Of a stretch of 64,000 nt of DNA, positions 1 through 64,000 are shown in pieces. Made by a program: the position numbers and the translations under genes. Under the pieces are notes generated by a model that had not been told where the DNA came from, made no database searches, and saw only the letters and a program-made list of their open reading frames with translations. Each line of letters opens with the position of its first letter. Position 1 is the stretch's first letter. The stretch is from assembly GCF_026967805.1 (NCBI RefSeq), contig NZ_JAPVBG010000003.1, positions 620,001-684,000 on the forward strand. The letters are read 5' to 3'. The DNA is from Blastococcus sp. VKM Ac-2987 (GTDB lineage: Bacteria; Actinomycetota; Actinomycetes; Mycobacteriales; Geodermatophilaceae).

Positions 1-1220
1 CGACCGGGCGCAACTTCTACTCCGTCGACCCGCGCGCGGTGCCCTCCCGGCTGGCCTGGGAGACCGGGCAGGGGCTGGCCGAGTCGCTGGTCGAGCGGTA
101 CGTCACCGAGACCGGGGAGCACCCGCGCTCGGTGGGGCTCTCGGTGTGGGGCACCTCGGCGATGCGCACCTCCGGCGACGACGTCGCCCAGGTGCTGGCG
201 CTGCTCGGCGTCCGCCCGGTCTGGGACGAGGCCTCCCGCCGGGTCACCACGCTCGAGCCGATCCCGCTCGCCGAGCTGGGCCGGCCGCGGATCGACGTCA
301 CGGTGCGCATCTCCGGGTTCTTCCGGGACGCCTTCCCGCACGTGGTGACCATGCTCGACGACGCCGTCACCCTGGCGGCGGGGCTGGACGAGAGCCCGGA
401 GCAGAACTACGTCCGCGCCCACGTCGAGGCCGACATCGCCGAGCACGGGGACCGCCGCCGCGCCACCACCCGGGTGTTCGGGTCCAAGCCCGGTGCGTAC
501 GGGGCCGGGCTGCTGTCGCTCATCGACAGCCGGGACTGGCGCACCGACGCCGATCTGGCCGAGGTCTACGCGGTGTGGGGCGGCTACGCCTACGGCCGGG
601 ACCTCGACGGCGTGCAGGCCCGCCCGGACATGGAGACCGCCTACCGGCGGATCGCGGTGGCGGCCAAGAACATCGACACCCGCGAGCACGACATCGCCGA
701 CTCCGACGACTACTTCCAGTACCACGGCGGGATGGTCGCCACGGTGCGCGCGCTGACCGGTAGCTCGCCGAAGGCCTACATCGGCGACTCGACCCGGCCC
801 GAGCACGTGCGCACCCGCTCGCTGGTCGAGGAGACCTCCCGGGTGTTCCGGGCCCGGGTGGTCAACCCCAAGTGGCTGGCCGCGATGCGCCGGCACGGCT
901 ACAAGGGCGCATTCGAGATGGCCGCGACCGTCGACTACCTGTTCGGCTACGACGCCACCACCGGCGTGGTCGCCGACTGGATGTACGAGAAGCTGGCCCA
1001 GAGCTACGTGCTGGACCCGGAGAACCGGGAGTTCATGGAGCAGTCCAACCCCTGGGCGCTGCACGGCATCGCCGAGCGGCTGCTCGAGGCCGTGGACCGG
1101 AAGATGTGGGCCGAGCCGGACCCGGCGCTGCTCGCCGAGCTGCAGCAGGCCTACCTGGACACCGAGGGGGACCTGGAGGGCGGGGAGACGCCGGCCGCCG
1201 CCGAGGCGGGCCGGGCCTGA
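1..1220 (+). CDS. cobN: Cobaltochelatase subunit CobN, C-terminal part
   Basis: This is the last ~405 residues of the large subunit of aerobic cobaltochelatase (CobN/ChlH superfamily), which inserts cobalt into hydrogenobyrinate a,c-diamide during cobalamin synthesis together with CobS/CobT-type ATPase subunits. The reading frame is open from base 3, so the gene starts before the window. Family signatures visible are [15 protein letters not shown] near the left edge, the [14 protein letters not shown] segment, [14 protein letters not shown], and the late [24 protein letters not shown] block, all in the order expected of the CobN C-terminus. The extreme C-terminus is Ala/Gly/Glu-rich and unconserved. 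No other cobalamin gene follows, so the operon, if any, lies to the left. Confidence 0.95.
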
Positions 1221-1233
1221 CGCCCGCCCGCCG

Positions 1234-1581
1234 TCACTGCCGCCAGGCGGGGTGGAGGAGCCGGCGGGCGGTCTCGTCGTACCGCCGGGCCGGCCGCGGG
1301 GGCCGGGGGCTGCGGCCCTCCTCCCAGGAGCGCGCCCCTGTCCGCAGGCCGTAACCCACCAGGTGGCGCAGCGCGATGACGACGGCCGTGGTGGCGATCG
1401 CCTGCCAGCTGGGGTCCCCGGCCAGCCGGAGCAGGCCGGCGGCGACCAGCAGGTCCAGCAGGATGCCGAGCGCCAGCGCCGGGCGGCGGGTGGCGGCCAG
1501 GGCAACCAGGCCGCTGACGACCGCGACTCCGGCGACGAACTGCGCGGCGGTCCCGGTGACGGCGGCCAGCGTCGAGCTCAC
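1234..1581 (-). CDS. Small membrane protein, translationally coupled to DUF1622 protein
   Basis: A 115-residue protein with three likely membrane segments (about residues 8-28, 32-50 and 60-80), then a basic Arg/Pro-rich cytoplasmic tail ending HPAWRQ. I do not recognise the family. The GTG start at 1581 overlaps the TGA of the upstream DUF1622 gene (GTGA junction), so the two are surely translated together and probably form a membrane complex. The coupling decides this start over the longer open frame. Function unknown. Confidence 0.6.
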   Translation of the reverse strand: MSSTLAAVTGTAAQFVAGVAVVSGLVALAATRRPALALGILLDLLVAAGLLRLAGDPSWQAIATTAVVIALRHLVGYGLRTGARSWEEGRSPRPPRPARRYDETARRLLHPAWRQ

Positions 1582-2006
1582 CCCGCCTGCCCGGAGCGCG
1601 ACGACGACGCATCCCGGTCCTTCTCGTCCGACGACGAGGTGCCGGACGGCCGGTCCCGGTCGCGGTCCTCCTCGACCTGGCGGCGTTCCTCGGCGATCTC
1701 CTTGCCCAGGAAGTAGTTCAGCACCGTCCGGATGGCGGCGATGGCGGCGAGCTGCCCGATCTCCTCCCAGCTGGGCGCCACGGCGGTGCGCAGGACGTCG
1801 CTGGCGAGCTGGAACTCCAGGCCCAGGGCCAGGAAGCGCCCCAGCGTCAACCGGACCGGCACGAAGCCCGCGGCCCCGCGGTGCCGCAATCCCGCCCAGA
1901 GGAACCGGAGGAACGCGTAGACGGCGCCGATGATGATGACCGCGGCGCCGCACGCCTCGACGATGACGACGAGGACGTTGACGACTTCTTCCAGCAGCGT
2001 CTCCAC
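1578..2006 (-). CDS. DUF1622 family membrane protein
   Basis: A 142-residue protein matching the DUF1622 family of small membrane proteins. A short N-terminal Glu-rich stretch is followed by a long hydrophobic helix (about residues 8-37), the family-like RLTLGRFLALGLEFQLASDVLRT core at 55-75, and a third helix near 83-100 (IGQLAAIAAIRTVLNYFLGKE). The last 40 residues are highly charged (EERRQVEEDRDRDRP) and probably cytoplasmic. It is the first gene of a two-gene unit with the coupled small membrane protein downstream. The biochemical role of DUF1622 proteins is not known. Confidence 0.75.
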   Translation of the reverse strand: METLLEEVVNVLVVIVEACGAAVIIIGAVYAFLRFLWAGLRHRGAAGFVPVRLTLGRFLALGLEFQLASDVLRTAVAPSWEEIGQLAAIAAIRTVLNYFLGKEIAEERRQVEEDRDRDRPSGTSSSDEKDRDASSSRSGQAG

Positions 2007-2133
2007 GCGGCGCGCATACCCGCGGCCGGCCCGCGCTCACCCCTGCGGTGGCGCGGACCGGGCGGCGTCGGGCGTGGGTGCAGAGCGAGTCCCGAAGTGG
2101 CCACAGCGCCCAGACGCTGCTCCGCGACGCCGA

Positions 2134-3009
2134 TCAGCCGGTGCAGACGAGCCCGCGGCGCAGGGCGGCGAGGTTCGCCGTCATCAGGCCGGGATAGCTC
2201 TCCTCGTCGGCCACCCGCTCGATGGGGTGCAGCACGTCGGTGGCGAGGCCCAGTTCGTCGGCGAGCGTCTCCGCCACGCCGAGCCCCGCCGCCGCCTCGA
2301 AGAAGATCGTGCGCGCGCCGGTGTCGCGCACGTCGTCGACCACCCGGCGCAACCGGGTCGGGGAGACCTCGACGTGCGGGTCGAGGCCGGCGACCCCCAC
2401 CTGGCGCAGGCCGTACCGCTCGGTCAGGTAGCCGAAGGCCTCGTGCGAGGCGAGCAGCGTCGCCCCGCGGCACGGGGCGAGCGCCGTCGCGTACTCCTCG
2501 TCCATCTCCTGGAGCGACGCCGCGAGGCGCTCGGCCCGCTCGGCGTACCGGTCCGCGTGATCCGGGTCGACCACCGCCAGTTCGTCGGCCACCTGCGTGC
2601 CCAGTGGGGCCAGGCGCACGGGATCGAGCCAGAAGTGCGGATCCTCGCCGTGGTCGGCCAGCGCCGTGGCGTCCACGACGTGCTCGGGTTCCTGCTGGGC
2701 GAGCACGTCGTCGATCGCCGGCTGGAGCGCGCCGGAGAGGTGGACGACGACGTCGGCCTCGGTCAGCGTCATGACGTCGCGGGGCGTGGGTTCCAGCCCG
2801 TGGCTGTCCCCGCCGGCCGGGACGAGGTTCGTGACGTCCACGCGGTCCCCGCCCACCTCCGCCGCGACGTACTCCAGCGGGTACGAGCTCACCACCACGT
2901 CCACCCGGCCGTCGTCGGCGGCGCCGGCCTGGTCGCCGCCGCACCCGGTGAGCCCGCAGCCGAGACAGCCGGCCAGCGCGAATACGCCCAGACGTCCTGG
3001 GCGGGTCAC
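2134..3009 (-). CDS. aztC: Zinc ABC transporter solute-binding lipoprotein, AztC/ZnuA type
   Basis: A cluster A-I metal-binding lipoprotein of 291 residues. The signal peptide ends in a lipobox (LTGC, Cys23). Metal-ligand positions expected of the ZnuA/AztC fold are His70 (SHGLEPT), His125 (DPHFWLDP) and His189 (LASHEAFGYL). The place where the family usually has Asp (LDPLG-like) reads VLHPIE, so His261 may be the fourth ligand. There is no long His-rich loop, as in AztC proteins that receive zinc from AztD. The GTG start at 3009 overlaps the aztD stop by four bases (GTGA), so the two are cotranslated. Its ABC permease and ATPase partners are not next to it. A manganese-specific role is less likely given the Zur-type operator upstream of aztD. 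Confidence 0.82.
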   Translation of the reverse strand: MTRPGRLGVFALAGCLGCGLTGCGGDQAGAADDGRVDVVVSSYPLEYVAAEVGGDRVDVTNLVPAGGDSHGLEPTPRDVMTLTEADVVVHLSGALQPAIDDVLAQQEPEHVVDATALADHGEDPHFWLDPVRLAPLGTQVADELAVVDPDHADRYAERAERLAASLQEMDEEYATALAPCRGATLLASHEAFGYLTERYGLRQVGVAGLDPHVEVSPTRLRRVVDDVRDTGARTIFFEAAAGLGVAETLADELGLATDVLHPIERVADEESYPGLMTANLAALRRGLVCTG

Positions 3010-4355
3010 TCGTCGTGCTCGTCGTCGTGCGCCTGCTCGCCGTCGTGCTCGTGGTCGTGGTCGGCGTGCTCCTCGACGTCACCGGAGACGCCGGAGAGCT
3101 CGTTCGGCGTGACGTCCAGGCTCGCGGACTTCCACACCTCGCCGGCCTCGACGTCCACGGCGTGGATCTGCTGGGTGGCCGGGTCGGTCACGTAGGCCAT
3201 GCCGTCGACCACGACGACGTTGGGGTGCGGGTCCTGCCAGTCGTCGGACTCCTCCCATGCGCCGGTCACCGGGATGGACCGGGTGACGGTGCCGGTGACG
3301 GGGTCGATCACCTGGAGGGCGCCGTCGTAGGTGAGCACCAGGCCCTCGCCGTTCGGGCCGCGGCCGAAGGAGCGGTACCAGTACGGCGCCGGCAGGTCGA
3401 CCAGTCGCAGCGAGGCGGTCGTGGTGTCGAGGAGCGCGACGGTGCTGGAGCGGTCCTCCGCGCTGCGCTCGTAGTCGCCGAGCACGATCGGCGACGACTC
3501 GGTCCCGAACTGGTTGCCGATGCGGCCGTACTCGTCCGGGCTCTGGATCTTGGTGAGCTCGCCGTCGGCGTAGAGGACGGCGCCGTCCTGGCAGCCGATC
3601 ACGACGGCCTCGTCTGCAGCCACGGCCTCGCCGTGCACGGAGGGGCAGTCGTCGCGGGCGGTGATCTCCTCGCCGTCGGCATCCAGGATGCGGATGCCGC
3701 TGCGCTCCTCCTCGGTGCCGTCGGAGACGAGCATCCGGCCGTCCGCGAGCTCGACGGCCACGCCGTGGTGCGGAGCGGACGTGGAGAACTCGAGCACCTC
3801 CCGGTCGGGGTCGGCGATGTCGGCGCTGTCGAACGCGGTCACGTCGCCGGTCCCGTCGTCGAAGAGGACCGTCCGGCCGGCGTGCGCCACCACGTGCGCC
3901 GGCTTCTCCGCCGCGAACAGCACGTCGGTCAGCTCGGGATCGGCGGTGTAGTAGTGGTCGTGGTCGCCGTGCGGCTCGCCCCAGGCCCCGCCGTCGAGCA
4001 GGCGGAAGCCGCCCGAGGTGGACACCAGGAAGTGCCGGCCGTCGCCGGCGGGGTTGAGCCGGTTGAAGCCCTCCAGCGGCTCGTCGGCCAGCACCTCGAG
4101 CGTCGTCGCATCGAGGACCTGGACGCCGCCGTCGTAGGTGAGCGCCAGCCGGGGCGCGCTGCCCCCGACCTCGGTCGGCGCGGACGCCTCGCTCTCCTCG
4201 GCGGTCCCCGTCGGTCCGGCCGACGGGGTGGAGCTCGTGGGGGTCGCCGCCGTGGCGTCGGTGCCGTCGGACGCCGCGCATCCGGTCGCGAGCGCGAGCG
4301 GCAGCACCGTGGTCAGCGCGGCGGCTCGCAGCGCGGGGGACAGGGGGGAACGCAT
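3006..4355 (-). CDS. aztD: Zinc metallochaperone AztD-like lipoprotein
   Basis: A 449-residue extracytoplasmic protein with a lipobox at ATGC (Cys26) and a WD-like beta-propeller body made of repeated units such as LTYDGGVQVLDATTLE and LTYDGALQVIDPVTGTV. Histidine clusters mark it as AztD, the chaperone that hands zinc to AztC. They are HGDHDHYY in the first third, APHHGVAVE, CPSVHGEAV, and a C-terminal tail very rich in His/Asp/Glu. The ATG at 4355 is chosen because it has a GAGGAG ribosome site five bases upstream and begins a normal signal peptide; the frame extends further upstream without such features. The gene heads the aztD-aztC unit and sits just downstream of a Zur-type palindrome. 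Confidence 0.82.
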   Translation of the reverse strand: MRSPLSPALRAAALTTVLPLALATGCAASDGTDATAATPTSSTPSAGPTGTAEESEASAPTEVGGSAPRLALTYDGGVQVLDATTLEVLADEPLEGFNRLNPAGDGRHFLVSTSGGFRLLDGGAWGEPHGDHDHYYTADPELTDVLFAAEKPAHVVAHAGRTVLFDDGTGDVTAFDSADIADPDREVLEFSTSAPHHGVAVELADGRMLVSDGTEEERSGIRILDADGEEITARDDCPSVHGEAVAADEAVVIGCQDGAVLYADGELTKIQSPDEYGRIGNQFGTESSPIVLGDYERSAEDRSSTVALLDTTTASLRLVDLPAPYWYRSFGRGPNGEGLVLTYDGALQVIDPVTGTVTRSIPVTGAWEESDDWQDPHPNVVVVDGMAYVTDPATQQIHAVDVEAGEVWKSASLDVTPNELSGVSGDVEEHADHDHEHDGEQAHDDEHDE

Positions 4356-4390
4356 GGGGGCTCCTCGTGAGGTCGATGGGAGCCCGACCG

Positions 4391-4416
4391 TATAGGAACG
4401 ACAATCGTTCTCATTA
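4391..4416 (-). promoter_or_regulatory. Zur-type operator upstream of aztD
   Basis: A perfect inverted repeat GAACGA-CAA-TCGTTC (4396-4410) lies in an unusually AT-rich stretch flanked by TATAG on the left and TCATTAA on the right. On the aztD strand it reads TAATGAGAACGATTGTCGTT, close to actinobacterial Zur and Fur-family boxes. It is centred about 48 bases before the aztD start. The zinc-chaperone and zinc-binding genes downstream make Zur the natural regulator. Confidence 0.75.
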
Positions 4417-4587
4417 AGGGGGGCGACCATCGACGCTAGGTCCGGCGTCGGGGGACCCGTGCGGGGCGACTCGGGGCCGCCGTCCACGTGCGCAGCACCT
4501 CCCTGTCCCGCGGCATCCGGGGAAGCCCGGTGGCCGCCGTCCCCGGGCGGAGGGCCGGTCGGGAGCGGTGGCTGCGACACTGCGGGC

Positions 4588-5052
4588 GTGCGCGAGCTAC
4601 GTCACTCCGGGTCGATCACCGTCGCGACGTCCCCGGAGGACCTCTACGACCTGGTCTCCGACGTTCCCCGCACCGGCGAGTGGAGCCCGGTCTGCGCCGC
4701 CTGCTGGTGGGACGAGGGCGCCTCGGGGGAGGTCGGCGACTGGTTCAGCGGCCGCAACGTCACGCCGGAGCGGACCTGGGAGACGCGCTCGCAGGTGGTC
4801 GCGGCCGACCGGGGCCGGGAGTTCGGCTGGATCGTCGGCGGCTCCCTGGTGCACTGGAGCTTCACGCTCGCCCCCGTCGACGGCGGGACGGAGCTCACCG
4901 AGTCGTGGGAGTTCCTCCCCGGCGGGCTGGCCTTCTTCGCCGAGCGCTACGGCGACGCGGCCCAGGAGCAGATCGCCGAGCGGACCCGCCAGGCCCACGA
5001 GGGCATCCCCGTCACGCTCGCGGCGATCAAGCGGATCGCCGAGTCCGGCTGA
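4588..5052 (+). CDS. SRPBCC (START/polyketide cyclase-like) family protein
   Basis: A 154-residue single-domain protein of the SRPBCC helix-grip fold, which binds hydrophobic ligands in a deep cavity. Typical features are the opening strand HSGSITVATSPEDLYDLVSD, the PRTGEWSPVC segment after helix 1, the central VHWSFTLAPVDGGTELTESWEF strands, and the long C-terminal helix. The GTG at 4588 is chosen because it puts the fold's first strand at the N-terminus; the open frame upstream codes for a low-complexity Pro/Gly stretch. The ligand is unknown. The next gene begins 17 bases after the stop. Confidence 0.8.
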   Translation: MRELRHSGSITVATSPEDLYDLVSDVPRTGEWSPVCAACWWDEGASGEVGDWFSGRNVTPERTWETRSQVVAADRGREFGWIVGGSLVHWSFTLAPVDGGTELTESWEFLPGGLAFFAERYGDAAQEQIAERTRQAHEGIPVTLAAIKRIAESG

Positions 5053-5069
5053 GCGGTCCGGGTACCGGC

Positions 5070-5705
5070 GTGGACACGCGGAGGCTCCTGCTCGGGGACT
5101 GGACGCCGGTCGTCCGGGACGGCATCGACGTGCTGCGGCTGGTGCTGCTGGGCGGGGCCGTCTGGTACGCCGTCGCCGGGGACGCCGGCTCGGCCGCGGT
5201 GCTCGCCGTCATGGGGGCGGTCACGCTCGTCGCGCGGCTGGTGAACCTGCCGCGGGTCTACGACCTGTCGGTGACCCTCGGCATGGCGCTGCAGGGGTTC
5301 GGCGAGGTGTGGGGGCTCTACGACCGGTTCGTCCGGTTCGACGACCTCGTGCACTTCTCGCTGCCCATGCTCACCGCGCCGGTCGTCTACATCGCGCTGG
5401 CCCGGCTCGACGTCGTCCCCGACCCACGGGACGAGACGCACCTGCGGCACTACGTCGGCATGGCCGTCGTGACGGCGGCGCTCGGCGTCACGATCGGGGC
5501 GCTGTGGGAGATCTACGAGTGGCGGTCCGACGCCTGGTTCGGCACCGAGTTGTCCGAGGGCAACGACGACACCAACGGTGACCTGGTCCGCGACGCGCTC
5601 GGCTCGCTCGCCGGCGCCGCGCTGCTGGTGGCGTGGGCCCGGTTCGGCTGGGGCTCGGTGCGCCGGATCCCCGGGGTCAACACCCACGAGGCGGTCGACG
5701 CCTGA
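5070..5705 (+). CDS. Integral membrane protein, YjdF/DUF2238-like
   Basis: A 211-residue membrane protein with about five hydrophobic helices. The conserved-looking motifs resemble the YjdF/DUF2238 group: YDRFVRFDDLVHFSLPML, where acidic residues and His sit at a helix start, GALWEIYEWRSDAWFG, and DTNGDLVRDALGSLAGA near the end. Several acidic residues and histidines lie next to membrane segments, which suggests an ion- or lipid-headgroup-handling site. The start is the GTG at 5070, 17 bases after the SRPBCC stop, so the two genes may be cotranscribed. The family assignment rests on motif resemblance only. Confidence 0.6.
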   Translation: MDTRRLLLGDWTPVVRDGIDVLRLVLLGGAVWYAVAGDAGSAAVLAVMGAVTLVARLVNLPRVYDLSVTLGMALQGFGEVWGLYDRFVRFDDLVHFSLPMLTAPVVYIALARLDVVPDPRDETHLRHYVGMAVVTAALGVTIGALWEIYEWRSDAWFGTELSEGNDDTNGDLVRDALGSLAGAALLVAWARFGWGSVRRIPGVNTHEAVDA

Positions 5706-5723
5706 ACCCGCGGCCGGGGCGGT

Positions 5724-6221
5724 TCACCCCGGCACGCCGGCGGGCCCGGGGACCCGGCCGCGCGACCGGCCGGCGGTGCCGGCGGCCACCAGCAGCCCGG
5801 CGGCGACGGCTCCGGCGGCGTTGAGCGCGGCGTCCAGCGGGGACACCACGCGGCCGAGCGGGAGCAACCACTGGAGCAGCTCGATGCCGGTGCCGGTGGC
5901 CGCGGCGGTCAGGAGCAGGCGGTCCGGCCGGCCCAGCGCGGGCCACCGGAGCACCGCGAGGACGGCGGGGACGACCAGCAGAGCCAGGTTGCCCAGCAGC
6001 TGCCGCACCGTGGCCGGGGAGTCGAGGCCGGTGAGGTACCACCGCAGCTCCACGGCCGGTGACCCCCACGACCAGCCGGCACCCTCCGGGGCCAGCGTCA
6101 GCGCGGCCACCGGGACCAGGGCCGCGCCCAGGAGCACCGCGAGGGCGGTGCGCCGCGGAGCCGCCTGCCGGTCCCGCCCGCGGGACCCGGGTGCCCGGCC
6201 GCGGGCGGCGTGGTCGTCCAT
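5724..6221 (-). CDS. VanZ family membrane protein
   Basis: A 165-residue protein with a basic N-terminus and four membrane segments. The VanZ-like signature runs from the NLALLVVPAVLAVLRW segment through GTGIELLQWLLPLGRVVSPLDAALNAAGAVAG, where the acidic residue in the IELLQ helix and the D-x-x-x-N pair are characteristic. VanZ proteins are associated with low-level teicoplanin resistance in enterococci, but most actinobacterial copies have no known role. The ATG at 6221 begins the charged cytoplasmic N-tail; an upstream ATG is possible but would add only low-complexity sequence. It converges on the YjdF-like gene. Confidence 0.75.
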   Translation of the reverse strand: MDDHAARGRAPGSRGRDRQAAPRRTALAVLLGAALVPVAALTLAPEGAGWSWGSPAVELRWYLTGLDSPATVRQLLGNLALLVVPAVLAVLRWPALGRPDRLLLTAAATGTGIELLQWLLPLGRVVSPLDAALNAAGAVAAGLLVAAGTAGRSRGRVPGPAGVPG

Positions 6222-6395
6222 GCGGCCACGGTCCACCTGTCTGCTGTGACCCGGCTGGACGGCGGCTGGACGTCGTCCGTGGGGAGCCGCGGCCGGATGC
6301 ACGGCCGTTTCGGAGCGGATTCACAGACGCCGCACAGCTGTCAGCGGGACACTGACGGCGACGGTCGGAGGGGCCGGCCGCGGAGGAGGACCACC

Positions 6396-6965
6396 GTGAG
6401 GAAGAAGATCGCCATCGGCGTCGCCGCCGGTGCGCTGAGCCTGTCCTGCCTGGCCGTCGCCGTCCCGGCGCTCGCCGCCCCGGACGCGACGGCCGAGGCG
6501 GCCACCACCGCCGCCGACCGCATCCGGGACGCCCTGTCCGGCCTGGTCTCCGACGGCTCGATCACCCAGGAGCAGGCCGACGAGGTGGCCGGCACGCTCG
6601 CCGAGAGCGGTCTCGCCGACCGTGGCTGGCACCACGGGAGCTGGCACCGCGGGGGCGGGTGGCCGGGCCTGTCGGTCGCGGCCGACGCGCTCGGGCTGAC
6701 CGAGGAGGAGCTCCGCACGGCGCTGGAGCCCGCGGGGACCAGCCTCGCCGACGTCGCCGAGGAGCAGGGCGTGACCACCGACGCGCTCGTCGACGCCCTG
6801 GTGCAGGCGGCCGAGGAGCGGATCGCCGAGGCCGTCGAGGAGGGGCGGCTCACCCAGGAGGAGGCCGACGAGCGGCTGGCCGACGTCGAGGCGCGGGTCT
6901 CCGAGTGGATCGAGCGCACGCATCCCGGCCGCGGCCACGGCTGGGGGCACCGCTGGGACGACTGA
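6396..6965 (+). CDS. Secreted acidic protein with His/Gly/Trp-rich patches
   Basis: A 189-residue exported protein. The N-terminus VRKKIAIGVAAGALSLSCLA followed by VAVPALAAP is a clear Sec signal peptide, cut at about residue 27-28. The mature protein has two or three repeats of a short helical module rich in Ala/Glu (ITQEQADEVAGTL, LTEEELRTALEPAG, LTQEEADERLADVE) separated by a WHHGSWHRGGGW patch, and ends HPGRGHGWGHRWDD. The modules look like the helical repeats common in secreted actinobacterial proteins of unknown role, and the His-rich patches could bind metal. A strong ribosome site (GGAGGAGGA, five bases before GTG 6396) fixes the start. It stands alone and is followed by a terminator hairpin. 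Confidence 0.8.
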   Translation: MRKKIAIGVAAGALSLSCLAVAVPALAAPDATAEAATTAADRIRDALSGLVSDGSITQEQADEVAGTLAESGLADRGWHHGSWHRGGGWPGLSVAADALGLTEEELRTALEPAGTSLADVAEEQGVTTDALVDALVQAAEERIAEAVEEGRLTQEEADERLADVEARVSEWIERTHPGRGHGWGHRWDD

Positions 6966-6978
6966 CCCCGGCCGGCCG

Positions 6979-7022
6979 CGCAGCGGCGCCGCACCCGGTC
7001 GGCGGGGGGTGGCGCCGCTGCG
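6979..7022 (+). terminator. Terminator hairpin after the secreted protein gene
   Basis: A perfect 12-bp inverted repeat, CGCAGCGGCGCC at 6979-6990 pairing with GGCGCCGCTGCG at 7011-7022, starts 13 bases after the stop codon. The 20-base loop can pair further (ACCC with GGGT). There is no U-tract, as is usual for actinobacterial terminators. Confidence 0.65.
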
Positions 7023-7069
7023 TCGTTCCCGGGGTCCCCCCGGGACCGGGTCGCCCGTAGCCTCCCGGC

Positions 7070-7945
7070 ATGCCGGATCAGACCCTCTCGATCGACTCCG
7101 CCTCCGACGTCCGTGTCACGGCCTACCGGTGGGACCCCGCCGGCCCGGTGCGCGGCATCCTCCAGCTCACCCACGGGATGGGCGAGCACCTGCTCCGCTA
7201 CGAGCGCCTGGCCGCGGCGCTGACCGGCGCGGGCTGGGTGGTCGTGGGGCAGGACCACCGGGGGCACGGTGCCACTGCGCAGGACGGCCGCTGGGGCGAC
7301 CTCGGTCCCGGCGGCTGGGACGAGCTGGTGCGCGACATCGGCCGGCTGAGCGCGCACGTGCGCGCCGACCTGCCCGATGTCCCGCTGGTGCTGCTCGGCC
7401 ACAGCATGGGCTCCTTCGCCGCCCAGCAGCACGTCCTCGACCACTCCGCCGACCTGGCCGGCCTGGTGCTCACCGGCACCGCCGCGCTGGACCTGCTGGA
7501 ACCGGCCATGGACCTCGACGGGCCGACGGACCTCTCCGCCTTCAACGCCGCGTTCGAGCCGGCCCGCACCGAGTACGACTGGCTCTCCCGCGACGAGGCC
7601 GAGGTCGACGCCTACGTCGCCGACCCGCGCTGCGGGTTCGGGCTCACCGCCACCGACAGCCGGCAGATGTTCGTCTCCGCGCGGCAGGTGGCCGACCCCG
7701 AGCGGCTGGCCGGGCTGCGCACCGACCTGCCGGTCTACGTCGCGGTCGGCGACCAGGACCCGGTCACCGGGCAGCTCGCCCTGGTGCACGGCCTGGTCCA
7801 GCGGCTGCGCGGCACCGGGCTGACCGACGTCACCCTCGCCGTGTACGAGGACGCGCGGCACGAGGTCTTCAACGAGACCAACCGCGACGAGGTCGTCGCC
7901 GACCTGCTGGCCTGGCTGGACCGGGTGGTGCCGCCCGCGGGCTGA
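7070..7945 (+). CDS. Alpha/beta hydrolase, monoacylglycerol lipase-like
   Basis: A 291-residue serine hydrolase of the lysophospholipase/monoacylglycerol lipase group (Hydrolase_4). Visible features are the oxyanion-side HGMGEH (residues 35-40), the QDHRGHGAT segment typical of this group (61-69), the nucleophile elbow GHSMGS (Ser112), an acid in VGDQDPVTG, and the catalytic His in [10 protein letters not shown] near the C-terminus. It has no signal peptide, so it is cytosolic. The substrate is probably an acylglycerol or short-chain ester, by family only. It starts with ATG about 45 bases after the preceding terminator. Confidence 0.85.
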
Positions 7946-8063
7946 GCCGCGCACGGCCCCGGGGATGCGGCCGTCGGCGGCATCCAGCAGATCCCCAGCC
8001 GGCGCACACGTCGGCCGGAGGATCGGCGCGCACCGTCGGGACCGACCGACGGAGGCGGAGCGC

Positions 8064-8660
8064 ATGACGATCGCACCGACCCGGGGCCGCCCCGGCACCG
8101 AGCGCGGGAGCGCACCGGCGACCGGGCGCGTCCTCGTCGTCCTCGCGGGGCTGCCCGGCAGCGGCAAGACGACGCTGCTGCGGCGGCTGTCCGCCGGGAA
8201 CCCGGGCCTGGCCGGCGTGGACTCCGAGCAGGTGGCCGAACGGCTGCGCGGAGCCGGGCTGCGCCTGCCCTACCGGCTGCTCCGCCCGGCGGTGCACCTG
8301 GCGCACCGCCGGCGGGTGCTGCGGCGGATCGCCGGGGAGGCGCCGGTCGTCGTCCTCACCGACCCTTGGACCAGCCGGACCTGGCGGGCGACGGTGCTGC
8401 GGACGGCCCGTCGCGCCGGCCGGCCGGTGCGGCTGGTGCTCCTGGACGTGACCCCGGAGGTGGCCGTGGGCGGCCAGCACGCCCGCGGACGGCGGATCTC
8501 CGCCCGCCGCATGCGGCGGCACGTCGCGCGGTGGGCCGAGCTGCGGGGCACCCTCGACCGCACCGGCGACGGCGCGGGGGGCGCGCAGGTGTCCGTGGCC
8601 GACCGGGAGGCGGCGGGCCGGCTCACCCTCGTCGAGGTCCTCGGCGCGTCCGGCTCCTGA
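8064..8660 (+). CDS. P-loop AAA-family small kinase
   Basis: A 198-residue ATP-binding protein. After a disordered 20-residue N-terminus comes a strand and Walker A motif ([20 protein letters not shown], residues about 23-41), then [11 protein letters not shown] at the position of the substrate-binding loop, and [14 protein letters not shown] as the Walker B-like strand. A basic stretch ([16 protein letters not shown]) is the likely lid. This resembles gluconate/zeta-toxin-like small kinases, but the substrate cannot be read from sequence. The ATG at 8064 has a GGAGGCGGAG ribosome site just upstream. Confidence 0.7.
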
Positions 8661-8769
8661 CGCGCCCGCCGCCGGCCGGCGCCCGGGGAATCACCGGGCC
8701 CGCGCGGCGTTGACTGCCGCGAGGACCGGTCGCCCGACCAGCCCGCACCCGAACTCCTGGAGGACGGCC

Positions 8770-9798
8770 ATGCACCTCGGCGTCGACAGCTTCGTCTCGG
8801 CCGTCACCGATCCCCGCACCGAGCGGGTGGTCGGCCCGGAGGAGCGCATGGCGCACCTGCTCGAGGAGATCGAGCTCGCCGACCGGGTGGGGCTGTACTC
8901 CTTCGGCATCGGCGAGCACCACCGCCCGGAGTACTACGACTCCGCGCCGCCGGTGATCCTCGCCGCCGCGGCGGCGCGCACCTCCCGCATCCGGCTGGGC
9001 AGCGCGGTCGCGGTGCTCAGCGCCGCGGACCCGGTGCGGGTGTTCCAGCAGTTCGCCACCCTCGACCTGATCAGCGGGGGCCGCATCGACCTGGTGGTGG
9101 GCCGCGGCTCGTTCACCGAGGCGTTCCCGCTGTTCGGTCTGAGCTTGGGCGACTACGACGAGCTGTTCACCGAGAAGCTCGACCTGCTGCTGCGCATCCG
9201 GGAGTCCGAGCACGTCACCTGGTCGGGGAAGCACCGGCCCGCCCTGACCGGCCAGGGCGTCTACCCCCGCCCGGTGCAGGACCCGCTGCCGATCTGGGTC
9301 GGGGTGGGCGGGACGCCGGAGTCGTTCGCCCGCGCCGGGCTGCTCGGCCTGCCGCTCATGGTGGCGATCATCGGCGGCGAGCCCCGGCAGTTCGCCCCGC
9401 TGATCGACCTCTACCGGCGGGCCGGTGCGCACGCCGGCCACCCGCCGGAGCAGCTGCAGGTGGGGCTGCACGTGTTCGGCTTCGTCGCCGACAGCACGCA
9501 GGCCGCCGCGGACACCATCTTCCCCGGCTGGCACGAGCTGTTCACCAAGGTCTCCCGCGAGCGTGGCTTCGCCGCACCCACCCGGGCGCAGTTCGACGCC
9601 ACCAGCGGGCCCGACGGCGCCTTCTTCATGGGCGATCCCGACAGCGTCGCCGAGAAGCTGGTCCGGATCTCCGGGCAGCTCGGCGGCGTCGACCGCGTGT
9701 CGATCCAGATGACCAACCCGAGGCTGGCGCACGAGGACCTGCTGCGCGGGATCGAGCTGCTGGGCACCGAGGTCGCGCCGCGCGTCGCGGAGGCCTGA
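8770..9798 (+). CDS. LLM-class flavin-dependent oxidoreductase
   Basis: A 342-residue bacterial luciferase-like monooxygenase with the expected opening strand (MHLGVDSFVSA), FGIGEHHRPEYYDSAPPVILAAAAARTS (the GEHH and the AAAA-R-T segment that lines the flavin site), and RIDLVVGRGSFTEAF. The C-terminal part contains GDPDSVAEKLVRI. The group is often called a MsnO8-type or alkanal-like oxidoreductase; whether it uses FMN or F420 is not decided here. The ATG at 8770 has GGAGG seven bases upstream. It converges with the DNA ligase gene, ending 18 bases from it. Confidence 0.88.
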   Translation: MHLGVDSFVSAVTDPRTERVVGPEERMAHLLEEIELADRVGLYSFGIGEHHRPEYYDSAPPVILAAAAARTSRIRLGSAVAVLSAADPVRVFQQFATLDLISGGRIDLVVGRGSFTEAFPLFGLSLGDYDELFTEKLDLLLRIRESEHVTWSGKHRPALTGQGVYPRPVQDPLPIWVGVGGTPESFARAGLLGLPLMVAIIGGEPRQFAPLIDLYRRAGAHAGHPPEQLQVGLHVFGFVADSTQAAADTIFPGWHELFTKVSRERGFAAPTRAQFDATSGPDGAFFMGDPDSVAEKLVRISGQLGGVDRVSIQMTNPRLAHEDLLRGIELLGTEVAPRVAEA

Positions 9799-9816
9799 GC
9801 CGGGACCCCGGCGTGG

Positions 9817-11349
9817 TCAGCCGCCCGCAACCAGGGCCTGCACCGCCTGGAGGGTGTCGGCCTCGGCCGGCGTCTTGTCGGGCCGGTAGCGCAGCACGCG
9901 GGCGAACCGCAGGGCGACGCCGCCGGGGTAGCGCGTGCTGCGCTGGGCGCCGTCCACCGCGATCTCGACGACCAGCCCGGGCCGCAGGAACACCCCCTCC
10001 GGCGTCTCCTCCCGCAGGTGCTCGGGGAAGGTGCGGGTCTGCCAGTCCAGCAGCTCGTCGGTCATGCCCTTGAACGTCTTGCCGACCATCACCGGCTCCC
10101 CGCCGTCGGGGTCGCGCGCGCCGAGGTGGATGTTCGAGAGCTTGCCCGTGCGGCGGCCGTAGCCCCACTCGGCGCCGAGCACCACCAGGTCGAGCGTGTG
10201 CACCGGCTTGACCTTCTGCCACGCCTTGCCGCGGCGGCCGGCGGCGTAGCGCGCGGTCAGGTCCTTGACGACGACGCCCTCGTGCCCGGCGTCGAGCGCG
10301 TCCTCGAGCACCTGGGCGGCCTGGTCGCGGTCCGGCCGCCGGACCCCGGGCATCCGCAGCGGGGCGGCGGCGTCGTCGGCGAGCAGCGCGGCGAGGGCGT
10401 CCAGGCGGACGTCGAGCGGCGCGTCGAGCAGGTCGCGGCCGTCGAGGTGCAGCAGGTCGAAGAAGAACGGGCTGAGCAGCACGCCCGCGTCGTCCGCCGC
10501 GCTGCCGAAGCGGCTCATCGTGTCCTGGAACGCCCGCGGGCGTCCGTCGTCGTCCAGGGCGAGCGTCTCGCCGTCGAGGACGGCGGTGCGGCACGGCAGC
10601 GCGCGGACCCGGTCGGCCAGCTCCGGCACGCCGTCGGTCACCTCGCGCAGCGTGCGGGTCCAGACGCGGACCTCGTCCCCGTCCCGGTGCACCTGGATGC
10701 GGGCGCCGTCGAGCTTGAACTCCACGGTCACCTCCGCCCCCAGGTCGGTGAGCGCGGCGTCGAGCGAGGCCCCGGGCGCGGCGAGCATCGGGCGCACCGG
10801 GCGGCCGACCTGCAGGGTGATCGCCGCCAGGGCGCCGGCTCCGCCGTCGAGGGCCGTGGTCGCCGTGGCCGGGAGGCTGCCGGAGAGCATGAAGGCGCGC
10901 CGGACGTCGGTCGCGGCGACGCCGGACGCGGCGGCCACCGCCTCCAGCACGACACCTTCCAGGGCGCCCTGCCGCAGCTCCCCGGTGATGAGCCGGACCA
11001 GGAACCGCTGCTCCTCGGCGGTGGCCTTCGCCAGCACGCCGCGCAGCAGCGCCTCCCGCCGGGCGGCCGATCCCGCACCCGAGGTGGCGGCGAGCGAGGC
11101 GAACGCGGCATCGACGTCGGCCACCGTCAGGGTCGGCGCCGCGGCGGCGCCGCCGGTCAGCGCCGCCAGCGACCGCCACCCGATCCCGAGCCGTCGCTGC
11201 AGCGGCTCGCCCGAGAGCCAGGCGGTCACCGCCGGCACCTCCCCGCCCTCCGCCCGGCGCAGCGCGTCGGCGATGAGGGCGGCCTTGGCCTTCCGCCCGC
11301 CGGCCGCCGCCACCGCGGTGGAGGCGGCCACGACGTCGGCGAGCAGCAT
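9817..11349 (-). CDS. ATP-dependent DNA ligase
   Basis: A 510-residue ligase of the LigB type found in actinobacteria besides the NAD-dependent replicative LigA. The order is an N-terminal helical DNA-binding domain (1-180), the adenylation domain with motif I EFKLDGARIQ (Lys212 is the adenylated residue), motif III-like VLDGETLAL, DLLHLDGRDLL, EGVVVKDLTARY (motif IV), and motif V WQKVKPVHTLDLVVLG, then the OB domain ending in LRYRPDKTPAEAD. The likely role is nick sealing in repair. The ATG at 11349 opens the helical domain directly; the frame upstream overlaps the divergent CitE-like gene and is not coding. No Ku or primase gene is near. Confidence 0.95.
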   Translation of the reverse strand: MLLADVVAASTAVAAAGGRKAKAALIADALRRAEGGEVPAVTAWLSGEPLQRRLGIGWRSLAALTGGAAAAPTLTVADVDAAFASLAATSGAGSAARREALLRGVLAKATAEEQRFLVRLITGELRQGALEGVVLEAVAAASGVAATDVRRAFMLSGSLPATATTALDGGAGALAAITLQVGRPVRPMLAAPGASLDAALTDLGAEVTVEFKLDGARIQVHRDGDEVRVWTRTLREVTDGVPELADRVRALPCRTAVLDGETLALDDDGRPRAFQDTMSRFGSAADDAGVLLSPFFFDLLHLDGRDLLDAPLDVRLDALAALLADDAAAPLRMPGVRRPDRDQAAQVLEDALDAGHEGVVVKDLTARYAAGRRGKAWQKVKPVHTLDLVVLGAEWGYGRRTGKLSNIHLGARDPDGGEPVMVGKTFKGMTDELLDWQTRTFPEHLREETPEGVFLRPGLVVEIAVDGAQRSTRYPGGVALRFARVLRYRPDKTPAEADTLQAVQALVAGG

Positions 11350-11448
11350 GCCGCCATCCTGGCAGTGGACCGCGCCGACGAGCCGGTGCACGTCGCCGTG
11401 GTACCTCGGAGGGCCCCCGAGCGGTGCGACGGCATGATCCGCGCGAGG

Positions 11449-12294
11449 ATGGACGGCGTGGCGAAGAACCGGAAGGTCGGTCCCGAGGACGCGCGCTCCT
11501 GGCTGCTGGTGAACGGTGCCCGCACGGAGCTGTTCGACGTGGCGCACGAGTCGCGCGCCGATGCGGTGGTGCTCGACATCGAGGACGCCGTCGATCCCGC
11601 CCGCAAGGGGGAGGCACGCGAGGGCGTCGCCGAGTGGCTCGCCCGGGACGACCGCAGCGCCTGGGTGCGGATCAACGACCACGCCACGCCCTACTGGGCC
11701 GACGACATGGCCGGGCTCGCCGGGCTGCCGGGGCTGCTCGGCGTCATGCTCGCCAAGGCCGAGGCCGCCGAGCACGTGACCGAGACGTTCGACCGGCTCG
11801 GTGGCGCCACGCCGGTCCTGGCGCTGGTCGAGTCGGCCCTCGGCATCGAGGAGGCGGTGAACATCGCTCGCGCCCGCGGGGCCTTCCGGCTCGCGTTCGG
11901 GAGCGGCGACTACCGCCGGGACACCGGCACCAGCGCCGACGAGCTGGCCATGTCCTACCCGCGGACCCGCCTGGTGCTGGCCAGCCGCATCGGTGGCCTC
12001 CCCGGACCGATCGACGGGCCGACGGTGAGCAGCAGCCTCCCGGTGCTGCGGGAGCAGAGCGCCGTCACCGTCTCCCTCGGGCTGACCGGGAAGCTGTGCC
12101 TGGACATGGACCAGCTGCCGGTCATCAACGAGGTCATCAGCCCGGCGCCCTCCGACGTCGCCTGGGCGCGCGACTTCCTCGCCGACTTCGACGCCCGCGG
12201 CCAGGTGATCCGCGACGGCAGCGACCTGCCCCGGCTGGGCCGCGCCCGGAAGATCGAGCGCCTGGCCGGGATCTTCGGCGTCGAGCCCGTCTGA
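11449..12294 (+). CDS. HpcH/HpaI aldolase/citrate lyase (CitE-like) family protein
   Basis: A 281-residue TIM-barrel CoA-ester lyase of the CitE-like group. The substrate-CoA-binding opening SWLLVNGARTELF, the metal-binding VVLDIEDAVDPARKGEARE, the AWVRINDHATPYW strand, GVMLAKAEA, and the second metal ligand in LALVESALGIEEAV are all present. The C-terminus PSDVAWARDFLADF is typical. Members cleave malyl-CoA or citramalyl-CoA, or act on related thioesters; which one is not visible. Three in-frame starts are possible (ATG 11434, ATG 11449, GTG 11458). The GAGG at 11445-11448 fits GTG 11458 best, so the true N-terminus may be three residues shorter. Confidence 0.85.
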   Translation: MDGVAKNRKVGPEDARSWLLVNGARTELFDVAHESRADAVVLDIEDAVDPARKGEAREGVAEWLARDDRSAWVRINDHATPYWADDMAGLAGLPGLLGVMLAKAEAAEHVTETFDRLGGATPVLALVESALGIEEAVNIARARGAFRLAFGSGDYRRDTGTSADELAMSYPRTRLVLASRIGGLPGPIDGPTVSSSLPVLREQSAVTVSLGLTGKLCLDMDQLPVINEVISPAPSDVAWARDFLADFDARGQVIRDGSDLPRLGRARKIERLAGIFGVEPV

Positions 12295-12345
12295 CCTGCC
12301 GAGCACGGTGGTCCTCGCGCGCCGAACACGGCTGAGGGGGCGCGG

Positions 12346-12996
12346 ATGACGGGCGGGGACCGCGTGCTGCTGTCGCCCGACGTCGGCTCCGCGTCGCTCA
12401 AGGCGGCGGTGCGAGACCCGGCGCTGCGCCTGCACGTCGACATCGCCGGGTCGGACGGGCCGGACGCCCGGCTGAGCGTCACCGTGCCCGGCGGGCCGCC
12501 GCGGGCGGAGCGGTGCCCGGGCGGCTGGCCGGGGGCGCTGGACGAGGTCGCCGGCGCCCTCGAGCGGCACGGCCTGCGTCCCACCGCCGTCGCGCACCGG
12601 ATCGTGCACGGCAGCCCGGCGCTGGACTCCGCGCGCGTCGCCGACGACGCGCTCCTGGAGCGGCTGGGCGCGGAGGCCGATCGCGATCCGCTGCATCTGC
12701 CCCGGCAGCTGCAGGTCGTCGCCGACGCCCGGGCGCACTGGCCCCGCTGCGCGGAGGTGCTGGTCCCCGACGGCGGCTGCCACCGCGACCTGCCCGACGA
12801 GGCGGTCACGCTGCCCCTGCCGGCGGAGGACCGGGCGGCGGGCCTGCGCCGCTGGGGCTTCCACGGGCTGGCCGTGCAGAGCGTGGTCGACCTGGTCGGG
12901 GCACCGGGATCCACCGAAGCACCGGCGGCGGCGGATCGATCAGGGTCCTCGGTCACCGGTGTCCGGCGCGGCCGGGTTCACGCCTGCGCGGGGTAA
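12346..12996 (+). pseudogene. Truncated acetokinase-family gene (N-terminal half only)
   Basis: The product (216 residues) matches only the N-terminal domain of acetate/propionate kinase, normally about 400 residues. Landmarks of that half are in order: VLLSPDVGSASLKAAV (family NxGSSSLK, with the Asn replaced by Asp), AVAHRIVHGSPAL (the substrate Arg kept), LHLPRQLQVV, VLVPDGGCHRDLP (the catalytic Asp kept) and RRWGFHGLAVQSV (the active-site His kept). Homology then stops abruptly and 30 unrelated residues follow before a TAA that lies inside the opposing PNPOx gene. The ATP-binding second domain is absent, so it cannot be a normal acetate kinase. I treat it as a decayed gene, though a surviving single-domain protein cannot be excluded. 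Confidence 0.65.
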
Positions 12997-13445
12997 CCGG
13001 TGACCACGGGACCGGCGGACGGGAGGACGGCCGGCAGCCGCATCCGCCAGCCGCTCAGCAACCCGATCTGCACGGCGATGTAGCAGCGCCCCGGTCCGGA
13101 CGGCGGGGAGAGCAGACCGAGCCGGTCGTGCGCGAGGACGTGGGCGGGGTCGCTGACCACCCGGGACGGCCCGACCACGGTCACGCCCCAGCCGGTGCGC
13201 GTCTCGCCGTCGTAGGCGTCCACCCCGAGGACGACCACCGTCCGGCGGACGGCGTCGACGATGCGGTTGCCCAGCCGGCCGGGGATCAGCACGCTGCCGT
13301 CGTGCAGCGCGAAGCTGACCGGGACGATGGCCGGGAGGGCTCCGTCGGTGAAGCCGAGCCGCCCGATCCCGGCCGTGCCGAGCAGGCGGCGACACTCCGC
13401 CTCGTCCAGGACGTCGACGATGCGGTCCTCGTCGGTGGTGGGCAC
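12978..13445 (-). CDS. Pyridoxamine 5'-phosphate oxidase-like (FDOR) family protein
   Basis: A 155-residue split beta-barrel protein of the PNPOx-like/flavin-deazaflavin oxidoreductase superfamily. Visible are the helix-strand opening LDEAECRRLLGTAGIGRLGF, the PAIVPVSFALHDGSVLIPG barrel core, VVVLGVDAYDGETRTGWGVTVVGPSRVV, and a C-terminal GRCYIAVQIGLLSGWRM strand. Such proteins bind FMN, F420 or heme, and in mycobacteria several belong to the DosR dormancy regulon. The GTG at 13445 is preferred because a GGAGGAG ribosome site ends six bases before it; the GTG at 13451 overlaps that site. Its 3' end overlaps the truncated acetokinase by 19 bases. Confidence 0.8.
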   Translation of the reverse strand: MPTTDEDRIVDVLDEAECRRLLGTAGIGRLGFTDGALPAIVPVSFALHDGSVLIPGRLGNRIVDAVRRTVVVLGVDAYDGETRTGWGVTVVGPSRVVSDPAHVLAHDRLGLLSPPSGPGRCYIAVQIGLLSGWRMRLPAVLPSAGPVVTGYPAQA

Positions 13446-13520
13446 GATCACTCCTCCTCGTCGTCGGGCGGGCCGGGGCCCGGCCACCCCACCATCGGTC
13501 GTGCGCGACCGGGTGTCGCA

Positions 13521-13534
13521 GGGCCGTAGGTCCC
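13521..13534 (-). promoter_or_regulatory. DosR/DevR-like box, PNPOx side
   Basis: GGGCCGTAGGTCCC, an interrupted inverted repeat of the form GGGNCNNNNGNCCC, the core of the dormancy-regulator (DosR/DevR) box. It lies 76 bases upstream of the PNPOx start in the divergent intergenic region. In this GC background such a match could occur by chance, so confidence is moderate. Confidence 0.4.
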
Positions 13535-13624
13535 GACCCGTGCGCCGCTCGTCCCAGGCCGCCGGGGACGGGCGGCCGGCGACGGGCGGCCGGCGGACCG
13601 GAGGGGACGAAGGTCCTCCGCCCA

Positions 13625-13638
13625 GGGACGGTCGGCCC
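13625..13638 (+). promoter_or_regulatory. DosR/DevR-like box, universal stress protein side
   Basis: GGGACGGTCGGCCC, with the same GGGNCNNNNGNCCC form as the box at 13521-13534. It ends 74 bases before the universal stress protein start, almost the mirror image of the other box's distance to the PNPOx gene. Confidence 0.4.
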
Positions 13639-13711
13639 CCTGACGGCGCCCGCCCGGACGTCCAGGATCGGCTCCGTGGCCGGCCGACCGGGCCGCCGAG
13701 GGAGGCGTGCC

Positions 13712-14731
13712 ATGACCGTGCCGATCGACCGTCCCGACGCCGAGCCCGTCGAGGTGCCGGGCGGCGGTGCCCGCCCGCGCGTCGTGGTGGGGGTCGACGG
13801 GTCGCCCGACGGACGGGCCGCGCTGATCGAGGCCCTCCTAGCCGCAGCCCGGCTGGGGGCGGACGTCGAGGTCGCCACGAGCTACGCGCTGCCGGTCGGA
13901 GATCCCGGCGCCGGGGCGCTGGCCGTCCCGGACGCGCCCGGGATCCGGGCGGCCACCGAGTCGCAGGCCCGGGCGCTGCTCGACGAGGTGCGAGCGGAGG
14001 TAGCGGTGTCCGCCGTCCCCGGGGTGCGGGACGTCGGCATCCGGCTGGTCGTGTCCGCGGAGCCGGCGGCGCCCCTCCTGGTGCAGCTGTCCGCCGGGGC
14101 CGAGCTGCTGGTGGTCGGCAGCCGGGGGCGGGGCGCCGTCCGCAGCGTCCTGCTCGGCTCGGTGGCCCTGCAGTGCGTGACGCACGCCGCCTGCCCGGTC
14201 CTGGTGGTGCACCCGCCGGTCGGGATCTCCGATCCGCCCCGGGTGGTGGTCGGCGTGGACGGGTCGGACGTCTCGCGCGCCGCGCTGGCCGTCGCCCTCG
14301 ACGAGGCGGCGCGCCGCGGCGCGGAGTTGGAGGTCGTCGCCGCCTTCGCCTCCATCGACCACTGGGCGGGGCCCGAGGCGGTGGCCCTGCCGCCGGCCGA
14401 CGAGCTCCGGCGCGACCTGCAGGCCGCGACCGAGCAGGTCGTCGCCGACGTGCTGGCGGAGCGGGCCCGCGCGGGTGCCGACCCGGTGCGCGCCGTCCGG
14501 ACGGTGGTCGTGGAGGACGCGGCGGGCGCCGGCCTGGTGGCGCGGGCGCGGGCTGCCGACGTGCTCGTCGTGGGCAGCCGGGGGCGGGGCACGCTGCGCG
14601 GGCTCCTGCTCGGGTCGGTGAGCCTGCACTGCGTGATGCACGGGCGCTGCCCGGTGCTGGTCGTCCGACCCGGGCCGGACCGGCGGCCGGCCCCGCCCGG
14701 CGGCCCGGTCGCCGCCCTCGCCGCGGGCTGA
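13712..14731 (+). CDS. Universal stress protein, tandem UspA domains
   Basis: A 339-residue protein with two ATP-binding Usp domains (about residues 15-170 and 175-325). Each begins with a strand ending VVVGVDGS and ends with the nucleotide-binding signature G-2x-G-9x-G-S: VVGSRGRGAVRSVLLGSVAL in the first and VVGSRGRGTLRGLLLGSVSL in the second. Tandem Usp proteins of this size are typical DosR-regulon members in actinobacteria. The ATG at 13712 has GGAGG six bases upstream. Divergent from the PNPOx gene, with a DosR-like box in front, it probably belongs to a hypoxia or stationary-phase response. Confidence 0.93.
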   Translation: MTVPIDRPDAEPVEVPGGGARPRVVVGVDGSPDGRAALIEALLAAARLGADVEVATSYALPVGDPGAGALAVPDAPGIRAATESQARALLDEVRAEVAVSAVPGVRDVGIRLVVSAEPAAPLLVQLSAGAELLVVGSRGRGAVRSVLLGSVALQCVTHAACPVLVVHPPVGISDPPRVVVGVDGSDVSRAALAVALDEAARRGAELEVVAAFASIDHWAGPEAVALPPADELRRDLQAATEQVVADVLAERARAGADPVRAVRTVVVEDAAGAGLVARARAADVLVVGSRGRGTLRGLLLGSVSLHCVMHGRCPVLVVRPGPDRRPAPPGGPVAALAAG

Positions 14732-14766
14732 ACGGGCGCCGCCCGCCTCCGGGAGCAGTGCCGGGG

Positions 14767-16398
14767 TCAGCCCTCGGCGAGCCAGATCGCGGTGTGCGGC
14801 GGCAGCGCCACGGTGGCCGACGACCGGCGCACGCTGGTGTTGGAGGCCAGCAGCACGGTGCCCCGGGAGCGCACCAGCGACGTCTCCGAGCCCATGTTGA
14901 CCACGCACCGCACGGCGCTGCCGTCCGCGGCGGTGCACCGCACGGTGAGGACGTCGCCCCGCGTGCTCACCGTCGCCTCGCCCGAGCCGAGTGCCGGGTG
15001 GGCCTCGCGCAGGGCGAGCGCGCGGCGGTACAGGATCAGCATCGAGCCGCCGTCGCGGGACTGGCGGGAGACGGCGTAGCGGTCCCACCCGTCGGGGACG
15101 GGCAGCCACGGCTCGGCGGGCCGGGTGGAGAAGCCGACCCCGGGGGAGGGGTTCCAGGGCATCGGCACCCGGCAGCCGTCGCGGCCCGGGCGCGCCCCGC
15201 CGCTGCGGAAGAAGATCGGGTCGCGCTTGGCCTCGTCCGGGACGACGGCCTGCGGCAGGCCCAGCTCGTCGCCGGCGTAGACGTACGCCGAGCCGGGCAG
15301 CGCCAGCATCAGCAGCGCCGCCGCCCGGGCGCGGGCGGTGCCCACCGCGCCACCACCGAACCGGGTCACCTGCCGGTCCTTGTCGTGGTTGCCGAGGACC
15401 CAGGACACCGGGGCGCCGACCGCGCCGAACGCGTCGAGGGCGCTGCGCACGCCGTCGGCGAAGGACTCCACCGACCACGGGGACTTCAGCAGCCGGAAGG
15501 AGAACGACTGGTGCATCTCGTCGGGGCGCGAGTAGAGGGCGACCTCGCGCGGGTCGGCCAGGCAGACCTCGCCGACCAGCATCGTGCCCGGGTACTCGTC
15601 GCAGATCGACCGCCACTGCCGCCAGACGTCGTGCACCTCGGGCTGGTTCCAGGTCATCGCCTGCTCGGGGCCGTGGCCGAAGAGCGTGGGGGAGTAGGCG
15701 CCGGGGTTGTTCCGCAGCCCGGCGTCCTTGAACAGGCCGTAGGCGACGTCGACGCGGAAGCCGCTGACCCCGCGGTCGAGCCAGAAGCGCAGGGTCCGCT
15801 CGAAGTCGGCGGCGACGGCCGGGTCACGCCAGTTGAGGTCGGGCTGCTCGGGGGCGAACAGGTGCAGGTACCAGCGGCCGTCCGGGGTGCGCGACCAGGC
15901 CGGCCCGCCGAAGAGCGACTGCCAGTTGTTCGGCGGCTCCTCCGACGGGGGCGCGAAGTGGTAGCGGGCCGCCTCGGGGGAGTCCGGGTCGGCGAGCGCG
16001 GCCTGGAACCAGGGATGCCGGTCGGAGGTGTGGTTGGGGACGACGTCGAGCACGATGCGCAGGCCGAGCGCGCGTGCCTCGGCGACCAGCGCCTCCAGGT
16101 CGGCCACGTCCCCGTACTCCGGGTCGACGGCGCGGTAGTCGACGATGTCGTAGCCGCCGTCGGCACCACCGGAGGGGTAGTGCGGGTTGATCCACACCGC
16201 GTCCACGCCCAGCCACGCCAGGTAGGGCAGCCGGGAGCGGAGGCCGGCCAGGTCGCCGATCCCGTCCCCGTTCCCGTCGGCGAACGAGCGCAGGTAGACC
16301 TGGTAGACCACCGCCGACCGCCACCAGGGGGATGACGACGTCCGGGCCGCGACCTGGGGACGGGTCGCGGTCCGCACCGTTGCGAGCCGCACTGCCAT
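14767..16398 (-). CDS. GH13 alpha-glucosidase / oligo-1,6-glucosidase
   Basis: A 543-residue cytosolic glycoside hydrolase family 13 enzyme that releases glucose from alpha-linked oligosaccharides. After a 25-residue basic leader it follows the family order: WWRSAVVYQVYLRSFADGNGDGIGDL, DAVWINPHYPSGGADGGYDI, VLDVVPNHTSDRHPWF (region I), GFRVDVAYGL (nucleophile Asp, region II), MLVGEVCLAD (acid/base Glu, region III), and WVLGNHDKDR (transition-state Asp, region IV). The C-terminal beta domain closes with VALPPHTAIWLAEG. GGAGG lies five bases before the ATG. The direct repeats between it and the divergent oxidoreductase gene are candidate operators. No sugar transporter is adjacent. Confidence 0.93.
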   Translation of the reverse strand: MAVRLATVRTATRPQVAARTSSSPWWRSAVVYQVYLRSFADGNGDGIGDLAGLRSRLPYLAWLGVDAVWINPHYPSGGADGGYDIVDYRAVDPEYGDVADLEALVAEARALGLRIVLDVVPNHTSDRHPWFQAALADPDSPEAARYHFAPPSEEPPNNWQSLFGGPAWSRTPDGRWYLHLFAPEQPDLNWRDPAVAADFERTLRFWLDRGVSGFRVDVAYGLFKDAGLRNNPGAYSPTLFGHGPEQAMTWNQPEVHDVWRQWRSICDEYPGTMLVGEVCLADPREVALYSRPDEMHQSFSFRLLKSPWSVESFADGVRSALDAFGAVGAPVSWVLGNHDKDRQVTRFGGGAVGTARARAAALLMLALPGSAYVYAGDELGLPQAVVPDEAKRDPIFFRSGGARPGRDGCRVPMPWNPSPGVGFSTRPAEPWLPVPDGWDRYAVSRQSRDGGSMLILYRRALALREAHPALGSGEATVSTRGDVLTVRCTAADGSAVRCVVNMGSETSLVRSRGTVLLASNTSVRRSSATVALPPHTAIWLAEG

Positions 16399-16545
16399 GC
16401 GACCTCCATCGGCACGGGCTCGTCGGTGCCTGTGCCTGCCGGGCGGGCAGTGACGCGTGGTGCGTCCCGTGACCGATTCGAGAGGTTCGACCGCACCGAC
16501 GCCGTCCCCGCGCCGGCCGCCGTGCGAGTCCCCGCCGGACCGGGA

Positions 16546-16584
16546 GGAGCTTCTCCGCGGAAAGCGCGGGAGCTTCTCCGCGGA
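16546..16584. repeat. Pair of 16-bp direct repeats in a divergent promoter region
   Basis: GGAGCTTCTCCGCGGA occurs at 16546-16561 and again at 16569-16584, 23 bases apart start to start. Each copy contains the palindromic cores GAGCTTCTC and TCCGCGGA. They lie in the 269-base gap between the divergent GH13 and oxidoreductase genes, which otherwise holds nothing I recognise. Two helical turns of spacing suggest tandem binding of a regulator. Confidence 0.5.
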
Positions 16585-16667
16585 GATCCGGAGGAGGGAC
16601 GCCGGGCGACCGCGGGGCCCGGGGGCCGCGGGCTGCCGACGCCGCCGGGGCGGGTGAGGATGGCGGC

Positions 16668-17897
16668 ATGGCAGATGGCGGACGGACCTACGACCTGGTC
16701 GTGTACGGGGCCACCGGCTTCGTCGGGCGGCTGCTCGCGGCCTACCTGGCCGAGCACGCCCCGGAGGGCACCCGGATCGCGCTGGCCGGGCGGTCCCGGC
16801 GGCGCCTGGAGGAGGTGCGCGACGCCCTGCCGGCCGGTGGCCGCGGCTGGGCGCTGGTGGAGGCGGACTCCACCGACGCGGCGTCGCTGGCCGACCTCGC
16901 CGGCAGCACCCGGGTGCTGGCGACCACCGTCGGCCCCTACGCCCGGTACGGCCTGCCGGTGGTCGAGGCCTGCGCCCGCGCCGGGACGCACTACGCCGAC
17001 CTGACCGGCGAGGTGCTGTTCGTCCGGGACGCGATCGAGCGGTGCGACGCCGTCGCGAAGGAGACCGGTGCGCGGATCGTCCACGCCTGCGGCTACGACT
17101 CCATCCCCTCGGACCTGAGCGTGTTCCTGCTGGCGCAGCGGGCCGCGGCCGACGGCGCGGGTGGCCTCCGCGACGTCCAGCTGGTCGCCACCGCCCGGGG
17201 CGGGTTCAGCGGCGGGACCATCGACTCGATGCGCGCCCAGGTGGAGGCGCTGCAGGACGACCCGGCGCTGCGCCGCGTGGTCGGCGACCCCTTCGCGCTG
17301 AGCCCGGACCGGGCGGCCGAGCCGGACACACCTCAGCCGCGGGACGCGAGCCTGCCGTCCCAGACGCCCGACGGGCGGTGGACGGCGCCGTTCGTGATGG
17401 CGCCGTTCAACACCCGCATCGTGCGGCGGAGCAACGCGCTGCAGGACTGGGCGTACGGGCGGTCCCTGCGCTACGGCGAGGTCATGGGCGTCGGCCGCGG
17501 CCCGCTGGGTGCGGTGACCGCGGCCGGGGTCAGCGCCGGGCTGGTCGCCGCCGTCTCCGCCATGAGCCTGGCTCCGACCCGCGCGCTGCTCGACCGCGTG
17601 CTCCCCGCGCCCGGCAGCGGACCGAGCGAGGCGGTCCGGCAGAAGGGCTTCTTCCGCATGATCGTCGACGCCGGCACCGAGGACGGCCGCCGGTACCGGG
17701 CGACCGCCGCCGGGAAGGGGGACCCCGGCTACGCGGCGACGGCGGTGATGCTCGGCGAGAGCGCCCTCGCGCTCGCCCTGGACGGCGACCGGCTGCCCGA
17801 CCGCGCCGGCTCCCTCACGCCGGCCACGGCGATGGGCGAGGTGCTGGTCGAGCGGCTGCGTGCGGCCGGGCACACCTACGAGGTGACCGTCCGCTGA
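16668..17897 (+). CDS. Saccharopine dehydrogenase-like trans-acting enoyl reductase family protein
   Basis: A 409-residue NAD(P)-dependent oxidoreductase of the group containing mycobacterial trans-acting enoyl reductase (Rv2953-type) and Rv2449c. The N-terminal Rossmann motif is DLVVYGATGFVGRLLAAYLA (residues 8-27), with IALAGRSRRRLEEV following. Also family-like are TTVGPYARYGLPVVEACARAGTHYADLTGE, HACGYDSIPSDL and the GGFSGGTIDSM loop. A hydrophobic helix (AGLVAAVSAMSLAP) sits near residue 290, as in membrane-associated relatives. In mycobacteria the relatives reduce polyketide-type lipids; here no polyketide synthase is near, so the substrate is open. Confidence 0.85.
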   Translation: MADGGRTYDLVVYGATGFVGRLLAAYLAEHAPEGTRIALAGRSRRRLEEVRDALPAGGRGWALVEADSTDAASLADLAGSTRVLATTVGPYARYGLPVVEACARAGTHYADLTGEVLFVRDAIERCDAVAKETGARIVHACGYDSIPSDLSVFLLAQRAAADGAGGLRDVQLVATARGGFSGGTIDSMRAQVEALQDDPALRRVVGDPFALSPDRAAEPDTPQPRDASLPSQTPDGRWTAPFVMAPFNTRIVRRSNALQDWAYGRSLRYGEVMGVGRGPLGAVTAAGVSAGLVAAVSAMSLAPTRALLDRVLPAPGSGPSEAVRQKGFFRMIVDAGTEDGRRYRATAAGKGDPGYAATAVMLGESALALALDGDRLPDRAGSLTPATAMGEVLVERLRAAGHTYEVTVR

Positions 17898-17947
17898 GCG
17901 GCCGCCGCGTCGGCGGCCCCGGAACGGCGTCGCTAGGGTTGGCCGAC

Positions 17948-18544
17948 ATGCCGACCAGCTCGCCGGACCTGCCCGTGGGGACGATCCAGGATCTCGGCCT
18001 GCCCGGACGGGCGGTGACCGCGCTGACCCGCGCGGGGATCACCGACGTCGCGGCGCTGGCCGCCCTCACCCGGCGGGAGCTGACCGCCGTCGCCGGGCTC
18101 GGCCCGGGCCTGGTGGCCGCGATCCGGGCCGTCGTGCCGGAACCCCCCGCGCAGCTGCCCGGGGCCGCCGGCCCGACCGCGGACGCCGGCCACGCCGGTG
18201 CGCCCGCCGAGGCGCCCGCGCCGGACGAGGCGGAGTCCCCGGCCGCGCCGGCCATCCCGTCGTTCGCCTCGCTGCGCGGGCCGCGCCGCCGGTCGGCGGT
18301 CGACCTGCTGCTGCCGGATGCCCCGACCGTGCCGGAGCCGCTTCCGGCCCCCGCGGAGTCCGAGCCGCCGGCGGCCGGCGGGCCGGCGACCCGACCGGCG
18401 TCCGCGCGGACGACGTCGGCCGGGCCGGTCGCCGCGGCACCGGTGCGGCCGCCCGAGTACGCCGATCTCCTGGGGCTGGGCGTGCACGTCGTGCGGGCGG
18501 TCCTCACCGCGCCGGCCCGCTGCCTTCGCCGGCTGCTCGGCTAG
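17948..18544 (+). CDS. Helix-hairpin-helix protein resembling the RNA polymerase alpha C-terminal domain
   Basis: A 198-residue protein. Residues 10-58 (IQDLGLPGRAVTALTRAG, then ITDVAALAALTRRELTAVAG and LGPGLVAAIRAVV) form two helix-hairpin-helix-like units arranged as in the alpha-CTD, suggesting DNA or protein binding. The remainder, about 110 residues, is a Pro/Ala-rich disordered linker, followed by a short C-terminal amphipathic or hydrophobic segment (LLGLGVHVVRAVLTAPARCLRRLLG) that could touch membrane or a partner. The gene starts at an ATG 50 bases after the oxidoreductase stop and ends in TAG, showing that TAG is a normal stop here. The specific role is unknown. Confidence 0.65.
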   Translation: MPTSSPDLPVGTIQDLGLPGRAVTALTRAGITDVAALAALTRRELTAVAGLGPGLVAAIRAVVPEPPAQLPGAAGPTADAGHAGAPAEAPAPDEAESPAAPAIPSFASLRGPRRRSAVDLLLPDAPTVPEPLPAPAESEPPAAGGPATRPASARTTSAGPVAAAPVRPPEYADLLGLGVHVVRAVLTAPARCLRRLLG

Positions 18545-18588
18545 GGACCGGCCCCGTAGGCGTCGGTGCCGTCGGCGACACTGCGAGG

Positions 18589-20253
18589 GTGCAGCGGGTC
18601 GTGCTCCGGCGCCGCGAGTCCGCGGTCGAGGTCGCGGAGCTCGCCGACGACGGGACGACGTCGGCGCTCACCGGGATCCCGGCCGACGCGCTGCCCGCCC
18701 TCGTCGCGGCGCGGGAGGCCGCCCCCGCGGCCGTCCGCTGGGTGTGGGACGACACCACCCGCTGGTACCCGGCGCTGCTGGCGGCCGGGGTGCGGGTGGA
18801 GCGCTGCACCGACCTGCGGCTGACCCACGCCGTCCTCCGGCGGTCCCCGTTCGCCGACCAGGCGCTGCTCGCCGGTGCCGACACCGCCGGGTGGGATGCG
18901 CTGCAGCCGGTCGCGGCGGCCGACCCGGCGCTCTTCCCGCCCGCCGACCCGGCCGACCTGCTCGACCCGGCGGCCGAGCACCGCCGGCAGCAGGCGGCCC
19001 TCGCCGCCTCCCCGCGGGGCGACGGGCTCGCGCTGCTGCTCGCGGCGGAGTCCTCCGGTGCCCTGGTGGCCGCCGAGATGACGCACACCGGCCTGCCGTG
19101 GCGGGCCGACGTGCACGAGCGCCTGCTGACCGGGCTGCTCGGCCCGCGCCCGGCGGCCGGCGGGCGCCCCGCGGTGCTCGAGCGGCTGCTCGGGGAGATC
19201 CGCGCCGCCCTGGGCGCCCCGGGGCTGAACCCGGACTCGCCGGCCGAGCTGCTGCGGGCGCTCCAGCAGGCCGGCCTCCCGGTCGCCGACACCCGCTCGT
19301 GGACCCTCGAGCAGCTCGACCACCCGGGCGTCCCGCCGCTGCTCGAGTACAAGAAGCTGATGCGGCTGCTCACGGCCAACGGCTGGAGCTGGCTGGAGGC
19401 CTGGGTGCGGGACGGGCGGTTCCGCTCCTCCTTCCTGCCCGGCGGGGTCGTCACCGGGCGGTGGGCGTCCAACGGCGGCGGCGCGCTCTCGGTCCCCACG
19501 TTGATCCGGCCGGCCGCCGTCGCGGACGACGGCTGGCGGTTCGTGGTCGCGGACGTGGCCCAGCTGGAGCCCCGGGTGCTCGCCGGGATGAGCGGCGACA
19601 CCGCGATGGCCGAGGCGGCGCGCGCCTCGGATCTCTACGAGGGCATGGTCGCCGGTGGGGCGGTGGCCACGCGGGCGGAGGCGAAGCTCGGCATCCTCGG
19701 GGCGATGTACGGCGGCACGCGCGGGGAGAGCGGCCGCATGATGCCCCGGCTGACCCGCCGCTACCCGCGCGCCATCGGCCTGGTCGAGGAGGCCGCCCGG
19801 GCCGGCGAGCGCGGCGAGGTGGTGCACACCCTGCTGGGCCGGGGGTCGCCGACGCCCACCGGGTCGTGGGCGGAGCGGGCGGTGGACCTCGGCGAGCCGG
19901 CGGAGCAGGCGGGTACGCGGGAGGACCGCGACCGCGCCCGCCGCGCCTGGGGCCGGTTCACCCGCAACTTCGTGGTCCAGGGCACCGGCGCGGAGTGGGC
20001 GCTGTGCTGGATGGCCGACCTGCGCAACCGGCTCTGGCGGCTGGGTGGCGACGGTCCGCTGGGGCGCCGGCCGCACCTGGCGTTCTTCCTGCACGACGAG
20101 GTCGTCGTGCACGCCCCCGAGGCCCTCGCCGACGACGTGGTGGCGGCGGTGCGGGCGTCGGCGTCCACCGCCGGGCGCCTGCTGTTCGGCGCCTTCCCGG
20201 TGGACTTCCCGCTCGACGTCGCCGTCGTCCGGTCGTGGGCCGACGCCGGCTGA
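18589..20253 (+). CDS. PolA-family DNA polymerase with degenerate 3'-5' exonuclease-like N-terminus
   Basis: A 554-residue family A polymerase of the short actinobacterial type annotated as bifunctional 3'-5' exonuclease/DNA polymerase. The polymerase half carries motif A as VVADVAQLEPRVLAGM (metal-binding Asp; the usual YSQIELR is changed), a finger-helix region EAKLGILGAMYGGTRGE, and motif C FFLHDEVVVHAPE (catalytic HDE). The N-terminal 170 residues align in position with the exonuclease domain, but I see no DxE exonuclease motif, so proofreading is doubtful. There is no 5'-nuclease domain. It starts at GTG 18589. The role is probably accessory synthesis or repair next to a normal PolA. Confidence 0.85.
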   Translation: MQRVVLRRRESAVEVAELADDGTTSALTGIPADALPALVAAREAAPAAVRWVWDDTTRWYPALLAAGVRVERCTDLRLTHAVLRRSPFADQALLAGADTAGWDALQPVAAADPALFPPADPADLLDPAAEHRRQQAALAASPRGDGLALLLAAESSGALVAAEMTHTGLPWRADVHERLLTGLLGPRPAAGGRPAVLERLLGEIRAALGAPGLNPDSPAELLRALQQAGLPVADTRSWTLEQLDHPGVPPLLEYKKLMRLLTANGWSWLEAWVRDGRFRSSFLPGGVVTGRWASNGGGALSVPTLIRPAAVADDGWRFVVADVAQLEPRVLAGMSGDTAMAEAARASDLYEGMVAGGAVATRAEAKLGILGAMYGGTRGESGRMMPRLTRRYPRAIGLVEEAARAGERGEVVHTLLGRGSPTPTGSWAERAVDLGEPAEQAGTREDRDRARRAWGRFTRNFVVQGTGAEWALCWMADLRNRLWRLGGDGPLGRRPHLAFFLHDEVVVHAPEALADDVVAAVRASASTAGRLLFGAFPVDFPLDVAVVRSWADAG

Positions 20254-20334
20254 GCGGGGGCGGCCCCTACACCTCCGACCGGGCCGGATCCGGCACGCGA
20301 CACACGTCACGCCGTGGAATTAGCCGCCGATCGA

Positions 20335-20364
20335 TTGTCACGTATGCATAACGGCGGTTACCGT
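20335..20364 (+). promoter_or_regulatory. Probable promoter for the riboswitch-hydrolase transcript
   Basis: TTGTCA at 20335-20340, an 18-base spacer, and TACCGT at 20359-20364 fit the actinobacterial TANNNT -10 consensus. The stretch is AT-rich compared with its surroundings and lies about 55 bases before the riboswitch. Confidence 0.5.
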
Positions 20365-20419
20365 GGCCGGGTCCGATCGGTCGCCACGTCCCCATCCGGG
20401 GAGTCCGATCGGCGCCGCC

Positions 20420-20562
20420 GAGTCGCCCGCAGCCATCGCGCTGAGGGGGAGCCGGGGACCCACCGCAGCACTGGGGTGAATCGCGCGCCGCGCACGTCGC
20501 GGCGCGGGTAGGGCGACTTCCACGCCCGAATCCGTCAGCTAACCCGGTAGGCGGCATCGGAA
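20420..20562 (+). promoter_or_regulatory. c-di-AMP riboswitch (ydaO-yuaA type)
   Basis: The conserved blocks of the ydaO/yuaA RNA appear in order: CGCTGAGGGGGAGCCGGGGA, then CCCACCG, ACTGGGGTGAATCGCG, a GC hairpin, GGGTAGGGCGACTTCCACG, CCCGAATCCGTCAGCTAACC and CGGTAGGCGG. In actinobacteria this element binds c-di-AMP and turns off genes for Rpf, NlpC/P60 and other cell-wall hydrolases; the gene 3' of it here is a cell-wall-type peptidase. Exact ends are approximate. Confidence 0.9.
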
Positions 20563-20580
20563 GAAACGGAGAGCCGCCGC

Positions 20581-20655
20581 ATGGCGCGCCCTTGCACCGC
20601 CGCACGCCCCAGCGCCCGCCGGCACCACCGCAGCCAGGTGCGCCCGCTGAGCTGA
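20581..20655 (+). CDS. Possible 24-residue leader ORF after the riboswitch
   Basis: ATG at 20581 has a well-placed ribosome site (GGAGAG, seven bases upstream) and encodes a short basic peptide (starting MARPCTAARPSARRHHRSQ) ending in TGA. It lies directly behind the riboswitch, where the ribosome site of the controlled gene would be expected. It is in the same frame as the hydrolase 180 bases downstream, with no other stop between. It may be a leader peptide, or the remains of an older hydrolase N-terminus. Confidence 0.35.
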   Translation: MARPCTAARPSARRHHRSQVRPLS

Positions 20656-20838
20656 TCGCCCGCGCACCCGGCGTCCCGCCCCGCTGACCGGCCACCTCCG
20701 AGCACCTCCCGCTCGACCGGCTCCTCGCCGTCCCCCGGTGGCCCACCCAGCCGGCCCGACGTCGGCGCACTGCTGCCCGCACCCCGCCGCGGCCCGCCCT
20801 CCGGCCGGCCGCGTGACACCCTCGGAGCCCCCGTACCC

Positions 20839-21738
20839 ATGAATCCCCGCACCACCACCTCCGGCCGTCGCCGGTCGCCCGCGAACGTCCGTCGCCCCGC
20901 CGTCTACCTGGGCGTGGCCGCGGCCGGCGCCCTGCTGGTCAACCTCCTCGTCGGCGTCGAACCGGCCGCGCAGGCCGAGGCGGACGCGCCGCAGTCGCTG
21001 AGCGTCGCGCAGGAGCTCGGGCTCACCGCGCAGTCCGGCCCGATCGACGTGACCGAGGACCTCGCGCCGCTGCAGGACCTCACCGCCAGCCGCAGCACCC
21101 GCGACGCCGAGCAGGCCGCGGCGCAGCAGGCCCAGGCCGCCGCCGACCAGGCGGAGCTCGACCGGCAGAAGGCCGAGGCGGAGGCCGCCGCACGGGCCGA
21201 GGCCGAGGCGAAGGCCAAGGCGGAGGAGGAGGCGAAGGCCGCCGCCGCAGCCGCTGCGGCGTCCGCTGCAGCTGCCGCTCCGGCGCCCGCGGCCGCGGCC
21301 GCCAGCCCGAGCCAGCAGGCCCGCGCCGCCACCACGGCCGCCGCCACGGCCGCCGCCTCGGTGGCCGCCTCGGCGGTCGCCAAGATCACCAACACCGCCG
21401 GGAGCCACCGGCCGCAGGTGCAGGCGGCGGCCGACGCCGTGGTCAGCAACGTGCCCGGCGCCGCCGGCATCACCCTCGGCGGCACGCGGGCGAGCGCGGC
21501 CGACCCGGGCGGCCACCCGTCCGGCCTGGCGCTGGACTACATGGTGATGTCGAACGCCGCTCTCGGCGACGCGATCGTCGCCTACCACCGGGCGCACTGG
21601 GACGAGCTCGGCGTGGACTACCTGATCTGGCAGCAGCGGATGCTGTCCTCCGCCGGAGGGTCCTGGAAGGCGATGGAGAACCGCGGCAGCGCCACGGCCA
21701 ACCACTTCGACCACGTGCACGTGAACTACCTGGGCTGA
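20839..21738 (+). CDS. Secreted cell-wall peptidase with ARB_07466-like (M15-type) C-terminal domain
   Basis: A 299-residue exported protein. Residues 1-45 form a long basic N-region and a hydrophobic signal or anchor. Residues 85-140 are an Ala/Glu/Lys-rich coiled coil (AEAEAKAKAEEEAKAAA). The last 115 residues are the ARB_07466-like domain: SRASAADPGG-like loop, HPSGLALDYMV (zinc-ligand His and Asp), and ATANHFDHVHVNYLG (HxH ending) match the LAS/M15 peptidase metal site, so it probably cleaves peptidoglycan peptides. Its mRNA leader carries the c-di-AMP riboswitch, tying hydrolysis to osmotic/c-di-AMP status. The ATG at 20839 has only a distant GGAG, so the start is less certain. A terminator hairpin follows. 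Confidence 0.82.
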   Translation: MNPRTTTSGRRRSPANVRRPAVYLGVAAAGALLVNLLVGVEPAAQAEADAPQSLSVAQELGLTAQSGPIDVTEDLAPLQDLTASRSTRDAEQAAAQQAQAAADQAELDRQKAEAEAAARAEAEAKAKAEEEAKAAAAAAAASAAAAAPAPAAAAASPSQQARAATTAAATAAASVAASAVAKITNTAGSHRPQVQAAADAVVSNVPGAAGITLGGTRASAADPGGHPSGLALDYMVMSNAALGDAIVAYHRAHWDELGVDYLIWQQRMLSSAGGSWKAMENRGSATANHFDHVHVNYLG

Positions 21739-21745
21739 GCGACGT

Positions 21746-21772
21746 GGCCCCGGGCCCGTCGGGCCCGGGGCC
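21746..21772. terminator. Bidirectional terminator hairpin
   Basis: A perfect 12-bp stem, GGCCCCGGGCCC / GGGCCCGGGGCC, with a three-base loop (GTC) starts eight bases after the hydrolase stop and lies between it and the convergent STAS-like gene. Confidence 0.7.
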
Positions 21773-21875
21773 CGTCAGGGTCCTGGACGTCGTCCCGCCG
21801 GCCTGCGGACGACCGGGCGCGCCGGCACCGGCACGGCCACGGCGCGCACGCCGGTCGGGGCGCCGACCCGCCCGA

Positions 21876-22208
21876 TCAGCCGGGACGGGTGGCGCGGCGG
21901 GTCCCGTCCTCGGCCAGCGCCCGCGCCAGCTCCGGCGAGCGGCGCACCGGCAGCGGGCGGCCGGTGCGCGCCGCCGCGGCGTCCAGGTGGTCGACCAGCA
22001 GCTGCCGCCCGGCGGACGACAGCCCGGTCACCGATCCCGCGTCGACGGCGTCGACCCGCACCGGCTCACCCCCGTAGCGGTGCAGGAACGCGGCGACGGC
22101 GTCGTCGTCGACCTCTCCGGCCAGGCACAGCACCCGGCCACCGGCGGTGTTGAGCAGCCGGACCACGCCGCGGACCTGTGCGAACGGCCGGGAAGGGGGT
22201 GCGAGCAC
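21876..22208 (-). CDS. STAS-like (anti-sigma factor antagonist-like) small protein
   Basis: A roughly 110-residue protein whose pattern VRLLNTAGGRVLCLAGEVDDDAVAAFL, then a VDAVDAGSVTGLSSAGRQLLVDHLDAAA segment, resembles a STAS domain: strand, turn, strand, helix, with the Asp-x-x-x-Val-Thr-x-Leu-Ser-Ser loop at the place of the phosphorylatable Ser. This would make it a partner in sigma-factor control, but the match is by eye only. The GTG at 22208 is one possible start; the frame is open further upstream. It is divergent from the Ser/Thr kinase gene, whose product could in principle phosphorylate it. Confidence 0.5.
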   Translation of the reverse strand: MLAPPSRPFAQVRGVVRLLNTAGGRVLCLAGEVDDDAVAAFLHRYGGEPVRVDAVDAGSVTGLSSAGRQLLVDHLDAAAARTGRPLPVRRSPELARALAEDGTRRATRPG

Positions 22209-22329
22209 GGGTCCAGTCTGACGTCCCCGGGCGCGGCGGGGGTTCAGGTCCGCCGCGAACGGGCACCCAGGGGAGCGCGGGGCGACGGGCGGGGAGCAGC
22301 TCGCGGGGACGAGAACGAGGGGATCGGGA

Positions 22330-24249
<1,920 letters not shown>

Positions 24250-24269
24250 GGCCCCAGCCGCCCCACCGC

Positions 24270-25241
24270 TCAGCCGCGGACCCGGATCAGCACCTTCCCG
24301 GTGGCGCGGCGCTCCTCGAGCTCGACGACGGCCTCGGCGGCGTCGGCCAGGTCGTGGACCGAACCCAGGGGCGGGTCCAGCCGGCCCTGCTCGAGCAGCG
24401 GGGCCAGCTCCTGCCACTGCTCCGCGGGGTAGCCCCGCTCGCTGCCCGACCAGAACGCGCCCCAGCCGACACCGACCACCGACACGTTGTTGAGCAGCAG
24501 CCGGTTCACCTTGACCGTCGGGATCTCCCCGCCGGTGAAGCCGAGCACGAGCAGCCGGCCCTCCCGGCCCAGGCTGCGCAGCGAGTCGGTGAAGCGGTCC
24601 CCGCCGACCGGGTCGACGACGACGTCCACCCCGCGGCCACCGGTGAGCTCCTTGACCCGGTCGCGGAAGCCCTCGGCCAGGACGACCTCGTCGGCGCCGG
24701 CGGCCCGGGCGACCTCGCCCTTGGCCTCGGTCGAGACCACGGCGAGGACGCGGGCCCCGGCGGCGTGGGCGAGCTGGATCCCCGCCGTCCCGAGGCCGCC
24801 GGCCGCGCCCTGCACCAGCACGGTCTCGCCCTCGGCCAGCCGGCCCCGGCGGTGCAGCGCGAAGTGCATGGTCAGGTAGTTCATCGGCAGCGCGGCGCCC
24901 TGCTCGAAGCTCGTGCGGTCGGGCAGCGGGAAGACCAGCGACGGGTCGACGGCGACGACCTCGGCGAAGCCGCCGAAGCCCGGGAAGGCGGCCACCCGCT
25001 GCCCGGGCCGCAGCCCGCTGCCCTCGGGGGCGCTGCGCACCGTGCCGGCGACCTCGCTGCCGGGGACGAACGGCAGCTCCGGCTTGAGCTGGTACTGGCC
25101 GCGGCTGAGGAGCACCTCCGGGAAGGTCACCCCGGCGACGTGCACGTCGACGAGGACCTTCCCGTCGGCGGCTGGCTCGGGGACGTCGACGGCCCGCAGC
25201 GCACGGGGGCCGTCGAGGGAGCTGATCTGGGCGGCGCGCAC
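24270..25241 (-). CDS. NADPH:quinone oxidoreductase-like zinc-independent MDR protein
   Basis: A 323-residue medium-chain dehydrogenase/reductase of the quinone oxidoreductase group. The N-terminal GroES-like fold includes VAGVTFPEVLLSRGQYQLKP and LPFVPGSEVAGTV. The Rossmann fold has VLVQGAAGGLGTAGIQLAHAAGA (the AAGGVG-type motif), then VVDPVGGDRFTDSLRSLGREG and the C-terminal ATGKVLIRVRG strand. No structural or catalytic zinc Cys set is present, as usual for QOR. It reduces quinones or enones with NADPH. The convergent end lies 20 bases from the kinase gene. Confidence 0.9.
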   Translation of the reverse strand: MRAAQISSLDGPRALRAVDVPEPAADGKVLVDVHVAGVTFPEVLLSRGQYQLKPELPFVPGSEVAGTVRSAPEGSGLRPGQRVAAFPGFGGFAEVVAVDPSLVFPLPDRTSFEQGAALPMNYLTMHFALHRRGRLAEGETVLVQGAAGGLGTAGIQLAHAAGARVLAVVSTEAKGEVARAAGADEVVLAEGFRDRVKELTGGRGVDVVVDPVGGDRFTDSLRSLGREGRLLVLGFTGGEIPTVKVNRLLLNNVSVVGVGWGAFWSGSERGYPAEQWQELAPLLEQGRLDPPLGSVHDLADAAEAVVELEERRATGKVLIRVRG

Positions 25242-25357
25242 AGGTCCTCCTGCTCGGTGGGGACGGAAGGCCGGCGCGGCGCGGCGCCACGACGACCGGG
25301 TGCCGCGAGCCTCTCAGACGGGTGCGGCGGTGGCGGCGGGGAGGCGGGCCGGACGGC

Positions 25358-25501
25358 TCAGAGCAGCCGGTCGAGGTCGTCGGGACCCGGACCGGTGCCG
25401 CCGGAGTCGGCCAGGGGAGAGGCGTCGGGGACGTCGTCGTCCGGGGGCTCGGCGGCCACCGGCCCCTCGGCGTAGAGGGTGTCGGGGTCCTTGGGATCCA
25501 T
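25358..25501 (-). CDS. Small acidic hypothetical protein
   Basis: A 47-residue ORF beginning MDPKDPDTLYAEGPVAAEPP and ending in a DDLDRLL motif, very rich in Asp, Pro and Gly and without hydrophobic core. It fills the gap between SelO and the quinone reductase. Similar tiny acidic proteins are common in Geodermatophilaceae genomes, but I cannot name a family. The ribosome site is weak (GCGCGAG), so coding is only moderately supported. Confidence 0.45.
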   Translation of the reverse strand: MDPKDPDTLYAEGPVAAEPPDDDVPDASPLADSGGTGPGPDDLDRLL

Positions 25502-25593
25502 CTCGCGCGGCACCAGCCCGCACTACCCGGGCGGGCCGGCCCCAACCCGGCACCGGCCGGCACCGACCCGCCGGCTGATCGCGCGGGCGCGGC

Positions 25594-27057
25594 TCAGGTG
25601 CCGCAGAAGGTGCGGTAGGCGCCGAAGTCCTGCGGCGCCGGCGCGGCGTACCGCTCCAGCCCCGGCCGCTCGTCGAACGGCGCGGTCACGGCCTCCAGGA
25701 GCCGGCGCAGGGGAGCGAGATCGCCCTCGGTCGCGGCGTCGAGGGCCTCCTCGACCAGGTGGTTGCGGGGGATGTACACGGGGTTGACCCGGTCCATCCC
25801 CGCGGCGTCGGGGGCCAGGGCCCGCCAGCGCTCCAGCCAGCCGTCGATCCCGGCCAGGTCGAGGAAGAGCAGCCGCACCGGCTCCACGTCGCCGCGCGCG
25901 GCGCCACCGAGGGCGCGGAAGAACGTCGTCAGGTCGACGTGGTCCTGCCGGAGCAGGGTCAGGGCGTCCTCGGCCAGGGCGCGGACCACCGCGTCGTCCA
26001 ACCCCTCGGGCAGCCCGAGCTTGCCCCGGACCCCGGCGGTCCAGGCGGCCTGGTACTGCGGCGCGAACCGGTTCAGGGACTCCACCGCCAGGGCGACGGC
26101 CTGCTCCTCGTCGTCGGCGAGGAGGGGGAGGAGGGCCTCGGCGAGCCGGGCCAGGTTCCACTGGGCCACCGCGGGCTGGTTGCCGTAGGCGTAGCGCCCG
26201 CCGGAGTCGATGGAGCTGTAGACCGTGGCGGGGTCGTAGGCGTCGAGGAAGGCGCACGGGCCGTAGTCGATGGTCTCGCCGGAGATCGTCGTGTTGTCGG
26301 TGTTCATGACCCCGTGGACGAAGCCGACGAGCATCCACCGCGCGACCAGCGACGCCTGGGCCGACACGACCGCGTCGAACAGGGCGAGGTAGGGCTGCTC
26401 GGTCGCGGCGGCGGCGGGGTGGTGCCGGTCGATCGCGTGGTCGGCCAGCCGGCGCAGCAGGGCGACGTCGCCGGTGGCCCGTGCGTACTGGAAGCTGCCG
26501 ACGCGCAGGTGGCTGCTGGCCACCCGCGCGAGGACGGCGCCGGGCAGCAGGGTCTCCCGGCGCACCGCGCGCCCGGTGGCGACCACGGCCAGCGAGCGGG
26601 TGGTCGGGATGCCGAGAGCGTGCATCGCCTCGCTGATCACGTACTCGCGCAGCATCGGGCCGACCGCGGCCAGACCGTCGCCGCCGCGGGCGAACGGCGT
26701 CCGGCCGGAGCCCTTGAGGTGGAGGTCGCGGGGCACCCCGTCGGTTCCGGCGAGCTCGCCGAGCAGCAGCGCGCGCCCGTCGCCGAGGCGCGGGCTGAAG
26801 TTGCCGAACTGGTGCCCGGAGTAGGCCTGCGCCACCGGGGTGGCGCCCTCGGGGACGGACGTCCCCACCAGCAGCCGGAGACCCTCGGGCGTGCGCAGCG
26901 AGTCCGGGTCGAGACCGAGCTCGGCGGCGAGCGGCTCGTTGAGCACGAGCAGGCGGGGGTCCGGTGCCTCCTCCGCCTGCCAGGGGAGGGCCAGCTCGCC
27001 GAGCTCGCGGGCGAAGCGGTCCCCGAGGACGACGGTCGGGAGGGGGGCGACGCTCAC
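25594..27057 (-). CDS. selO: Protein adenylyltransferase SelO (YdiU/UPF0061)
   Basis: A 487-residue pseudokinase-fold enzyme that transfers AMP to Ser/Thr/Tyr of target proteins. Family blocks are clear: [74 protein letters not shown], the [25 protein letters not shown] block, [28 protein letters not shown], and [16 protein letters not shown]. In eukaryotic SelO a selenocysteine lies three residues from the end; here the C-terminus is RTFCGT with an ordinary Cys codon and a TGA stop. The GTG at 27057 is chosen over the longer frame because it begins the conserved N-terminus. Confidence 0.95.
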
Positions 27058-27097
27058 CCGCTCGAGGGTACGTGGGCCCCGCACCCGGCGCCCGGGT

Positions 27098-28006
27098 TCA
27101 GCCGACCCGGCGGCGGATCATGCCCTCCTGCGCGACGGTGGCGACCAGCCGGCCCGCCCGGTCGAACAGCCGGCCGCGGCAGAGCGTCCGGCCACCGCCG
27201 GCCCAGGTGCTCTCCTGGTCGTAGAGGAGCCACTCGTCGACGCGGGCCGGCTCGTGGAACCACACCGCGTGGTCCAGGCTGGCCGCGGCGACGCCCGGCG
27301 AGCCGATCATGGTGCCGTGCGGGGCCAGCGCGGTGCCGAGGAGGAGCATGTCCGAGGCGTAGGCGAGCCCGCAGCTGTGCGTCAGCGGGTCGTCCGGGAG
27401 GGGAGCACGGCTGCGCAGCCACATCTGCTGGTGCGGTGCCGCGCGCTCCCCGCGCACCGCGGTCAGCCGGGGGAGCTCGCCGACGAAGCGGAAGTCGAAC
27501 GCGTGCCGCGCGGCGAGCCAGCGGAGCCACTCCTGCGCCGGGCCGTCGGTCGAGTCCGTCACCTCCTCCAGCGTCGGGAGGTCCTCGGGCGCCGGTGCGT
27601 CGAGCTCCGGCAGCTGGTGCTGCCAGCCCTCCTCGGCCACCTGGAACGACGCGGTGAGCGTGAAGACCGCCCGGCCGTGCTGCTCGGCGACCACGGAGCG
27701 CGTCGTGTAGCTCCCGCCGTCCCGCACCGGGGTGACGGTGAGGTCGGTGGGCGCGGTGACGTCGCCGGGGCGCAGGAAGTGGCCGTGCAGGGAGTGGACG
27801 GCCCGCTCGGGCGGCACGGTGCGCCCGGCGGCGTGCAGGGCCTGCGCTGCCACGGCGCCCCCGAAGGCGTGGCCGGGGACGGCGCTGCGGGGACCGGCGC
27901 GGAACCGCTCCGGCCCGACGACGGCCAGGTCGAGCAGGTCCACCAACCCGCTGGTCCCTGTGGCGGTGCGGCCCAGGGGTGCCGGCGGATCGTCGTCGAT
28001 CCGCAT
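27098..28006 (-). CDS. tesB: Acyl-CoA thioesterase II (TesB-like)
   Basis: A 302-residue double-hotdog thioesterase that hydrolyses acyl-CoA to free acid and CoA. Family blocks are [38 protein letters not shown], and [25 protein letters not shown], which holds the catalytic Asp of the second hotdog. The C-terminal [27 protein letters not shown] is standard. The ATG at 28006 gives the usual family length and has a purine-rich GGGAAGAGG site upstream; another in-frame ATG at 28057 would add 17 residues. It follows WhiB on the same strand and precedes SelO, with 40 bases to the latter. Confidence 0.92.
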
Positions 28007-28112
28007 CTCGTCGTCTGCCTCTTCCCGCCGGGGCCCGTAACGGGTCGATCGAATCATGCGCGGATCCGGGCCCTCACGGTCTCGGCGGGAGCCGGGCGCC
28101 CGGGCAGGGGCG

Positions 28113-28526
28113 TCAGGCGCTGATCGAGCTGCGGCGCTGCAGCCGCAGGCGGCGGCGCTCGCGCTCGGAGAGGCCGCCCCAGATGCCGAACCGCTCGTCG
28201 TTGGCGAGGGCGAACTCCAGGCACTCGGCACGCACGGGGCAGCCGGTGCACACCCGCTTGGCCTCCCGGGTGGAGCCGCCCTTGTCGGGGAAGAACGCCT
28301 CGGGGTCGGTCTCGGCGCACAGCGCGTCCTGCCGCCAGGCGGCCTCGCCCGCCGCCTCCTCGGTCCAGGCGGGCGCCTCGGGCCACGGGGAGCCGGCGCC
28401 CCGCTGCGGCGCGATCTCCCACTCCGGAGCGGCGGCCCACTCGGGCGCGGGGTGCGCGCCCCAGCCGGGAGACGGCTCGGTGGCGTCGTGGACGAGGGTC
28501 AGGGCGGGGCGGGAGAAGGAAGGCAC
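28113..28526 (-). CDS. WhiB-family iron-sulfur transcriptional regulator
   Basis: A 137-residue Wbl protein with the four iron-sulfur cysteines Cys70, Cys93, Cys96 and Cys102 in the pattern C-x22-C-x2-C-x5-C, followed by the GIWGGLSERERRRLR turn and a basic C-terminal helix for DNA contact. The sequence around the cysteines (AETDPEAFFPDKGGSTREAKRVC) is closest to the WhiB2/WhmD group, which controls septation and differentiation. The first 60 residues are a Trp/Pro/Ala-rich extension. The 183 bases upstream contain no motif I can name. Wbl proteins act by binding the principal sigma factor region 4. Confidence 0.93.
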   Translation of the reverse strand: MPSFSRPALTLVHDATEPSPGWGAHPAPEWAAAPEWEIAPQRGAGSPWPEAPAWTEEAAGEAAWRQDALCAETDPEAFFPDKGGSTREAKRVCTGCPVRAECLEFALANDERFGIWGGLSERERRRLRLQRRSSISA

Positions 28527-28709
28527 GGGAAGCTCCTCGGGGGTCGTGGGACACGACGGGTGACGGACCGGTACGGGCCGACTGCTGTGGGTGACGTTAC
28601 GGACCCGGCGGGCGGGTCGGCACCGGCAACAACCGGACGAAACAGGCCCGGTTCGTTGGTGACATCTGCCCGGGTCGACGGCCGGGGCCGGCGTCGGCGC
28701 GGCACCCGG

Positions 28710-29345
28710 TCACTCCTCCTCGCGCCACCGGCGGCCTGGCGGGAACGGCGCGTTCACGTCGAAGTGGACCCCGAGCATCCGGATGGTGAAGCACAGCAGG
28801 GCCGCTCCCACGGTGGCCGCGGGTCCCCGGACGTCGAGCAGCTCCGGAACGACGACGGCGGTCGCCCCGACGATCGCCGGTACCGCGTACAGCCCGCTGC
28901 TGAGCACCGACGGCACCTGGCGGATGAGCACGTCGCGCAGCGTGCCGCCACCCACGGCGGTGATCCCGCCGACGACGACCGCCTGGGCCGGGCCGAAGCC
29001 GAGGTCGAGCGCCTTGAGGGCGCCGGTGACGGCGAAGAGGCTCAGGCCGGCGGCGTCGAGCACGTTGATCGCGCCGTAGATCCGCTCCAGGTAGTGGCCG
29101 GTGGAGAAGGCGATCAACCCGCCGGCCGCAGCCACCGCGAGGTACCGCCAGTCGACGAAGGTGGCCGGTGGGAGGGCGCCGAGGAGGACGTCGCGGATCG
29201 TGCCGCCACCGAGCGCGGTGGTCATGCCGAGCGTGACCACGCCGACGATGTCCAGCCGGGTCGAGCGGACGGCGATCAGCGCTCCGTTGAGGGCGAAGGC
29301 GAACGTGCCCACGAGGTCGAGGACCAGCAGCACCGTGGTGGGCAC
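28710..29345 (-). CDS. Trimeric intracellular cation (TRIC) channel family protein
   Basis: A 211-residue protein with seven membrane helices built from two homologous halves (UPF0126/YicG, TRIC-type). Each half has the Gly-rich GGGT-R-D motif: TLGMTTALGGGTIRDVLLG and GGITAVGGGTLRDVLIRQVP. The half-repeats begin VLDLVGTFAFALNGALIAV and VLDAAGLSLFAVTGALKAL. Prokaryotic TRIC proteins conduct K+ or Na+. The GTG at 29345 is chosen because it begins the first helix; the preceding in-frame residues are Arg/Pro-rich. Confidence 0.9.
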   Translation of the reverse strand: MPTTVLLVLDLVGTFAFALNGALIAVRSTRLDIVGVVTLGMTTALGGGTIRDVLLGALPPATFVDWRYLAVAAAGGLIAFSTGHYLERIYGAINVLDAAGLSLFAVTGALKALDLGFGPAQAVVVGGITAVGGGTLRDVLIRQVPSVLSSGLYAVPAIVGATAVVVPELLDVRGPAATVGAALLCFTIRMLGVHFDVNAPFPPGRRWREEE

Positions 29346-29455
29346 GTGGCGCGTCGTTCCTCCCTGCCGGGGACCGCGGGGTCGCGGTCGGCTCACTCTG
29401 CCGGACGGCTCGTCCACCGGGTCGACCGACCGGATCGGCCGTCTACCGTGCCGGC

Positions 29456-29857
29456 ATGACGTCGGCCGCCCGGACCGCTGCCCGCCTGCTGCTCGGCGCG
29501 GCCATGGTGGGGGCGGGCGTGCTGCACCTGACGGTCCAGCGGCAGGAGTTCCAGGCCCAGGTGCCGGGATGGTTCCCGGTCGACGCGGACCTGACGGTGC
29601 TCGTCTCGGGCGTCGTCGAGATCGTGCTGGGGGCGGCGTTCATCGCGCTGCCGGGACGGCGCCGGACCGTCGGTGCGCTGCTGGCGGCGTTCTTCGTGGT
29701 GGTCTTCCCGGGCAACGTCGCCCAGTACCTCGAGGGCACCGATGCCTTCGGCCTCGACACCGATCGCGAGCGCCTGGCCCGGTTGTTCTTCCAGCCGGTG
29801 CTCGTGCTCTGGGCGCTGTTCGGTGGCGGCTGGCTGCGCCGCCCCCGGCGCGGCTGA
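29456..29857 (+). CDS. DoxX-like small membrane protein
   Basis: A 133-residue protein with four membrane helices in the DoxX/DUF4267-like arrangement: RLLLGAAMVGAGVLHLTVQ, an amphipathic loop QVPGWFPVDADLTVLVSGVVEIVLGAAFIALPG, AALLAAFFVVVFPGNVAQYLEG, and a last helix PVLVLWALFGGGWLRR. The HL...QVP...PGN pattern is characteristic of this subgroup, whose role is unknown; other DoxX proteins work with thiosulfate or thiol redox enzymes. It is divergent from the TRIC channel gene and converges on the helicase gene. Confidence 0.75.
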   Translation: MTSAARTAARLLLGAAMVGAGVLHLTVQRQEFQAQVPGWFPVDADLTVLVSGVVEIVLGAAFIALPGRRRTVGALLAAFFVVVFPGNVAQYLEGTDAFGLDTDRERLARLFFQPVLVLWALFGGGWLRRPRRG

Positions 29858-29878
29858 CCCGGCCGCCGGGCGGGGGAG

Positions 29879-31681
29879 TCAGCCCCGGCGGGTGCGTCCC
29901 CGCGGCCCGCCCTGCCGGCTCCCCGGCGCGCGCCCGGCCGCCCGGCCCGCCGTCCGCCGGCCACCGGGGCGGCGGTCCCGGTCGCCGCCGGGCCGGCCGG
30001 CGGGGGCGCTGCACGGCCGGCAGGTGGTGAACCAGGGCGCGATCGCGCTGCCGCACTCCACGCACTTGCCCGACCTGCCCAGGGAGATGGCGTCGGGCAG
30101 CAGCTCGGTGATCATCTCGGCGCACTCCTCCTCGACCCACGCGGCGTCGTCGCTGTCCAGACCGGCGACCCCGGGGAACTGGCGGAGCAGCGTCTGCGCG
30201 TCGCGGGCGGCGGCGGCTGCCTGCTCGAACTCCTCGACCCCGCCGCCGCGCGGGACGTCGGGCAGCACGGTCTCCGGCAGCACGGGCAGGCCGACGGAGT
30301 GCCGGAGCGCCGCCTGGGCGAGGGTGAGCCAGCGGGTGCGGCGCGGCGGGTTGTAGTCGATGGCCAGGTTGACCAGCCGCCAGACGGTGTCCAGGTCGCC
30401 GGCCGCGCCGAGCGGTCCGCGCAGCAGGGGCAGCAGGGCGTGCACCCGCAGGATCAGGCTGGTCACGTCATCGGGGGTCATCGCGTGGTCGCGGGTGGCG
30501 GCGCGCGCCCACGCCATCCAGCGGGTCAGCGCCTCGGGCAGGTCGACGGCCTCCATGGCGCCCAGGTCGGCCAGCTCCGGCCGCAGCCGCGGCGCGCGCT
30601 TGGGCAGGTCGCTCATCGCGTCGCCGCGGGCGACCGCCGCACCGGTGGCCAGGACGCCCGGATCGGGCCGCAGGCCGGTGACGCCGGTGAGGACCCCGAC
30701 GGTGCCGTGCCCGGTGAGCCCGTAGCGCCCGGCCCGGCCGGCGATCTGGGCGGTCTCCCAGCTCCGCAGCGGCCGCACCTGGGCGCCGTCGAACTTCGTG
30801 GTCTCGGCGAACAGCACGGTGGTGGCCGGCACGTTGATCCCGTGCCCGATGACGTCGGTGGTGACCAGCACGTCCACCTCGCCCTGGGTGAACCGCTCGA
30901 TGACCTCGCGCCGGGTGGCCGGGGGCAGCGCGCCGTACAGCACGCCGACCTTGCCCGGCCGGTGCTGGTCCAGCTCGGCCGCGGCGGCGTAGACGGTCTT
31001 GCGGGAGAACGCGACGACCAGCGTCTGCGGCCGGACGTCGGCCGGGCGCACCGGCGTGCGCAGGACGTCGAGGCGGGAGAGCCGCTTGTGGTTGACGACC
31101 GTGACGTGCTCGGCGTCGGAGACCAGCGGCTTGAGGAGCAGGTAGGCCTCGGCCGCCGAGATCAGGTGCATCTCCCGGTACTCGCCGGTGAGCAGCAGCC
31201 GCGCCCAGTGGTGGCCCCGGTCGGGATCGGCGATCCAGTGCGACTCGTCCAGGACGAGCAGCTCCCCGCGCATCGGGGCCTTCTCGACCGTGCAGCAGAC
31301 GATGGGGGCGAAGGGGTCGATCTCCTCCTCGCCGGTGGACAGGCCCACCGTGCCCGGCGGCAGCACCGCGGAGAGCTTGGCGTAGGCCTCGTGGGCGAGC
31401 TGGCGGAGCGGGGCCGCGTAGACGCCGGACCCGTTCGCCGCGAGGGCCTGCAGCGACTCGTAGGTCTTGCCCGAGTTGGTCGGCCCGAGGTGGAACACGA
31501 CCTCGGCCGGCCGGGTGGCGCGGATCGGCAGCGCCGGGGCAGCGCCCTCGACCCAGCTCTCCTGGGCCCGCCGCTCCTCGCGGGCAGCGGCGCGGTCGGG
31601 CCGGCGGTCCTCCGGACGGCGGGTGGCCGAGCGCTCCCGGCGTCGCGAGGTGGCGGCGGGCTGCGGGTCCTGCTGGGACAA
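29879..31681 (-). CDS. SUV3-like DExH RNA helicase with C-terminal zinc ribbon
   Basis: A 600-residue superfamily 2 helicase like mitochondrial SUV3. Residues 1-50 are a basic disordered tail. Walker A is HLGPTNSGKTYESLQAL, Walker B VLDESHW (DESH), motif III-like LISAAEAYLLL, then the second RecA domain with VAFSRKTVYA, VLVTTDVIGHGINVPA (motif V) and QIAGRAGRYG (motif VI). A C-terminal CVECG-x10-CRPC zinc ribbon and a very basic Gly/Arg tail follow, likely RNA-binding. A TTG start at 31681 is assigned because a GAAGGA ribosome site lies exactly six bases before it and no suitable ATG exists. It probably unwinds structured RNA during decay or rRNA maturation. Confidence 0.82.
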   Translation of the reverse strand: MSQQDPQPAATSRRRERSATRRPEDRRPDRAAAREERRAQESWVEGAAPALPIRATRPAEVVFHLGPTNSGKTYESLQALAANGSGVYAAPLRQLAHEAYAKLSAVLPPGTVGLSTGEEEIDPFAPIVCCTVEKAPMRGELLVLDESHWIADPDRGHHWARLLLTGEYREMHLISAAEAYLLLKPLVSDAEHVTVVNHKRLSRLDVLRTPVRPADVRPQTLVVAFSRKTVYAAAAELDQHRPGKVGVLYGALPPATRREVIERFTQGEVDVLVTTDVIGHGINVPATTVLFAETTKFDGAQVRPLRSWETAQIAGRAGRYGLTGHGTVGVLTGVTGLRPDPGVLATGAAVARGDAMSDLPKRAPRLRPELADLGAMEAVDLPEALTRWMAWARAATRDHAMTPDDVTSLILRVHALLPLLRGPLGAAGDLDTVWRLVNLAIDYNPPRRTRWLTLAQAALRHSVGLPVLPETVLPDVPRGGGVEEFEQAAAAARDAQTLLRQFPGVAGLDSDDAAWVEEECAEMITELLPDAISLGRSGKCVECGSAIAPWFTTCRPCSAPAGRPGGDRDRRPGGRRTAGRAAGRAPGSRQGGPRGRTRRG

Positions 31682-31850
31682 ACGACGTCCTTCGGTGGGG
31701 AAAGGCTGGCGTGCTCGGTCGACGTCCCTGTGGACGGACCGTCGCACAGCCAACACCGACGGCCGTCGATCCATGCCCCCGGGGTCGCCCGCGCGTCGCC
31801 CGGGGGCTGCCCGGCCTGCGTGAGCGGCCGACACTGCCTAGCCTCCGGAG

Positions 31851-32726
31851 GTGCCCGGAGCGCCGTTCCCGACCGTCCTCGCGGCCGACGACGCCCCGCT
31901 GGTGACCGACCCCATCACCTGGCAGGAAGCCGTGCTGGCGCTGTCGGTCTTCCTCCTGGGCCTGGTGGCGGCGGTCGTGGTGCGCCGCGTGATGGTCCGG
32001 GCGATCGACCGCGAGGGCAGCCGCCACGTCGGCCTCGTGGTCGGGCGCTTCGTCAGCGTGGTCGTCGCGGCGGTCGCGGCGGTCTACGCCCTGGACCTGC
32101 TCGGCGTGAGCATCGGACCGCTGGTGGGTGCGCTGGGCGTGGGCGGCATCGCCATCGCCTTCGCCGCCCAGGACATCCTGCAGAACTTCGTCGCCGGCGT
32201 GCTGCTCCAGGTGCGGCGCCCGTTCCGCGTCGGGGAGCAGATCGGCAGCGGCGACCACGAGGGGGTGGTCGCGGACGTCAACCTGCGCACCACGGTGCTC
32301 AGCACCTACGACGGCCTCGTCGTCTACCTGCCCAACGCCGAGGTGCTGAAGAACCCGATCACCAACTACACGCGGACGCCGGTGAGCCGGACGTCGCTCA
32401 CCGTGGGGCTGCCCTACGACGCGGACCTGGAGCGGGCCCGGCAGGTGCTCCTGCAGGCCTGCGCGGAGGCCGAGGGCGTCGAGTCGAGCCCGCCGCCGGA
32501 GGTCTGGGTGGAGGAGTTCGGCGAGTCCTCCATCAACGTGGCGGTGCGCTACTGGCACCCGGCCGACATCGCCAGCCGCTGGCGGGTGCGCAGCGCGGTC
32601 GCCGTCTCGCTCAAGGGGGCGCTGGACGCGGCCGGGATCGAGATCCCCTTCCCGCAGCGGGTGCTCTGGTTCCCGCCCGACCGCGACGCCGGCGCCCCGG
32701 AGGGGGACGGGAGCGGCGAGCGCTGA
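31851..32726 (+). CDS. MscS-family mechanosensitive ion channel
   Basis: A 291-residue small-conductance mechanosensitive channel. Two membrane helices (about 20-45 and 62-85) lead to the pore helix TM3 with the Gly/Ala pattern ALGVGGIAIAFAAQDILQNFVAGVLL (residues 97-122). The beta domain (RRPFRVGEQIGSGDHEGVVADVNLRTTVLSTYDGLVVYLPNAEVLKNPITNYT) and the C-terminal alpha/beta domain follow normally. It releases solutes on hypo-osmotic shock. A strong hairpin separates it from the convergent MMPL gene. Confidence 0.93.
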   Translation: MPGAPFPTVLAADDAPLVTDPITWQEAVLALSVFLLGLVAAVVVRRVMVRAIDREGSRHVGLVVGRFVSVVVAAVAAVYALDLLGVSIGPLVGALGVGGIAIAFAAQDILQNFVAGVLLQVRRPFRVGEQIGSGDHEGVVADVNLRTTVLSTYDGLVVYLPNAEVLKNPITNYTRTPVSRTSLTVGLPYDADLERARQVLLQACAEAEGVESSPPPEVWVEEFGESSINVAVRYWHPADIASRWRVRSAVAVSLKGALDAAGIEIPFPQRVLWFPPDRDAGAPEGDGSGER

Positions 32727-32743
32727 GGTGTCACCGGACGGAC

Positions 32744-32782
32744 GGCGCACGCCCCGCCCCCCGGGGGGACGGGCCGTGCGCC
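32744..32782. terminator. Bidirectional terminator between MscS and MMPL genes
   Basis: GGCGCACG (32744-32751) pairs with CGTGCGCC (32775-32782), and the inner C- and G-runs extend the stem to about 17 base pairs with two mismatches. It fills the 68-base gap between the convergent genes. Confidence 0.7.
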
Positions 32783-32794
32783 GGTGCGGTGCGG

Positions 32795-34990
32795 TCAGGC
32801 GCGGGTGGCGCCCACCGGCTCGCGGTCCCGGGCGGGGGTGGCGCCCTTCTCCAGGGCGGCACCCTCGACGTCCAGCACGGGCAGCCACCGCAGCCAGCGC
32901 GGCAGCCACCAGGCCCGCTCGCCGAGCAGCGCGAGCGCGGCCGGCACGAGCACCATCCGGACGACGAAGGCGTCGAACAGGATGCCCGCCGCGAGCGCGA
33001 ACGCGATCGACTTGATCGTGGCCTCACCCGCGGGCACGAAGCCGGCGAACACCGAGAACATGATCAGCGCCGCGGCGACGACGACCGGGGCCGCGTGGCC
33101 GAAGCCGGTGCGGATCGACTGCAGCGGGCGGGTGCCGTGGCTGTGCGCCTCGTGCATCCGGGACACCAGGAAGATCTGGTAGTCCATCGCCAGGCCGAAC
33201 AGGATGCCGATCACCAGGATCGGGGTGAGGCTGATCAACGGGCCGGTGCTGTCCAGGTTGACCGCGTCGGCCAGCCAGCCCCACTGGAACACCGCGACGG
33301 TGGCGCCGAGCGCGGCGCCGATGGTGAGCAGGAAGCCCAGCACGCCGACCAGCGGCACCAGCAGCGAGCGGAACACCAGCACGAGCAGCACCAGCGCCAG
33401 GCCCACCACGAGCGCCAGGTAGACCGGCAGCGCCTCGTCCAGGCTCTGGGCGACGTCCACGCTCACCGCCGTCTGGCCGGTGACGTAGGCGTCGATGCCG
33501 TCCACGCCGGCGAGCTGGCCGCGCAGGTCGGCGACGAGCTGCTCGGTCGCCGGGTCGGTCGGGCCCGAGCCGGGGATGACGGTGAGCAGCGCCGCCGTGT
33601 CGTCGGCGTTCGGCACCGGCGGGGTGACCAGCGCGACGTCGCCGAGGTCGCCGATCGGGCCGGCGGCCTGGCCGGCGGCGCCGGAGGCACCCTCGCCCTC
33701 GAACAGGATGGTGATCGGGCCGTTGAAGCCCGGCCCGAAGCCGTCGGACAGCAGCTCCTGCGCGCGGGCCTGGGTGGAGTCCTCGGGCGGGGTCTGCACC
33801 AGCGTCGTCTGCATCGAGAAGAACGGGATGGCGATCACGCCGAGGACGACGACGGTCAGGAGCAGGGAGAGCACGCGGCGGTGGGTGACCGTGGTGGCCC
33901 ACCCGGCGAGGAAGCCCCGCCCGCCGGCCGGCGCGGCGGTGGCCGCGGTCGCCGACCGGGCCTCGGCGCGGTGCTTGCGGGGGAGGGCGCGGTGGCCGAG
34001 GAAGCCCAGGACGGCCGGCACCAGGGTGAGCGCCACGAGGACCGCGACGACGATGGTCAGCGCGGCGGCGACACCCATCTGCGTCAGGAACGGGATGCCG
34101 ACGACGAAGAGGCCGGCCAGGGCGATGACCACGGTCAGGCCCGCGGTGACGACGGCGGAGCCCGCGGTGCCCACGGCGGTGGCGATGGCCGTGCCGACGT
34201 CGGAGCCGTGCCGCAGCTCCTGGCGGTACCGCGTGACGATGAAGAGCGCGTAGTCGATGCCGACGGCGAGGCCGAGCATCGCGGCCAGGGTCGGGGTGGT
34301 CGAGGAGAGCTCGATGAACCCGGTGGCGATGGTGACGCCCAGGACGCCGATGCCCACCCCGACGAGCGCGGTCAGCAGGTTCAGGCCGGCGACCGCCAGC
34401 GCGCCGTAGGTGACGGCGAGGACGACCAGGGCGACGACGACGCCGATGGCCTCCGTGGGCCCGCCGACGTGCGGCGCCTCCTGCGTCGCCTCGCCGGCGG
34501 CCTCGACCGTCCACCCGCCGTCGCGGGCCTCGGCGACGGCGTCGAGCAGCGCCTCCTGCTGCTCGGGGGTCACCTCGCCGGGTGCGGCGTCGTAGGTGAC
34601 GGTGCTGTAGGCCGTCGTCTGCTGCGCGTTGACCGACGGGGCGGCCGGGTCGAGCGGGTTCGTGGCCGAGACCACGCCGGGCAGCTCGGCCAGCTCGGCG
34701 ACCAGCTGCCCCAGCGCGCCGGCGTTCTCCGGGGTGGTCAGGGTCTGGCCGTCCGGGGCCTGCACGACCACGCGGGCGGAGGCGCCCTCACCGCCGGCGC
34801 CGAACTCCTCGCCGATCCGGTCCAGGGCGATGGTGGACTCCTGGCCCGGGATGGAGAAGCTGCTCGACGTCTCCCCGCCCAGGGTGACCGCACCCACGCC
34901 GCCGCCGACGAGGAGGACCAGCCAGACGGCCACCACGGACAGCCGGTGCCGGTGCGAGAAGGCACCGATCCGGGACAACAGCACAGCCAT
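32795..34990 (-). CDS. MMPL-family RND transporter
   Basis: A 731-residue inner-membrane transporter of the MmpL/HAE2 type with two repeats of one plus five helices. The first helix (RLSVVAVWLVLLVGGGVGAVTLG) is followed by a periplasmic loop of about 130 residues, then helices holding the proton-relay Asp in GLAVGIDYALFIVTRYRQEL and, in the second half, FGLAMDYQIFLVSRMHEAH. It exports lipids or hydrophobic drugs; length and lack of a third large loop suggest a drug/fatty-acid efflux type. It starts six bases after the TetR stop, so the pair is one operon controlled by that TetR. Confidence 0.93.
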   Translation of the reverse strand: MAVLLSRIGAFSHRHRLSVVAVWLVLLVGGGVGAVTLGGETSSSFSIPGQESTIALDRIGEEFGAGGEGASARVVVQAPDGQTLTTPENAGALGQLVAELAELPGVVSATNPLDPAAPSVNAQQTTAYSTVTYDAAPGEVTPEQQEALLDAVAEARDGGWTVEAAGEATQEAPHVGGPTEAIGVVVALVVLAVTYGALAVAGLNLLTALVGVGIGVLGVTIATGFIELSSTTPTLAAMLGLAVGIDYALFIVTRYRQELRHGSDVGTAIATAVGTAGSAVVTAGLTVVIALAGLFVVGIPFLTQMGVAAALTIVVAVLVALTLVPAVLGFLGHRALPRKHRAEARSATAATAAPAGGRGFLAGWATTVTHRRVLSLLLTVVVLGVIAIPFFSMQTTLVQTPPEDSTQARAQELLSDGFGPGFNGPITILFEGEGASGAAGQAAGPIGDLGDVALVTPPVPNADDTAALLTVIPGSGPTDPATEQLVADLRGQLAGVDGIDAYVTGQTAVSVDVAQSLDEALPVYLALVVGLALVLLVLVFRSLLVPLVGVLGFLLTIGAALGATVAVFQWGWLADAVNLDSTGPLISLTPILVIGILFGLAMDYQIFLVSRMHEAHSHGTRPLQSIRTGFGHAAPVVVAAALIMFSVFAGFVPAGEATIKSIAFALAAGILFDAFVVRMVLVPAALALLGERAWWLPRWLRWLPVLDVEGAALEKGATPARDREPVGATRA

Positions 34991-34996
34991 GCGGGA

Positions 34997-35602
34997 TCAG
35001 ACCTCTACCTGGTGGGGGACGGGAAGAGCAGCGCCGGGCCGGGAGTGGCCGAGTGCGTCGAAGCAGGTGGCGACGATGGCGGCCCGCCAGGTGGCCGGCT
35101 CGTCCTGGGCGTGCGCCGCCAGGGTGAGGACGGCGAGCGCGGACAGCGCCCCGATGGCGCGGATGGCCCGCTCGGAGACCGGCGCCCCCGGCGGGACGCC
35201 GAACGCCTCGAGCGCCGCGGCGCCGGCGGCGTCCATCGCGGACTCGTCGCAGCCTGAGCCGGAGCCGCCCTGGGTCAGCGGGGTGAGCAGCAGGGCGACC
35301 ACGCCGGGGTGGTCGAAGGCGATGTCGACCAGGACGTCGATGGCGCGCCGGTCGCGGTCCGCGCCGAGGGGGAGGTCGCGCACCTGGGCCAGGACGCGCT
35401 GCCCGAGCGTGCCCGCCTGGGCGAGCACTGCGTCGTACAGCGCTTCCTTGCTCGGGAAGTGGTGCAGCAGGCCGGCCTTGGAGAGCCCGACGGCGTCGGC
35501 GATGTCCTGCAGGGAGGTCTTGGTGAACCCGCGGCGGGCGAAGAGCGCGGCGGCGCGGTCGAGGATGTCGTCGTCGGCCTGCTGCCGGAACGGTCGCGCC
35601 AT
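34997..35602 (-). CDS. TetR/AcrR-family repressor of the MMPL operon
   Basis: A 201-residue TetR regulator. The DNA-binding domain (residues 8-55) reads DDILDRAAALFARRGFTKTSLQDIADAVGLSKAGLLHHFPSKEALYDAVL, with the helix-turn-helix at TSLQDIADAVGLSKAGLLHHF. The ligand domain is Ala/Leu-rich and unassigned. It is the first gene of the operon with the MMPL transporter and is preceded by two palindromes that are its likely operators, so autoregulation with derepression by the exported substrate is the natural model. Confidence 0.92.
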   Translation of the reverse strand: MARPFRQQADDDILDRAAALFARRGFTKTSLQDIADAVGLSKAGLLHHFPSKEALYDAVLAQAGTLGQRVLAQVRDLPLGADRDRRAIDVLVDIAFDHPGVVALLLTPLTQGGSGSGCDESAMDAAGAAALEAFGVPPGAPVSERAIRAIGALSALAVLTLAAHAQDEPATWRAAIVATCFDALGHSRPGAALPVPHQVEV

Positions 35603-35624
35603 GGCGACCAGGGTACGGCCGCGC

Positions 35625-35662
35625 CCGACCGGATCGGTAGGTTAGCCGACCGGATCGGTCGG
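35625..35662. promoter_or_regulatory. Tandem TetR operators
   Basis: CCGACC-GGATC-GGTCGG (35646-35662) is a perfect palindrome, and CCGACC-GGATC-GGTAGG (35625-35641) is the same site with one change. Their centres are 21 bases apart, two helical turns, and the nearer one lies 23 bases upstream of the TetR start. The form matches common TetR operators of the ACCGACCGGTCGGT type. Confidence 0.75.
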
Positions 35663-35751
35663 TGGATCTTCGTCACACCAGTCGGGACCGTCGGTCGACC
35701 TCGCCCCCCGCTCCCGGCCGGCTGCCGACGGGGCAGCCGGCCGGCGACGGG

Positions 35752-36141
35752 TCAGGGCTTGACGGCGAGCACAGGGCGGTCGGCCTCCAGCAGGATCCGC
35801 TGGGCGCTGCTGCCCATCAGGAGCTTGCCGACGGGGGAGCGGCGGCGCAGCCCGATCACGATCACCGAGGCGTCGACCTCACGCGCGACCCGGAGCACCT
35901 CGTCGCCGGCGTCGCCGTCGTGCGAGGTCTGGCGCAGGTCCAGCGCCACGTCGTCGGCCGCCGCGCGCTGGGTCATCTGCCCCACCGCGTCGTCGGGGGC
36001 GACCTCGGTGCTCACCGGCGCGCCGCTCCGGGCGGTGTTGACCACCACCAGCGGTTCCGAGCGCCGCCGCGCCTCCTGCAGCCCGGCGGTGAAGGCGGCC
36101 TCGCCCGCGGGGGTGGGCAGGTATCCGACCAGGACGGTCAT
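35752..36141 (-). CDS. Universal stress protein, single domain
   Basis: A 129-residue UspA protein: MTVLVGYLPTPAGEAAF, VVVNTARSG, the helix with VLRVAREVDASVIVIGLRRRSPVGKLLMGSSAQRILLEADRPVLAVKP. The nucleotide-binding signature G-2x-G-9x-G-S is altered: the first Gly is present (IGLRRRSPVGKLLMGSSAQ) but the second is replaced by Arg, as in the non-canonical group with S-P-V-G-K. A ribosome site GGAGGAG five bases before the ATG fixes the start. It is a stand-alone gene and lacks the DosR-like box seen at the other Usp gene. Confidence 0.88.
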   Translation of the reverse strand: MTVLVGYLPTPAGEAAFTAGLQEARRRSEPLVVVNTARSGAPVSTEVAPDDAVGQMTQRAAADDVALDLRQTSHDGDAGDEVLRVAREVDASVIVIGLRRRSPVGKLLMGSSAQRILLEADRPVLAVKP

Positions 36142-36286
36142 GCGTACTCCTCCGTGTCGCCACGGCGCCCGGCGGTGCCGCGGGGCGCGGCTGTGGGCAT
36201 CCGGTACGAGCGCCTCGGCAAGACATACCACCGGCGCAGGCCCGGGAACCGGACGGAGCTCCGCCCGGCGACCGGAGCAGCGCGGC

Positions 36287-36757
36287 TCAGCGGCCCAGGT
36301 GCTCCCGGAGCGCCGCGACGACCATGCGGTGGTCGGCCACCTGCGGCAGCCCGGAGACCGCGACGACGCCGACCGGGCCGACGTCGCGCACCAGCAGCGG
36401 GAACGCGCCGCCGTGGGCGGCGTAGCGGGCCGGGTCCAGCCCGAACTCGGCTTCGAAGGTGGTGCCCCGCTCGATGCTGTCCTGGCGGACGTGCAGCGAG
36501 CTGTGCCCGAACCGGTGCACCACCCGCGACTTGCGCTCGATCCAGGACGCGTTGTCCGGGGTTGCGCCGGTCAGCGCGGCGGAGAACAGCCGGTGGGAGT
36601 TGCGGGAGATCTCGACGGCGACCGGTGCGGCGGCCCGGCGGGCGGCGGCGACCAGCGCGGAGCCGAGCTCCCAGGCGTCGTCGTTGGTGAAGGAGGTGAG
36701 CTGCAGCTCGGCCTCCTCCGCGGCGAGGTCGGCGAGCGACGGGAACGCGTCAGGCAT
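36287..36757 (-). CDS. UPF0303 / heme-degrading-domain (GlcG-like) protein
   Basis: A 156-residue single-domain protein of UPF0303, annotated as heme-degrading or GlcG/HbpS-like. Family pattern: FTNDDAWELGSALVAAARR, VAVEISRNSHRLFSAALTGATPDNASWIERKSRVVHRFGHSS, and HGGAFPLLVRDVGPVGVVAVSGLPQVADHRMVVAAL. The N/W/K/R/H block resembles the yeast YBR137W family; some relatives bind heme, but enzymatic activity for this group is not settled. It is a small protein probably cytosolic, between a Usp gene and a deacetylase gene on the same strand. Confidence 0.8.
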   Translation of the reverse strand: MPDAFPSLADLAAEEAELQLTSFTNDDAWELGSALVAAARRAAAPVAVEISRNSHRLFSAALTGATPDNASWIERKSRVVHRFGHSSLHVRQDSIERGTTFEAEFGLDPARYAAHGGAFPLLVRDVGPVGVVAVSGLPQVADHRMVVAALREHLGR

Positions 36758-36800
36758 GCCCCCTTCCTACCGTCCGGCCGCACCGGAGCGGGCCGGGCGG

Positions 36801-37664
36801 TCAGAACGCCTCCACCCGGGCGAGCAGCGTCGGGCCGTCCCAGGTCGGCGGCGGCATGATCCGGCGGAGGGTCAGCAGGGGGTACGTCGGGTCCAGCGGA
36901 TCGGCGAGCTGGAAGGCCGCCCGGTAGCCCGCCGCCTCGACCCGGGGCAGCGCCTCGGGCGACCACATGCCGTGCGGGTAGGCCATCACGTCGACCGGGT
37001 GCCCGAGGATCCCGGCCAGCTCGGCCCGCGGCTGGTCCAGCTGGACCGCCCACTGGTCGCCGGTGAGCCGGTCGACCCGCTGGTGGTCCCAGGAGTGGGC
37101 GCCGATGGTCATGCCGGCCCGGTCCAGGTCGCGCAGCTGGTCGGCGCTCAGCCAGTCGGTCTTGCCGAGGACCACGGTCATCGGGAAGAACGCCGCCGGG
37201 AAGCCGAACTCCTGCAGCACGGGGAGCGCCACCGAGTGGTGGGTCACCGAGCCGTCGTCGAAGGTGAGCACGACCGGCCGGTCGGGGAGGGGCGCGCCGA
37301 ACTGCAGGTGGTCCAGCAGGTCGGGGACGCCGATCGGCGTCCGCCCGCCGTCGCGCAGCGCCTGCAGCTGCGCCCGGAACACCGGCGGCGGGGTGATGAG
37401 CGTGCGGGCGTAGGCGCTGTCGTCCGGGCGGAAGTCGCGCAGCTGGTGGAAGCAGAGCACCGGCACGGTGGCGCGGGCCAGCACCTCCGCGGCCGTCGCG
37501 GGGGTCGGCGGTGCGCTGGACGTCGTCGGTGCGGCGGACGTCGGCGCCGGCCCGGAGGTGCGGGGGCTGCGGCCGGCCGGGGTCGGCGCGGCGTCGTCGG
37601 CCGGGCGGGAGCAGGCCGCGAGCAGGGCGGTCCCGGCGGCGGCGAGGAAGGTCCGTCTCTGCAC
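36801..37664 (-). CDS. Polysaccharide deacetylase-family lipoprotein
   Basis: A 287-residue exported NodB-domain protein. The N-terminus VQRRTFLAAAGTALLAACSR has paired arginines and a lipobox (LAAC), so it may use the Tat path and is lipidated. A Ser/Thr/Pro linker follows. NodB motifs are VVLTFDDGSVTHH (motif 1, metal Asp), HSWDHQRVDRLT (motif 2, H-x3-D form, metal His), and AYPHGMWSPEAL (motif 3). The GTG at 37664 is chosen because of a GGGAGG site and the signal peptide. It is probably a cell-surface esterase or deacetylase acting on peptidoglycan or exopolysaccharide. Divergent from the acyl-CoA ligase gene. Confidence 0.88.
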   Translation of the reverse strand: MQRRTFLAAAGTALLAACSRPADDAAPTPAGRSPRTSGPAPTSAAPTTSSAPPTPATAAEVLARATVPVLCFHQLRDFRPDDSAYARTLITPPPVFRAQLQALRDGGRTPIGVPDLLDHLQFGAPLPDRPVVLTFDDGSVTHHSVALPVLQEFGFPAAFFPMTVVLGKTDWLSADQLRDLDRAGMTIGAHSWDHQRVDRLTGDQWAVQLDQPRAELAGILGHPVDVMAYPHGMWSPEALPRVEAAGYRAAFQLADPLDPTYPLLTLRRIMPPPTWDGPTLLARVEAF

Positions 37665-37718
37665 GCCCCCACCCTCCCGACCGGCCGCCGCGGGGGCAAG
37701 GACCGCGCACCGCGCGCC

Positions 37719-37753
37719 GGGTGCGGCGGATGCCGCTGATGGACACCGCACCC
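37719..37753. repeat. Inverted repeat in divergent promoter region
   Basis: GGGTGCGG (37719-37726) and CCGCACCC (37746-37753) form an 8-bp inverted repeat with a 19-base spacer between the divergent deacetylase and acyl-CoA ligase starts. It could be an operator. In GC-rich DNA chance occurrence is possible. Confidence 0.35.
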
Positions 37754-37809
37754 GCGCGCCGACAGACTGCCGGGACAACGCCGACAGCGCCGTCAGCGGG
37801 AGGTCGCCA

Positions 37810-39309
37810 GTGCCCTACCCCTTCGACCGGAGCGGGACCGAGGTCGGGCCCGACGGCATCCGCCGCTACACCGGCCTGCCGCAGAACCTGGTCCAGCTGC
37901 TGCGCACGGCGGTCGACGCCCGCCCCGACGCCGAGGCGCTGGTCGAGCTGGGCGGCGACCGGCTCACCTACCGGCAGCTGTGGGACCGCGCGACCCGGGT
38001 GGCCGGCGGGCTCCGGGTCGCCGGCGTCGCACCGGGCGACCGGGTGGCCAACCGGCTGCCCAACGGGAACGACTGGGTCCTCGCCTTCTGGGGGACCCTG
38101 CTCGCCGGCGCCGTCGTCGTCCCGGTGAACACCCGGTTCGCCGAGCCGGAGCTGCGCTACGTCGTCGAGGACTCCGGCGCCGCCCACGTCCTCGAGCCCG
38201 GCACGCCGCTGCCGGACGGCGAGCCCCTCGCGGTCACCGACCAGGCGCACACCGACCTGGCCGGGATCTTCTACACGAGCGGGACGACCGGGTTCCCCAA
38301 GGGGGCGATGACCACCCACGAGAACTTCCTGTCCAACGTCGAGACGTGCCTGCGCTGCCTCGGGCTGCCCCGCGACGAGCCGCTGTCGACGCTGATCTCG
38401 GTGCCGCTCTTCCACGTGACCGGGTGCAACTCGCAGCTGCTGGTCGTGACCGCGGTGGCCGGGACGGCGGTGGTCATGCCGGCGTTCGAGGTGGGCGCGT
38501 TCCTGCGGGCCATCGAGGACGAGCGCATCTCGGTGCTCACCACCGTGCCGGCCATCTACTGGCTGGCGCTCCAGCAGCCCGGCTTCGCCGACGTCGACAC
38601 CTCCTCTGTGCGGGCGCTCAGCTACGGGGGTGCGCCGATCGCGCCGGACCTGGTCCACCGGTTGCAGGCGGCCTTCCCGACGGCGCGGGTCGGCAACGGC
38701 TTCGGGCTCACCGAGACCTCGTCGGTGTCGACCTTCCTCCCCGACGAGTACGCCGCCGAGCACGCCGACTCGGTCGGGTTCGCCGCGCCGGTCGTCAACC
38801 TGGAGGTGGCCGACCCGGACCCGGCGACGGGCGTCGGCGAGCTGCTGATCCGCGGCCCCAACGTGGTCGCCGGCTACTGGCGCAAGCCCGAGCAGACAGC
38901 GGAGACCTTCGTCGACGGCTGGCTGCACACCGGCGACCTCGCGCGCATCGACGACGAGGGCCTGGTGTCCGTCGTCGACCGGAAGAAGGACATGATCAAC
39001 CGCGGCGGCGAGAACGTGTACTGCGTCGAGGTCGAGAATGCGCTCGCCGCGCACCCCGCCGTCGGCGAGGTGGCGGTCGTCGGCGTGCCCGACCCGATGA
39101 TGGGCGAGAAGGTCGGCGCCGTCGTGGTCCCGCTGCCCGGGCGCACGCTCGACCCGGCGGACCTGCTGGCCTTCGCCCGGGAGCAGCTCGCCGACTTCAA
39201 GGTCCCGCAGTTCGTCTCGGTCCGCGCCGAGCCGCTACCGCGCAACCCCGGCGGCAAGGTCCTCAAGCCGTCGCTGCGCCAGGGGACCGACTGGCAGCCC
39301 GTCCGCTGA
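37810..39309 (+). CDS. Class I acyl-CoA synthetase / AMP-dependent ligase
   Basis: A 499-residue adenylate-forming enzyme that activates a carboxylic acid to its CoA thioester. Motifs: FYTSGTTGFPKGAMTTHENF (P-loop A3), the NGFGLTETSS (A5) segment, GWLHTGDLARIDDEGLVSVVDRKKDMINRGGENVYCVEVEN (A7-A8) and the C-terminal catalytic Lys in PRNPGGKVLKPSLR (A10). The 'YTSGTTG' P-loop and overall length fit the fatty/aromatic acyl-CoA ligase branch; the acid is unknown. It starts at GTG 37810 with GGGAGG seven bases upstream. It is followed 60 bases later by a phosphotriesterase-like gene, an arrangement suggesting a catabolic pair. Confidence 0.92.
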   Translation: MPYPFDRSGTEVGPDGIRRYTGLPQNLVQLLRTAVDARPDAEALVELGGDRLTYRQLWDRATRVAGGLRVAGVAPGDRVANRLPNGNDWVLAFWGTLLAGAVVVPVNTRFAEPELRYVVEDSGAAHVLEPGTPLPDGEPLAVTDQAHTDLAGIFYTSGTTGFPKGAMTTHENFLSNVETCLRCLGLPRDEPLSTLISVPLFHVTGCNSQLLVVTAVAGTAVVMPAFEVGAFLRAIEDERISVLTTVPAIYWLALQQPGFADVDTSSVRALSYGGAPIAPDLVHRLQAAFPTARVGNGFGLTETSSVSTFLPDEYAAEHADSVGFAAPVVNLEVADPDPATGVGELLIRGPNVVAGYWRKPEQTAETFVDGWLHTGDLARIDDEGLVSVVDRKKDMINRGGENVYCVEVENALAAHPAVGEVAVVGVPDPMMGEKVGAVVVPLPGRTLDPADLLAFAREQLADFKVPQFVSVRAEPLPRNPGGKVLKPSLRQGTDWQPVR

Positions 39310-39369
39310 CCCGGCTCCCCTCCCCGCCCGACCGACGCACGACCCCGACCGACCCCTGGAGGCCCCGCA

Positions 39370-40350
39370 GTGCCCACCGTCGAGACCGTCCGTGGCCCCG
39401 TCGACACCGCCGATCTCGGCGCGACGCTCATGCACGAGCACGTGTTCGTGCTCTCCACCGAGCACGTGCAGAACTACGGCACCGGCGACTGGTGGGACGA
39501 GGACGAGCGGGTCGCCGACGCCGTCGACCAGCTGGACCAGCTCAAGGCGCTGGGCATCGACACGATCGTCGACCCGACCGTGTGGGGGCTCGGGCGCTAC
39601 ATCCCGCGGGTGCAGCGGGTCGCCGAGCAGACCGACATCAACATCATCGTGGCCACCGGGCTCTACACCTACGACGAGATCCCGCACCAGTACGAGCACC
39701 GCGGCCCCGGCCTGCTGCTCGACCTGCCGCGCGACCCGATGGTCGACGACTTCACCGGCGACATCCGCGACGGCATCGCCGGCACCGGCGTGAAGGCCGC
39801 GTTCCTCAAGTGCGTCATCGAGGCGAAGGGCCTGACGCCCGGCGTCGAGCGCACCGTGCGCGCCGTCGCCGCTACGCACCGGGAGACCGGCGCGCCGATC
39901 ACCGTGCACACCTCCTCGCACACCGGCGCGGGCCGGCTGGCCGTCCAGGTGTTCGGCGAGGAGGGCGTCGACCTGTCCAAGGTGGTCATCGGCCACGCCG
40001 GCGACAGCAACGACCTGGATTACCTCAGCGAGCTCGCCGACGCCGGCTGCCTGCTCGGCATGGACCGGTTCGGCCTCGACATCTACAACCCCACCTCGTC
40101 GCGCGTCGACACGATCGCCGCCCTGGCCGGGCGCGGCTACGCCGACCGGATGGTGCTGGCCCACGACGCGAGCTGCTACATCGACTACTTCCCGGGCGCC
40201 GACGGGCAGGCGGCCAAGCAGCAGATCGCGCCGAACTGGAACTACACCCACATCAGCAAGGACGTGCTGCCGATGCTCCGCGAGCGGGGGGTGACCGAGG
40301 AGCAGATCAGGCAGATGCTGGTCGACACCCCGCGGCGCTACTTCGAGTAG
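39370..40350 (+). CDS. Phosphotriesterase-like amidohydrolase
   Basis: A 326-residue amidohydrolase-superfamily TIM barrel of the PTE/PLL group. Metal ligands: MHEHVF (HxH on strand 1), the bridging Lys in AAFLKCVIEAKG (strand 4), VHTSSH (strand 5 His), VIGHAGDSNDLDYL (strand 6 His), and the Asp in VLAHDAS (strand 8). The C-terminal VTEEQIRQMLVDTPRRYFE is typical. Relatives are lactonases and phosphotriesterases, here more probably a lactonase or esterase acting with the acyl-CoA ligase upstream. It starts at GTG 39370 after a CTGGAGG site and ends in TAG. Confidence 0.92.
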   Translation: MPTVETVRGPVDTADLGATLMHEHVFVLSTEHVQNYGTGDWWDEDERVADAVDQLDQLKALGIDTIVDPTVWGLGRYIPRVQRVAEQTDINIIVATGLYTYDEIPHQYEHRGPGLLLDLPRDPMVDDFTGDIRDGIAGTGVKAAFLKCVIEAKGLTPGVERTVRAVAATHRETGAPITVHTSSHTGAGRLAVQVFGEEGVDLSKVVIGHAGDSNDLDYLSELADAGCLLGMDRFGLDIYNPTSSRVDTIAALAGRGYADRMVLAHDASCYIDYFPGADGQAAKQQIAPNWNYTHISKDVLPMLRERGVTEEQIRQMLVDTPRRYFE

Positions 40351-40389
40351 CGGCCGCCCCCTGGCCCGGCGTCGCCGCCGGGTCGGCCG

Positions 40390-41328
40390 TCAGCGGAGGC
40401 GGCTGAGGAGGCGCCCGCGCGCCGGAACCCGAGGGCCCTCCGTCGGCAGCGCGATCGAGCCGGCCGTGCGCCGGAGCTCCGCCTCGAGCGCGGACCGCCG
40501 GTGCTCGAGGGCTGCCAGGTCCGCCAGCAGCGCGGCACGGCGCCCGGTGGCCACGGCGTCAAGGCGCTCCCGCTCCGCCTCCGCCGCGGCGTCCGCGCGC
40601 CGGCGCTCCTCGCGGCCGGTCGCCAGCATCCGGACGACCTCGTCCCGGCCCTGCAGCCGGAGGTGCGCGACGTCGGCCGCGGCCTGCTCCGCGAGCAGGG
40701 CGGCGTGCTCGGCGGCGGCCTGCTCCACCGCGCGCGCCTGCGCGACGCGGGCTGCTGCCTCCTCGGCGGCGTCCCGGCGGGCCTGCTCGGCGTCCGCGAG
40801 CGCCCGGCGGGCCGCGGCGAGGATCCCGTCGGCCTGCTCGGTCGCGGCGGCCACGGTCTGCCGGGCGCGGAGCCCGGCGTCGGCCAGCTCCACGGCGGCA
40901 CGGGCGGTCAGCTCCTCCGCGTCCGCCTGCGCCGCGGCGAGCACGGCCTCGGCCTCGGCGGTGATGCCCGCGGCCTGGTCGGCCGCGGCGGCGAGCATTG
41001 ACCCCATCCGGTCCGACAGGCGGAGGAACTCGCCGCCGCCGGCCGAGTGGTCGAGCAGCTCCCGGGCCTCGGTGAGGGCGGCCTGGGTGTCCAGGCAGCG
41101 GGCCAGCAGGTGCTCGCGCTCCCGCTCCGCCGTCGCCAGCTCGTCCTCCGCCCACTGGACGTAGGTGTCGACCTGGAAGCGGTCGTAACCGGCCAGCGCC
41201 CGGGCGAACATCGGCTCGGCCCGGAAGAGGGTGGGCAGGTCGCCCGTGACGTTCGGCCGGCCGCGCTCGGCCGGCAGGTCGCCGCCGGTGAGCCGGGTCG
41301 GGATCTCGTGCTGCGTCGCAGTGCTCAT
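40390..41328 (-). CDS. DivIVA-like coiled-coil protein
   Basis: A 312-residue protein. After a 45-residue flexible N-terminus comes a DivIVA-like segment, MFARALAGYDRFQVDTYVQW followed by a Glu-rich helix (residues about 50-85), then a very long Ala/Glu/Arg-rich coiled coil (about 110-280) and a basic C-terminus. DivIVA proteins mark cell poles and curved membrane in actinobacteria. The N-terminal membrane-binding Gly-Tyr-x-x-x-x-Val motif is in the right place, but the protein is longer on the N-side than standard DivIVA/Wag31. The start ATG at 41328 has GAGG seven bases upstream. No cell-division genes are adjacent, so it is probably a paralogue with its own role. Confidence 0.7.
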   Translation of the reverse strand: MSTATQHEIPTRLTGGDLPAERGRPNVTGDLPTLFRAEPMFARALAGYDRFQVDTYVQWAEDELATAEREREHLLARCLDTQAALTEARELLDHSAGGGEFLRLSDRMGSMLAAAADQAAGITAEAEAVLAAAQADAEELTARAAVELADAGLRARQTVAAATEQADGILAAARRALADAEQARRDAAEEAAARVAQARAVEQAAAEHAALLAEQAAADVAHLRLQGRDEVVRMLATGREERRRADAAAEAERERLDAVATGRRAALLADLAALEHRRSALEAELRRTAGSIALPTEGPRVPARGRLLSRLR

Positions 41329-41550
41329 CAGGTCGCCTCGTGTCCCCGCCTGGTTGCCATCGCACCGACGGTAGGGGGCTGGTGCGGCGCCCCGCCCGCC
41401 TCCGGAGCCCGGGCTCACCCGGCCGGGTGGGGCGGGCACCCGGTCCGGTCGGCGCGGTCGCCGGCCATCGCCCTGGGTGATCTGCCACCTGCGGGTGAGT
41501 GACGGCGCGCGCCGGATCGACTCCCGCGAGCCGGGGGCACACCCTTGGTC

Positions 41551-41778
41551 ATGACCTCGCCTCCCGACTCGCCGGCCCCCGGCAACCTGACGGTCCCGCC
41601 GCTGTTCGACTGGGACGTCCTCGCCTCCGTCGTCGGTCTGGTGGCGGTCCTGGCGGTGGTGGCGCTGTTCGCCCTGTCGGCCCGCCCCGGGGCGAGCGGT
41701 CGCGCGGAGTGGCAGCAGCTGCTGGCCGCGCGGTCACGCGTCCCCCACGACCCGGAGGACCTGCGCGCCGAGCGGTAG
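41551..41778 (+). CDS. Small single-pass membrane protein
   Basis: A 75-residue protein with one hydrophobic helix (DVLASVVGLVAVLAVVALFALSA, about residues 24-45), an N-terminal Pro-rich outside or cytoplasmic stretch, and a C-terminal polar tail with an R-x-P-H-D-P-E-D-L-R segment. It is not a recognised family. The ATG at 41551 is used; a TTG at 41545 would add two residues. It is divergent from the DivIVA-like gene, across a 222-base gap in which I see no defined site, and 55 bases upstream of the thioredoxin-fusion gene, so it may share its transcript. It ends in TAG. Confidence 0.55.
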   Translation: MTSPPDSPAPGNLTVPPLFDWDVLASVVGLVAVLAVVALFALSARPGASGRAEWQQLLAARSRVPHDPEDLRAER

Positions 41779-41832
41779 CGATCCCCCCGAGCGCCGGTGG
41801 CCGGGGGAGCGGCACCTCGGTACGGTCCGGGA

Positions 41833-43227
41833 GTGCGCCTCCCTGACGGTCTCGTCGCCGTGGTCAAGCGCGACTGCCCGACCTGCGTGCTGGTCGAGCC
41901 GGTGCTGCGGGGGCTGGGCGCGGCCGTGTGGTGCCAGGACGACGCCGGCTGGTTCCCCGGGGACGACACCGAGCTGGAGCTGTCCTACCGGCTCGGCATC
42001 GAGACCGTCCCCACGCTCCTGCGGGTGACCGACGGCGAGGAGACCGCCCGGGTCGTGGGCTGGAGCCGGGAGCAGTGGGAGGAGCTGACCGGCGTGGCCG
42101 GGCTCGGCCCCGAGCTGCCCGAGCACCGGCCGGGCTGCGGCTCGCTGTCGGTGGACCCGTTCCGGGTCGACGCCCTGGAGGCGCGCTACGGCGGCAGCGG
42201 CCTGGCCAGCCGGCGGGTGGAGCTGGCCGACCTCGAGGACGAGCACGAGGCGTTGTTCGACCGCGGCTGGACCGACGGGCTGCCCGTCGTCCCGCCGACG
42301 CCGGAGCGGGTGGTGCGGATGCTGCGCGGCACCACCCGCGACCCGGCCGAGGTGGTCGCGCTCGTGCCGCCGGACCTGGTGGAGTGCACGGTCGAGAAGG
42401 TCGCCGTCAACGCGGTGATGGCCGGCTGCCTGCCGGAGCACCTGCCGGTCGTGCTGGCCGCGCTGGAGGCCGCCTCCGCGGAGGAGTTCGCGCTGCACGG
42501 TCTCCTGGCGACGACGTACTTCGCCGGCCCCGTCGTCGTGGTCAACGGCCCGGTGGCGGCCCGGATCGGGATGAACAGCGGCGTCAACGCGCTCGGGCAG
42601 GGCAACCGCGCGAACGCCACGATCGGCCGCGCGCTGCAACTGGTGGTGCGCAACGTGGGCGGGGGAGTACCGGGCGGGGTCGACCGCGCGACGCTGGGCA
42701 ACCCCGGCAAGTACACCTTCTGCTTCGCCGAGCGGGAGGAGACCAGCCCCTTCGCGCCGCTGGCCGCCGACCGCGGCGTCCCGGGCGACGCCGTCACGGT
42801 CTTCGCCGGATCGGGCGTGCAGCCGGTGGTGGACCAGCTCAGCCGTGACCCGGAGTCGCTGTCCCGGACGTTCGCCGCGTGCCTGCGGGTCAACGCGCAC
42901 CCCAAGCTGCCGATGGCCTTCGACGCGATGCTCGTCGTCTCCCCGGAGCACGGCCGGGTGTTCCGCGAGGCGGGCTGGGACCGGGCCCGCCTGCTGGCCG
43001 AGCTGGAGCAGCTGCTCGCGCTGCCGGCCGACGAGCTGCTGCGCGGCGCCGGCGGCATGGCCGAAGGCCTGCCCGCCCCGTTCGAGGGCACCCTCCCGAA
43101 GTTCCGCCCCGGCGGGCTGCTCGTCGCCTCCGCGGGCGGCGACGCCGGGTTGTTCAGCGCGATCGTCGGCGGCTGGGTGGCCGGTGCGACGGGAAGCGTC
43201 CCCGTGACACGAGAGGTGCGCGCATGA
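41833..43227 (+). CDS. Thioredoxin-fold fusion protein linked to UGSC selenoprotein
   Basis: A 464-residue two-part protein. Residues 1-100 look like a thioredoxin fold: strand LVAVVKRD, active-site CPTC (Cys15, Cys18), a helix with Pro-containing VEPVLRGLG, and TVPTLLRVTDGEE with the cis-Pro. Residues 125-464 are a globular domain I do not recognise by name, beginning LFDRGWTDGLPVVPPTPERVVRML, with VEKVAVNAVMAGCLPEHLPVVLAAL, GMNSGVNALGQGNRANATIGRAL and GLFSAIVGGWVAG; such sequences are found with UGSC-type proteins. The TGA overlaps the ATG of the UGSC gene (ATGA), so the two are translated together, and a redox function shared with it is likely. Start GTG at 41833, after a GGGAG-rich stretch. 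Confidence 0.75.
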   Translation: MRLPDGLVAVVKRDCPTCVLVEPVLRGLGAAVWCQDDAGWFPGDDTELELSYRLGIETVPTLLRVTDGEETARVVGWSREQWEELTGVAGLGPELPEHRPGCGSLSVDPFRVDALEARYGGSGLASRRVELADLEDEHEALFDRGWTDGLPVVPPTPERVVRMLRGTTRDPAEVVALVPPDLVECTVEKVAVNAVMAGCLPEHLPVVLAALEAASAEEFALHGLLATTYFAGPVVVVNGPVAARIGMNSGVNALGQGNRANATIGRALQLVVRNVGGGVPGGVDRATLGNPGKYTFCFAEREETSPFAPLAADRGVPGDAVTVFAGSGVQPVVDQLSRDPESLSRTFAACLRVNAHPKLPMAFDAMLVVSPEHGRVFREAGWDRARLLAELEQLLALPADELLRGAGGMAEGLPAPFEGTLPKFRPGGLLVASAGGDAGLFSAIVGGWVAGATGSVPVTREVRA

Positions 43228-43742
43228 GAACCGTCCTGGACCCGACCGGCGAGCGGCAGGCGGCCGCCCGGGAGCTGCTGCCCCGCCCCGAGTCGCTGCG
43301 CGGCCGCAGCGTCGGGCTGCTCGACATCAGCAAGGCCCGCGGCGACGTCGTCCTGGACCGGCTCGAGCAGCTGCTGACCGCGGACGGCGCGCTGGTGCGC
43401 CGGTACCGCAAGCCAACGTTCGCCCGGACCGCCCCGGTCGACCTGCGCCACGAGATCGCCGAGCAGTGCGAGGTGGTCATCGAGGCCCTCGCCGATTAGG
43501 GCTCCTGCACGTCGTGCAGTGTGCACGACATCGCAGACCTGGAGCGGCGCGGCGTGGTGGGGGTCTTCCTCGCCAGCGAGGCGTTCGCCGACGCCTCCCG
43601 GCTGCAGGGCGAGGCGCTCGGGTTCCCGGCGCCCTACGTCCTGGTGCCGCACCCGGTCCAGGACCGCACGGACGCCGAGCTGCAGGCGGTCGCCGAGCAG
43701 ATCTACCCGGCGGTGGTGAGCGCACTGACGACGGCCGGGTAG
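43224..43742 (+). CDS. UGSC-family selenoprotein with UAG-encoded selenocysteine
   Basis: A 172-residue protein if the TAG at 43497-43499 (codon 92) is read as selenocysteine. Before it: SVGLLDISKARGDVVLDRLEQLL, RKPTFARTAP, and CEVVIEALAD. After it in the same frame: GSCTSCSVHDIADLERRGV, then VGVFLASEAFADA, ALGFPAPYVLVPHPVQDRTDAEL and a normal C-terminal helix, ending at a second TAG (43740-43742). The UGSC motif of this family is exactly [Sec]-G-S-C at this place; usually the codon is TGA. Stopping at codon 92 would leave a truncated protein lacking the active motif. A SECIS-like hairpin follows the TAG. UAG-coded selenocysteine has been reported in Geodermatophilus and Blastococcus. The coupled upstream gene is a thioredoxin-fold protein. 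Confidence 0.85.
43511..43529 (+). promoter_or_regulatory. Candidate bacterial SECIS hairpin
   Basis: GTCGTGC (43511-43517) pairs perfectly with GCACGAC (43523-43529) around the loop AGTGT. The loop begins 19 bases after the recoded TAG, inside the range for bacterial SECIS elements, and contains GU, the feature bound by SelB. A second, alternative 6-bp hairpin (CTGCAC/GTGCAG, 43505-43519) overlaps it. Confidence 0.65.
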
Positions 43743-43767
43743 CCGCCGACGAGGGAGGGGGGCACGG

Positions 43768-44844
43768 ATGGGGGTCACCGACCGGCTCGACGCCTTCCAG
43801 GCCCGGCACCCCTCGGTGGCCTTCCCGCTGGCGGTGGTCTACAAGTTCGCCGACGACCGCGGGCCGCACCTCGCCGCGCTGATCACCTACTACGGCTTCG
43901 TCTCGCTGTTCCCGCTGCTGCTGATGCTGACCTCCGTGCTCGGCTTCGTGCTGCAGGACGACCCGGGGCTGCAGCAGCGGATCCTGGAGTCCGCGCTGTC
44001 GGACTTCCCGCTGCTCGGCCCGGTGCTGGTCGACAACATCGGCACCTTCCGGGGGAGCGGCCTCGCGCTGGGCATCGGCATCCTGGGCAGCCTCTACGGC
44101 GGGCTGGGCGTCATGCAGGCGGCGCAGGCGGCGCTGAACCGCATCTACGCCGTGCCGCGCTTCGCCCAGCCCAACCCGCTGCTGTCCCGGCTGCGCAGCC
44201 TGCTGCTCGTGCTGGCCCTCGGGCTCGGGGCGGTGGTCTCGACGGCGCTGACCGCCTTCGTGCAGACCTTCTCCGGCGCCCTGCCGGTCTCGGGGCCGGT
44301 GGTCGCGGTCACGGCCACGCTGACCAGCCTGGCGATCAACGTCGCGATCTTCCTGGTGGTCTACCAGGTGCTCACCGCGCGCCGGCTGGACTGGCGCAAC
44401 GTCGCCGTCGGCGCCGTCATCGCGGCGGTCCTCTGGGAACTGCTGCACGTGCTGGGCACGTACTACTTCGGCACGTACGTGACGCGGTCCAGCGACGTCT
44501 ACGGGATCTTCGGCGTGATCCTCGGCCTGGTGGTCTGGATCTACCTGCAGGCGCTGGTCGTCGTGCTGGCCGCGGAGATCAACGTCGTCCGGCACCGGCG
44601 GCTGTACCCCCGGTCGCTGCTCACGCCGTTCACCGACGACGTCGAGCTGACCCCGGCCGACGTCCGGGCCTACACCGGCTACGCCCGCAGCGAGCGCTAC
44701 AAGGGCTTCCAGCGCGTGGAGGCCTCGTTCCGGAAGGGGGCGCGGCCGCGGCCGGCCGACGCCGAGGGTTTCCCCGGCGACGTCGCGCAGGACGACGCCG
44801 AGGCCGCCGGGATCAGGCCTTCGCCGGGATCCGGATCAGGTTGA
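43768..44844 (+). CDS. YihY/virulence factor BrkB family membrane protein
   Basis: A 358-residue protein with six membrane helices in the YihY/BrkB (formerly RNase BN-like) arrangement: HLAALITYYGFVSLFPLLLMLTSVLGF (helix 1), GSGLALGIGILGSLYGGLGVMQAAQAALNRIYAVP, and SSDVYGIFGVILGLVVWIYLQALVVVLAAEINVV (late helices). The C-terminal 90 residues are a polar cytoplasmic tail. The YxFxSLFPLLL and GGLGVMQAAQAALN motifs are family-typical. Its function is unsettled; several members affect envelope integrity. The start ATG follows the UGSC gene by 25 bases, so it may be cotranscribed. Its 3' end overlaps the convergent GGDEF gene by 32 bases. Confidence 0.9.
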   Translation: MGVTDRLDAFQARHPSVAFPLAVVYKFADDRGPHLAALITYYGFVSLFPLLLMLTSVLGFVLQDDPGLQQRILESALSDFPLLGPVLVDNIGTFRGSGLALGIGILGSLYGGLGVMQAAQAALNRIYAVPRFAQPNPLLSRLRSLLLVLALGLGAVVSTALTAFVQTFSGALPVSGPVVAVTATLTSLAINVAIFLVVYQVLTARRLDWRNVAVGAVIAAVLWELLHVLGTYYFGTYVTRSSDVYGIFGVILGLVVWIYLQALVVVLAAEINVVRHRRLYPRSLLTPFTDDVELTPADVRAYTGYARSERYKGFQRVEASFRKGARPRPADAEGFPGDVAQDDAEAAGIRPSPGSGSG

Positions 44845-46291
44845 CGTAGCGGTCGGTGCGGGACTGCTTGTCGGCGTACATCCGCTCGTCGGCGCGGCGG
44901 ACCAGGTCCTCCACCGAGCACGGCCGGTGCGGGTCCCACGACTCGGCGCCGATGGAGAACCGGAGCTCGAAGGCGGCGCTGGACGCGGAGTTGAAGTCGT
45001 CGAGGGCCGCGGCCAGCCGCCGCCGGACCTCCGCCTCGTCGGTGCCGTCGCCGAGCAGGACGACGAACTCGTCACCGCCGAGCCGGCCGACCACGTCGCC
45101 GGACCGGCATGCGGCCCGCAGGACCGACGCGGCGGACGCGATGGCGCGGTCGCCCTCCTCGTGCCCGAGGACGTCGTTGACCTGCTTGAGGCCGTCGAGG
45201 TCGATGAACACGGCCAGGCGGCGCTCGCCGTTCCGGGCGGCCCGGGCCAGCTCCTGCTCGGCCAGCTCGAACCAGCCCCGACGGTTGTGGATCCTGGTCA
45301 GCTCGTCGGTCGAGGCGATGACGGCCATGGCCCGTTCGCGGCGGCGGCTCAGGACGACGAGCGCGGTGCCGGTGATGAGCAGCATGGCGAGGACCAGCGC
45401 CCCGGTGCGCAGGGAGGCGCGGTCCAGGTGGCCCTGGAAGGCGTCCTTCGTCTGGACGTTCACGGCCAGCCACGTCGTCCCGGGGACCCGCTGCCAGCTG
45501 ACGACGTGGTCGGTCCCGTCGTCGGTCGTGTCCGCGATGCCCTGGTCGCCGCCGGACCGCACCGCGGCGAGGGCGCGGGGGTACGGGAACGGCGAGCCGA
45601 TCGCCTGCCGGTCGGCCGTCCCGACCACGAGGCCCGCCCCGTCGACGATCCAGCCCTCGCCCGCACCGCCGGTGACGTAGTCGCCGGAGGCCTCCCGGGC
45701 GGCCCAGGCGCACATGAACAGCCCGGTGGACCCGTCGGACAGCGCCACGGGGACACCCAGCGCCAGAGCCGGCTCGTCGGCGATCCGGACGATGCCGGAC
45801 AGCGGGAGGCGGTCCGCGCCGGCGTCGGTGAGCGCCGCGAGGAGGGGGCTGAACCCGGGGTCGGAGGGCGAGGCCGTCTCTCCCGTCGGCGCGTAGGACG
45901 CCACGACCTGGCCGAGCGGGTTGACGACGGCCGCGCCGCGGTTCATCGCGTCGCCCGCGCTCACCACCAGGCTGCGGATGCGCTCCTCGTCCTGGCCGGC
46001 GGCGTCGGTCCCCGGCGTGGCGCCGAACGCGGGCACGCCCGCGCCCTCCTGCGCCGCGAGTACGGAGGCCAGCTGGCCGAGACCGTCGCGGACGACCTGC
46101 GCCGTGAGCTGGCCGGCGAAGCTGGTGTTCTGGACGCGGTCCGCCCGGTGCTGGTCGACGGCCAGCTCGCCGGCCTGCTGCGTGGACAGCAGCCCGAGCG
46201 CACCCATGACGGCGACGAGCACCCCGGAGACCACGAGGGGCCCCCAGCGCCGCCGCCCCGCCGTGGTCCTGCTCCGTGCACCGATCGTCAC
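44813..46291 (-). CDS. Diguanylate cyclase with CACHE-type extracellular sensor
   Basis: A 492-residue membrane sensor. One helix (PLVVSGVLVAVMGALGLLSTQ, about residues 16-38), a periplasmic dCACHE-like domain of about 270 residues, a second helix (ALVLAMLLITGTALVVLSRRR), and a C-terminal GGDEF domain with STDELTRIHNRRGWFE, FIDLDGLKQVNDVLGHEEGDRAI and RLGGDEFVVLLGDG. The signature is intact, and RSGD five residues before it is an inhibitory I-site, so it should make c-di-GMP with feedback control. No EAL domain. The GTG start at 46291 has GAGGAGG five bases upstream, and both lie within a 15-bp stem with the upstream leader, indicating translational regulation. Confidence 0.9.
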   Translation of the reverse strand: MTIGARSRTTAGRRRWGPLVVSGVLVAVMGALGLLSTQQAGELAVDQHRADRVQNTSFAGQLTAQVVRDGLGQLASVLAAQEGAGVPAFGATPGTDAAGQDEERIRSLVVSAGDAMNRGAAVVNPLGQVVASYAPTGETASPSDPGFSPLLAALTDAGADRLPLSGIVRIADEPALALGVPVALSDGSTGLFMCAWAAREASGDYVTGGAGEGWIVDGAGLVVGTADRQAIGSPFPYPRALAAVRSGGDQGIADTTDDGTDHVVSWQRVPGTTWLAVNVQTKDAFQGHLDRASLRTGALVLAMLLITGTALVVLSRRRERAMAVIASTDELTRIHNRRGWFELAEQELARAARNGERRLAVFIDLDGLKQVNDVLGHEEGDRAIASAASVLRAACRSGDVVGRLGGDEFVVLLGDGTDEAEVRRRLAAALDDFNSASSAAFELRFSIGAESWDPHRPCSVEDLVRRADERMYADKQSRTDRYVNLIRIPAKA

Positions 46292-46320
46292 CGTGCCTCC
46301 TCTGGCTCTGCCTCCTCCAT
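46288..46320 (-). CDS. 10-residue leader ORF coupled to the GGDEF gene
   Basis: ATG at 46320 encodes MEEAEPEEAR and ends in TGA, which overlaps the GTG start of the cyclase gene (GTGA). Its codons run through the second half of the stem that hides the cyclase's ribosome site, so ribosomes translating it would open that stem. Its own ribosome site (GAAGG) is weak. Confidence 0.5.
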   Translation of the reverse strand: MEEAEPEEAR

Positions 46321-46356
46321 CGGCCTTCGGTGGCGGAGCTTGAGGAGGCACGGTGA
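46288..46356 (-). promoter_or_regulatory. Hairpin sequestering the cyclase ribosome site and start codon
   Basis: On the mRNA, TCACCGTGCCTCCTC (46356-46342) is perfectly complementary over 15 bases to GAGGAGGCACGGTGA (46302-46288), which is the Shine-Dalgarno and GTG of the cyclase gene. A second copy of GAGGAGGCA lies in the leader ORF (46317-46309), so the 5' arm can pair with either copy. This is the layout of an attenuator or a ligand-switched leader. Confidence 0.6.
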
Positions 46357-46394
46357 CGCGATCTCACCCGGGAGGAGGGTGCGACGGCGCCGGC

Positions 46395-47927
46395 TCAGCG
46401 GTAGACGACGTCCACGCTGCGGAAGGCGCCGAGCGCGTGGTCGGCGGTGAAGTAGCCGTGGTCCCGGCGCACCCGGTCGGCTGCCTCCTCGGCGAACCGC
46501 AGGACGTCGTCCACGAACAGGTCCCGGTTGCCGATGGCATCCAGGATCGCGGGCTCGACGTCGTAGTCGACGTTCCCGGTCTCGTCGGACATCGCGTGGG
46601 TGTGCGCCAGCACCCGGCCGCAGATGCCGGCGTACTGCTTCCACTCCCGCGGGGAGAGGGAGCCCAGGCCGATGTCGTCCCGGTAGGGCGCCCGCTCGCG
46701 CACCATGAAGCTCTCGCCGTCGATGTCGACGCTGCCGTAGAAGACATCCCCGCTGACCAGGTGCACCCGCTGGGCGTGTCTTATCCGGTCGGCCTGGCCG
46801 TCCACCTCGTAGCCGGACGGCGGCACCAGCCCGGCGAGCGCCGAGCGGCGGGCGCGCTTGAACTCCAGCAGCAGGTCGTCGGTCCCGTCGTCGCGCACGC
46901 CCGCGATCAGCACGTAGTACCGGGTCAGCCCGAGCGAGGCGGTGCCGGCGCCGCGCCGCTCGGCGACGTCCTTGACCCGCATCCGGCCGGCCCGCTCGGG
47001 CACCGGCACCCCGTTCTCGGCGACGTAGCGGTCGACCAGCTCCTGGAACTCCTTCCGGCGGCTGCTGACCGGTACCAGCTCCTCGTCGGTCCGGAAGCCG
47101 CTGCGGGTCTCGTCCAGCAGACCGGCCAGCCAGTCGGCGCGGCTGGTCTCGAGCGTGCCGGCGATCAGCTGCCGGATCAGCGGCGGCGCGTTGTCCATCC
47201 GGAGCTGCTCGGTCTGCTCCTGGCCATCCGCGGCGTAGGAGGCGATGCCGGCCGCGTAGCCGCGCACGAACCGCTCCGCGATGGCCCGCTGCTTCTTCCG
47301 GCCGTGCCCGGACTTCTCGGCCGCGCCGAGCATGAAGCCGACAGCGCCCCGCTTGAGGTCCCAGGTGAACGGCGCGTAGTAGGCGTCGTCGAAGTCGTTG
47401 ACGCCGAAGATCGGCACGTTGTCGGAGCTGGGCATGACGCCGAAGTTGCCGGGGTGGACGTCGCCGAGCGCGAGCACCGTGGGCAGCCGGGCGTCCTCGC
47501 CGACCAGGTCCCGGTAGAAGAGCAGGTTGGTGCCGCGGAAGAAGTGGAAGACCGAGCCGGCGAGCTTGTCGAACTTGGCCCGCGCCTCCAGGTCGCCGGT
47601 CGCGATGCGGGTCTCGTGGTCCTCGCGCACGGTCTCCCGCACGTGCACCCGGCGGTCGTTGCCGGTGAGCATGCGGGGGATCAGCACCATCTCGCCGGCC
47701 GCGCGTGCCTCGGCGAGCTGGCGGAACGCGTCGACCCGGGAGCTGATCTGCGGCCGGCCCGTCCCGGGCTCGTCGGTCTCGTGCAGCGGCGTCTGCCGCT
47801 CCCGCTGCCGCAGCTCGGCGACCAGCTGGTCCTTGGTCATCCTGCTCCGGCCGGGGATGCCCTGTGCCCGGGCCAGGCGCAGGAGCTCGTCGCGGTCGGC
47901 GGTGCGCAGCTGCGCGGAGGGGTCCAT
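46395..47927 (-). CDS. DUF2252 family protein with N-terminal SAP-like motif
   Basis: A 510-residue protein of the DUF2252 family, which is distantly related to kinase-fold proteins. The first 45 residues (RDELLRLARAQGIPGRSRMTKDQLVAELRQRE) look like a SAP/Rho-N helix-extended-loop-helix, which usually binds DNA or RNA. DUF2252 blocks: AKFDKLAGSVFHFFRGTNLLFYRDL, LALGDVHPGNFGVMPSS (the GDxHxGN motif of kinase-like active sites), VNDFDDAYYAPFTWDLKRGAVGFML (a DFDD motif), and the C-terminal VLAHTHAMSD. The GDVHPGN...DFDD pair suggests an aminoglycoside-kinase-like phosphotransferase. It starts at the ATG at 47927. It may be cotranscribed with the cyclase gene. Confidence 0.88.
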   Translation of the reverse strand: MDPSAQLRTADRDELLRLARAQGIPGRSRMTKDQLVAELRQRERQTPLHETDEPGTGRPQISSRVDAFRQLAEARAAGEMVLIPRMLTGNDRRVHVRETVREDHETRIATGDLEARAKFDKLAGSVFHFFRGTNLLFYRDLVGEDARLPTVLALGDVHPGNFGVMPSSDNVPIFGVNDFDDAYYAPFTWDLKRGAVGFMLGAAEKSGHGRKKQRAIAERFVRGYAAGIASYAADGQEQTEQLRMDNAPPLIRQLIAGTLETSRADWLAGLLDETRSGFRTDEELVPVSSRRKEFQELVDRYVAENGVPVPERAGRMRVKDVAERRGAGTASLGLTRYYVLIAGVRDDGTDDLLLEFKRARRSALAGLVPPSGYEVDGQADRIRHAQRVHLVSGDVFYGSVDIDGESFMVRERAPYRDDIGLGSLSPREWKQYAGICGRVLAHTHAMSDETGNVDYDVEPAILDAIGNRDLFVDDVLRFAEEAADRVRRDHGYFTADHALGAFRSVDVVYR

Positions 47928-48076
47928 GCCTTCCCGGCTACCCGCCGGCGGCCTGAGCAGGCACGACGGTTGTGTTACGGCGGCCCGCCCGGACCGGGGT
48001 GCCCGGACGGCTGGCGCGCCCGTCCCCGCGGGTGTCCCATGTACCCCTGCGCAGCGAGCACCCCCGAGGAGTTCCC

Positions 48077-49936
48077 ATGCCGCGTCCGCGTACCACCCTC
48101 CTGGCCCTGACCGTGCTCGCCGGCGGCTCCCTGGTGGCCGGTGGCCCCGCCAGCGCAGCGCCGGGCGATGCCCCGGGGGCCGCTCCACCGGAGCGGCGCG
48201 CGCTGGCCGTGGGCACCGGAGGTGCGGTCGCCACCGTCGACCCCGACGCGACGCAGGTGGGGCTGGACGTCCTGGCCGCCGGCGGCAACGCCGCCGACGC
48301 CGCGGTGGCCGCGGCCGCCGCGCTGGGGGTGACCGAGCCCTACTCGGCCGGCATCGGCGGGGGCGGCTTCTTCGTCTACTACGACGCCGCCACCGGAGAG
48401 GTCACCACGATCGACGGCCGGGAGACCGCACCGCTGGCCATGGGGGCGGACGCCTTCCTCGACGAGGCGGGTGACCCGATCCCGTTCGCCGAGGCCGTCT
48501 CGAGCGGCCTGTCGGTGGGCACGCCGGGCACCCCGGCCACCTGGGTGACGGCGCTGGAGGAGTTCGGCACCTGGTCGCTGGCCGACGCGCTCGGCGGCGC
48601 GACCCGGCTCGCCGACGAGGGCTTCGTCGTGGACGAGACGTTCCGGCAGCAGACGGCGGAGAACGAGGAGAGGTTCCGCCTGTTCGCGCCCACCATCGAG
48701 CTGTTCCTCCCCGGCGGCGCGCTGCCCGAGGTGGGCTCGGTGTTCCGCAACCCCGACCTCGCCGAGACCTACCGGCTGCTGGCGGGCAAGGGGGTGGACC
48801 CGCTCTACACCGGGGAGCTGGCCGAGGAGATCGTGGCGACGGTGCAGGACCCACCCGAGGCGGAGGGCGTCGCGGAGGTCCGGCCGGGTCTGCTGGAGGC
48901 CGTCGACCTGGCGCTGTACGAGGCGCCGCTGCGGGAGCCGACCCGGGTCGACTACCGGGGGCTCGAGGTCTACGGGATGGCCCCGCCGTCCAGCGGCGGC
49001 TCGACCGTCGGGGAGTCGCTGAACATCCTGGAGCCCTTCCCGCTCGCCTCGCTGCCCGACGTGCCGGTGCTGCACGCCTACCTGGAGGCCAGCGCGCTGG
49101 CGTTCGCCGACCGGAACGCCTACGTGGGCGACCCGGCGTACAACCAGGTGCCGCTGGCCGAGCTGCTCTCGGACGAGTTCGCCCGGGAGCGGGCCTGCCT
49201 CGTCGCCCCGGACACCGCGCTGCCCAAGCCGGTCCCCGCGGGCAGCCCGGACGGCGAGTACGCCCCGTGCCCGGCCGGCGAGGGGCCCACGGCGGAGGAG
49301 GGCACGGAAGGGCCGTCCACCACCCACCTCACGGTCGGCGACGCCGCCGGCAACATCGCCAGCTACACGCTGACCATCGAGCAGACCGGTGGCAGCGGGA
49401 TCACGGTGCCCGGCCGCGGGTTCCTGCTCAACAACGAGCTGACCGACTTCACCTTCCAGGCCGCCGACCCCACCCGTCCCGAGCCGAACCTGCCGGCTCC
49501 GGGCAAGCGCCCGCGCAGCAGCATGGCGCCGACGATCGTGCTGGACGACGGCGAGCCGGTCCTCGCCCTCGGCTCCCCGGGCGGCAGCACGATCATCACC
49601 ACGGTCCTGCAGACGCTGGTGAACCGCATCGACCGGAACATGGACCTCGCGGAGGCGATCGGCGCTCCGCGGGCCAGCCAGCGCAACACGTCCGCGGTCA
49701 GCGCGGAGCCGGCGTTCGTCGACGCGTACGGCGAGGCGCTGACCGCGCTCGGGCACGAGTTCACCGTGGTGGAGGAGCTCGGGGCGGCCACGGGCATCGA
49801 GTACCTGCCGGGCGGGCTGGTGCTGGCCGCCGCGGAGGTGGAGCGCCGCGGCGGCGGGAGCGCCGGGGTGGTGCACCCCGTCGTCGGCCCGGAGGCGCCC
49901 GGCGCGGGGGAGCTCGCCCCGCCGCTGGGGGGCTGA
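48077..49936 (+). CDS. ggt: Secreted gamma-glutamyltransferase
   Basis: A 619-residue N-terminal-nucleophile hydrolase acting on glutathione or other gamma-glutamyl compounds outside the membrane. A signal peptide ends around PASAAPG (residue 28-30). Family blocks: DPDATQVGLDVLAAGGNAADAAVAAAAALGVTEPYSAGIGGGGFF, TIDGRETAP, and the self-cleavage site in STTHLTVGD, where Thr becomes the new N-terminus of the small subunit. The SSMAPTIVLDDGEPVLALGSPGGSTIITTVLQTLVN block holds the substrate loop. The ATG at 48077 has GAGGAG five bases upstream. It converges on the SIP gene with three bases between stops. Confidence 0.94.
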   Translation: MPRPRTTLLALTVLAGGSLVAGGPASAAPGDAPGAAPPERRALAVGTGGAVATVDPDATQVGLDVLAAGGNAADAAVAAAAALGVTEPYSAGIGGGGFFVYYDAATGEVTTIDGRETAPLAMGADAFLDEAGDPIPFAEAVSSGLSVGTPGTPATWVTALEEFGTWSLADALGGATRLADEGFVVDETFRQQTAENEERFRLFAPTIELFLPGGALPEVGSVFRNPDLAETYRLLAGKGVDPLYTGELAEEIVATVQDPPEAEGVAEVRPGLLEAVDLALYEAPLREPTRVDYRGLEVYGMAPPSSGGSTVGESLNILEPFPLASLPDVPVLHAYLEASALAFADRNAYVGDPAYNQVPLAELLSDEFARERACLVAPDTALPKPVPAGSPDGEYAPCPAGEGPTAEEGTEGPSTTHLTVGDAAGNIASYTLTIEQTGGSGITVPGRGFLLNNELTDFTFQAADPTRPEPNLPAPGKRPRSSMAPTIVLDDGEPVLALGSPGGSTIITTVLQTLVNRIDRNMDLAEAIGAPRASQRNTSAVSAEPAFVDAYGEALTALGHEFTVVEELGAATGIEYLPGGLVLAAAEVERRGGGSAGVVHPVVGPEAPGAGELAPPLGG

Positions 49937-49939
49937 CGG

Positions 49940-50803
49940 TCAGCGGCCGACGGCGTCCTCGGCCTCGATGGCGGCGTTCCACTCGCGCTTGCCCGACTGC
50001 CAGCGGTCCTCGGTGTCGCCCCGCCGCCAGTAGCCGGAGATCGACGTCCACGCCGGGTCGAGGCCCCGCTCGGCCCGCAGGTGCCGGCGCAGCTCCCGGA
50101 CGGCGTAGGCCTCGCCGTGCACGAAGACGTGCCCGCACCCCGGTGGCAGCGGGACAGCCCGCACGGCGTCGACCAGCAGTTCGCCGGGCTCGGCGCCGTG
50201 GCGGTGCAGCCAGCGCAGCTCCACGCCGGGCCGCACCGCCAGGTCGGGCTGCTCCTCCTCGGGCCCGGCCACCTCGACGAGCACCCGCGCCGGTGCGCCG
50301 GTGGGCAGCCGGTCGAGGGTCGCCGCGATCGCGGGCAGCGCGGCCTCGTCGCCGGCCAGCAGGTGCCAGTCGGCGTCCGGCCGGGGCGCGTACGCGCCGC
50401 CCGGGCCCATGAACTGGATCCGGTCGCCGGGGCGCGCCGCGGCGGCCCAGGGCCCGGCGAGCCCCTCGTCGCCGTGGTGCACGAAGTCGATGGTCAGCTC
50501 ACCGGCGCCGGCGTCCCAGGCGCGCACGGTGTAGGTGCGGGTGACCGGCCACCGGTCGGCCGGCAGCTCGGCGCGCACCTGCTCGACGTCGTAGGGGACG
50601 GCGTAGGCGGCGTCTCGGGGCGGGAACAGCAGCTTCACGTAGCGGTCGGTGAACTCGCCCTCGGGGAACCCGGCCAGGCCCTCGCCGCCGAGCACGACGC
50701 GGACCATGTGCGGGGTGGTCCACGAGGTCCGGACGACCTCGCCGATCCACGGGGTCCGCCTGCGACCCGGGCGCCCGTCGCCGTTCCGCCGTGGCTCGCT
50801 CAT
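49940..50803 (-). CDS. Siderophore-interacting protein (FAD-linked ferric reductase)
   Basis: A 287-residue SIP-family reductase that frees iron from ferric siderophores with NAD(P)H. FAD-binding region: VTRTYTVRAWD (the RxYTxR flavin motif), LTIDFVHHGDEGLAGPWAAAARPGD, and the MGPGGAY segment. The NAD-binding SIP fold follows: LLAGDEAALPAIAATLDRLP, VLVEVAGPEEEQ, HVFVHGEAYAVRELRRHL, and the C-terminal ISGYWRRGDTEDRWQSGKREW block. No Fur- or IdeR-like box is obvious upstream. Start ATG at 50803. Confidence 0.92.
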   Translation of the reverse strand: MSEPRRNGDGRPGRRRTPWIGEVVRTSWTTPHMVRVVLGGEGLAGFPEGEFTDRYVKLLFPPRDAAYAVPYDVEQVRAELPADRWPVTRTYTVRAWDAGAGELTIDFVHHGDEGLAGPWAAAARPGDRIQFMGPGGAYAPRPDADWHLLAGDEAALPAIAATLDRLPTGAPARVLVEVAGPEEEQPDLAVRPGVELRWLHRHGAEPGELLVDAVRAVPLPPGCGHVFVHGEAYAVRELRRHLRAERGLDPAWTSISGYWRRGDTEDRWQSGKREWNAAIEAEDAVGR

Positions 50804-51046
50804 CGCTGCTCCGCTCCTGGTCGCGCCGGCGGCCGCTCACCACCTGGCGGACGACGCTACAGAGCCCGGTGATCACCGCCCCCGGTCGGCCCGCCCCGGG
50901 CGGCGCTCCCGTCGGGCGGTGTGCGCCCGTGGCGCGTTCCGCGGCCACCGCGCGCCCTCGGTGCACCTCCCGGCCCGGTCGGGGCGGCCGGTGGGCGTAC
51001 CGGGAACCCGTCGGGCGGACCAGGGGGCGGCGGCTACTGTCCCGGC

Positions 51047-51883
51047 GTGGGAACCGTGGCGGCCGGCACCGGCGAGGACCGATCCGGAGCCGAGCCGAGC
51101 GTGCTCGACGTCCTGGCCCTGGAGGAGCTCGACCGGGACCTGTACCGCAGCACGCTGCTGTTCACCGACCCGTTCCCGCTCTACGGCGGCCAGGTGGCCG
51201 CGCAGGCGCTGCTCGCCGCGGGCCGCACGGTGGCCGCCGACCGGCTGCCGCACTCGCTGCACGGGTACTTCCTGCGCAGCGGCGACGCCGCCCGCCCGAC
51301 GATCTTCCGGGTCGACCGGGACCGGGACGGCGGCTCTTTCTCGGCCCGCCGGGTGGTCGCCATCCAGGGCGGCGAGGTCATCTTCAGCATGTCCTCCTCC
51401 TTCGCGGTGCCCGGGCCCGGGCCCGACCAGCAGGTGCAGGAGACGCCCACGGTCGAGGTGCCCGGCACGCTGCCGTCGTTCGACCTGCCCCGGTTGTTCT
51501 CCATGGCCGCCCGCCGGCCCGCGCAGCCGTTCCCGTCGGCGCACCTGCCCACCCGCTTCTGGGCGCGGGCCACCGTCGCGCTGCCCGACGACCCGCTGGT
51601 GCACGCCTGCGTCCTGGCCTACCTGTCCGACATCGGCACCGGGCTCTCCGCGCTGCCCGAGGACGAGGCCGCGCCCGGGCCGAGCCTGGACCACGCGGTC
51701 TGGTTCCACCGGCACGCCCGGCTCGACGACTGGGTGCTCATGGACATGGTCCCGCGCACCGTCTCCGGCGGCCGCGGCTGGTACACCGGCTCGATCACCA
51801 CGCCGGGCGGGGTGCTGGCGGCCAGCTTCACGCAGGAGACGCTGTTCCGCCCGGGCCGCAACCCCTTCCGCCCCGGCCGCTGA
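51047..51883 (+). CDS. Second TesB-like acyl-CoA thioesterase
   Basis: A 278-residue double-hotdog thioesterase, more divergent than the tesB at 27-28 kb. Blocks: YRSTLLFTDPFPLYGGQVAAQALLAAGRTV, LPHSLHGYFLRSGDAARPTIFRVDRDRDGGSFSARRVVAIQGG, and [31 protein letters not shown] replaces the usual GGQ-like start, and the catalytic Asp of the second domain (SLDHAVW) is kept. The GTG at 51047 is used; a later GTG is possible. Substrate chain length is unknown. It stands alone, 150 bases upstream of the phosphofructokinase gene. Confidence 0.88.
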   Translation: MGTVAAGTGEDRSGAEPSVLDVLALEELDRDLYRSTLLFTDPFPLYGGQVAAQALLAAGRTVAADRLPHSLHGYFLRSGDAARPTIFRVDRDRDGGSFSARRVVAIQGGEVIFSMSSSFAVPGPGPDQQVQETPTVEVPGTLPSFDLPRLFSMAARRPAQPFPSAHLPTRFWARATVALPDDPLVHACVLAYLSDIGTGLSALPEDEAAPGPSLDHAVWFHRHARLDDWVLMDMVPRTVSGGRGWYTGSITTPGGVLAASFTQETLFRPGRNPFRPGR

Positions 51884-51938
51884 CGGCCCGGTCCCGGCAC
51901 GCGGCGACGGCGGCGGGCGGGCCCGCGCGTCGCCGTGT

Positions 51939-51957
51939 CGTCTAGACGTCATGACGT
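51939..51957. promoter_or_regulatory. Overlapping palindromes upstream of pfkA
   Basis: CGTCTAGACG (51939-51948) and ACGTCATGACGT (51946-51957) are two perfect palindromes overlapping by three bases in a relatively AT-rich stretch, about 50 bases before the phosphofructokinase start. They may be an operator or a promoter element. Confidence 0.4.
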
Positions 51958-52000
51958 ATGGTCGGTCGTGTCCCGGCCCACGACCGCGAGGAGCCAGCCG

Positions 52001-53029
52001 GTGCGCATCGGAGTACTGACCGGAGGCGGGGACTGCCCCGGCCTCAACGCCGTGATCCGCTCGGTGGTCCGCACCGCGGGCACCCACTACGGCAGCGAGG
52101 TGGTCGGTTTCCGCGACGGCTGGCGCGGGCTGCTGGAGAACCGGACGACGCCGCTGGACGTCGCCGCCGTCGACGGGTTGCTGACCCGCGGCGGCACCAC
52201 CCTCGGCTCGGCCCGGGTGGCGCCGGAGAAGCTGAACGCCGGCATCGACGAGATGATCGGCACCCTCGACGAGCACCGGATCGACGTGCTCATCCCGATC
52301 GGCGGCGAGGGCACCCTGACCGCGGCCCACCTGCTGTCGGAGGCGGGCGTGCCGGTGGTGGGCATCCCCAAGACCATCGACAACGACATCGACGGCACCG
52401 ACCTGACCTTCGGCTTCGACACCGCGGTGAGCATCGCCACCGAGCTCATCGACCGGCTGCACACGACCGCCGAGTCCCACCAGCGGGTGCTGCTGGTCGA
52501 GGTGATGGGCCGGCACGCCGGGTGGATCGCGCTGCACGCGGGCCTGGCCGCCGGCGCGCACCTCACCCTGGTGCCCGAGGAGCCCTTCGACGTCGACGAG
52601 GTCGTCCGGCTGGTCTGCGAGCGCTTCGCCCGCGGCGACTCGCACGTCATCGGCGTCGTCGCCGAGGGGGCGGAGCCGCTGCCGGGGCAGATGGCCTTCC
52701 GGCGGGGCGGCGTCGACGAGTTCGGGCACCGCCGCTTCACCGGCGTGACCCAGCAGCTCGGGGAGGAGCTGGAGCGGCGGACCGGCAAGGAGGTGCGGGC
52801 CACCGTGCTGGGCCACGTGCAGCGCGGCGGGACGCCGACCTCCTTCGACCGGGTGCTGGCCACCCGCTTCGGCCTGCACGCCACGATCGCCGCGCACGAG
52901 GGGCACACCGGGCAGATGGTCGCGCTGCGCGGGACGGAGATCGAGCTGGTGCCGCTGGCCCGCGCCGTCGCCCGGCTCAAGACCGTGACCCCCGCCCGGC
53001 TGGCGGAGATCCGCGCGTTCACCGGCTGA
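52001..53029 (+). CDS. pfkA: 6-phosphofructokinase
   Basis: A 342-residue phosphofructokinase of the actinobacterial type, making fructose 1,6-bisphosphate in glycolysis. Motifs: RIGVLTGGGDCPGLNAVIRSV, GGTTLGSARV, PIGGEGTLTAAHLLSE, GIPKTIDNDIDGTDLTFGFDTAV (catalytic Asp in TIDND), EVMGRHAGWIALHAGLAAGAH, and VLGHVQRGGTPTSFDRVLATR. The Gly in GGEGT is the mark of ATP-dependent enzymes (pyrophosphate enzymes have Asp there), while PKT carries the Lys typical of Streptomyces-type PFK. So an ATP enzyme is most likely. The GTG at 52001 has GAGGAG eight bases upstream. Confidence 0.93.
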   Translation: MRIGVLTGGGDCPGLNAVIRSVVRTAGTHYGSEVVGFRDGWRGLLENRTTPLDVAAVDGLLTRGGTTLGSARVAPEKLNAGIDEMIGTLDEHRIDVLIPIGGEGTLTAAHLLSEAGVPVVGIPKTIDNDIDGTDLTFGFDTAVSIATELIDRLHTTAESHQRVLLVEVMGRHAGWIALHAGLAAGAHLTLVPEEPFDVDEVVRLVCERFARGDSHVIGVVAEGAEPLPGQMAFRRGGVDEFGHRRFTGVTQQLGEELERRTGKEVRATVLGHVQRGGTPTSFDRVLATRFGLHATIAAHEGHTGQMVALRGTEIELVPLARAVARLKTVTPARLAEIRAFTG

Positions 53030-53119
53030 CCGGCCAGGGACGGCGGCGGGCGCGGCCAGGCGCTCACTAGCATCCGTCCCGGCCGCGACGGTGCGGCCGA
53101 CGACCTCCCGGAGGCAGCC

Positions 53120-53932
53120 GTGAGCGACCAGGACCGACGCGTGACCCTCGACGTGACCGACGGGGTCGCCTCCGTGCGGCTCGACCGGCCGGAGAAGCTC
53201 AACGCGCTGGACCCCGCCATGTTCGAGGCGCTGGTCGCCGCGGGGACCGAGCTGATGACGCGCGACGACGTCGGTGCCGTGGTGCTCGCCGGGAACGGCC
53301 GCGCCTTCTGCGCCGGGCTGGACTTCGCCCAGTTCGCCGCGATGGGCGACGGCCGCCGGTCGGGTGCCGCGGCGCCCCGGGAGCCGCTCGGGGCGGCGCG
53401 TGCCCTGGCGCAGCAGGCGGTGCACGTGTGGTCGCTCGTGCCGGCCCCGGTGATCGCCGCGGTGCACGGCGTGGCGCTCGGCGGGGGGCTGCAGATCGCC
53501 CTCGGGGCCGACATCCGAATCGTCGCCCCGGACACCCGGCTGGCGGTGATGGAGGTCCACTGGGGGTTGGTGCCGGACATGATGGGCACCCAGCTCCTGC
53601 CCGAGCTCGTGGGCCGCGACGTCGCCAAGGACCTGGCGCTGACCGGCCGGCAGGTCGACGGCGCGGAGGCGGTGCGCCTCGGCCTGGCCACCCGGCTGGC
53701 CGACGACCCGCTCGAGGCCGCCGGCGCGCTGGCCCGCGAGATCGCCGGGCACAGCCGGACCGCCACCCGGCACGTGAAGCGCCTGGTCGACCTCGCCGGC
53801 CGGGTCGGCCTCGCCGAGGGGCTGCAGGCCGAGCAGGAGGCCATCGGTGGGCTGATCGGCTCCCCGGAGCAGGTGGCCGTGGTGAACCGGCGCCTCGCGG
53901 CGTCCCGCGGAGCCGGCTCCCCGCGCACCTGA
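53120..53932 (+). CDS. Enoyl-CoA hydratase/isomerase (crotonase) family protein
   Basis: A 270-residue crotonase-fold protein. The first oxyanion-hole block is GNGRAFCAGLDFAQFA, the second HGVALGGGLQIALGADIRIVAPDTRLAVMEVHWGLVPDMMGTQLLPELVG. The acidic catalytic residues of classical hydratases (two Glu) are partly replaced: the first position is in the ALGGGLQIALGAD segment and the second is Asp in VPDMMG, so this belongs to the enoyl-CoA hydratase-related isomerases or thioesterases. Start at GTG 53120. It probably acts on fatty or aromatic acyl-CoAs. Confidence 0.88.
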   Translation: MSDQDRRVTLDVTDGVASVRLDRPEKLNALDPAMFEALVAAGTELMTRDDVGAVVLAGNGRAFCAGLDFAQFAAMGDGRRSGAAAPREPLGAARALAQQAVHVWSLVPAPVIAAVHGVALGGGLQIALGADIRIVAPDTRLAVMEVHWGLVPDMMGTQLLPELVGRDVAKDLALTGRQVDGAEAVRLGLATRLADDPLEAAGALAREIAGHSRTATRHVKRLVDLAGRVGLAEGLQAEQEAIGGLIGSPEQVAVVNRRLAASRGAGSPRT

Positions 53933-53951
53933 TCCCGGTCCGCGCGCCCGC

Positions 53952-53970
53952 CGGTCCGCGCGCGGGACCG
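53952..53970 (+). terminator. Possible terminator hairpin
   Basis: CGGTCC-GCGCGCG-GGACCG is a 6-bp perfect stem with a 7-base loop, 20 bases after the crotonase stop, and repeats part of the preceding sequence (GGTCCGCGCGC twice). Weak but placed right. Confidence 0.4.
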
Positions 53971-54071
53971 CCGTCGGCACCCCGCGGTCGGGTCGGCGGG
54001 GGACGGGCCCTACCGTTCTGCGTCAGGCGCCCGGGGACGAGGGGGCGGGGTACGAGGAGGTCGACGGCGGA

Positions 54072-54896
54072 ATGCTGGACGCCGTCCCGGCCGACCTGCT
54101 GCCCGAGGGGGTGACCCCGGGGATCCTGCTGCTGCTCCTGCTCGCCGCCCTCACCGCCGGGTGGATCGACGCCGTCGTGGGCGGGGGCGGGCTCGTCCAG
54201 CTCCCCGCGCTCCTCCTCGTCCCGGGGATGAGCCCGGTGCAGGCGCTGGCCACCAACAAGCTGGCCTCGATCTTCGGCACCACCACCAGCGCGGTCACCT
54301 TCTACCGCCGGGTGCACCCCGACCTGCGGACCGCGCTGCCCATGGCCGCGATCGCGCTGGGCGGCAGCTTCGCCGGGGCGTCGGTCGCCGCCGCGCTGCC
54401 GGCCGCGGTGTTCAAGCCGGTCATCGTGGTCGCGCTGATCGCCATCGCCGCGTTCACCGTGCTGCGGCCGGACCTGGGCGAGGTGACGGCGCTGCGGCAC
54501 ACCGGGCGGCGGCACCACGTCGTCGCCGGGGGAGTGGGGGCGGTGATCGGGTTCTACGACGGCATCCTCGGCCCGGGGACCGGGTCGTTCCTCGTCTTCG
54601 CCATGGTCTCCCTGCTCGGCTACGACTTCCTCAACGCCAGCGCCAAGGCCAAGATCGTCAACGTCGCCACGAACCTGGGCGCGCTGCTGTTCTTCGCCCC
54701 CGCCGGGGCGGTCTTCTGGGGGCTGGGGCTGGTCCTGGGCGCGGCGAACATGCTCGGCGGCTACATCGGCTCCCGGACGGCGACCGCCCGGGGGAGCGGC
54801 TTCATCCGGGTGGTCTTCCTCGTGGTGGTCACCGCGCTGATCGGCCGGGTCGGCTGGGACGTGTGGACGGAGAACGTCCGTCCGCTGCTGGGCTGA
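54072..54896 (+). CDS. TSUP-family (TauE/SafE) membrane transporter
   Basis: A 274-residue permease with about eight membrane helices in two repeats. Each repeat has a Gly-rich core: AGWIDAVVGGGGLVQLPALLLV with NKLASIFGTTTSAVTFYRRV in the first half and GVGAVIGFYDGILGPGTGSFLVFAMVSLLGYDFLNASAKAKIVNVATNLGAL in the second. Family members export or import sulfur-containing anions such as sulfite or taurine-derived compounds, but this one could carry other small organic anions. It lies 139 bases after the crotonase gene and 106 bases before serA. Confidence 0.9.
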   Translation: MLDAVPADLLPEGVTPGILLLLLLAALTAGWIDAVVGGGGLVQLPALLLVPGMSPVQALATNKLASIFGTTTSAVTFYRRVHPDLRTALPMAAIALGGSFAGASVAAALPAAVFKPVIVVALIAIAAFTVLRPDLGEVTALRHTGRRHHVVAGGVGAVIGFYDGILGPGTGSFLVFAMVSLLGYDFLNASAKAKIVNVATNLGALLFFAPAGAVFWGLGLVLGAANMLGGYIGSRTATARGSGFIRVVFLVVVTALIGRVGWDVWTENVRPLLG

Positions 54897-55002
54897 TCCC
54901 CGGCCGGTCGGCGGCGGAGGCGGGCAGGCATGCTGGTGCCCGTCCCGCACGGACGGCGGGGCGGCGCCGTCGACGTCGGTGCGGAGGAGCAGGGGAGAGC
55001 GC

Positions 55003-56211
55003 GTGAACGACCTGAAGGCACTGTTGGTCGAGGGGATCCACCCGGTGGCGGCCGAGGTGCTCGACCTCTCCGGCATCGAGGTCGAGCGGGAGAACCGGGC
55101 CCTGGGCGGCGGAGAGCTGGCCGCCCGCCTGGCGGGCGTGCAGGTGCTGGGTCTGCGCTCGGGCACGCACGTCACCGCCGAGGTGCTCGAGCAGGCCCCC
55201 GACCTCCGGGTGATCGGCGCCTTCTGCATCGGCACCAACCAGATCGACCTGCAGGCCGCCACCGAGCGCGGGATCGCGGTGTTCAACGCGCCCTTCTCCA
55301 ACACCCGCAGCGTCGTCGAGCTCGCCGTCGCCGAGATCATCGCGCTGACCCGCCGGCTCACCGTCCAGGACGACGCCATGCACGCCGGGGAGTGGCGCAA
55401 GTCGGCCAAGGGCAGCCACGAGCTGCGCGGCCGGCGGCTGGGCATCGTGGGCTACGGGAAGATCGGCAGCCAGCTCTCGGTGCTCGCCGAGGCGCTCGGC
55501 ATGCACGTGCGCTTCTTCGACACCGCCGACCGGCTGGCGCTCGGCAACGCCCGCCGGTGCGCCACCCTCGAGGAGCTCCTCGGCGACTCCGACGTCGTCT
55601 CGCTGCACGTCGACGGCCGCCCGGGCAACAGCGGGATGTTCGGCGACGCCCAGTTCGGGCTGATGCCGCAGGGCGCGATCTTCCTCAACCTCTCCCGCGG
55701 GTTCCTGGTCGACCACGGGGCGCTGCGGGAGCGCATCGTCAGCGGTCACCTGGCGGGCGCGGCCGTCGACGTCTTCCCGAAGGAGCCGGCCGGCGCGGGT
55801 GACCCGTTCGAGTCCGAGCTGCGCGGGCTGCCGAACGTCATCCTCACCCCGCACATCGGCGGCTCCACCGAGGAGGCGCAGCAGGACATCGGCGACTTCG
55901 TCGCCGGCAAGCTGGTCGGCTACCTGCGGGCCGGGGTGACCGGGCTGTCGGTGAACCTCCCCGAGGTGCAGCTGCCGCGGCTGGACGGCGCCACCCGGCT
56001 GCTGCTGCTGCACCGGAACCAGCCCGGTGCCCTGGCCCACCTGGCCGGGGTGCTCGCCGAGGGCGGGATGAACGTCGAGCAGCAGCTGCTCACCACCACC
56101 GGCACGGTCGGGTACGCGGTCACCGACGTGCGGGGGACGCTCGGCGCGGACGTGGCCGACCGGCTGCGCGGGCTGCCCGAGACCATCCGGCTGGACGTCC
56201 TCCCGGGCTGA
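55003..56211 (+). CDS. serA: D-3-phosphoglycerate dehydrogenase
   Basis: A 402-residue NAD-dependent dehydrogenase for the first step of serine synthesis. Order: substrate-binding half with KALLVEGIHPVAAEVL and the GAFCIGTNQIDLQAATERGIAVFNAPFSNTRSVVELAV block (Arg in NTRSV), NAD fold with GRRLGIVGYGKIGSQLSVLAEALGM, LHVDGRPGN, LNLSRGFLVDHGAL, and the active-site His in LTPHIGGSTEEAQ with Glu in PKEPAG. A C-terminal ACT domain (LLLLHRNQPGALAHLAGVLAEGGMNVEQQLLTTTGTVGYAVTDV) should bind serine for feedback. The GTG at 55003 has an AGGGGAGAG site upstream. Confidence 0.94.
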   Translation: MNDLKALLVEGIHPVAAEVLDLSGIEVERENRALGGGELAARLAGVQVLGLRSGTHVTAEVLEQAPDLRVIGAFCIGTNQIDLQAATERGIAVFNAPFSNTRSVVELAVAEIIALTRRLTVQDDAMHAGEWRKSAKGSHELRGRRLGIVGYGKIGSQLSVLAEALGMHVRFFDTADRLALGNARRCATLEELLGDSDVVSLHVDGRPGNSGMFGDAQFGLMPQGAIFLNLSRGFLVDHGALRERIVSGHLAGAAVDVFPKEPAGAGDPFESELRGLPNVILTPHIGGSTEEAQQDIGDFVAGKLVGYLRAGVTGLSVNLPEVQLPRLDGATRLLLLHRNQPGALAHLAGVLAEGGMNVEQQLLTTTGTVGYAVTDVRGTLGADVADRLRGLPETIRLDVLPG

Positions 56212-56215
56212 TCCC

Positions 56216-56238
56216 GGCCGGCCCCCGGGGGCCCGGCC
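56216..56238. terminator. Possible bidirectional terminator
   Basis: GGCCGGCCCCC facing GGGGGCCCGGCC (one unpaired base) forms an 11-bp stem with essentially no loop between the convergent serA and HD-like genes. Confidence 0.5.
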
Positions 56239-56249
56239 GCCCCGCGACC

Positions 56250-56759
56250 TCAGACGAGGACGCGGCACCCGTACCGGCGGTCGGCGGCCTCGGCGGCGAG
56301 CAGGATCCGGCGCGCCGGTCGGTAGCGGCCCTCGCGCAGGGTGCGGGCCTTGTCCGGGTCGGTGGCGGCCAGGGCGGCGCCGGCGGCAAGATCACGGCTG
56401 TTGCCGACCAGCATGACCAGGCGGCCGAGGGGATGGGCGGCCGCCCGCCGGACGAGGCCGGACATGTAGGCCTCGCCGGGGCGCTGGGTCACCGCGTCGA
56501 CCGCCTCGACGACGACCTCGGGGACGCCGAGGCCGCGCAGCCGGTCGAGGTCGTAGCGGCGCTCGGGATCGGGGTGGTCGCGGGTGGTCGCGACGATGTC
56601 GGAGAGCAGGCCGGCCATCTCGGCGTCCGGACCGTACCGGCGCAGGGCGGCGCCGAGCGGCCGCAGGTGGGCGAGGTAGTGGTCGTCCCCGTGCTGGTCG
56701 ACCTGCCCGTCGTGCGCGTCGAGCGCGAGCAGGTGCGCGTCGGGAACGGTGAAACCCAC
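56250..56759 (-). CDS. Pseudo-HD (MESH1/RelA hydrolase-like) domain protein
   Basis: A 169-residue all-helical protein patterned like the HD domain of small (p)ppGpp hydrolases: LLALDAHDGQVDQHGDDHYLAHLRPLGAALRRYGPDAEMAGLLSDIVATTRDH. In active members the block reads HD-x-VEDT; here it is SD-x-VATT, so the His, Glu and Asp that bind metal and water are gone, and the later KLAD-like Asp is replaced by Asn in MLVGNSRDL. The fold is probably kept and the activity lost, leaving perhaps a ligand-binding role. It is last in the minus-strand run, 10 bases after the preceding gene. Confidence 0.6.
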   Translation of the reverse strand: MGFTVPDAHLLALDAHDGQVDQHGDDHYLAHLRPLGAALRRYGPDAEMAGLLSDIVATTRDHPDPERRYDLDRLRGLGVPEVVVEAVDAVTQRPGEAYMSGLVRRAAAHPLGRLVMLVGNSRDLAAGAALAATDPDKARTLREGRYRPARRILLAAEAADRRYGCRVLV

Positions 56760-56769
56760 GTCTGCGAGG

Positions 56770-57282
56770 CTAGGCGCCGTTCCGGCCGGACGCGTCCGAC
56801 GCGACGGACGGCGGCGCGGGCGGGCAAGCCGGGTCGGCCCCGGACGCGAAGGCGAGCAGGCCGGCGAGCGCCCGGCCGGGATCGGGCGCGCGGACGCCGA
56901 TCCGGTCGGTCGGCCCGTCGGGCAGGGCGGAGCCGATCACGTCGCCGCGGCGGACGGCCGCGGAGAGCCAGACGACGGCCGCCTGGAGATCCCACCCGGC
57001 CGGGCGCGCGGACCAGGCCCACCCCGCGCGGGCGCAGGCACGGCCGGGCGCCGCGCGCGGCAGCCCGGCGGCGTCCCACAGCTGGTCGAGGTCCGCGGCC
57101 ACCCGGGCCCGCCCGGTCGCGGCCGTGACCAGGTAACCGCCGCGCCAGGTCGAGACCCGCACCGGCCGGCCGGTCAGCAGCCGGCCGGCCGCCGCCGCGC
57201 GCGCGGCCCGCTGCGCCGGGCCGGCCCCGGCGAGCAGGTCCTCCGCGGACGTGACCGCGGCGGTGCCGCAGGCGCCGCACAT
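56770..57282 (-). CDS. Uncharacterised actinobacterial protein with MCGACG N-terminus
   Basis: A 170-residue protein with a Cys pair at the very start (MCGACGTAAVTS), as in a half zinc ribbon, followed by an Ala/Arg-rich mixed alpha/beta body (VRVSTWRGGYLVTAATGRARVAADLDQLWDA). It contains further short hydrophobic strands (AWSARPAGWDLQAAVVWLSAAVRRGDVIG) and a Pro/Ser-rich C-terminus. I do not recognise a named family. It sits between the deacetylase gene (16 bases upstream) and the pseudo-HD gene (10 bases downstream) on the same strand, so all four genes from the asparaginase on probably form one transcript. Confidence 0.6.
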   Translation of the reverse strand: MCGACGTAAVTSAEDLLAGAGPAQRAARAAAAGRLLTGRPVRVSTWRGGYLVTAATGRARVAADLDQLWDAAGLPRAAPGRACARAGWAWSARPAGWDLQAAVVWLSAAVRRGDVIGSALPDGPTDRIGVRAPDPGRALAGLLAFASGADPACPPAPPSVASDASGRNGA

Positions 57283-57298
57283 CAGGCGCGCCCTGACC

Positions 57299-58189
57299 TC
57301 ACGAACCCCCGCCCGGCCGGGGGCGGCGCCGGAGGAAGTCCTGCGCGATCTGGTCGAACGTGGCCCAGGTGACGCCGTCGTGGGTGTTGATGTGCTCGAT
57401 GAGCCGCTCCAGCGCGAGGAGCACCTGGGGCCGACCGGCCACGTCGGGGTGGATCGTCATCGTGTAGACGGCGTAGTCCTGCTCGCGGTACACCCAGTCG
57501 AACTGGTCGCGCCACGACTGCTCGATGTCCCGGGGGCTGACGAACCCGTGGCTGTTGGGGCTGGACTTGATGAACATCATCGGCGGCAGGTCGTCGAGGT
57601 ACCAGTTCGCCGGGATCTCGACCAGGTCGGTCTCCTCGCCGCGCACCAGGGGCTTCATCCAGCTCTCCGCCGGCTGCGAGTAGTCGATCTTCGTCCAGCT
57701 GTCGCCCACCCGCACGTAGTAGGGCTCGAAGTCCCGGTGCATGAGCGAGTGGTCGTAGGTGATGCCGCGTTCGAGCAGCAGCTCGTTGGTGACCTGGCTG
57801 AACTCCCACCACGGCGCGACGTAGCCGGTGGGGCGCCGCCCGGTGCGCTGCTCGATGAGGTCGATGCAGCGGTCGAGCACCGCCTGCTCCTGCTCCCGGC
57901 TCATCGCGATCGGGTTCTCGTGGCTGTAGCCGTGCACCCCGATCTCGTGGCCGGCCGCGACGCAGGCGTCGAACTGCTCCGGGAACGTCTCGATGGAGTG
58001 CCCCGGCCAGAAGAAGGTCTGGGTGAGCCCGTGGCGCCGGAACAGCTCGAGGATGCGGGGCACGCCGACCTCACCGGCGAAGAGCCCGCGGGAGATGTCG
58101 TCGGGCGAGTCCTCGCCGCCGTAGGACCCGAGCCAGCCGGCCACCGCGTCGATGTCGACGCCGAAGGCCACGTAGATCTCCTTGCTCAT
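57299..58189 (-). CDS. Cytosolic polysaccharide deacetylase-family protein (PuuE/HpPgdA-like)
   Basis: A 296-residue NodB-domain protein without signal peptide. [15 protein letters not shown] carries the motif 1 Asp pair; [18 protein letters not shown] is motif 2 (H-x3-E-like, H-G-x-S-H); and [34 protein letters not shown], and [14 protein letters not shown] match the allantoinase PuuE / HpPgdA branch rather than cell-wall deacetylases. Such enzymes act on small amides (allantoin, formamide-type) as well as sugars. Its ATG overlaps the asparaginase stop (ATGA), so a nitrogen-compound amidase role is plausible. Confidence 0.88.
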
Positions 58190-59211
58190 GCCTGTTCGTT
58201 CCTCTCCGGGTGGCCGCGCGCGGCCTCGGGCGGGGTCGGGGGGCCGGGGGGCAGCCGGTCGGCCAGCCACCGGTGCGGCTCGGTCGGGTCGAGGGAGAGC
58301 GCCGCGGCCAGCAGCAGCCGGCCCTGCCACGGGCTCAGGTCACCGGCGAACAGCGCCCCGGCCCTGGCCAGCCCGGCGCCGCCACCGGCGTAGAGCGGCG
58401 CGACCGGTCCCGAGGGCACCCGGGAGCAGACCAGCACCGGGATGCCGCGGGCGACGAGCCGGCCGGCCTCCGCCGCCACGTCGGGCGGGACGTTGCCCGC
58501 CCCGAAGGCCTCCAGCACGACGCCCTGCGCGCCGGCCGCGACCGCGGCGCGCAGCAGCGCGGCGTCGGCACCCAGGTAGCAGGCGACGACGTCGACGCGC
58601 GGCAGCTCCCGGTCCAGGTCCAGCGGCAGCGGCGTCGGCCGCACCGGGCGGGCCAGCGGCACCGGGGGCCCGTCGGCCACCTGCAGCACGGGGCCCCGGC
58701 CGGGCGCGGCGAAGGCGGCGCTGCGCAGGGTCTCGACCTTGCGCACCCCCCGGGCGGGGAAGACCTGCCCGTCGAAGCAGAGCAGCACGCCCAGGTCGCG
58801 GGCCGCCGGTGCGGCGGCCACCCGCAGGGCGGCGCCCAGGTTGCCCGGGCCGTCGGGGGCGGGGGAGTCGAACGGGCGCTGGGAGCCGGTGAACACCACC
58901 GGGCGCGGGTCGTCGTGGACCAGGTCGGCGAGGTAGGCCGACTCCTCCATGGTGTCGGTGCCGTGCGTGACCACGACGCCGTCGACGTCGTCGGCCAGGC
59001 ACCGGCGCACCTCCGCGACCAGCCGCCGGAGGTCGGCTCCGGACAGCGCGTAGCTGCCGACGGTGCTCAGGTCGCTGACGGTGACCTCGACGCCGTCCGG
59101 GCGTCCGGCCGCGGCGAGCAGCTCGACGGCGGGGGTCGTGGCGGCGAGGCCGTCCGGCCCCTGCCGGCTGGCGATGGTGCCACCCGTGGCCACGAGATGG
59201 ACCCGTCGCAT
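58186..59211 (-). CDS. ansA: L-asparaginase
   Basis: A 341-residue asparaginase/glutaminase-fold enzyme hydrolysing asparagine to aspartate and ammonia. First catalytic triad block: [17 protein letters not shown] (Thr in GGTIAS); second: [20 protein letters not shown] (HGTDT with Thr, Asp, then Lys expected later). [26 protein letters not shown] is the typical central block. The C-terminal 35 residues are Pro/Arg-rich. No signal peptide, so the cytosolic type I form. It begins the minus-strand unit with the deacetylase-like gene, overlapping by four bases. Confidence 0.92.
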
Positions 59212-59353
59212 GCGCCCTCCCGGTCCGCCGGCGCACCGGCGGGTCCGGCGCGGGTACCGCTCCTGCCGTCAAGGTCACCACGGGGCGGAGGCGCGCGCAC
59301 GTCGAGGGCCCGGGGACGTCGCGCACCGGGGGCGTCGCTGCCAGAGTGGGGCG

Positions 59354-59968
59354 GTGACCCAGATCCCGATCAGCCGTTTCCCCCTCCGGCCGGCGGACGA
59401 GCTGCCGGCCGACCTCGCCGAGCGCTACGCGGAGGTCCAGGAGAAGTCCGGCTTCCTGCCCAACGTCTTCGCCGCGCTGGCCTGGCGGCCGGACGAGGCC
59501 CGTGCGTTCTTCGCGATGCACGACGCCCTCATGGACAAGGACACCCCGGGGCTGTCCAAGGCCGACCGGGAGCTGATCGTGGTCGCCACCAGCGCCGGCA
59601 ACGACTGCCTGTACTGCGTCGTGGCGCACGGTGCGGTGGCCCGCGTCCGCACCAAGGACCCGCACATCGCCGACCACGTCGCCGTCGACTGGCGCAAGGC
59701 GCCGCTGTCGCCGCGGATGCACGCGGTGCTCGCGGTCGCCACCCGGCTGGCCGCCGACCCCGCCGCCGTCACCGCGGACGACCTGGCGGGGCTCGCCGAG
59801 CACGGCCTCACCCAGGACGACGTCTGGGACGTCGGCATGATCACCTCGTTCTTCGCCCTGTCCAACCGGCTGGCGCACTTCGCGGCGATCACGCCGAACC
59901 CCGAGTTCTTCCTCATGGGGCGGCTGCCCCGGTCCGCCGAGCCCGCCCGGGACGCCACCGGCGGGTGA
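59354..59968 (+). CDS. Peroxidase-related AhpD-like protein
   Basis: A 204-residue helical protein of the AhpD/carboxymuconolactone decarboxylase superfamily, in the group called uncharacterised peroxidase-related enzyme. The redox motif NDCLYCVVAHGAV (C-x2-C with downstream His, residues about 84-93) is in place. Before it, AFFAMHDALM and LSKADRELIVVATSAGN; after it, VDWRKAPLSPRMHAVLAVATRLAADP. The C-terminal VGMITSFFALSNRLAHFAAITPNPEFF is family-typical. It starts at GTG 59354 and precedes an SMP-30-like gene by 20 bases. Confidence 0.88.
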   Translation: MTQIPISRFPLRPADELPADLAERYAEVQEKSGFLPNVFAALAWRPDEARAFFAMHDALMDKDTPGLSKADRELIVVATSAGNDCLYCVVAHGAVARVRTKDPHIADHVAVDWRKAPLSPRMHAVLAVATRLAADPAAVTADDLAGLAEHGLTQDDVWDVGMITSFFALSNRLAHFAAITPNPEFFLMGRLPRSAEPARDATGG

Positions 59969-59988
59969 GCCCGGCTACGGTGCCCGGC

Positions 59989-60816
59989 GTGACGACGACC
60001 ACCGTCCTCGCCGAGGACCTCGGCTTCCCGGAGGGGCCCCGCTGGCACGAGGGCCGGCTCTGGTTCTCCGACTTCCACGACCGCGTGGTGCGCCGGCTGG
60101 CGCCCGACGGCGGGCTGTCGGTGGCCCTGGAGCTGGACGACAGCCCGTCCGGGCTCGGCTGGCTGCCCGGGGGCGACCTGCTCGTGGTCTCCATGGTGCG
60201 GCGGGCCCTCCTGCGGGTGGGTGCCGACGGGCCCCGGCTGCACGCCGACCTCACCGGCGCCACCCGCTTCCGGGCCAACGACCTGCTCGTCGACCCGGCC
60301 GGCCGGGCCTACGTCAGCAGCTTCGGCTTCGACCTGGAGGCCGGGGCGGCACCGGAGCCGACGGCGCTGCTGCGGGTGGACCCCGACGGCTCGGTGCACG
60401 TGGCCGCCGAGGACGTCGTCTTCCCCAACGGGATGGTGCTCGGCCCCGACGGCGCGACCCTGGTGGTCGCCGAGACCTACGCGGCCCGGCTGACCGCCTT
60501 CGACGTCGCCGCGGACGGGTCGCTGTCCGGGCGGCGGGTCTTCGCCGAGCTGCCCGGCGTCGCCCCCGACGGGATCTGCCTCGACGCCGAGGGCCAGGTG
60601 TGGGTCGCCACCGCCCGCTCGCCCGAGGTGCTGCGCGTGCGGGACGGCGGCGAGGTGACCGACCGGGTGACCGTGGGAAGCGGCTCGCTGTCCTACGCGT
60701 GCGCCCTGGGTGGCGCCGACGGCCGCACCCTCTTCGTCTGCACCGCGCCGAGCTGGCGCCCCGGCCCGCGCGCGGGGCGGATCGAGGTCGCCACCGTGGG
60801 CGTCGGCGCCGCCTGA
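59989..60816 (+). CDS. SMP-30/gluconolactonase-like beta-propeller protein
   Basis: A 275-residue six-bladed propeller of the SMP-30/gluconolactonase family. Metal-site residues expected at the centre are visible: FPEGPRWHEGRLWFSDFHDR (Glu), RANDLLVDPAGRAYVSSFGFD (Asn), FPNGMVLGPDGATLVVAETYAARLTAFDV (Asn, Glu) and PDGICLDAEGQVWVATA (Asp). It probably hydrolyses a sugar or aliphatic lactone. The GTG at 59989 is chosen for its position 20 bases after the AhpD-like stop; a GTG nine bases upstream is also possible. It converges on the dehydrogenase gene, 22 bases away. Confidence 0.88.
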   Translation: MTTTTVLAEDLGFPEGPRWHEGRLWFSDFHDRVVRRLAPDGGLSVALELDDSPSGLGWLPGGDLLVVSMVRRALLRVGADGPRLHADLTGATRFRANDLLVDPAGRAYVSSFGFDLEAGAAPEPTALLRVDPDGSVHVAAEDVVFPNGMVLGPDGATLVVAETYAARLTAFDVAADGSLSGRRVFAELPGVAPDGICLDAEGQVWVATARSPEVLRVRDGGEVTDRVTVGSGSLSYACALGGADGRTLFVCTAPSWRPGPRAGRIEVATVGVGAA

Positions 60817-60838
60817 GCCCGGGCGGCGCCGACGGTCG

Positions 60839-61810
60839 TCACCCCAGGTCGAGCGCGATCTTGTACTGGCCGGGCCGGGGCTGGACGGCCTGGGCGAACG
60901 CGGCCTGCACGTCGCCGACCGGGTGCACGTCGGTCACGTAGGCATCCCGGAGCGCCGGGTGCTCGGCGAGGTAGCTCCCGGCGTCCCGGAGCACCCGGCG
61001 CCGCTCCAGCGTGACCCCGGCACGCAGGACCAGGCTCTTCCGCAGGAACGTCAGCATGTCCAGCGGGTAGACCGGGTCGTCGGGGATGCCGAAGTAGAGC
61101 ACCTGCCCACCCGGGGCGGCGCACTGCAGGCAGTCCTCGAGCGTGGTCACCTGGTGGCCCACCGCCTCGACGACGGCGGAGGGGCGGTCGGCCTCGGCCA
61201 GGGTCGCCGCCCACATGGTGGCGGTCGCGGTGACGGTCTCGTCCACGCCGAAGGTCGCCGCGGCGGCGCTGCGGTCGACCCGGTCCACCCCGATGACGTG
61301 GCCCGCGCCGCGCGCCTTGAGCACGTGGCTGAACAGCAGCCCGATGGGCCCCTGGCCGATGACCGCGACCGTCCGGCCGCGCACGTCCCCGAGCTGCTCG
61401 ACGGCGTAGAGCACGCAGGCCAGCGGCTGCAGCATCACCGCGGTGGTCGGCGCCAGGGCGGTGTCGTAGCCGGCCAGCCCCTCGCCGTCGGTCACCACCA
61501 GCTCGGCCAGCCCGTCGAAGGACGACGCCCAGCCGACGACCAGGTCGCCCGCGGAGTGCGCCGGGTGCCGGCTGGCGACGACCTCGCCGACGACCTCGTG
61601 CAGCGGGAAGCCGGGCGCCGGTGACGTCGGTGTCCCGCGGCTGGCGGCGTGCGCGAACGGCAGGCCCTTGAAGTAGGGCAGGTCGCTGCCGCAGATGCCG
61701 CCGGCCCGCGGCGCGAGGAGCACCTGCCCGTCGGGGAGCTGGTCGGCGCGCGGTGCGTCGATCTCCACCTGTTCGAAGCTGAAGGGTCCGCGCAGCCGAT
61801 GGGCCCACAT
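60839..61810 (-). CDS. Zinc-type alcohol dehydrogenase-like protein
   Basis: A 323-residue medium-chain dehydrogenase. Catalytic domain: the zinc-site Cys in APRAGGICGSDLPYF (residue about 47) and the His-Glu in FPLHEVVGEVV. The structural zinc Cys set is missing. NAD fold: GRTVAVIGQGPIGLLFSHVLKARGAGHVIGVDR, then VVEAVGHQVTTLEDCLQCAAPGGQVLYFGIP and the DMLTFLRKSLVLRAG loop. It probably oxidises a sugar alcohol or related alcohol. The ATG at 61810 has GGAGA eight bases upstream. Confidence 0.88.
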   Translation of the reverse strand: MWAHRLRGPFSFEQVEIDAPRADQLPDGQVLLAPRAGGICGSDLPYFKGLPFAHAASRGTPTSPAPGFPLHEVVGEVVASRHPAHSAGDLVVGWASSFDGLAELVVTDGEGLAGYDTALAPTTAVMLQPLACVLYAVEQLGDVRGRTVAVIGQGPIGLLFSHVLKARGAGHVIGVDRVDRSAAAATFGVDETVTATATMWAATLAEADRPSAVVEAVGHQVTTLEDCLQCAAPGGQVLYFGIPDDPVYPLDMLTFLRKSLVLRAGVTLERRRVLRDAGSYLAEHPALRDAYVTDVHPVGDVQAAFAQAVQPRPGQYKIALDLG

Positions 61811-61848
61811 GTACGTCGTCTCCTGTCTCGCTGGTCCGCCGGCGCCGG

Positions 61849-62019
61849 TCAGGCCGGCTCGGGCACGCCGCCGGGGTCGCCGCCCGGGTCGTCCGGCGTC
61901 GCCTCGATGGGCGGGGGCGGGAGCGTCTCGGGGGTGTCGGGGAGCAGCTCGCCGGCGTCGTCGGGCACCGGCTGGTCCGGATCGAGTTCCGGGGTGGGCT
62001 CGGGCAGTGGTTCGACCAT
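61849..62019 (-). CDS. Small Pro/Asp-rich hypothetical protein
   Basis: A 56-residue ORF, starting MVEPLPEPTPELDPDQPVPD, made almost only of Pro, Glu, Asp, Thr and Gly. It is disordered, with no recognisable domain, and similar short acidic Pro-rich proteins are frequent in this family. The ribosome site is poor (CTCCCCGC before ATG). Expression from the patatin-side divergent region is possible. Only moderately supported. Confidence 0.45.
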   Translation of the reverse strand: MVEPLPEPTPELDPDQPVPDDAGELLPDTPETLPPPPIEATPDDPGGDPGGVPEPA

Positions 62020-62114
62020 GCGGGGAGTCAACCAGCGCGCGGTCGCCGGCGCAGCGCCTCCGGCGCCGCGTGGCACCCGGCCGGGCCCGCTGTGCGGGTT
62101 GGCACGATGTGCCC

Positions 62115-62990
62115 ATGGCGTCGACAGGAGGGCCGCCCGGGGGCGGCGGCACGGCATTCGTCCTCGGTGGTGGGGGAGTGCTGGGCGCGGCCGAGGTCGG
62201 CATGCTGCACGCCCTGTTCGAGCGCGGGATCCGCCCCGACCTCGTCGTGGGCACGTCCGTGGGCGCGATCAACGGGGCGCTGGTCGCCGCCGATCCCACG
62301 CCCGGCGGGGTGGAGCGGCTGCGCGGCGTGTGGGCGGAGCTCACCTCCCGCGGCGTGTTCGCCGGCTCGATGCTGTCCCGCGTCGGCACCCTGGTGCGCA
62401 CCCGCACGCACGTCCACGCGCGGGAGCCCCTGCGCGACCTGCTCACCGAGCACCTGCCGGTGCACACCTTCGGCGAGCTGCAGGTGCCCTTCCAGTGCGT
62501 GGCCGCCAGCATCGAGCGGGCCGCGGAGCACTGGTTCACCGACGGCGGGCTGGTCGACGCGGTGCTCGCCTCCTGCGCGGTGCCCGGCCTGCTGCCGCCG
62601 GTGGAGCTCGACGGCGAGCACTACCTCGACGGGGGGCTGGTGCACAGCATCCCGGTGGGCCGGGCGGTGGCGCTCGGGGCCGGCACGATCTACGTCCTGC
62701 ACGTCGGGCGGATCGACCGACCGCTGCGACCGCCGACCCGGCCGTGGGAGGTCGCGCTGGTCGCCTTCGAGATCGCCCGGCGGCACCGGTTCGCCGCCGA
62801 CCTGGCCGCGCTGCCCGACGGGGTGACGGTGCACGTGCTGCCCTCCGGCGAGCAGGCCGCGCCCTCGGCCGGTGACCTGCGAAGCCTGCGCTACCGCGAC
62901 TTCTCGGGGGTGACGGACCGGATCGACCGGGCCCACGCCGCCGCCGGCGCGCACCTGGACGGGTCCGGCCCGGCCGTCGGCGGGGCCTGA
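62115..62990 (+). CDS. Patatin-like phospholipase (RssA family)
   Basis: A 291-residue patatin-domain lipid hydrolase with a Ser-Asp dyad. The glycine-rich oxyanion loop is FVLGGGGVLGAAEVGML (about residues 14-30), the nucleophile elbow is VVGTSVGAINGAL (Ser about 52), and the acid is in EHYLDGGLVHSIPVG (Asp in DGG). The C-terminal part with RRHRFAADLAALPDGVTVHVLPSG matches actinobacterial relatives of RssA. It has no signal peptide. The next gene, an acyltransferase, starts one base after the stop, so the two are one operon that may remodel phospholipids. Confidence 0.92.
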   Translation: MASTGGPPGGGGTAFVLGGGGVLGAAEVGMLHALFERGIRPDLVVGTSVGAINGALVAADPTPGGVERLRGVWAELTSRGVFAGSMLSRVGTLVRTRTHVHAREPLRDLLTEHLPVHTFGELQVPFQCVAASIERAAEHWFTDGGLVDAVLASCAVPGLLPPVELDGEHYLDGGLVHSIPVGRAVALGAGTIYVLHVGRIDRPLRPPTRPWEVALVAFEIARRHRFAADLAALPDGVTVHVLPSGEQAAPSAGDLRSLRYRDFSGVTDRIDRAHAAAGAHLDGSGPAVGGA

Positions 62991-62991
62991 G

Positions 62992-64000
62992 GTGCTGCCA
63001 CCCCGCCGGGTGCGCCGGCTCACCGGGCCGCTGCTGGTGGCCGCGCTGGTGGCGGCGGTCGCCCTGCTGCCGGTCCTGGTGATCGGCGCGGCGGTCGTCT
63101 CCGCGTGGCTGCCGGGGCGCTGGCAGGCGCTCCGGCTGCTGTGCTTCACCCTGGTGTACCTGGCGCTGCAGGTCGTCGGGCTCGCGGCCGCCGGGGTGCT
63201 GTGGGTGCTCGCCGGCTTCGGCCGCCGCGCGCACACCGCGGGGTACCGGGCGGCCCACTACACCGTGCTGCGGCTGCTGCTCGACGTCCTGATGCGGGCG
63301 GCGCGGCGGCTGTTCGCGCTGCGGCTGGTCACCGACGGCGAGTCCTGGTCGCCGCTGGACGACGGCCGCCCCGGCTCGACGAACGCCATGGTGGTCCTCT
63401 CCCGGCACGCCGGCCCCGGTGACTCGTTCCTGCTGGTGCACACGCTCATGGACCGCGACCACCTGCGCCGGCCGCGGATCGTGCTCAAGGACGTGCTGCA
63501 GCTCGACCCGCTCCTCGACGTCTACCTCAACCGGCTGCCCAACCACTTCGTGACGGCGGGGGCCGGCGCGACGGAGGCGATCGCGGACCTCGCCCGGGAC
63601 CTGGGGGAGGAGGACGCGCTGCTGATCTTCCCGGAGGGCGCCAACGCCACCCCGCGCCGCCGGGTGCGGGCCATCCAGCGGCTGCGGGACCGGGGGCTGC
63701 TGCAGGCGGTGCGCCGCGCGGAGGCCATGCAGCACGTCCTGCCCCCGCGCCCGGCCGGGGTGGGAGCGGCGCTGCGGGCGGCGCCGCACGCCGACGTCGT
63801 CTTCGTCGCGCACACCGGGCTGGAGCACCTCAGCACGGTCCGGGACCTGTGGCGGCACCTCCCGACGGACAAGACCCTGCACCTGCGCTGGTGGTTCGTC
63901 CCCGCCGCCGAGGTGCCGCGCGGGGAGACCGAGCGCACCGAGTGGCTGTACCGGTGGTGGCAGACCATCGACGAGTGGGTCGACGTCACGCAGCGGCAGG
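62992..64000 (+). CDS. 1-acyl-glycerol-3-phosphate acyltransferase-like protein, partial
   Basis: The first 336 codons of a membrane acyltransferase running off the window. Two hydrophobic helices (RRLTGPLLVAALVAAVALLPVLVIGAAVVSAW and ALRLLCFTLVYLALQVVGLAAAGVLWVLAGF) precede the PlsC domain. The catalytic H-x4-D is in VVLSRHAGPGDSFLL (His about 129 and Asp about 134), and the phosphate/glycerol block is LLIFPEGANATPRRR. Later family blocks such as PRPAGVGAALRAAP follow. Its start, GTG at 62992, is one base after the patatin gene's stop, so the genes are cotranscribed. The likely role is phosphatidic acid synthesis or lipid remodelling. Confidence 0.85.
   Translation, partial: MLPPRRVRRLTGPLLVAALVAAVALLPVLVIGAAVVSAWLPGRWQALRLLCFTLVYLALQVVGLAAAGVLWVLAGFGRRAHTAGYRAAHYTVLRLLLDVLMRAARRLFALRLVTDGESWSPLDDGRPGSTNAMVVLSRHAGPGDSFLLVHTLMDRDHLRRPRIVLKDVLQLDPLLDVYLNRLPNHFVTAGAGATEAIADLARDLGEEDALLIFPEGANATPRRRVRAIQRLRDRGLLQAVRRAEAMQHVLPPRPAGVGAALRAAPHADVVFVAHTGLEHLSTVRDLWRHLPTDKTLHLRWWFVPAAEVPRGETERTEWLYRWWQTIDEWVDVTQRQ

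Follow-up and report, generated by a model that had tools for sequence, protein, structure and literature searches.

Codon 92 of the UGSC-family gene, an in-frame TAG, is very probably read as selenocysteine (Sec) by the single tRNA-Sec detected in this genome, which carries a CUA anticodon, with SelB predicted to be directed by a hairpin downstream of the codon. The product would be a flavodoxin-like selenoenzyme working with the protein encoded immediately upstream, Sec being its predicted nucleophile. The features are listed in Table 1. Here "the window" is the whole stretch of 64,000 nucleotides that was analysed; it belongs to genome G000 (12 contigs, 99.7% complete).

Table 1. Features of the UAG-Sec locus and its tRNA (window positions unless a contig is given)
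Feature	Location	Strand	Details and basis
Thioredoxin-domain partner gene	41833..43227	+	464 residues; GTG start at 41833; stop overlaps UGSC start
UGSC-family (seleno)protein gene	43224..43742	+	ATG to terminal TAG; 172 residues if codon 92 is read; NF041046 and PF24696 matches
In-frame TAG, codon 92, predicted Sec codon	43497..43499	+	Codons of homologues; CUA tRNA-Sec in the genome
SECIS-like hairpin, 8 base pairs	43511..43529	+	Loop GTG at 43519-43521; folds, frozen codons, co-variation
Terminal TAG, inferred true stop of the UGSC gene	43740..43742	+	Frame reading; stops of relatives
CUA tRNA-Sec	L020 7017-7112 (G000:C1)		RF01852, 67.7 bits; anticodon CTA

A TAG codon within a conserved UGSC gene

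The first-pass annotation of the window had placed the TAG in frame at the Sec position of a UGSC protein, with Gly-Ser-Cys next. Reading of the sequence confirms this: the codon is followed by GGC TCC TGC, the first of 80 open codons that run to the terminal TAG. The proposed family membership also holds. In profile searches the read-through protein scores 143.5 bits against NF041046 (UGSC_fam, cut-off 125) and 151.3 bits against PF24696 (cut-off 25), and both matches span codon 92. The family motif appears as a TAG stop followed by GSC, at a site where relatives carry Cys or UGA. An open frame by itself says little in DNA so rich in GC, because the other two forward frames of the same stretch are nearly stop-free too (0.00 and 0.17 stops per sequence in the TAG gene set).

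A scan of named genomes gave at least 540 confirmed relatives, of which the best 80 were used. Their alignment, suggested earlier as a check, shows TGA in 61 and TAG in 19 at the same codon, and every one of the 19 TAG carriers among these best 80 of at least 540 is a Blastococcus or a Geodermatophilus. The closest UGSC protein in a tree of 88 rows is that of B. capsensis (91% identity to the window gene). In this tree the TAG genes adjoin TGA genes from metagenome genomes of Frankiales and Frankiaceae. TAG requires two changes on the best topology, but the AU test does not reject monophyly of the TAG genes (p-AU 0.266).

Selection was compared on the two sides of the codon in 18 TAG genes (the window gene and 17 of the 19 named TAG loci, excluding L150 and L151, which form a separate subgroup). 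The pN/pS ratio is 0.34 upstream of the TAG and 0.24 downstream, or 0.27 downstream with the hairpin region excluded. Protein-level constraint therefore continues past the TAG and is as strong there as before it. Under the standard code one TAG ends translation, and the gene could be taken as broken by a nonsense mutation or a sequencing error. This is highly improbable given the 19 named genomes that share the TAG at this position (best 80 of at least 540), the 72 UGSC matches with an internal TAG in Geodermatophilaceae, and a constraint after the codon no weaker than before it.

Recoding competes with release factors, as textbooks hold and as PMC8124441 states for UGA, so that the 91-residue form might be the main product and Sec read-through a selenium-dependent switch between two products. 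We regard this as improbable: the first 91 residues have no known separate function, and invariant residues of the family are found on either side of the Sec site. Database entries frequently lack the second half of such proteins, as had been anticipated for automated annotation: 59 of 120 relatives among the matches listed are N-terminal halves that stop just before a Sec codon that may be UAG or UGA, and end in IEALAD or VEALAD.

UAG is a rare stop in the window, since 40 of the 41 ORFs of a crude gene call end in TGA and the TAG relatives mostly do so as well (terminal TGA in 17 and TAG in 2 of the 19 among the best 80 of at least 540). The sole called ORF ending in TAG is a phosphotriesterase-family gene (39370-40350); the UGSC gene, which also ends in TAG, lies outside the 41-ORF set. 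We speculate that this rarity eased the codon switch.

tRNA-Sec and the selenium machinery

A search of G000 with the tRNA-Sec model RF01852 returned eight matches (E <= 0.001). The top one, well above the cut-off of 47 bits (Table 1), has a CTA anticodon, a G discriminator and an encoded CCA. The second match over the cut-off is a tRNA-Ser according to ARAGORN, which assigns all seven remaining matches to Ser, Tyr, Leu and Met tRNAs; no UCA tRNA-Sec was therefore found among the eight. NCBIfam models detect selA (414 bits), selB (284) and selD (388), all over cut-off. The selA and selB genes lie directly downstream of the CUA tRNA gene, and selD is divergent on its opposite flank. The tRNA and the three genes whose presence the first-pass annotation had made decisive are thus all there, side by side, and together with the UGA homologues they argue well for codon 92 being read as Sec.

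ARAGORN names the CUA tRNA-Sec tRNA-Pyl(cta), and a spurious pyrrolysine tRNA may thus enter automatic annotations. That label is what would favour decoding of the UAG as pyrrolysine, which is hardly credible for an RNA that scores 67.7 bits as tRNA-Sec and adjoins selA, selB and selD, at a site held by UGA and Cys in homologues.

In the Sec pathway, SerRS loads the tRNA with serine, SelA and the selenophosphate of SelD convert it to Sec, and SelB delivers the product. Here, judging from the genes found, SerRS would put serine on the CUA tRNA-Sec and SelA would turn it into Sec using selenophosphate made by SelD. SelB would then bring the Sec-tRNA to UAG codon 92, directed by the predicted downstream hairpin, while a UAG lacking such a hairpin would still act as a stop.

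A SECIS-like hairpin downstream of the codon

The hairpin, GTCGTGCA-GTG-TGCACGAC, starts 11 bases past the TAG and is common to the window gene and its UGA-coded relatives. Its fold is 1.3 to 1.7 (about 1.5) standard deviations more stable than shuffled sequences; it barely beats them, and the case for the hairpin therefore rests on conservation and not on stability. Codon shares and 62 distinct hairpin sequences were taken from the best 80 of at least 540 relatives plus the window's genome. At sites where the amino acid is conserved, the commonest codon has an average share of 0.98 within the hairpin in TAG and TGA genes alike, against 0.84 (TAG) and 0.61 (TGA) outside it. The serine at +7 is encoded by AGT in 20/20 TAG and 61/61 TGA genes.

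Standard pairing occurs in 98.2% of the pair cells of the 62 sequences; five of the eight pairs are invariant and one is broken in 9 sequences. Two pairs are changed on both sides (14 of 500 shuffles reach as many). Such double changes fill 5 cells, compared with a shuffle mean of 0.4 and none of 500 shuffles as high. A C-G to G-C swap is present in the hairpins of the second UGSC gene of the window's genome and of L034-L037. We infer that recoding depends on this hairpin.

Sec codon and anticodon in Geodermatophilaceae

Mukai and colleagues reportedly described UAG-Sec decoding in Geodermatophilaceae in 2016. UGSC matches occur in 54 of 112 Geodermatophilaceae genomes and number 95 (rows counted by hand). 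A single internal TAG interrupts 72 of them, the other 23 are stop-free, and none has TGA. A tRNA-Sec was detected in 108 of the 112 genomes. The anticodon was read in 46 genes, 38 with CTA (37 genomes) and 8 with TCA. TCA belongs to the sole tRNA-Sec found in G066, G068 and G069 (genus g5), G070 (g6) and G072, G073 and G074 (g7); these three genera retain the UCA anticodon. The exact CUA tRNA pattern occurs in 76 of 397 genomes of the order, namely all 75 sampled Geodermatophilaceae and G230, genera g5-g7 lying outside this sample. UGSC matches from the other families of the 397 comprise 15 with TGA, 19 stop-free and none with TAG (hand count). In Geodermatophilaceae the Sec codon thus tracks the tRNA-Sec anticodon.

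Two genomes stand apart. G058 carries the eighth TCA gene as an extra copy in addition to its CTA gene (L080, 1173-1263 of G058:C17, and L081, G058:C11), on a contig rich in transposase-like frames; a dual-codon state, a foreign gene and contamination are all possible. G230, which belongs to another family and is 82% complete, has the CUA pattern on one contig (G230:C194:787-847), which may reflect transfer or contamination.

Formate dehydrogenase follows the anticodon too. The Sec-type enzyme (TIGR01553, E <= 1e-200) is found in 14 of the 112 genomes. All 13 loci that cover the Sec site, from CUA genera, have TAG there, followed by a hairpin with a GGTCT loop; in the fourteenth genome, G079, the site is not covered. 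In genus g7, where the three tRNA-Sec genes read are all UCA, the TIGR01591 matches of three genomes have one internal TGA (among the matches listed). The two loci read carry it within CNRT-stop-HAPSV, a site that resembles the one in the TAG genes. They are identical over the bases compared and come from G073, with a UCA tRNA-Sec, and G071, without a tRNA-Sec match.

A conserved thioredoxin-domain partner

The partner stop and the UGSC start overlap as ATGA (43224-43227). A protein of Blastococcus sp. SYSU DS0619 shares 97% identity with the partner; together with the B. capsensis UGSC protein, this makes a Blastococcus the most likely source of the window. The partner gene lies beside UGSC at 19/19 TAG and 55/61 TGA loci (best 80 of at least 540), counts that take in loci cut by contig ends. 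The two therefore form a conserved gene pair. From the partner stop to the Sec codon there are 269 or 275 bases at TAG loci and mostly 269-381 bases, once 2398, at TGA loci. The N-terminal domain of the partner is thioredoxin-like, with a CPTC motif. The sequence signal for it is weak (best PDB E 0.0036, Pfam under cut-off) and that of the fold is clearer. The profile search assigned no Pfam family to the remainder of the protein.

In an Acidimicrobiales metagenome-assembled genome (bin111s; L186, 2550-3986), an in-frame TGA takes the place of the invariant Cys codon in the PG-C-GS motif of the partner; this codon is TGC in 54, TGT in 9 and TGA in 1 of the 64 partner loci read. This TGA is followed by an 8-bp hairpin; the Cys versions form hairpins there also. 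The L186 partner is a candidate selenoprotein, and as a single case it may be an error.

The genome of the window has a second TAG UGSC gene with its own hairpin (L097, G000:C6:10595-11083); two partner-like frames lie downstream of it.

Predicted fold and a possible remote resemblance to glycine-reductase-B-type proteins

The UGSC protein is modelled (mean pLDDT 93) as an open alpha/beta sheet in which residue 92 immediately precedes a helix, and its structural matches are flavodoxin, Rossmann and receiver folds. A 2008 study describes UGSC fused to a domain named Unknown_1 and takes UGSC to have a thioredoxin-like fold (PMC2398784); the model instead favours a flavodoxin-like sheet.

When the UGSC profile is compared with that of GrdB-type proteins translated through their TGA, the two Sec positions align (probability 87%, score 48.3). 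The score falls to 35.0 with the motif masked, to 21.6 in the reversed control and to 20.9 or less in 100 column shuffles; with smaller alignments the probability is 1 to 41%. A direct profile search with PF07355 gave no match to the UGSC protein at E up to 10. By this one profile comparison, the Sec half of UGSC appears to bear a remote likeness to the Sec domain found in proteins of the glycine-reductase-B type, which is why Sec is predicted as the catalytic nucleophile. The product of the window gene would be a flavodoxin-like selenoenzyme acting with the thioredoxin-domain protein encoded upstream, and we infer from sequence and model that the partner reduces its Sec nucleophile.

Several short Actinomycetota proteins (L277, L278, L279, L281, L282, L283 and L285) match the end of PF07355. 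Their genes have an in-frame TGA one or two codons past the match, then a conserved-looking tail. These genes apparently encode small selenoproteins resembling GrdB, which standard translation truncates.

A wider scenario, which we advance tentatively and with some doubt, would have Geodermatophilaceae swapping their Sec codon within the family, UCA becoming CUA in the one tRNA-Sec gene along with TGA becoming TAG in UGSC paralogues and formate dehydrogenase, and three genera staying with UCA and UGA. In the same scenario, UGSC and its partner would together form an aerobic system of two proteins related to the glycine-reductase-B selenoenzymes, and Sec could also occur in the partner (TGA replaces the invariant Cys codon at one locus).

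Comparison with known systems

The earlier suggestion that UAG-coded Sec was on record for these genera is borne out in print. Three genomes of Geodermatophilaceae are described as carrying CUA tRNA-Sec genes and as using UAG in formate dehydrogenase, in UGSC and in a single AhpC gene (Santesmasses and colleagues 2017, PMC5330540, citing Mukai 2016), and PMC5133445 states UAG-coded Sec for Blastococcus, also citing Mukai 2016. The same recoding having been reported in this group, the window gene is a clear new example and not a new phenomenon. As a clean case with all machinery genes located, it joins the few natural systems that use UAG for Sec. The additions made here are the UCA anticodon in three genera, the tracking by formate dehydrogenase, the conserved partner pair and the remote likeness to GrdB. 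Literature searches outside subscription journals turned up no paper treating the UCA/CUA split across the family. The codon is shown to track the anticodon across Geodermatophilaceae, and the UCA/UGA genera of the same family make the codon switch directly testable. The frequency with which databases truncate such proteins is shown as well. A 2026 review places the UGSC-containing protein among families with mostly unclear functions (PMC13188914); this uncharacterised selenoprotein is now linked to a conserved partner with a thioredoxin domain and has a remote link to proteins of the glycine-reductase-B type.

For Blastococcus saxobsidens an AhpC Sec gene has been reported, which we did not recover: the PF00578 matches listed for 23 genomes of the genus have no internal stop. 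In the window's genome TIGR01553 gives no match at E <= 1e-200, and the TIGR01591 match is free of internal stops. It thus shares with the published Geodermatophilaceae system a CUA tRNA-Sec, UAG at the Sec site and UGSC as a target, but differs from it in lacking such a formate dehydrogenase match and, among the matches listed, an AhpC gene with an internal stop, and in having two UAG-coded UGSC genes. The window gene resembles the UGSC family (NF041046, PF24696) in its profile scores over cut-off and its Sec-G-S-C motif, although that family is usually UGA-coded and this gene uses UAG. With the selenoproteins of the glycine/proline reductase B group (GrdB type, PF07355), UGSC shares a G-x-x-T-x-C-like motif after the Sec and a remote similarity in the C-terminal half; unlike them, it is a stand-alone protein of 172 residues without the GrdB N-terminal part.
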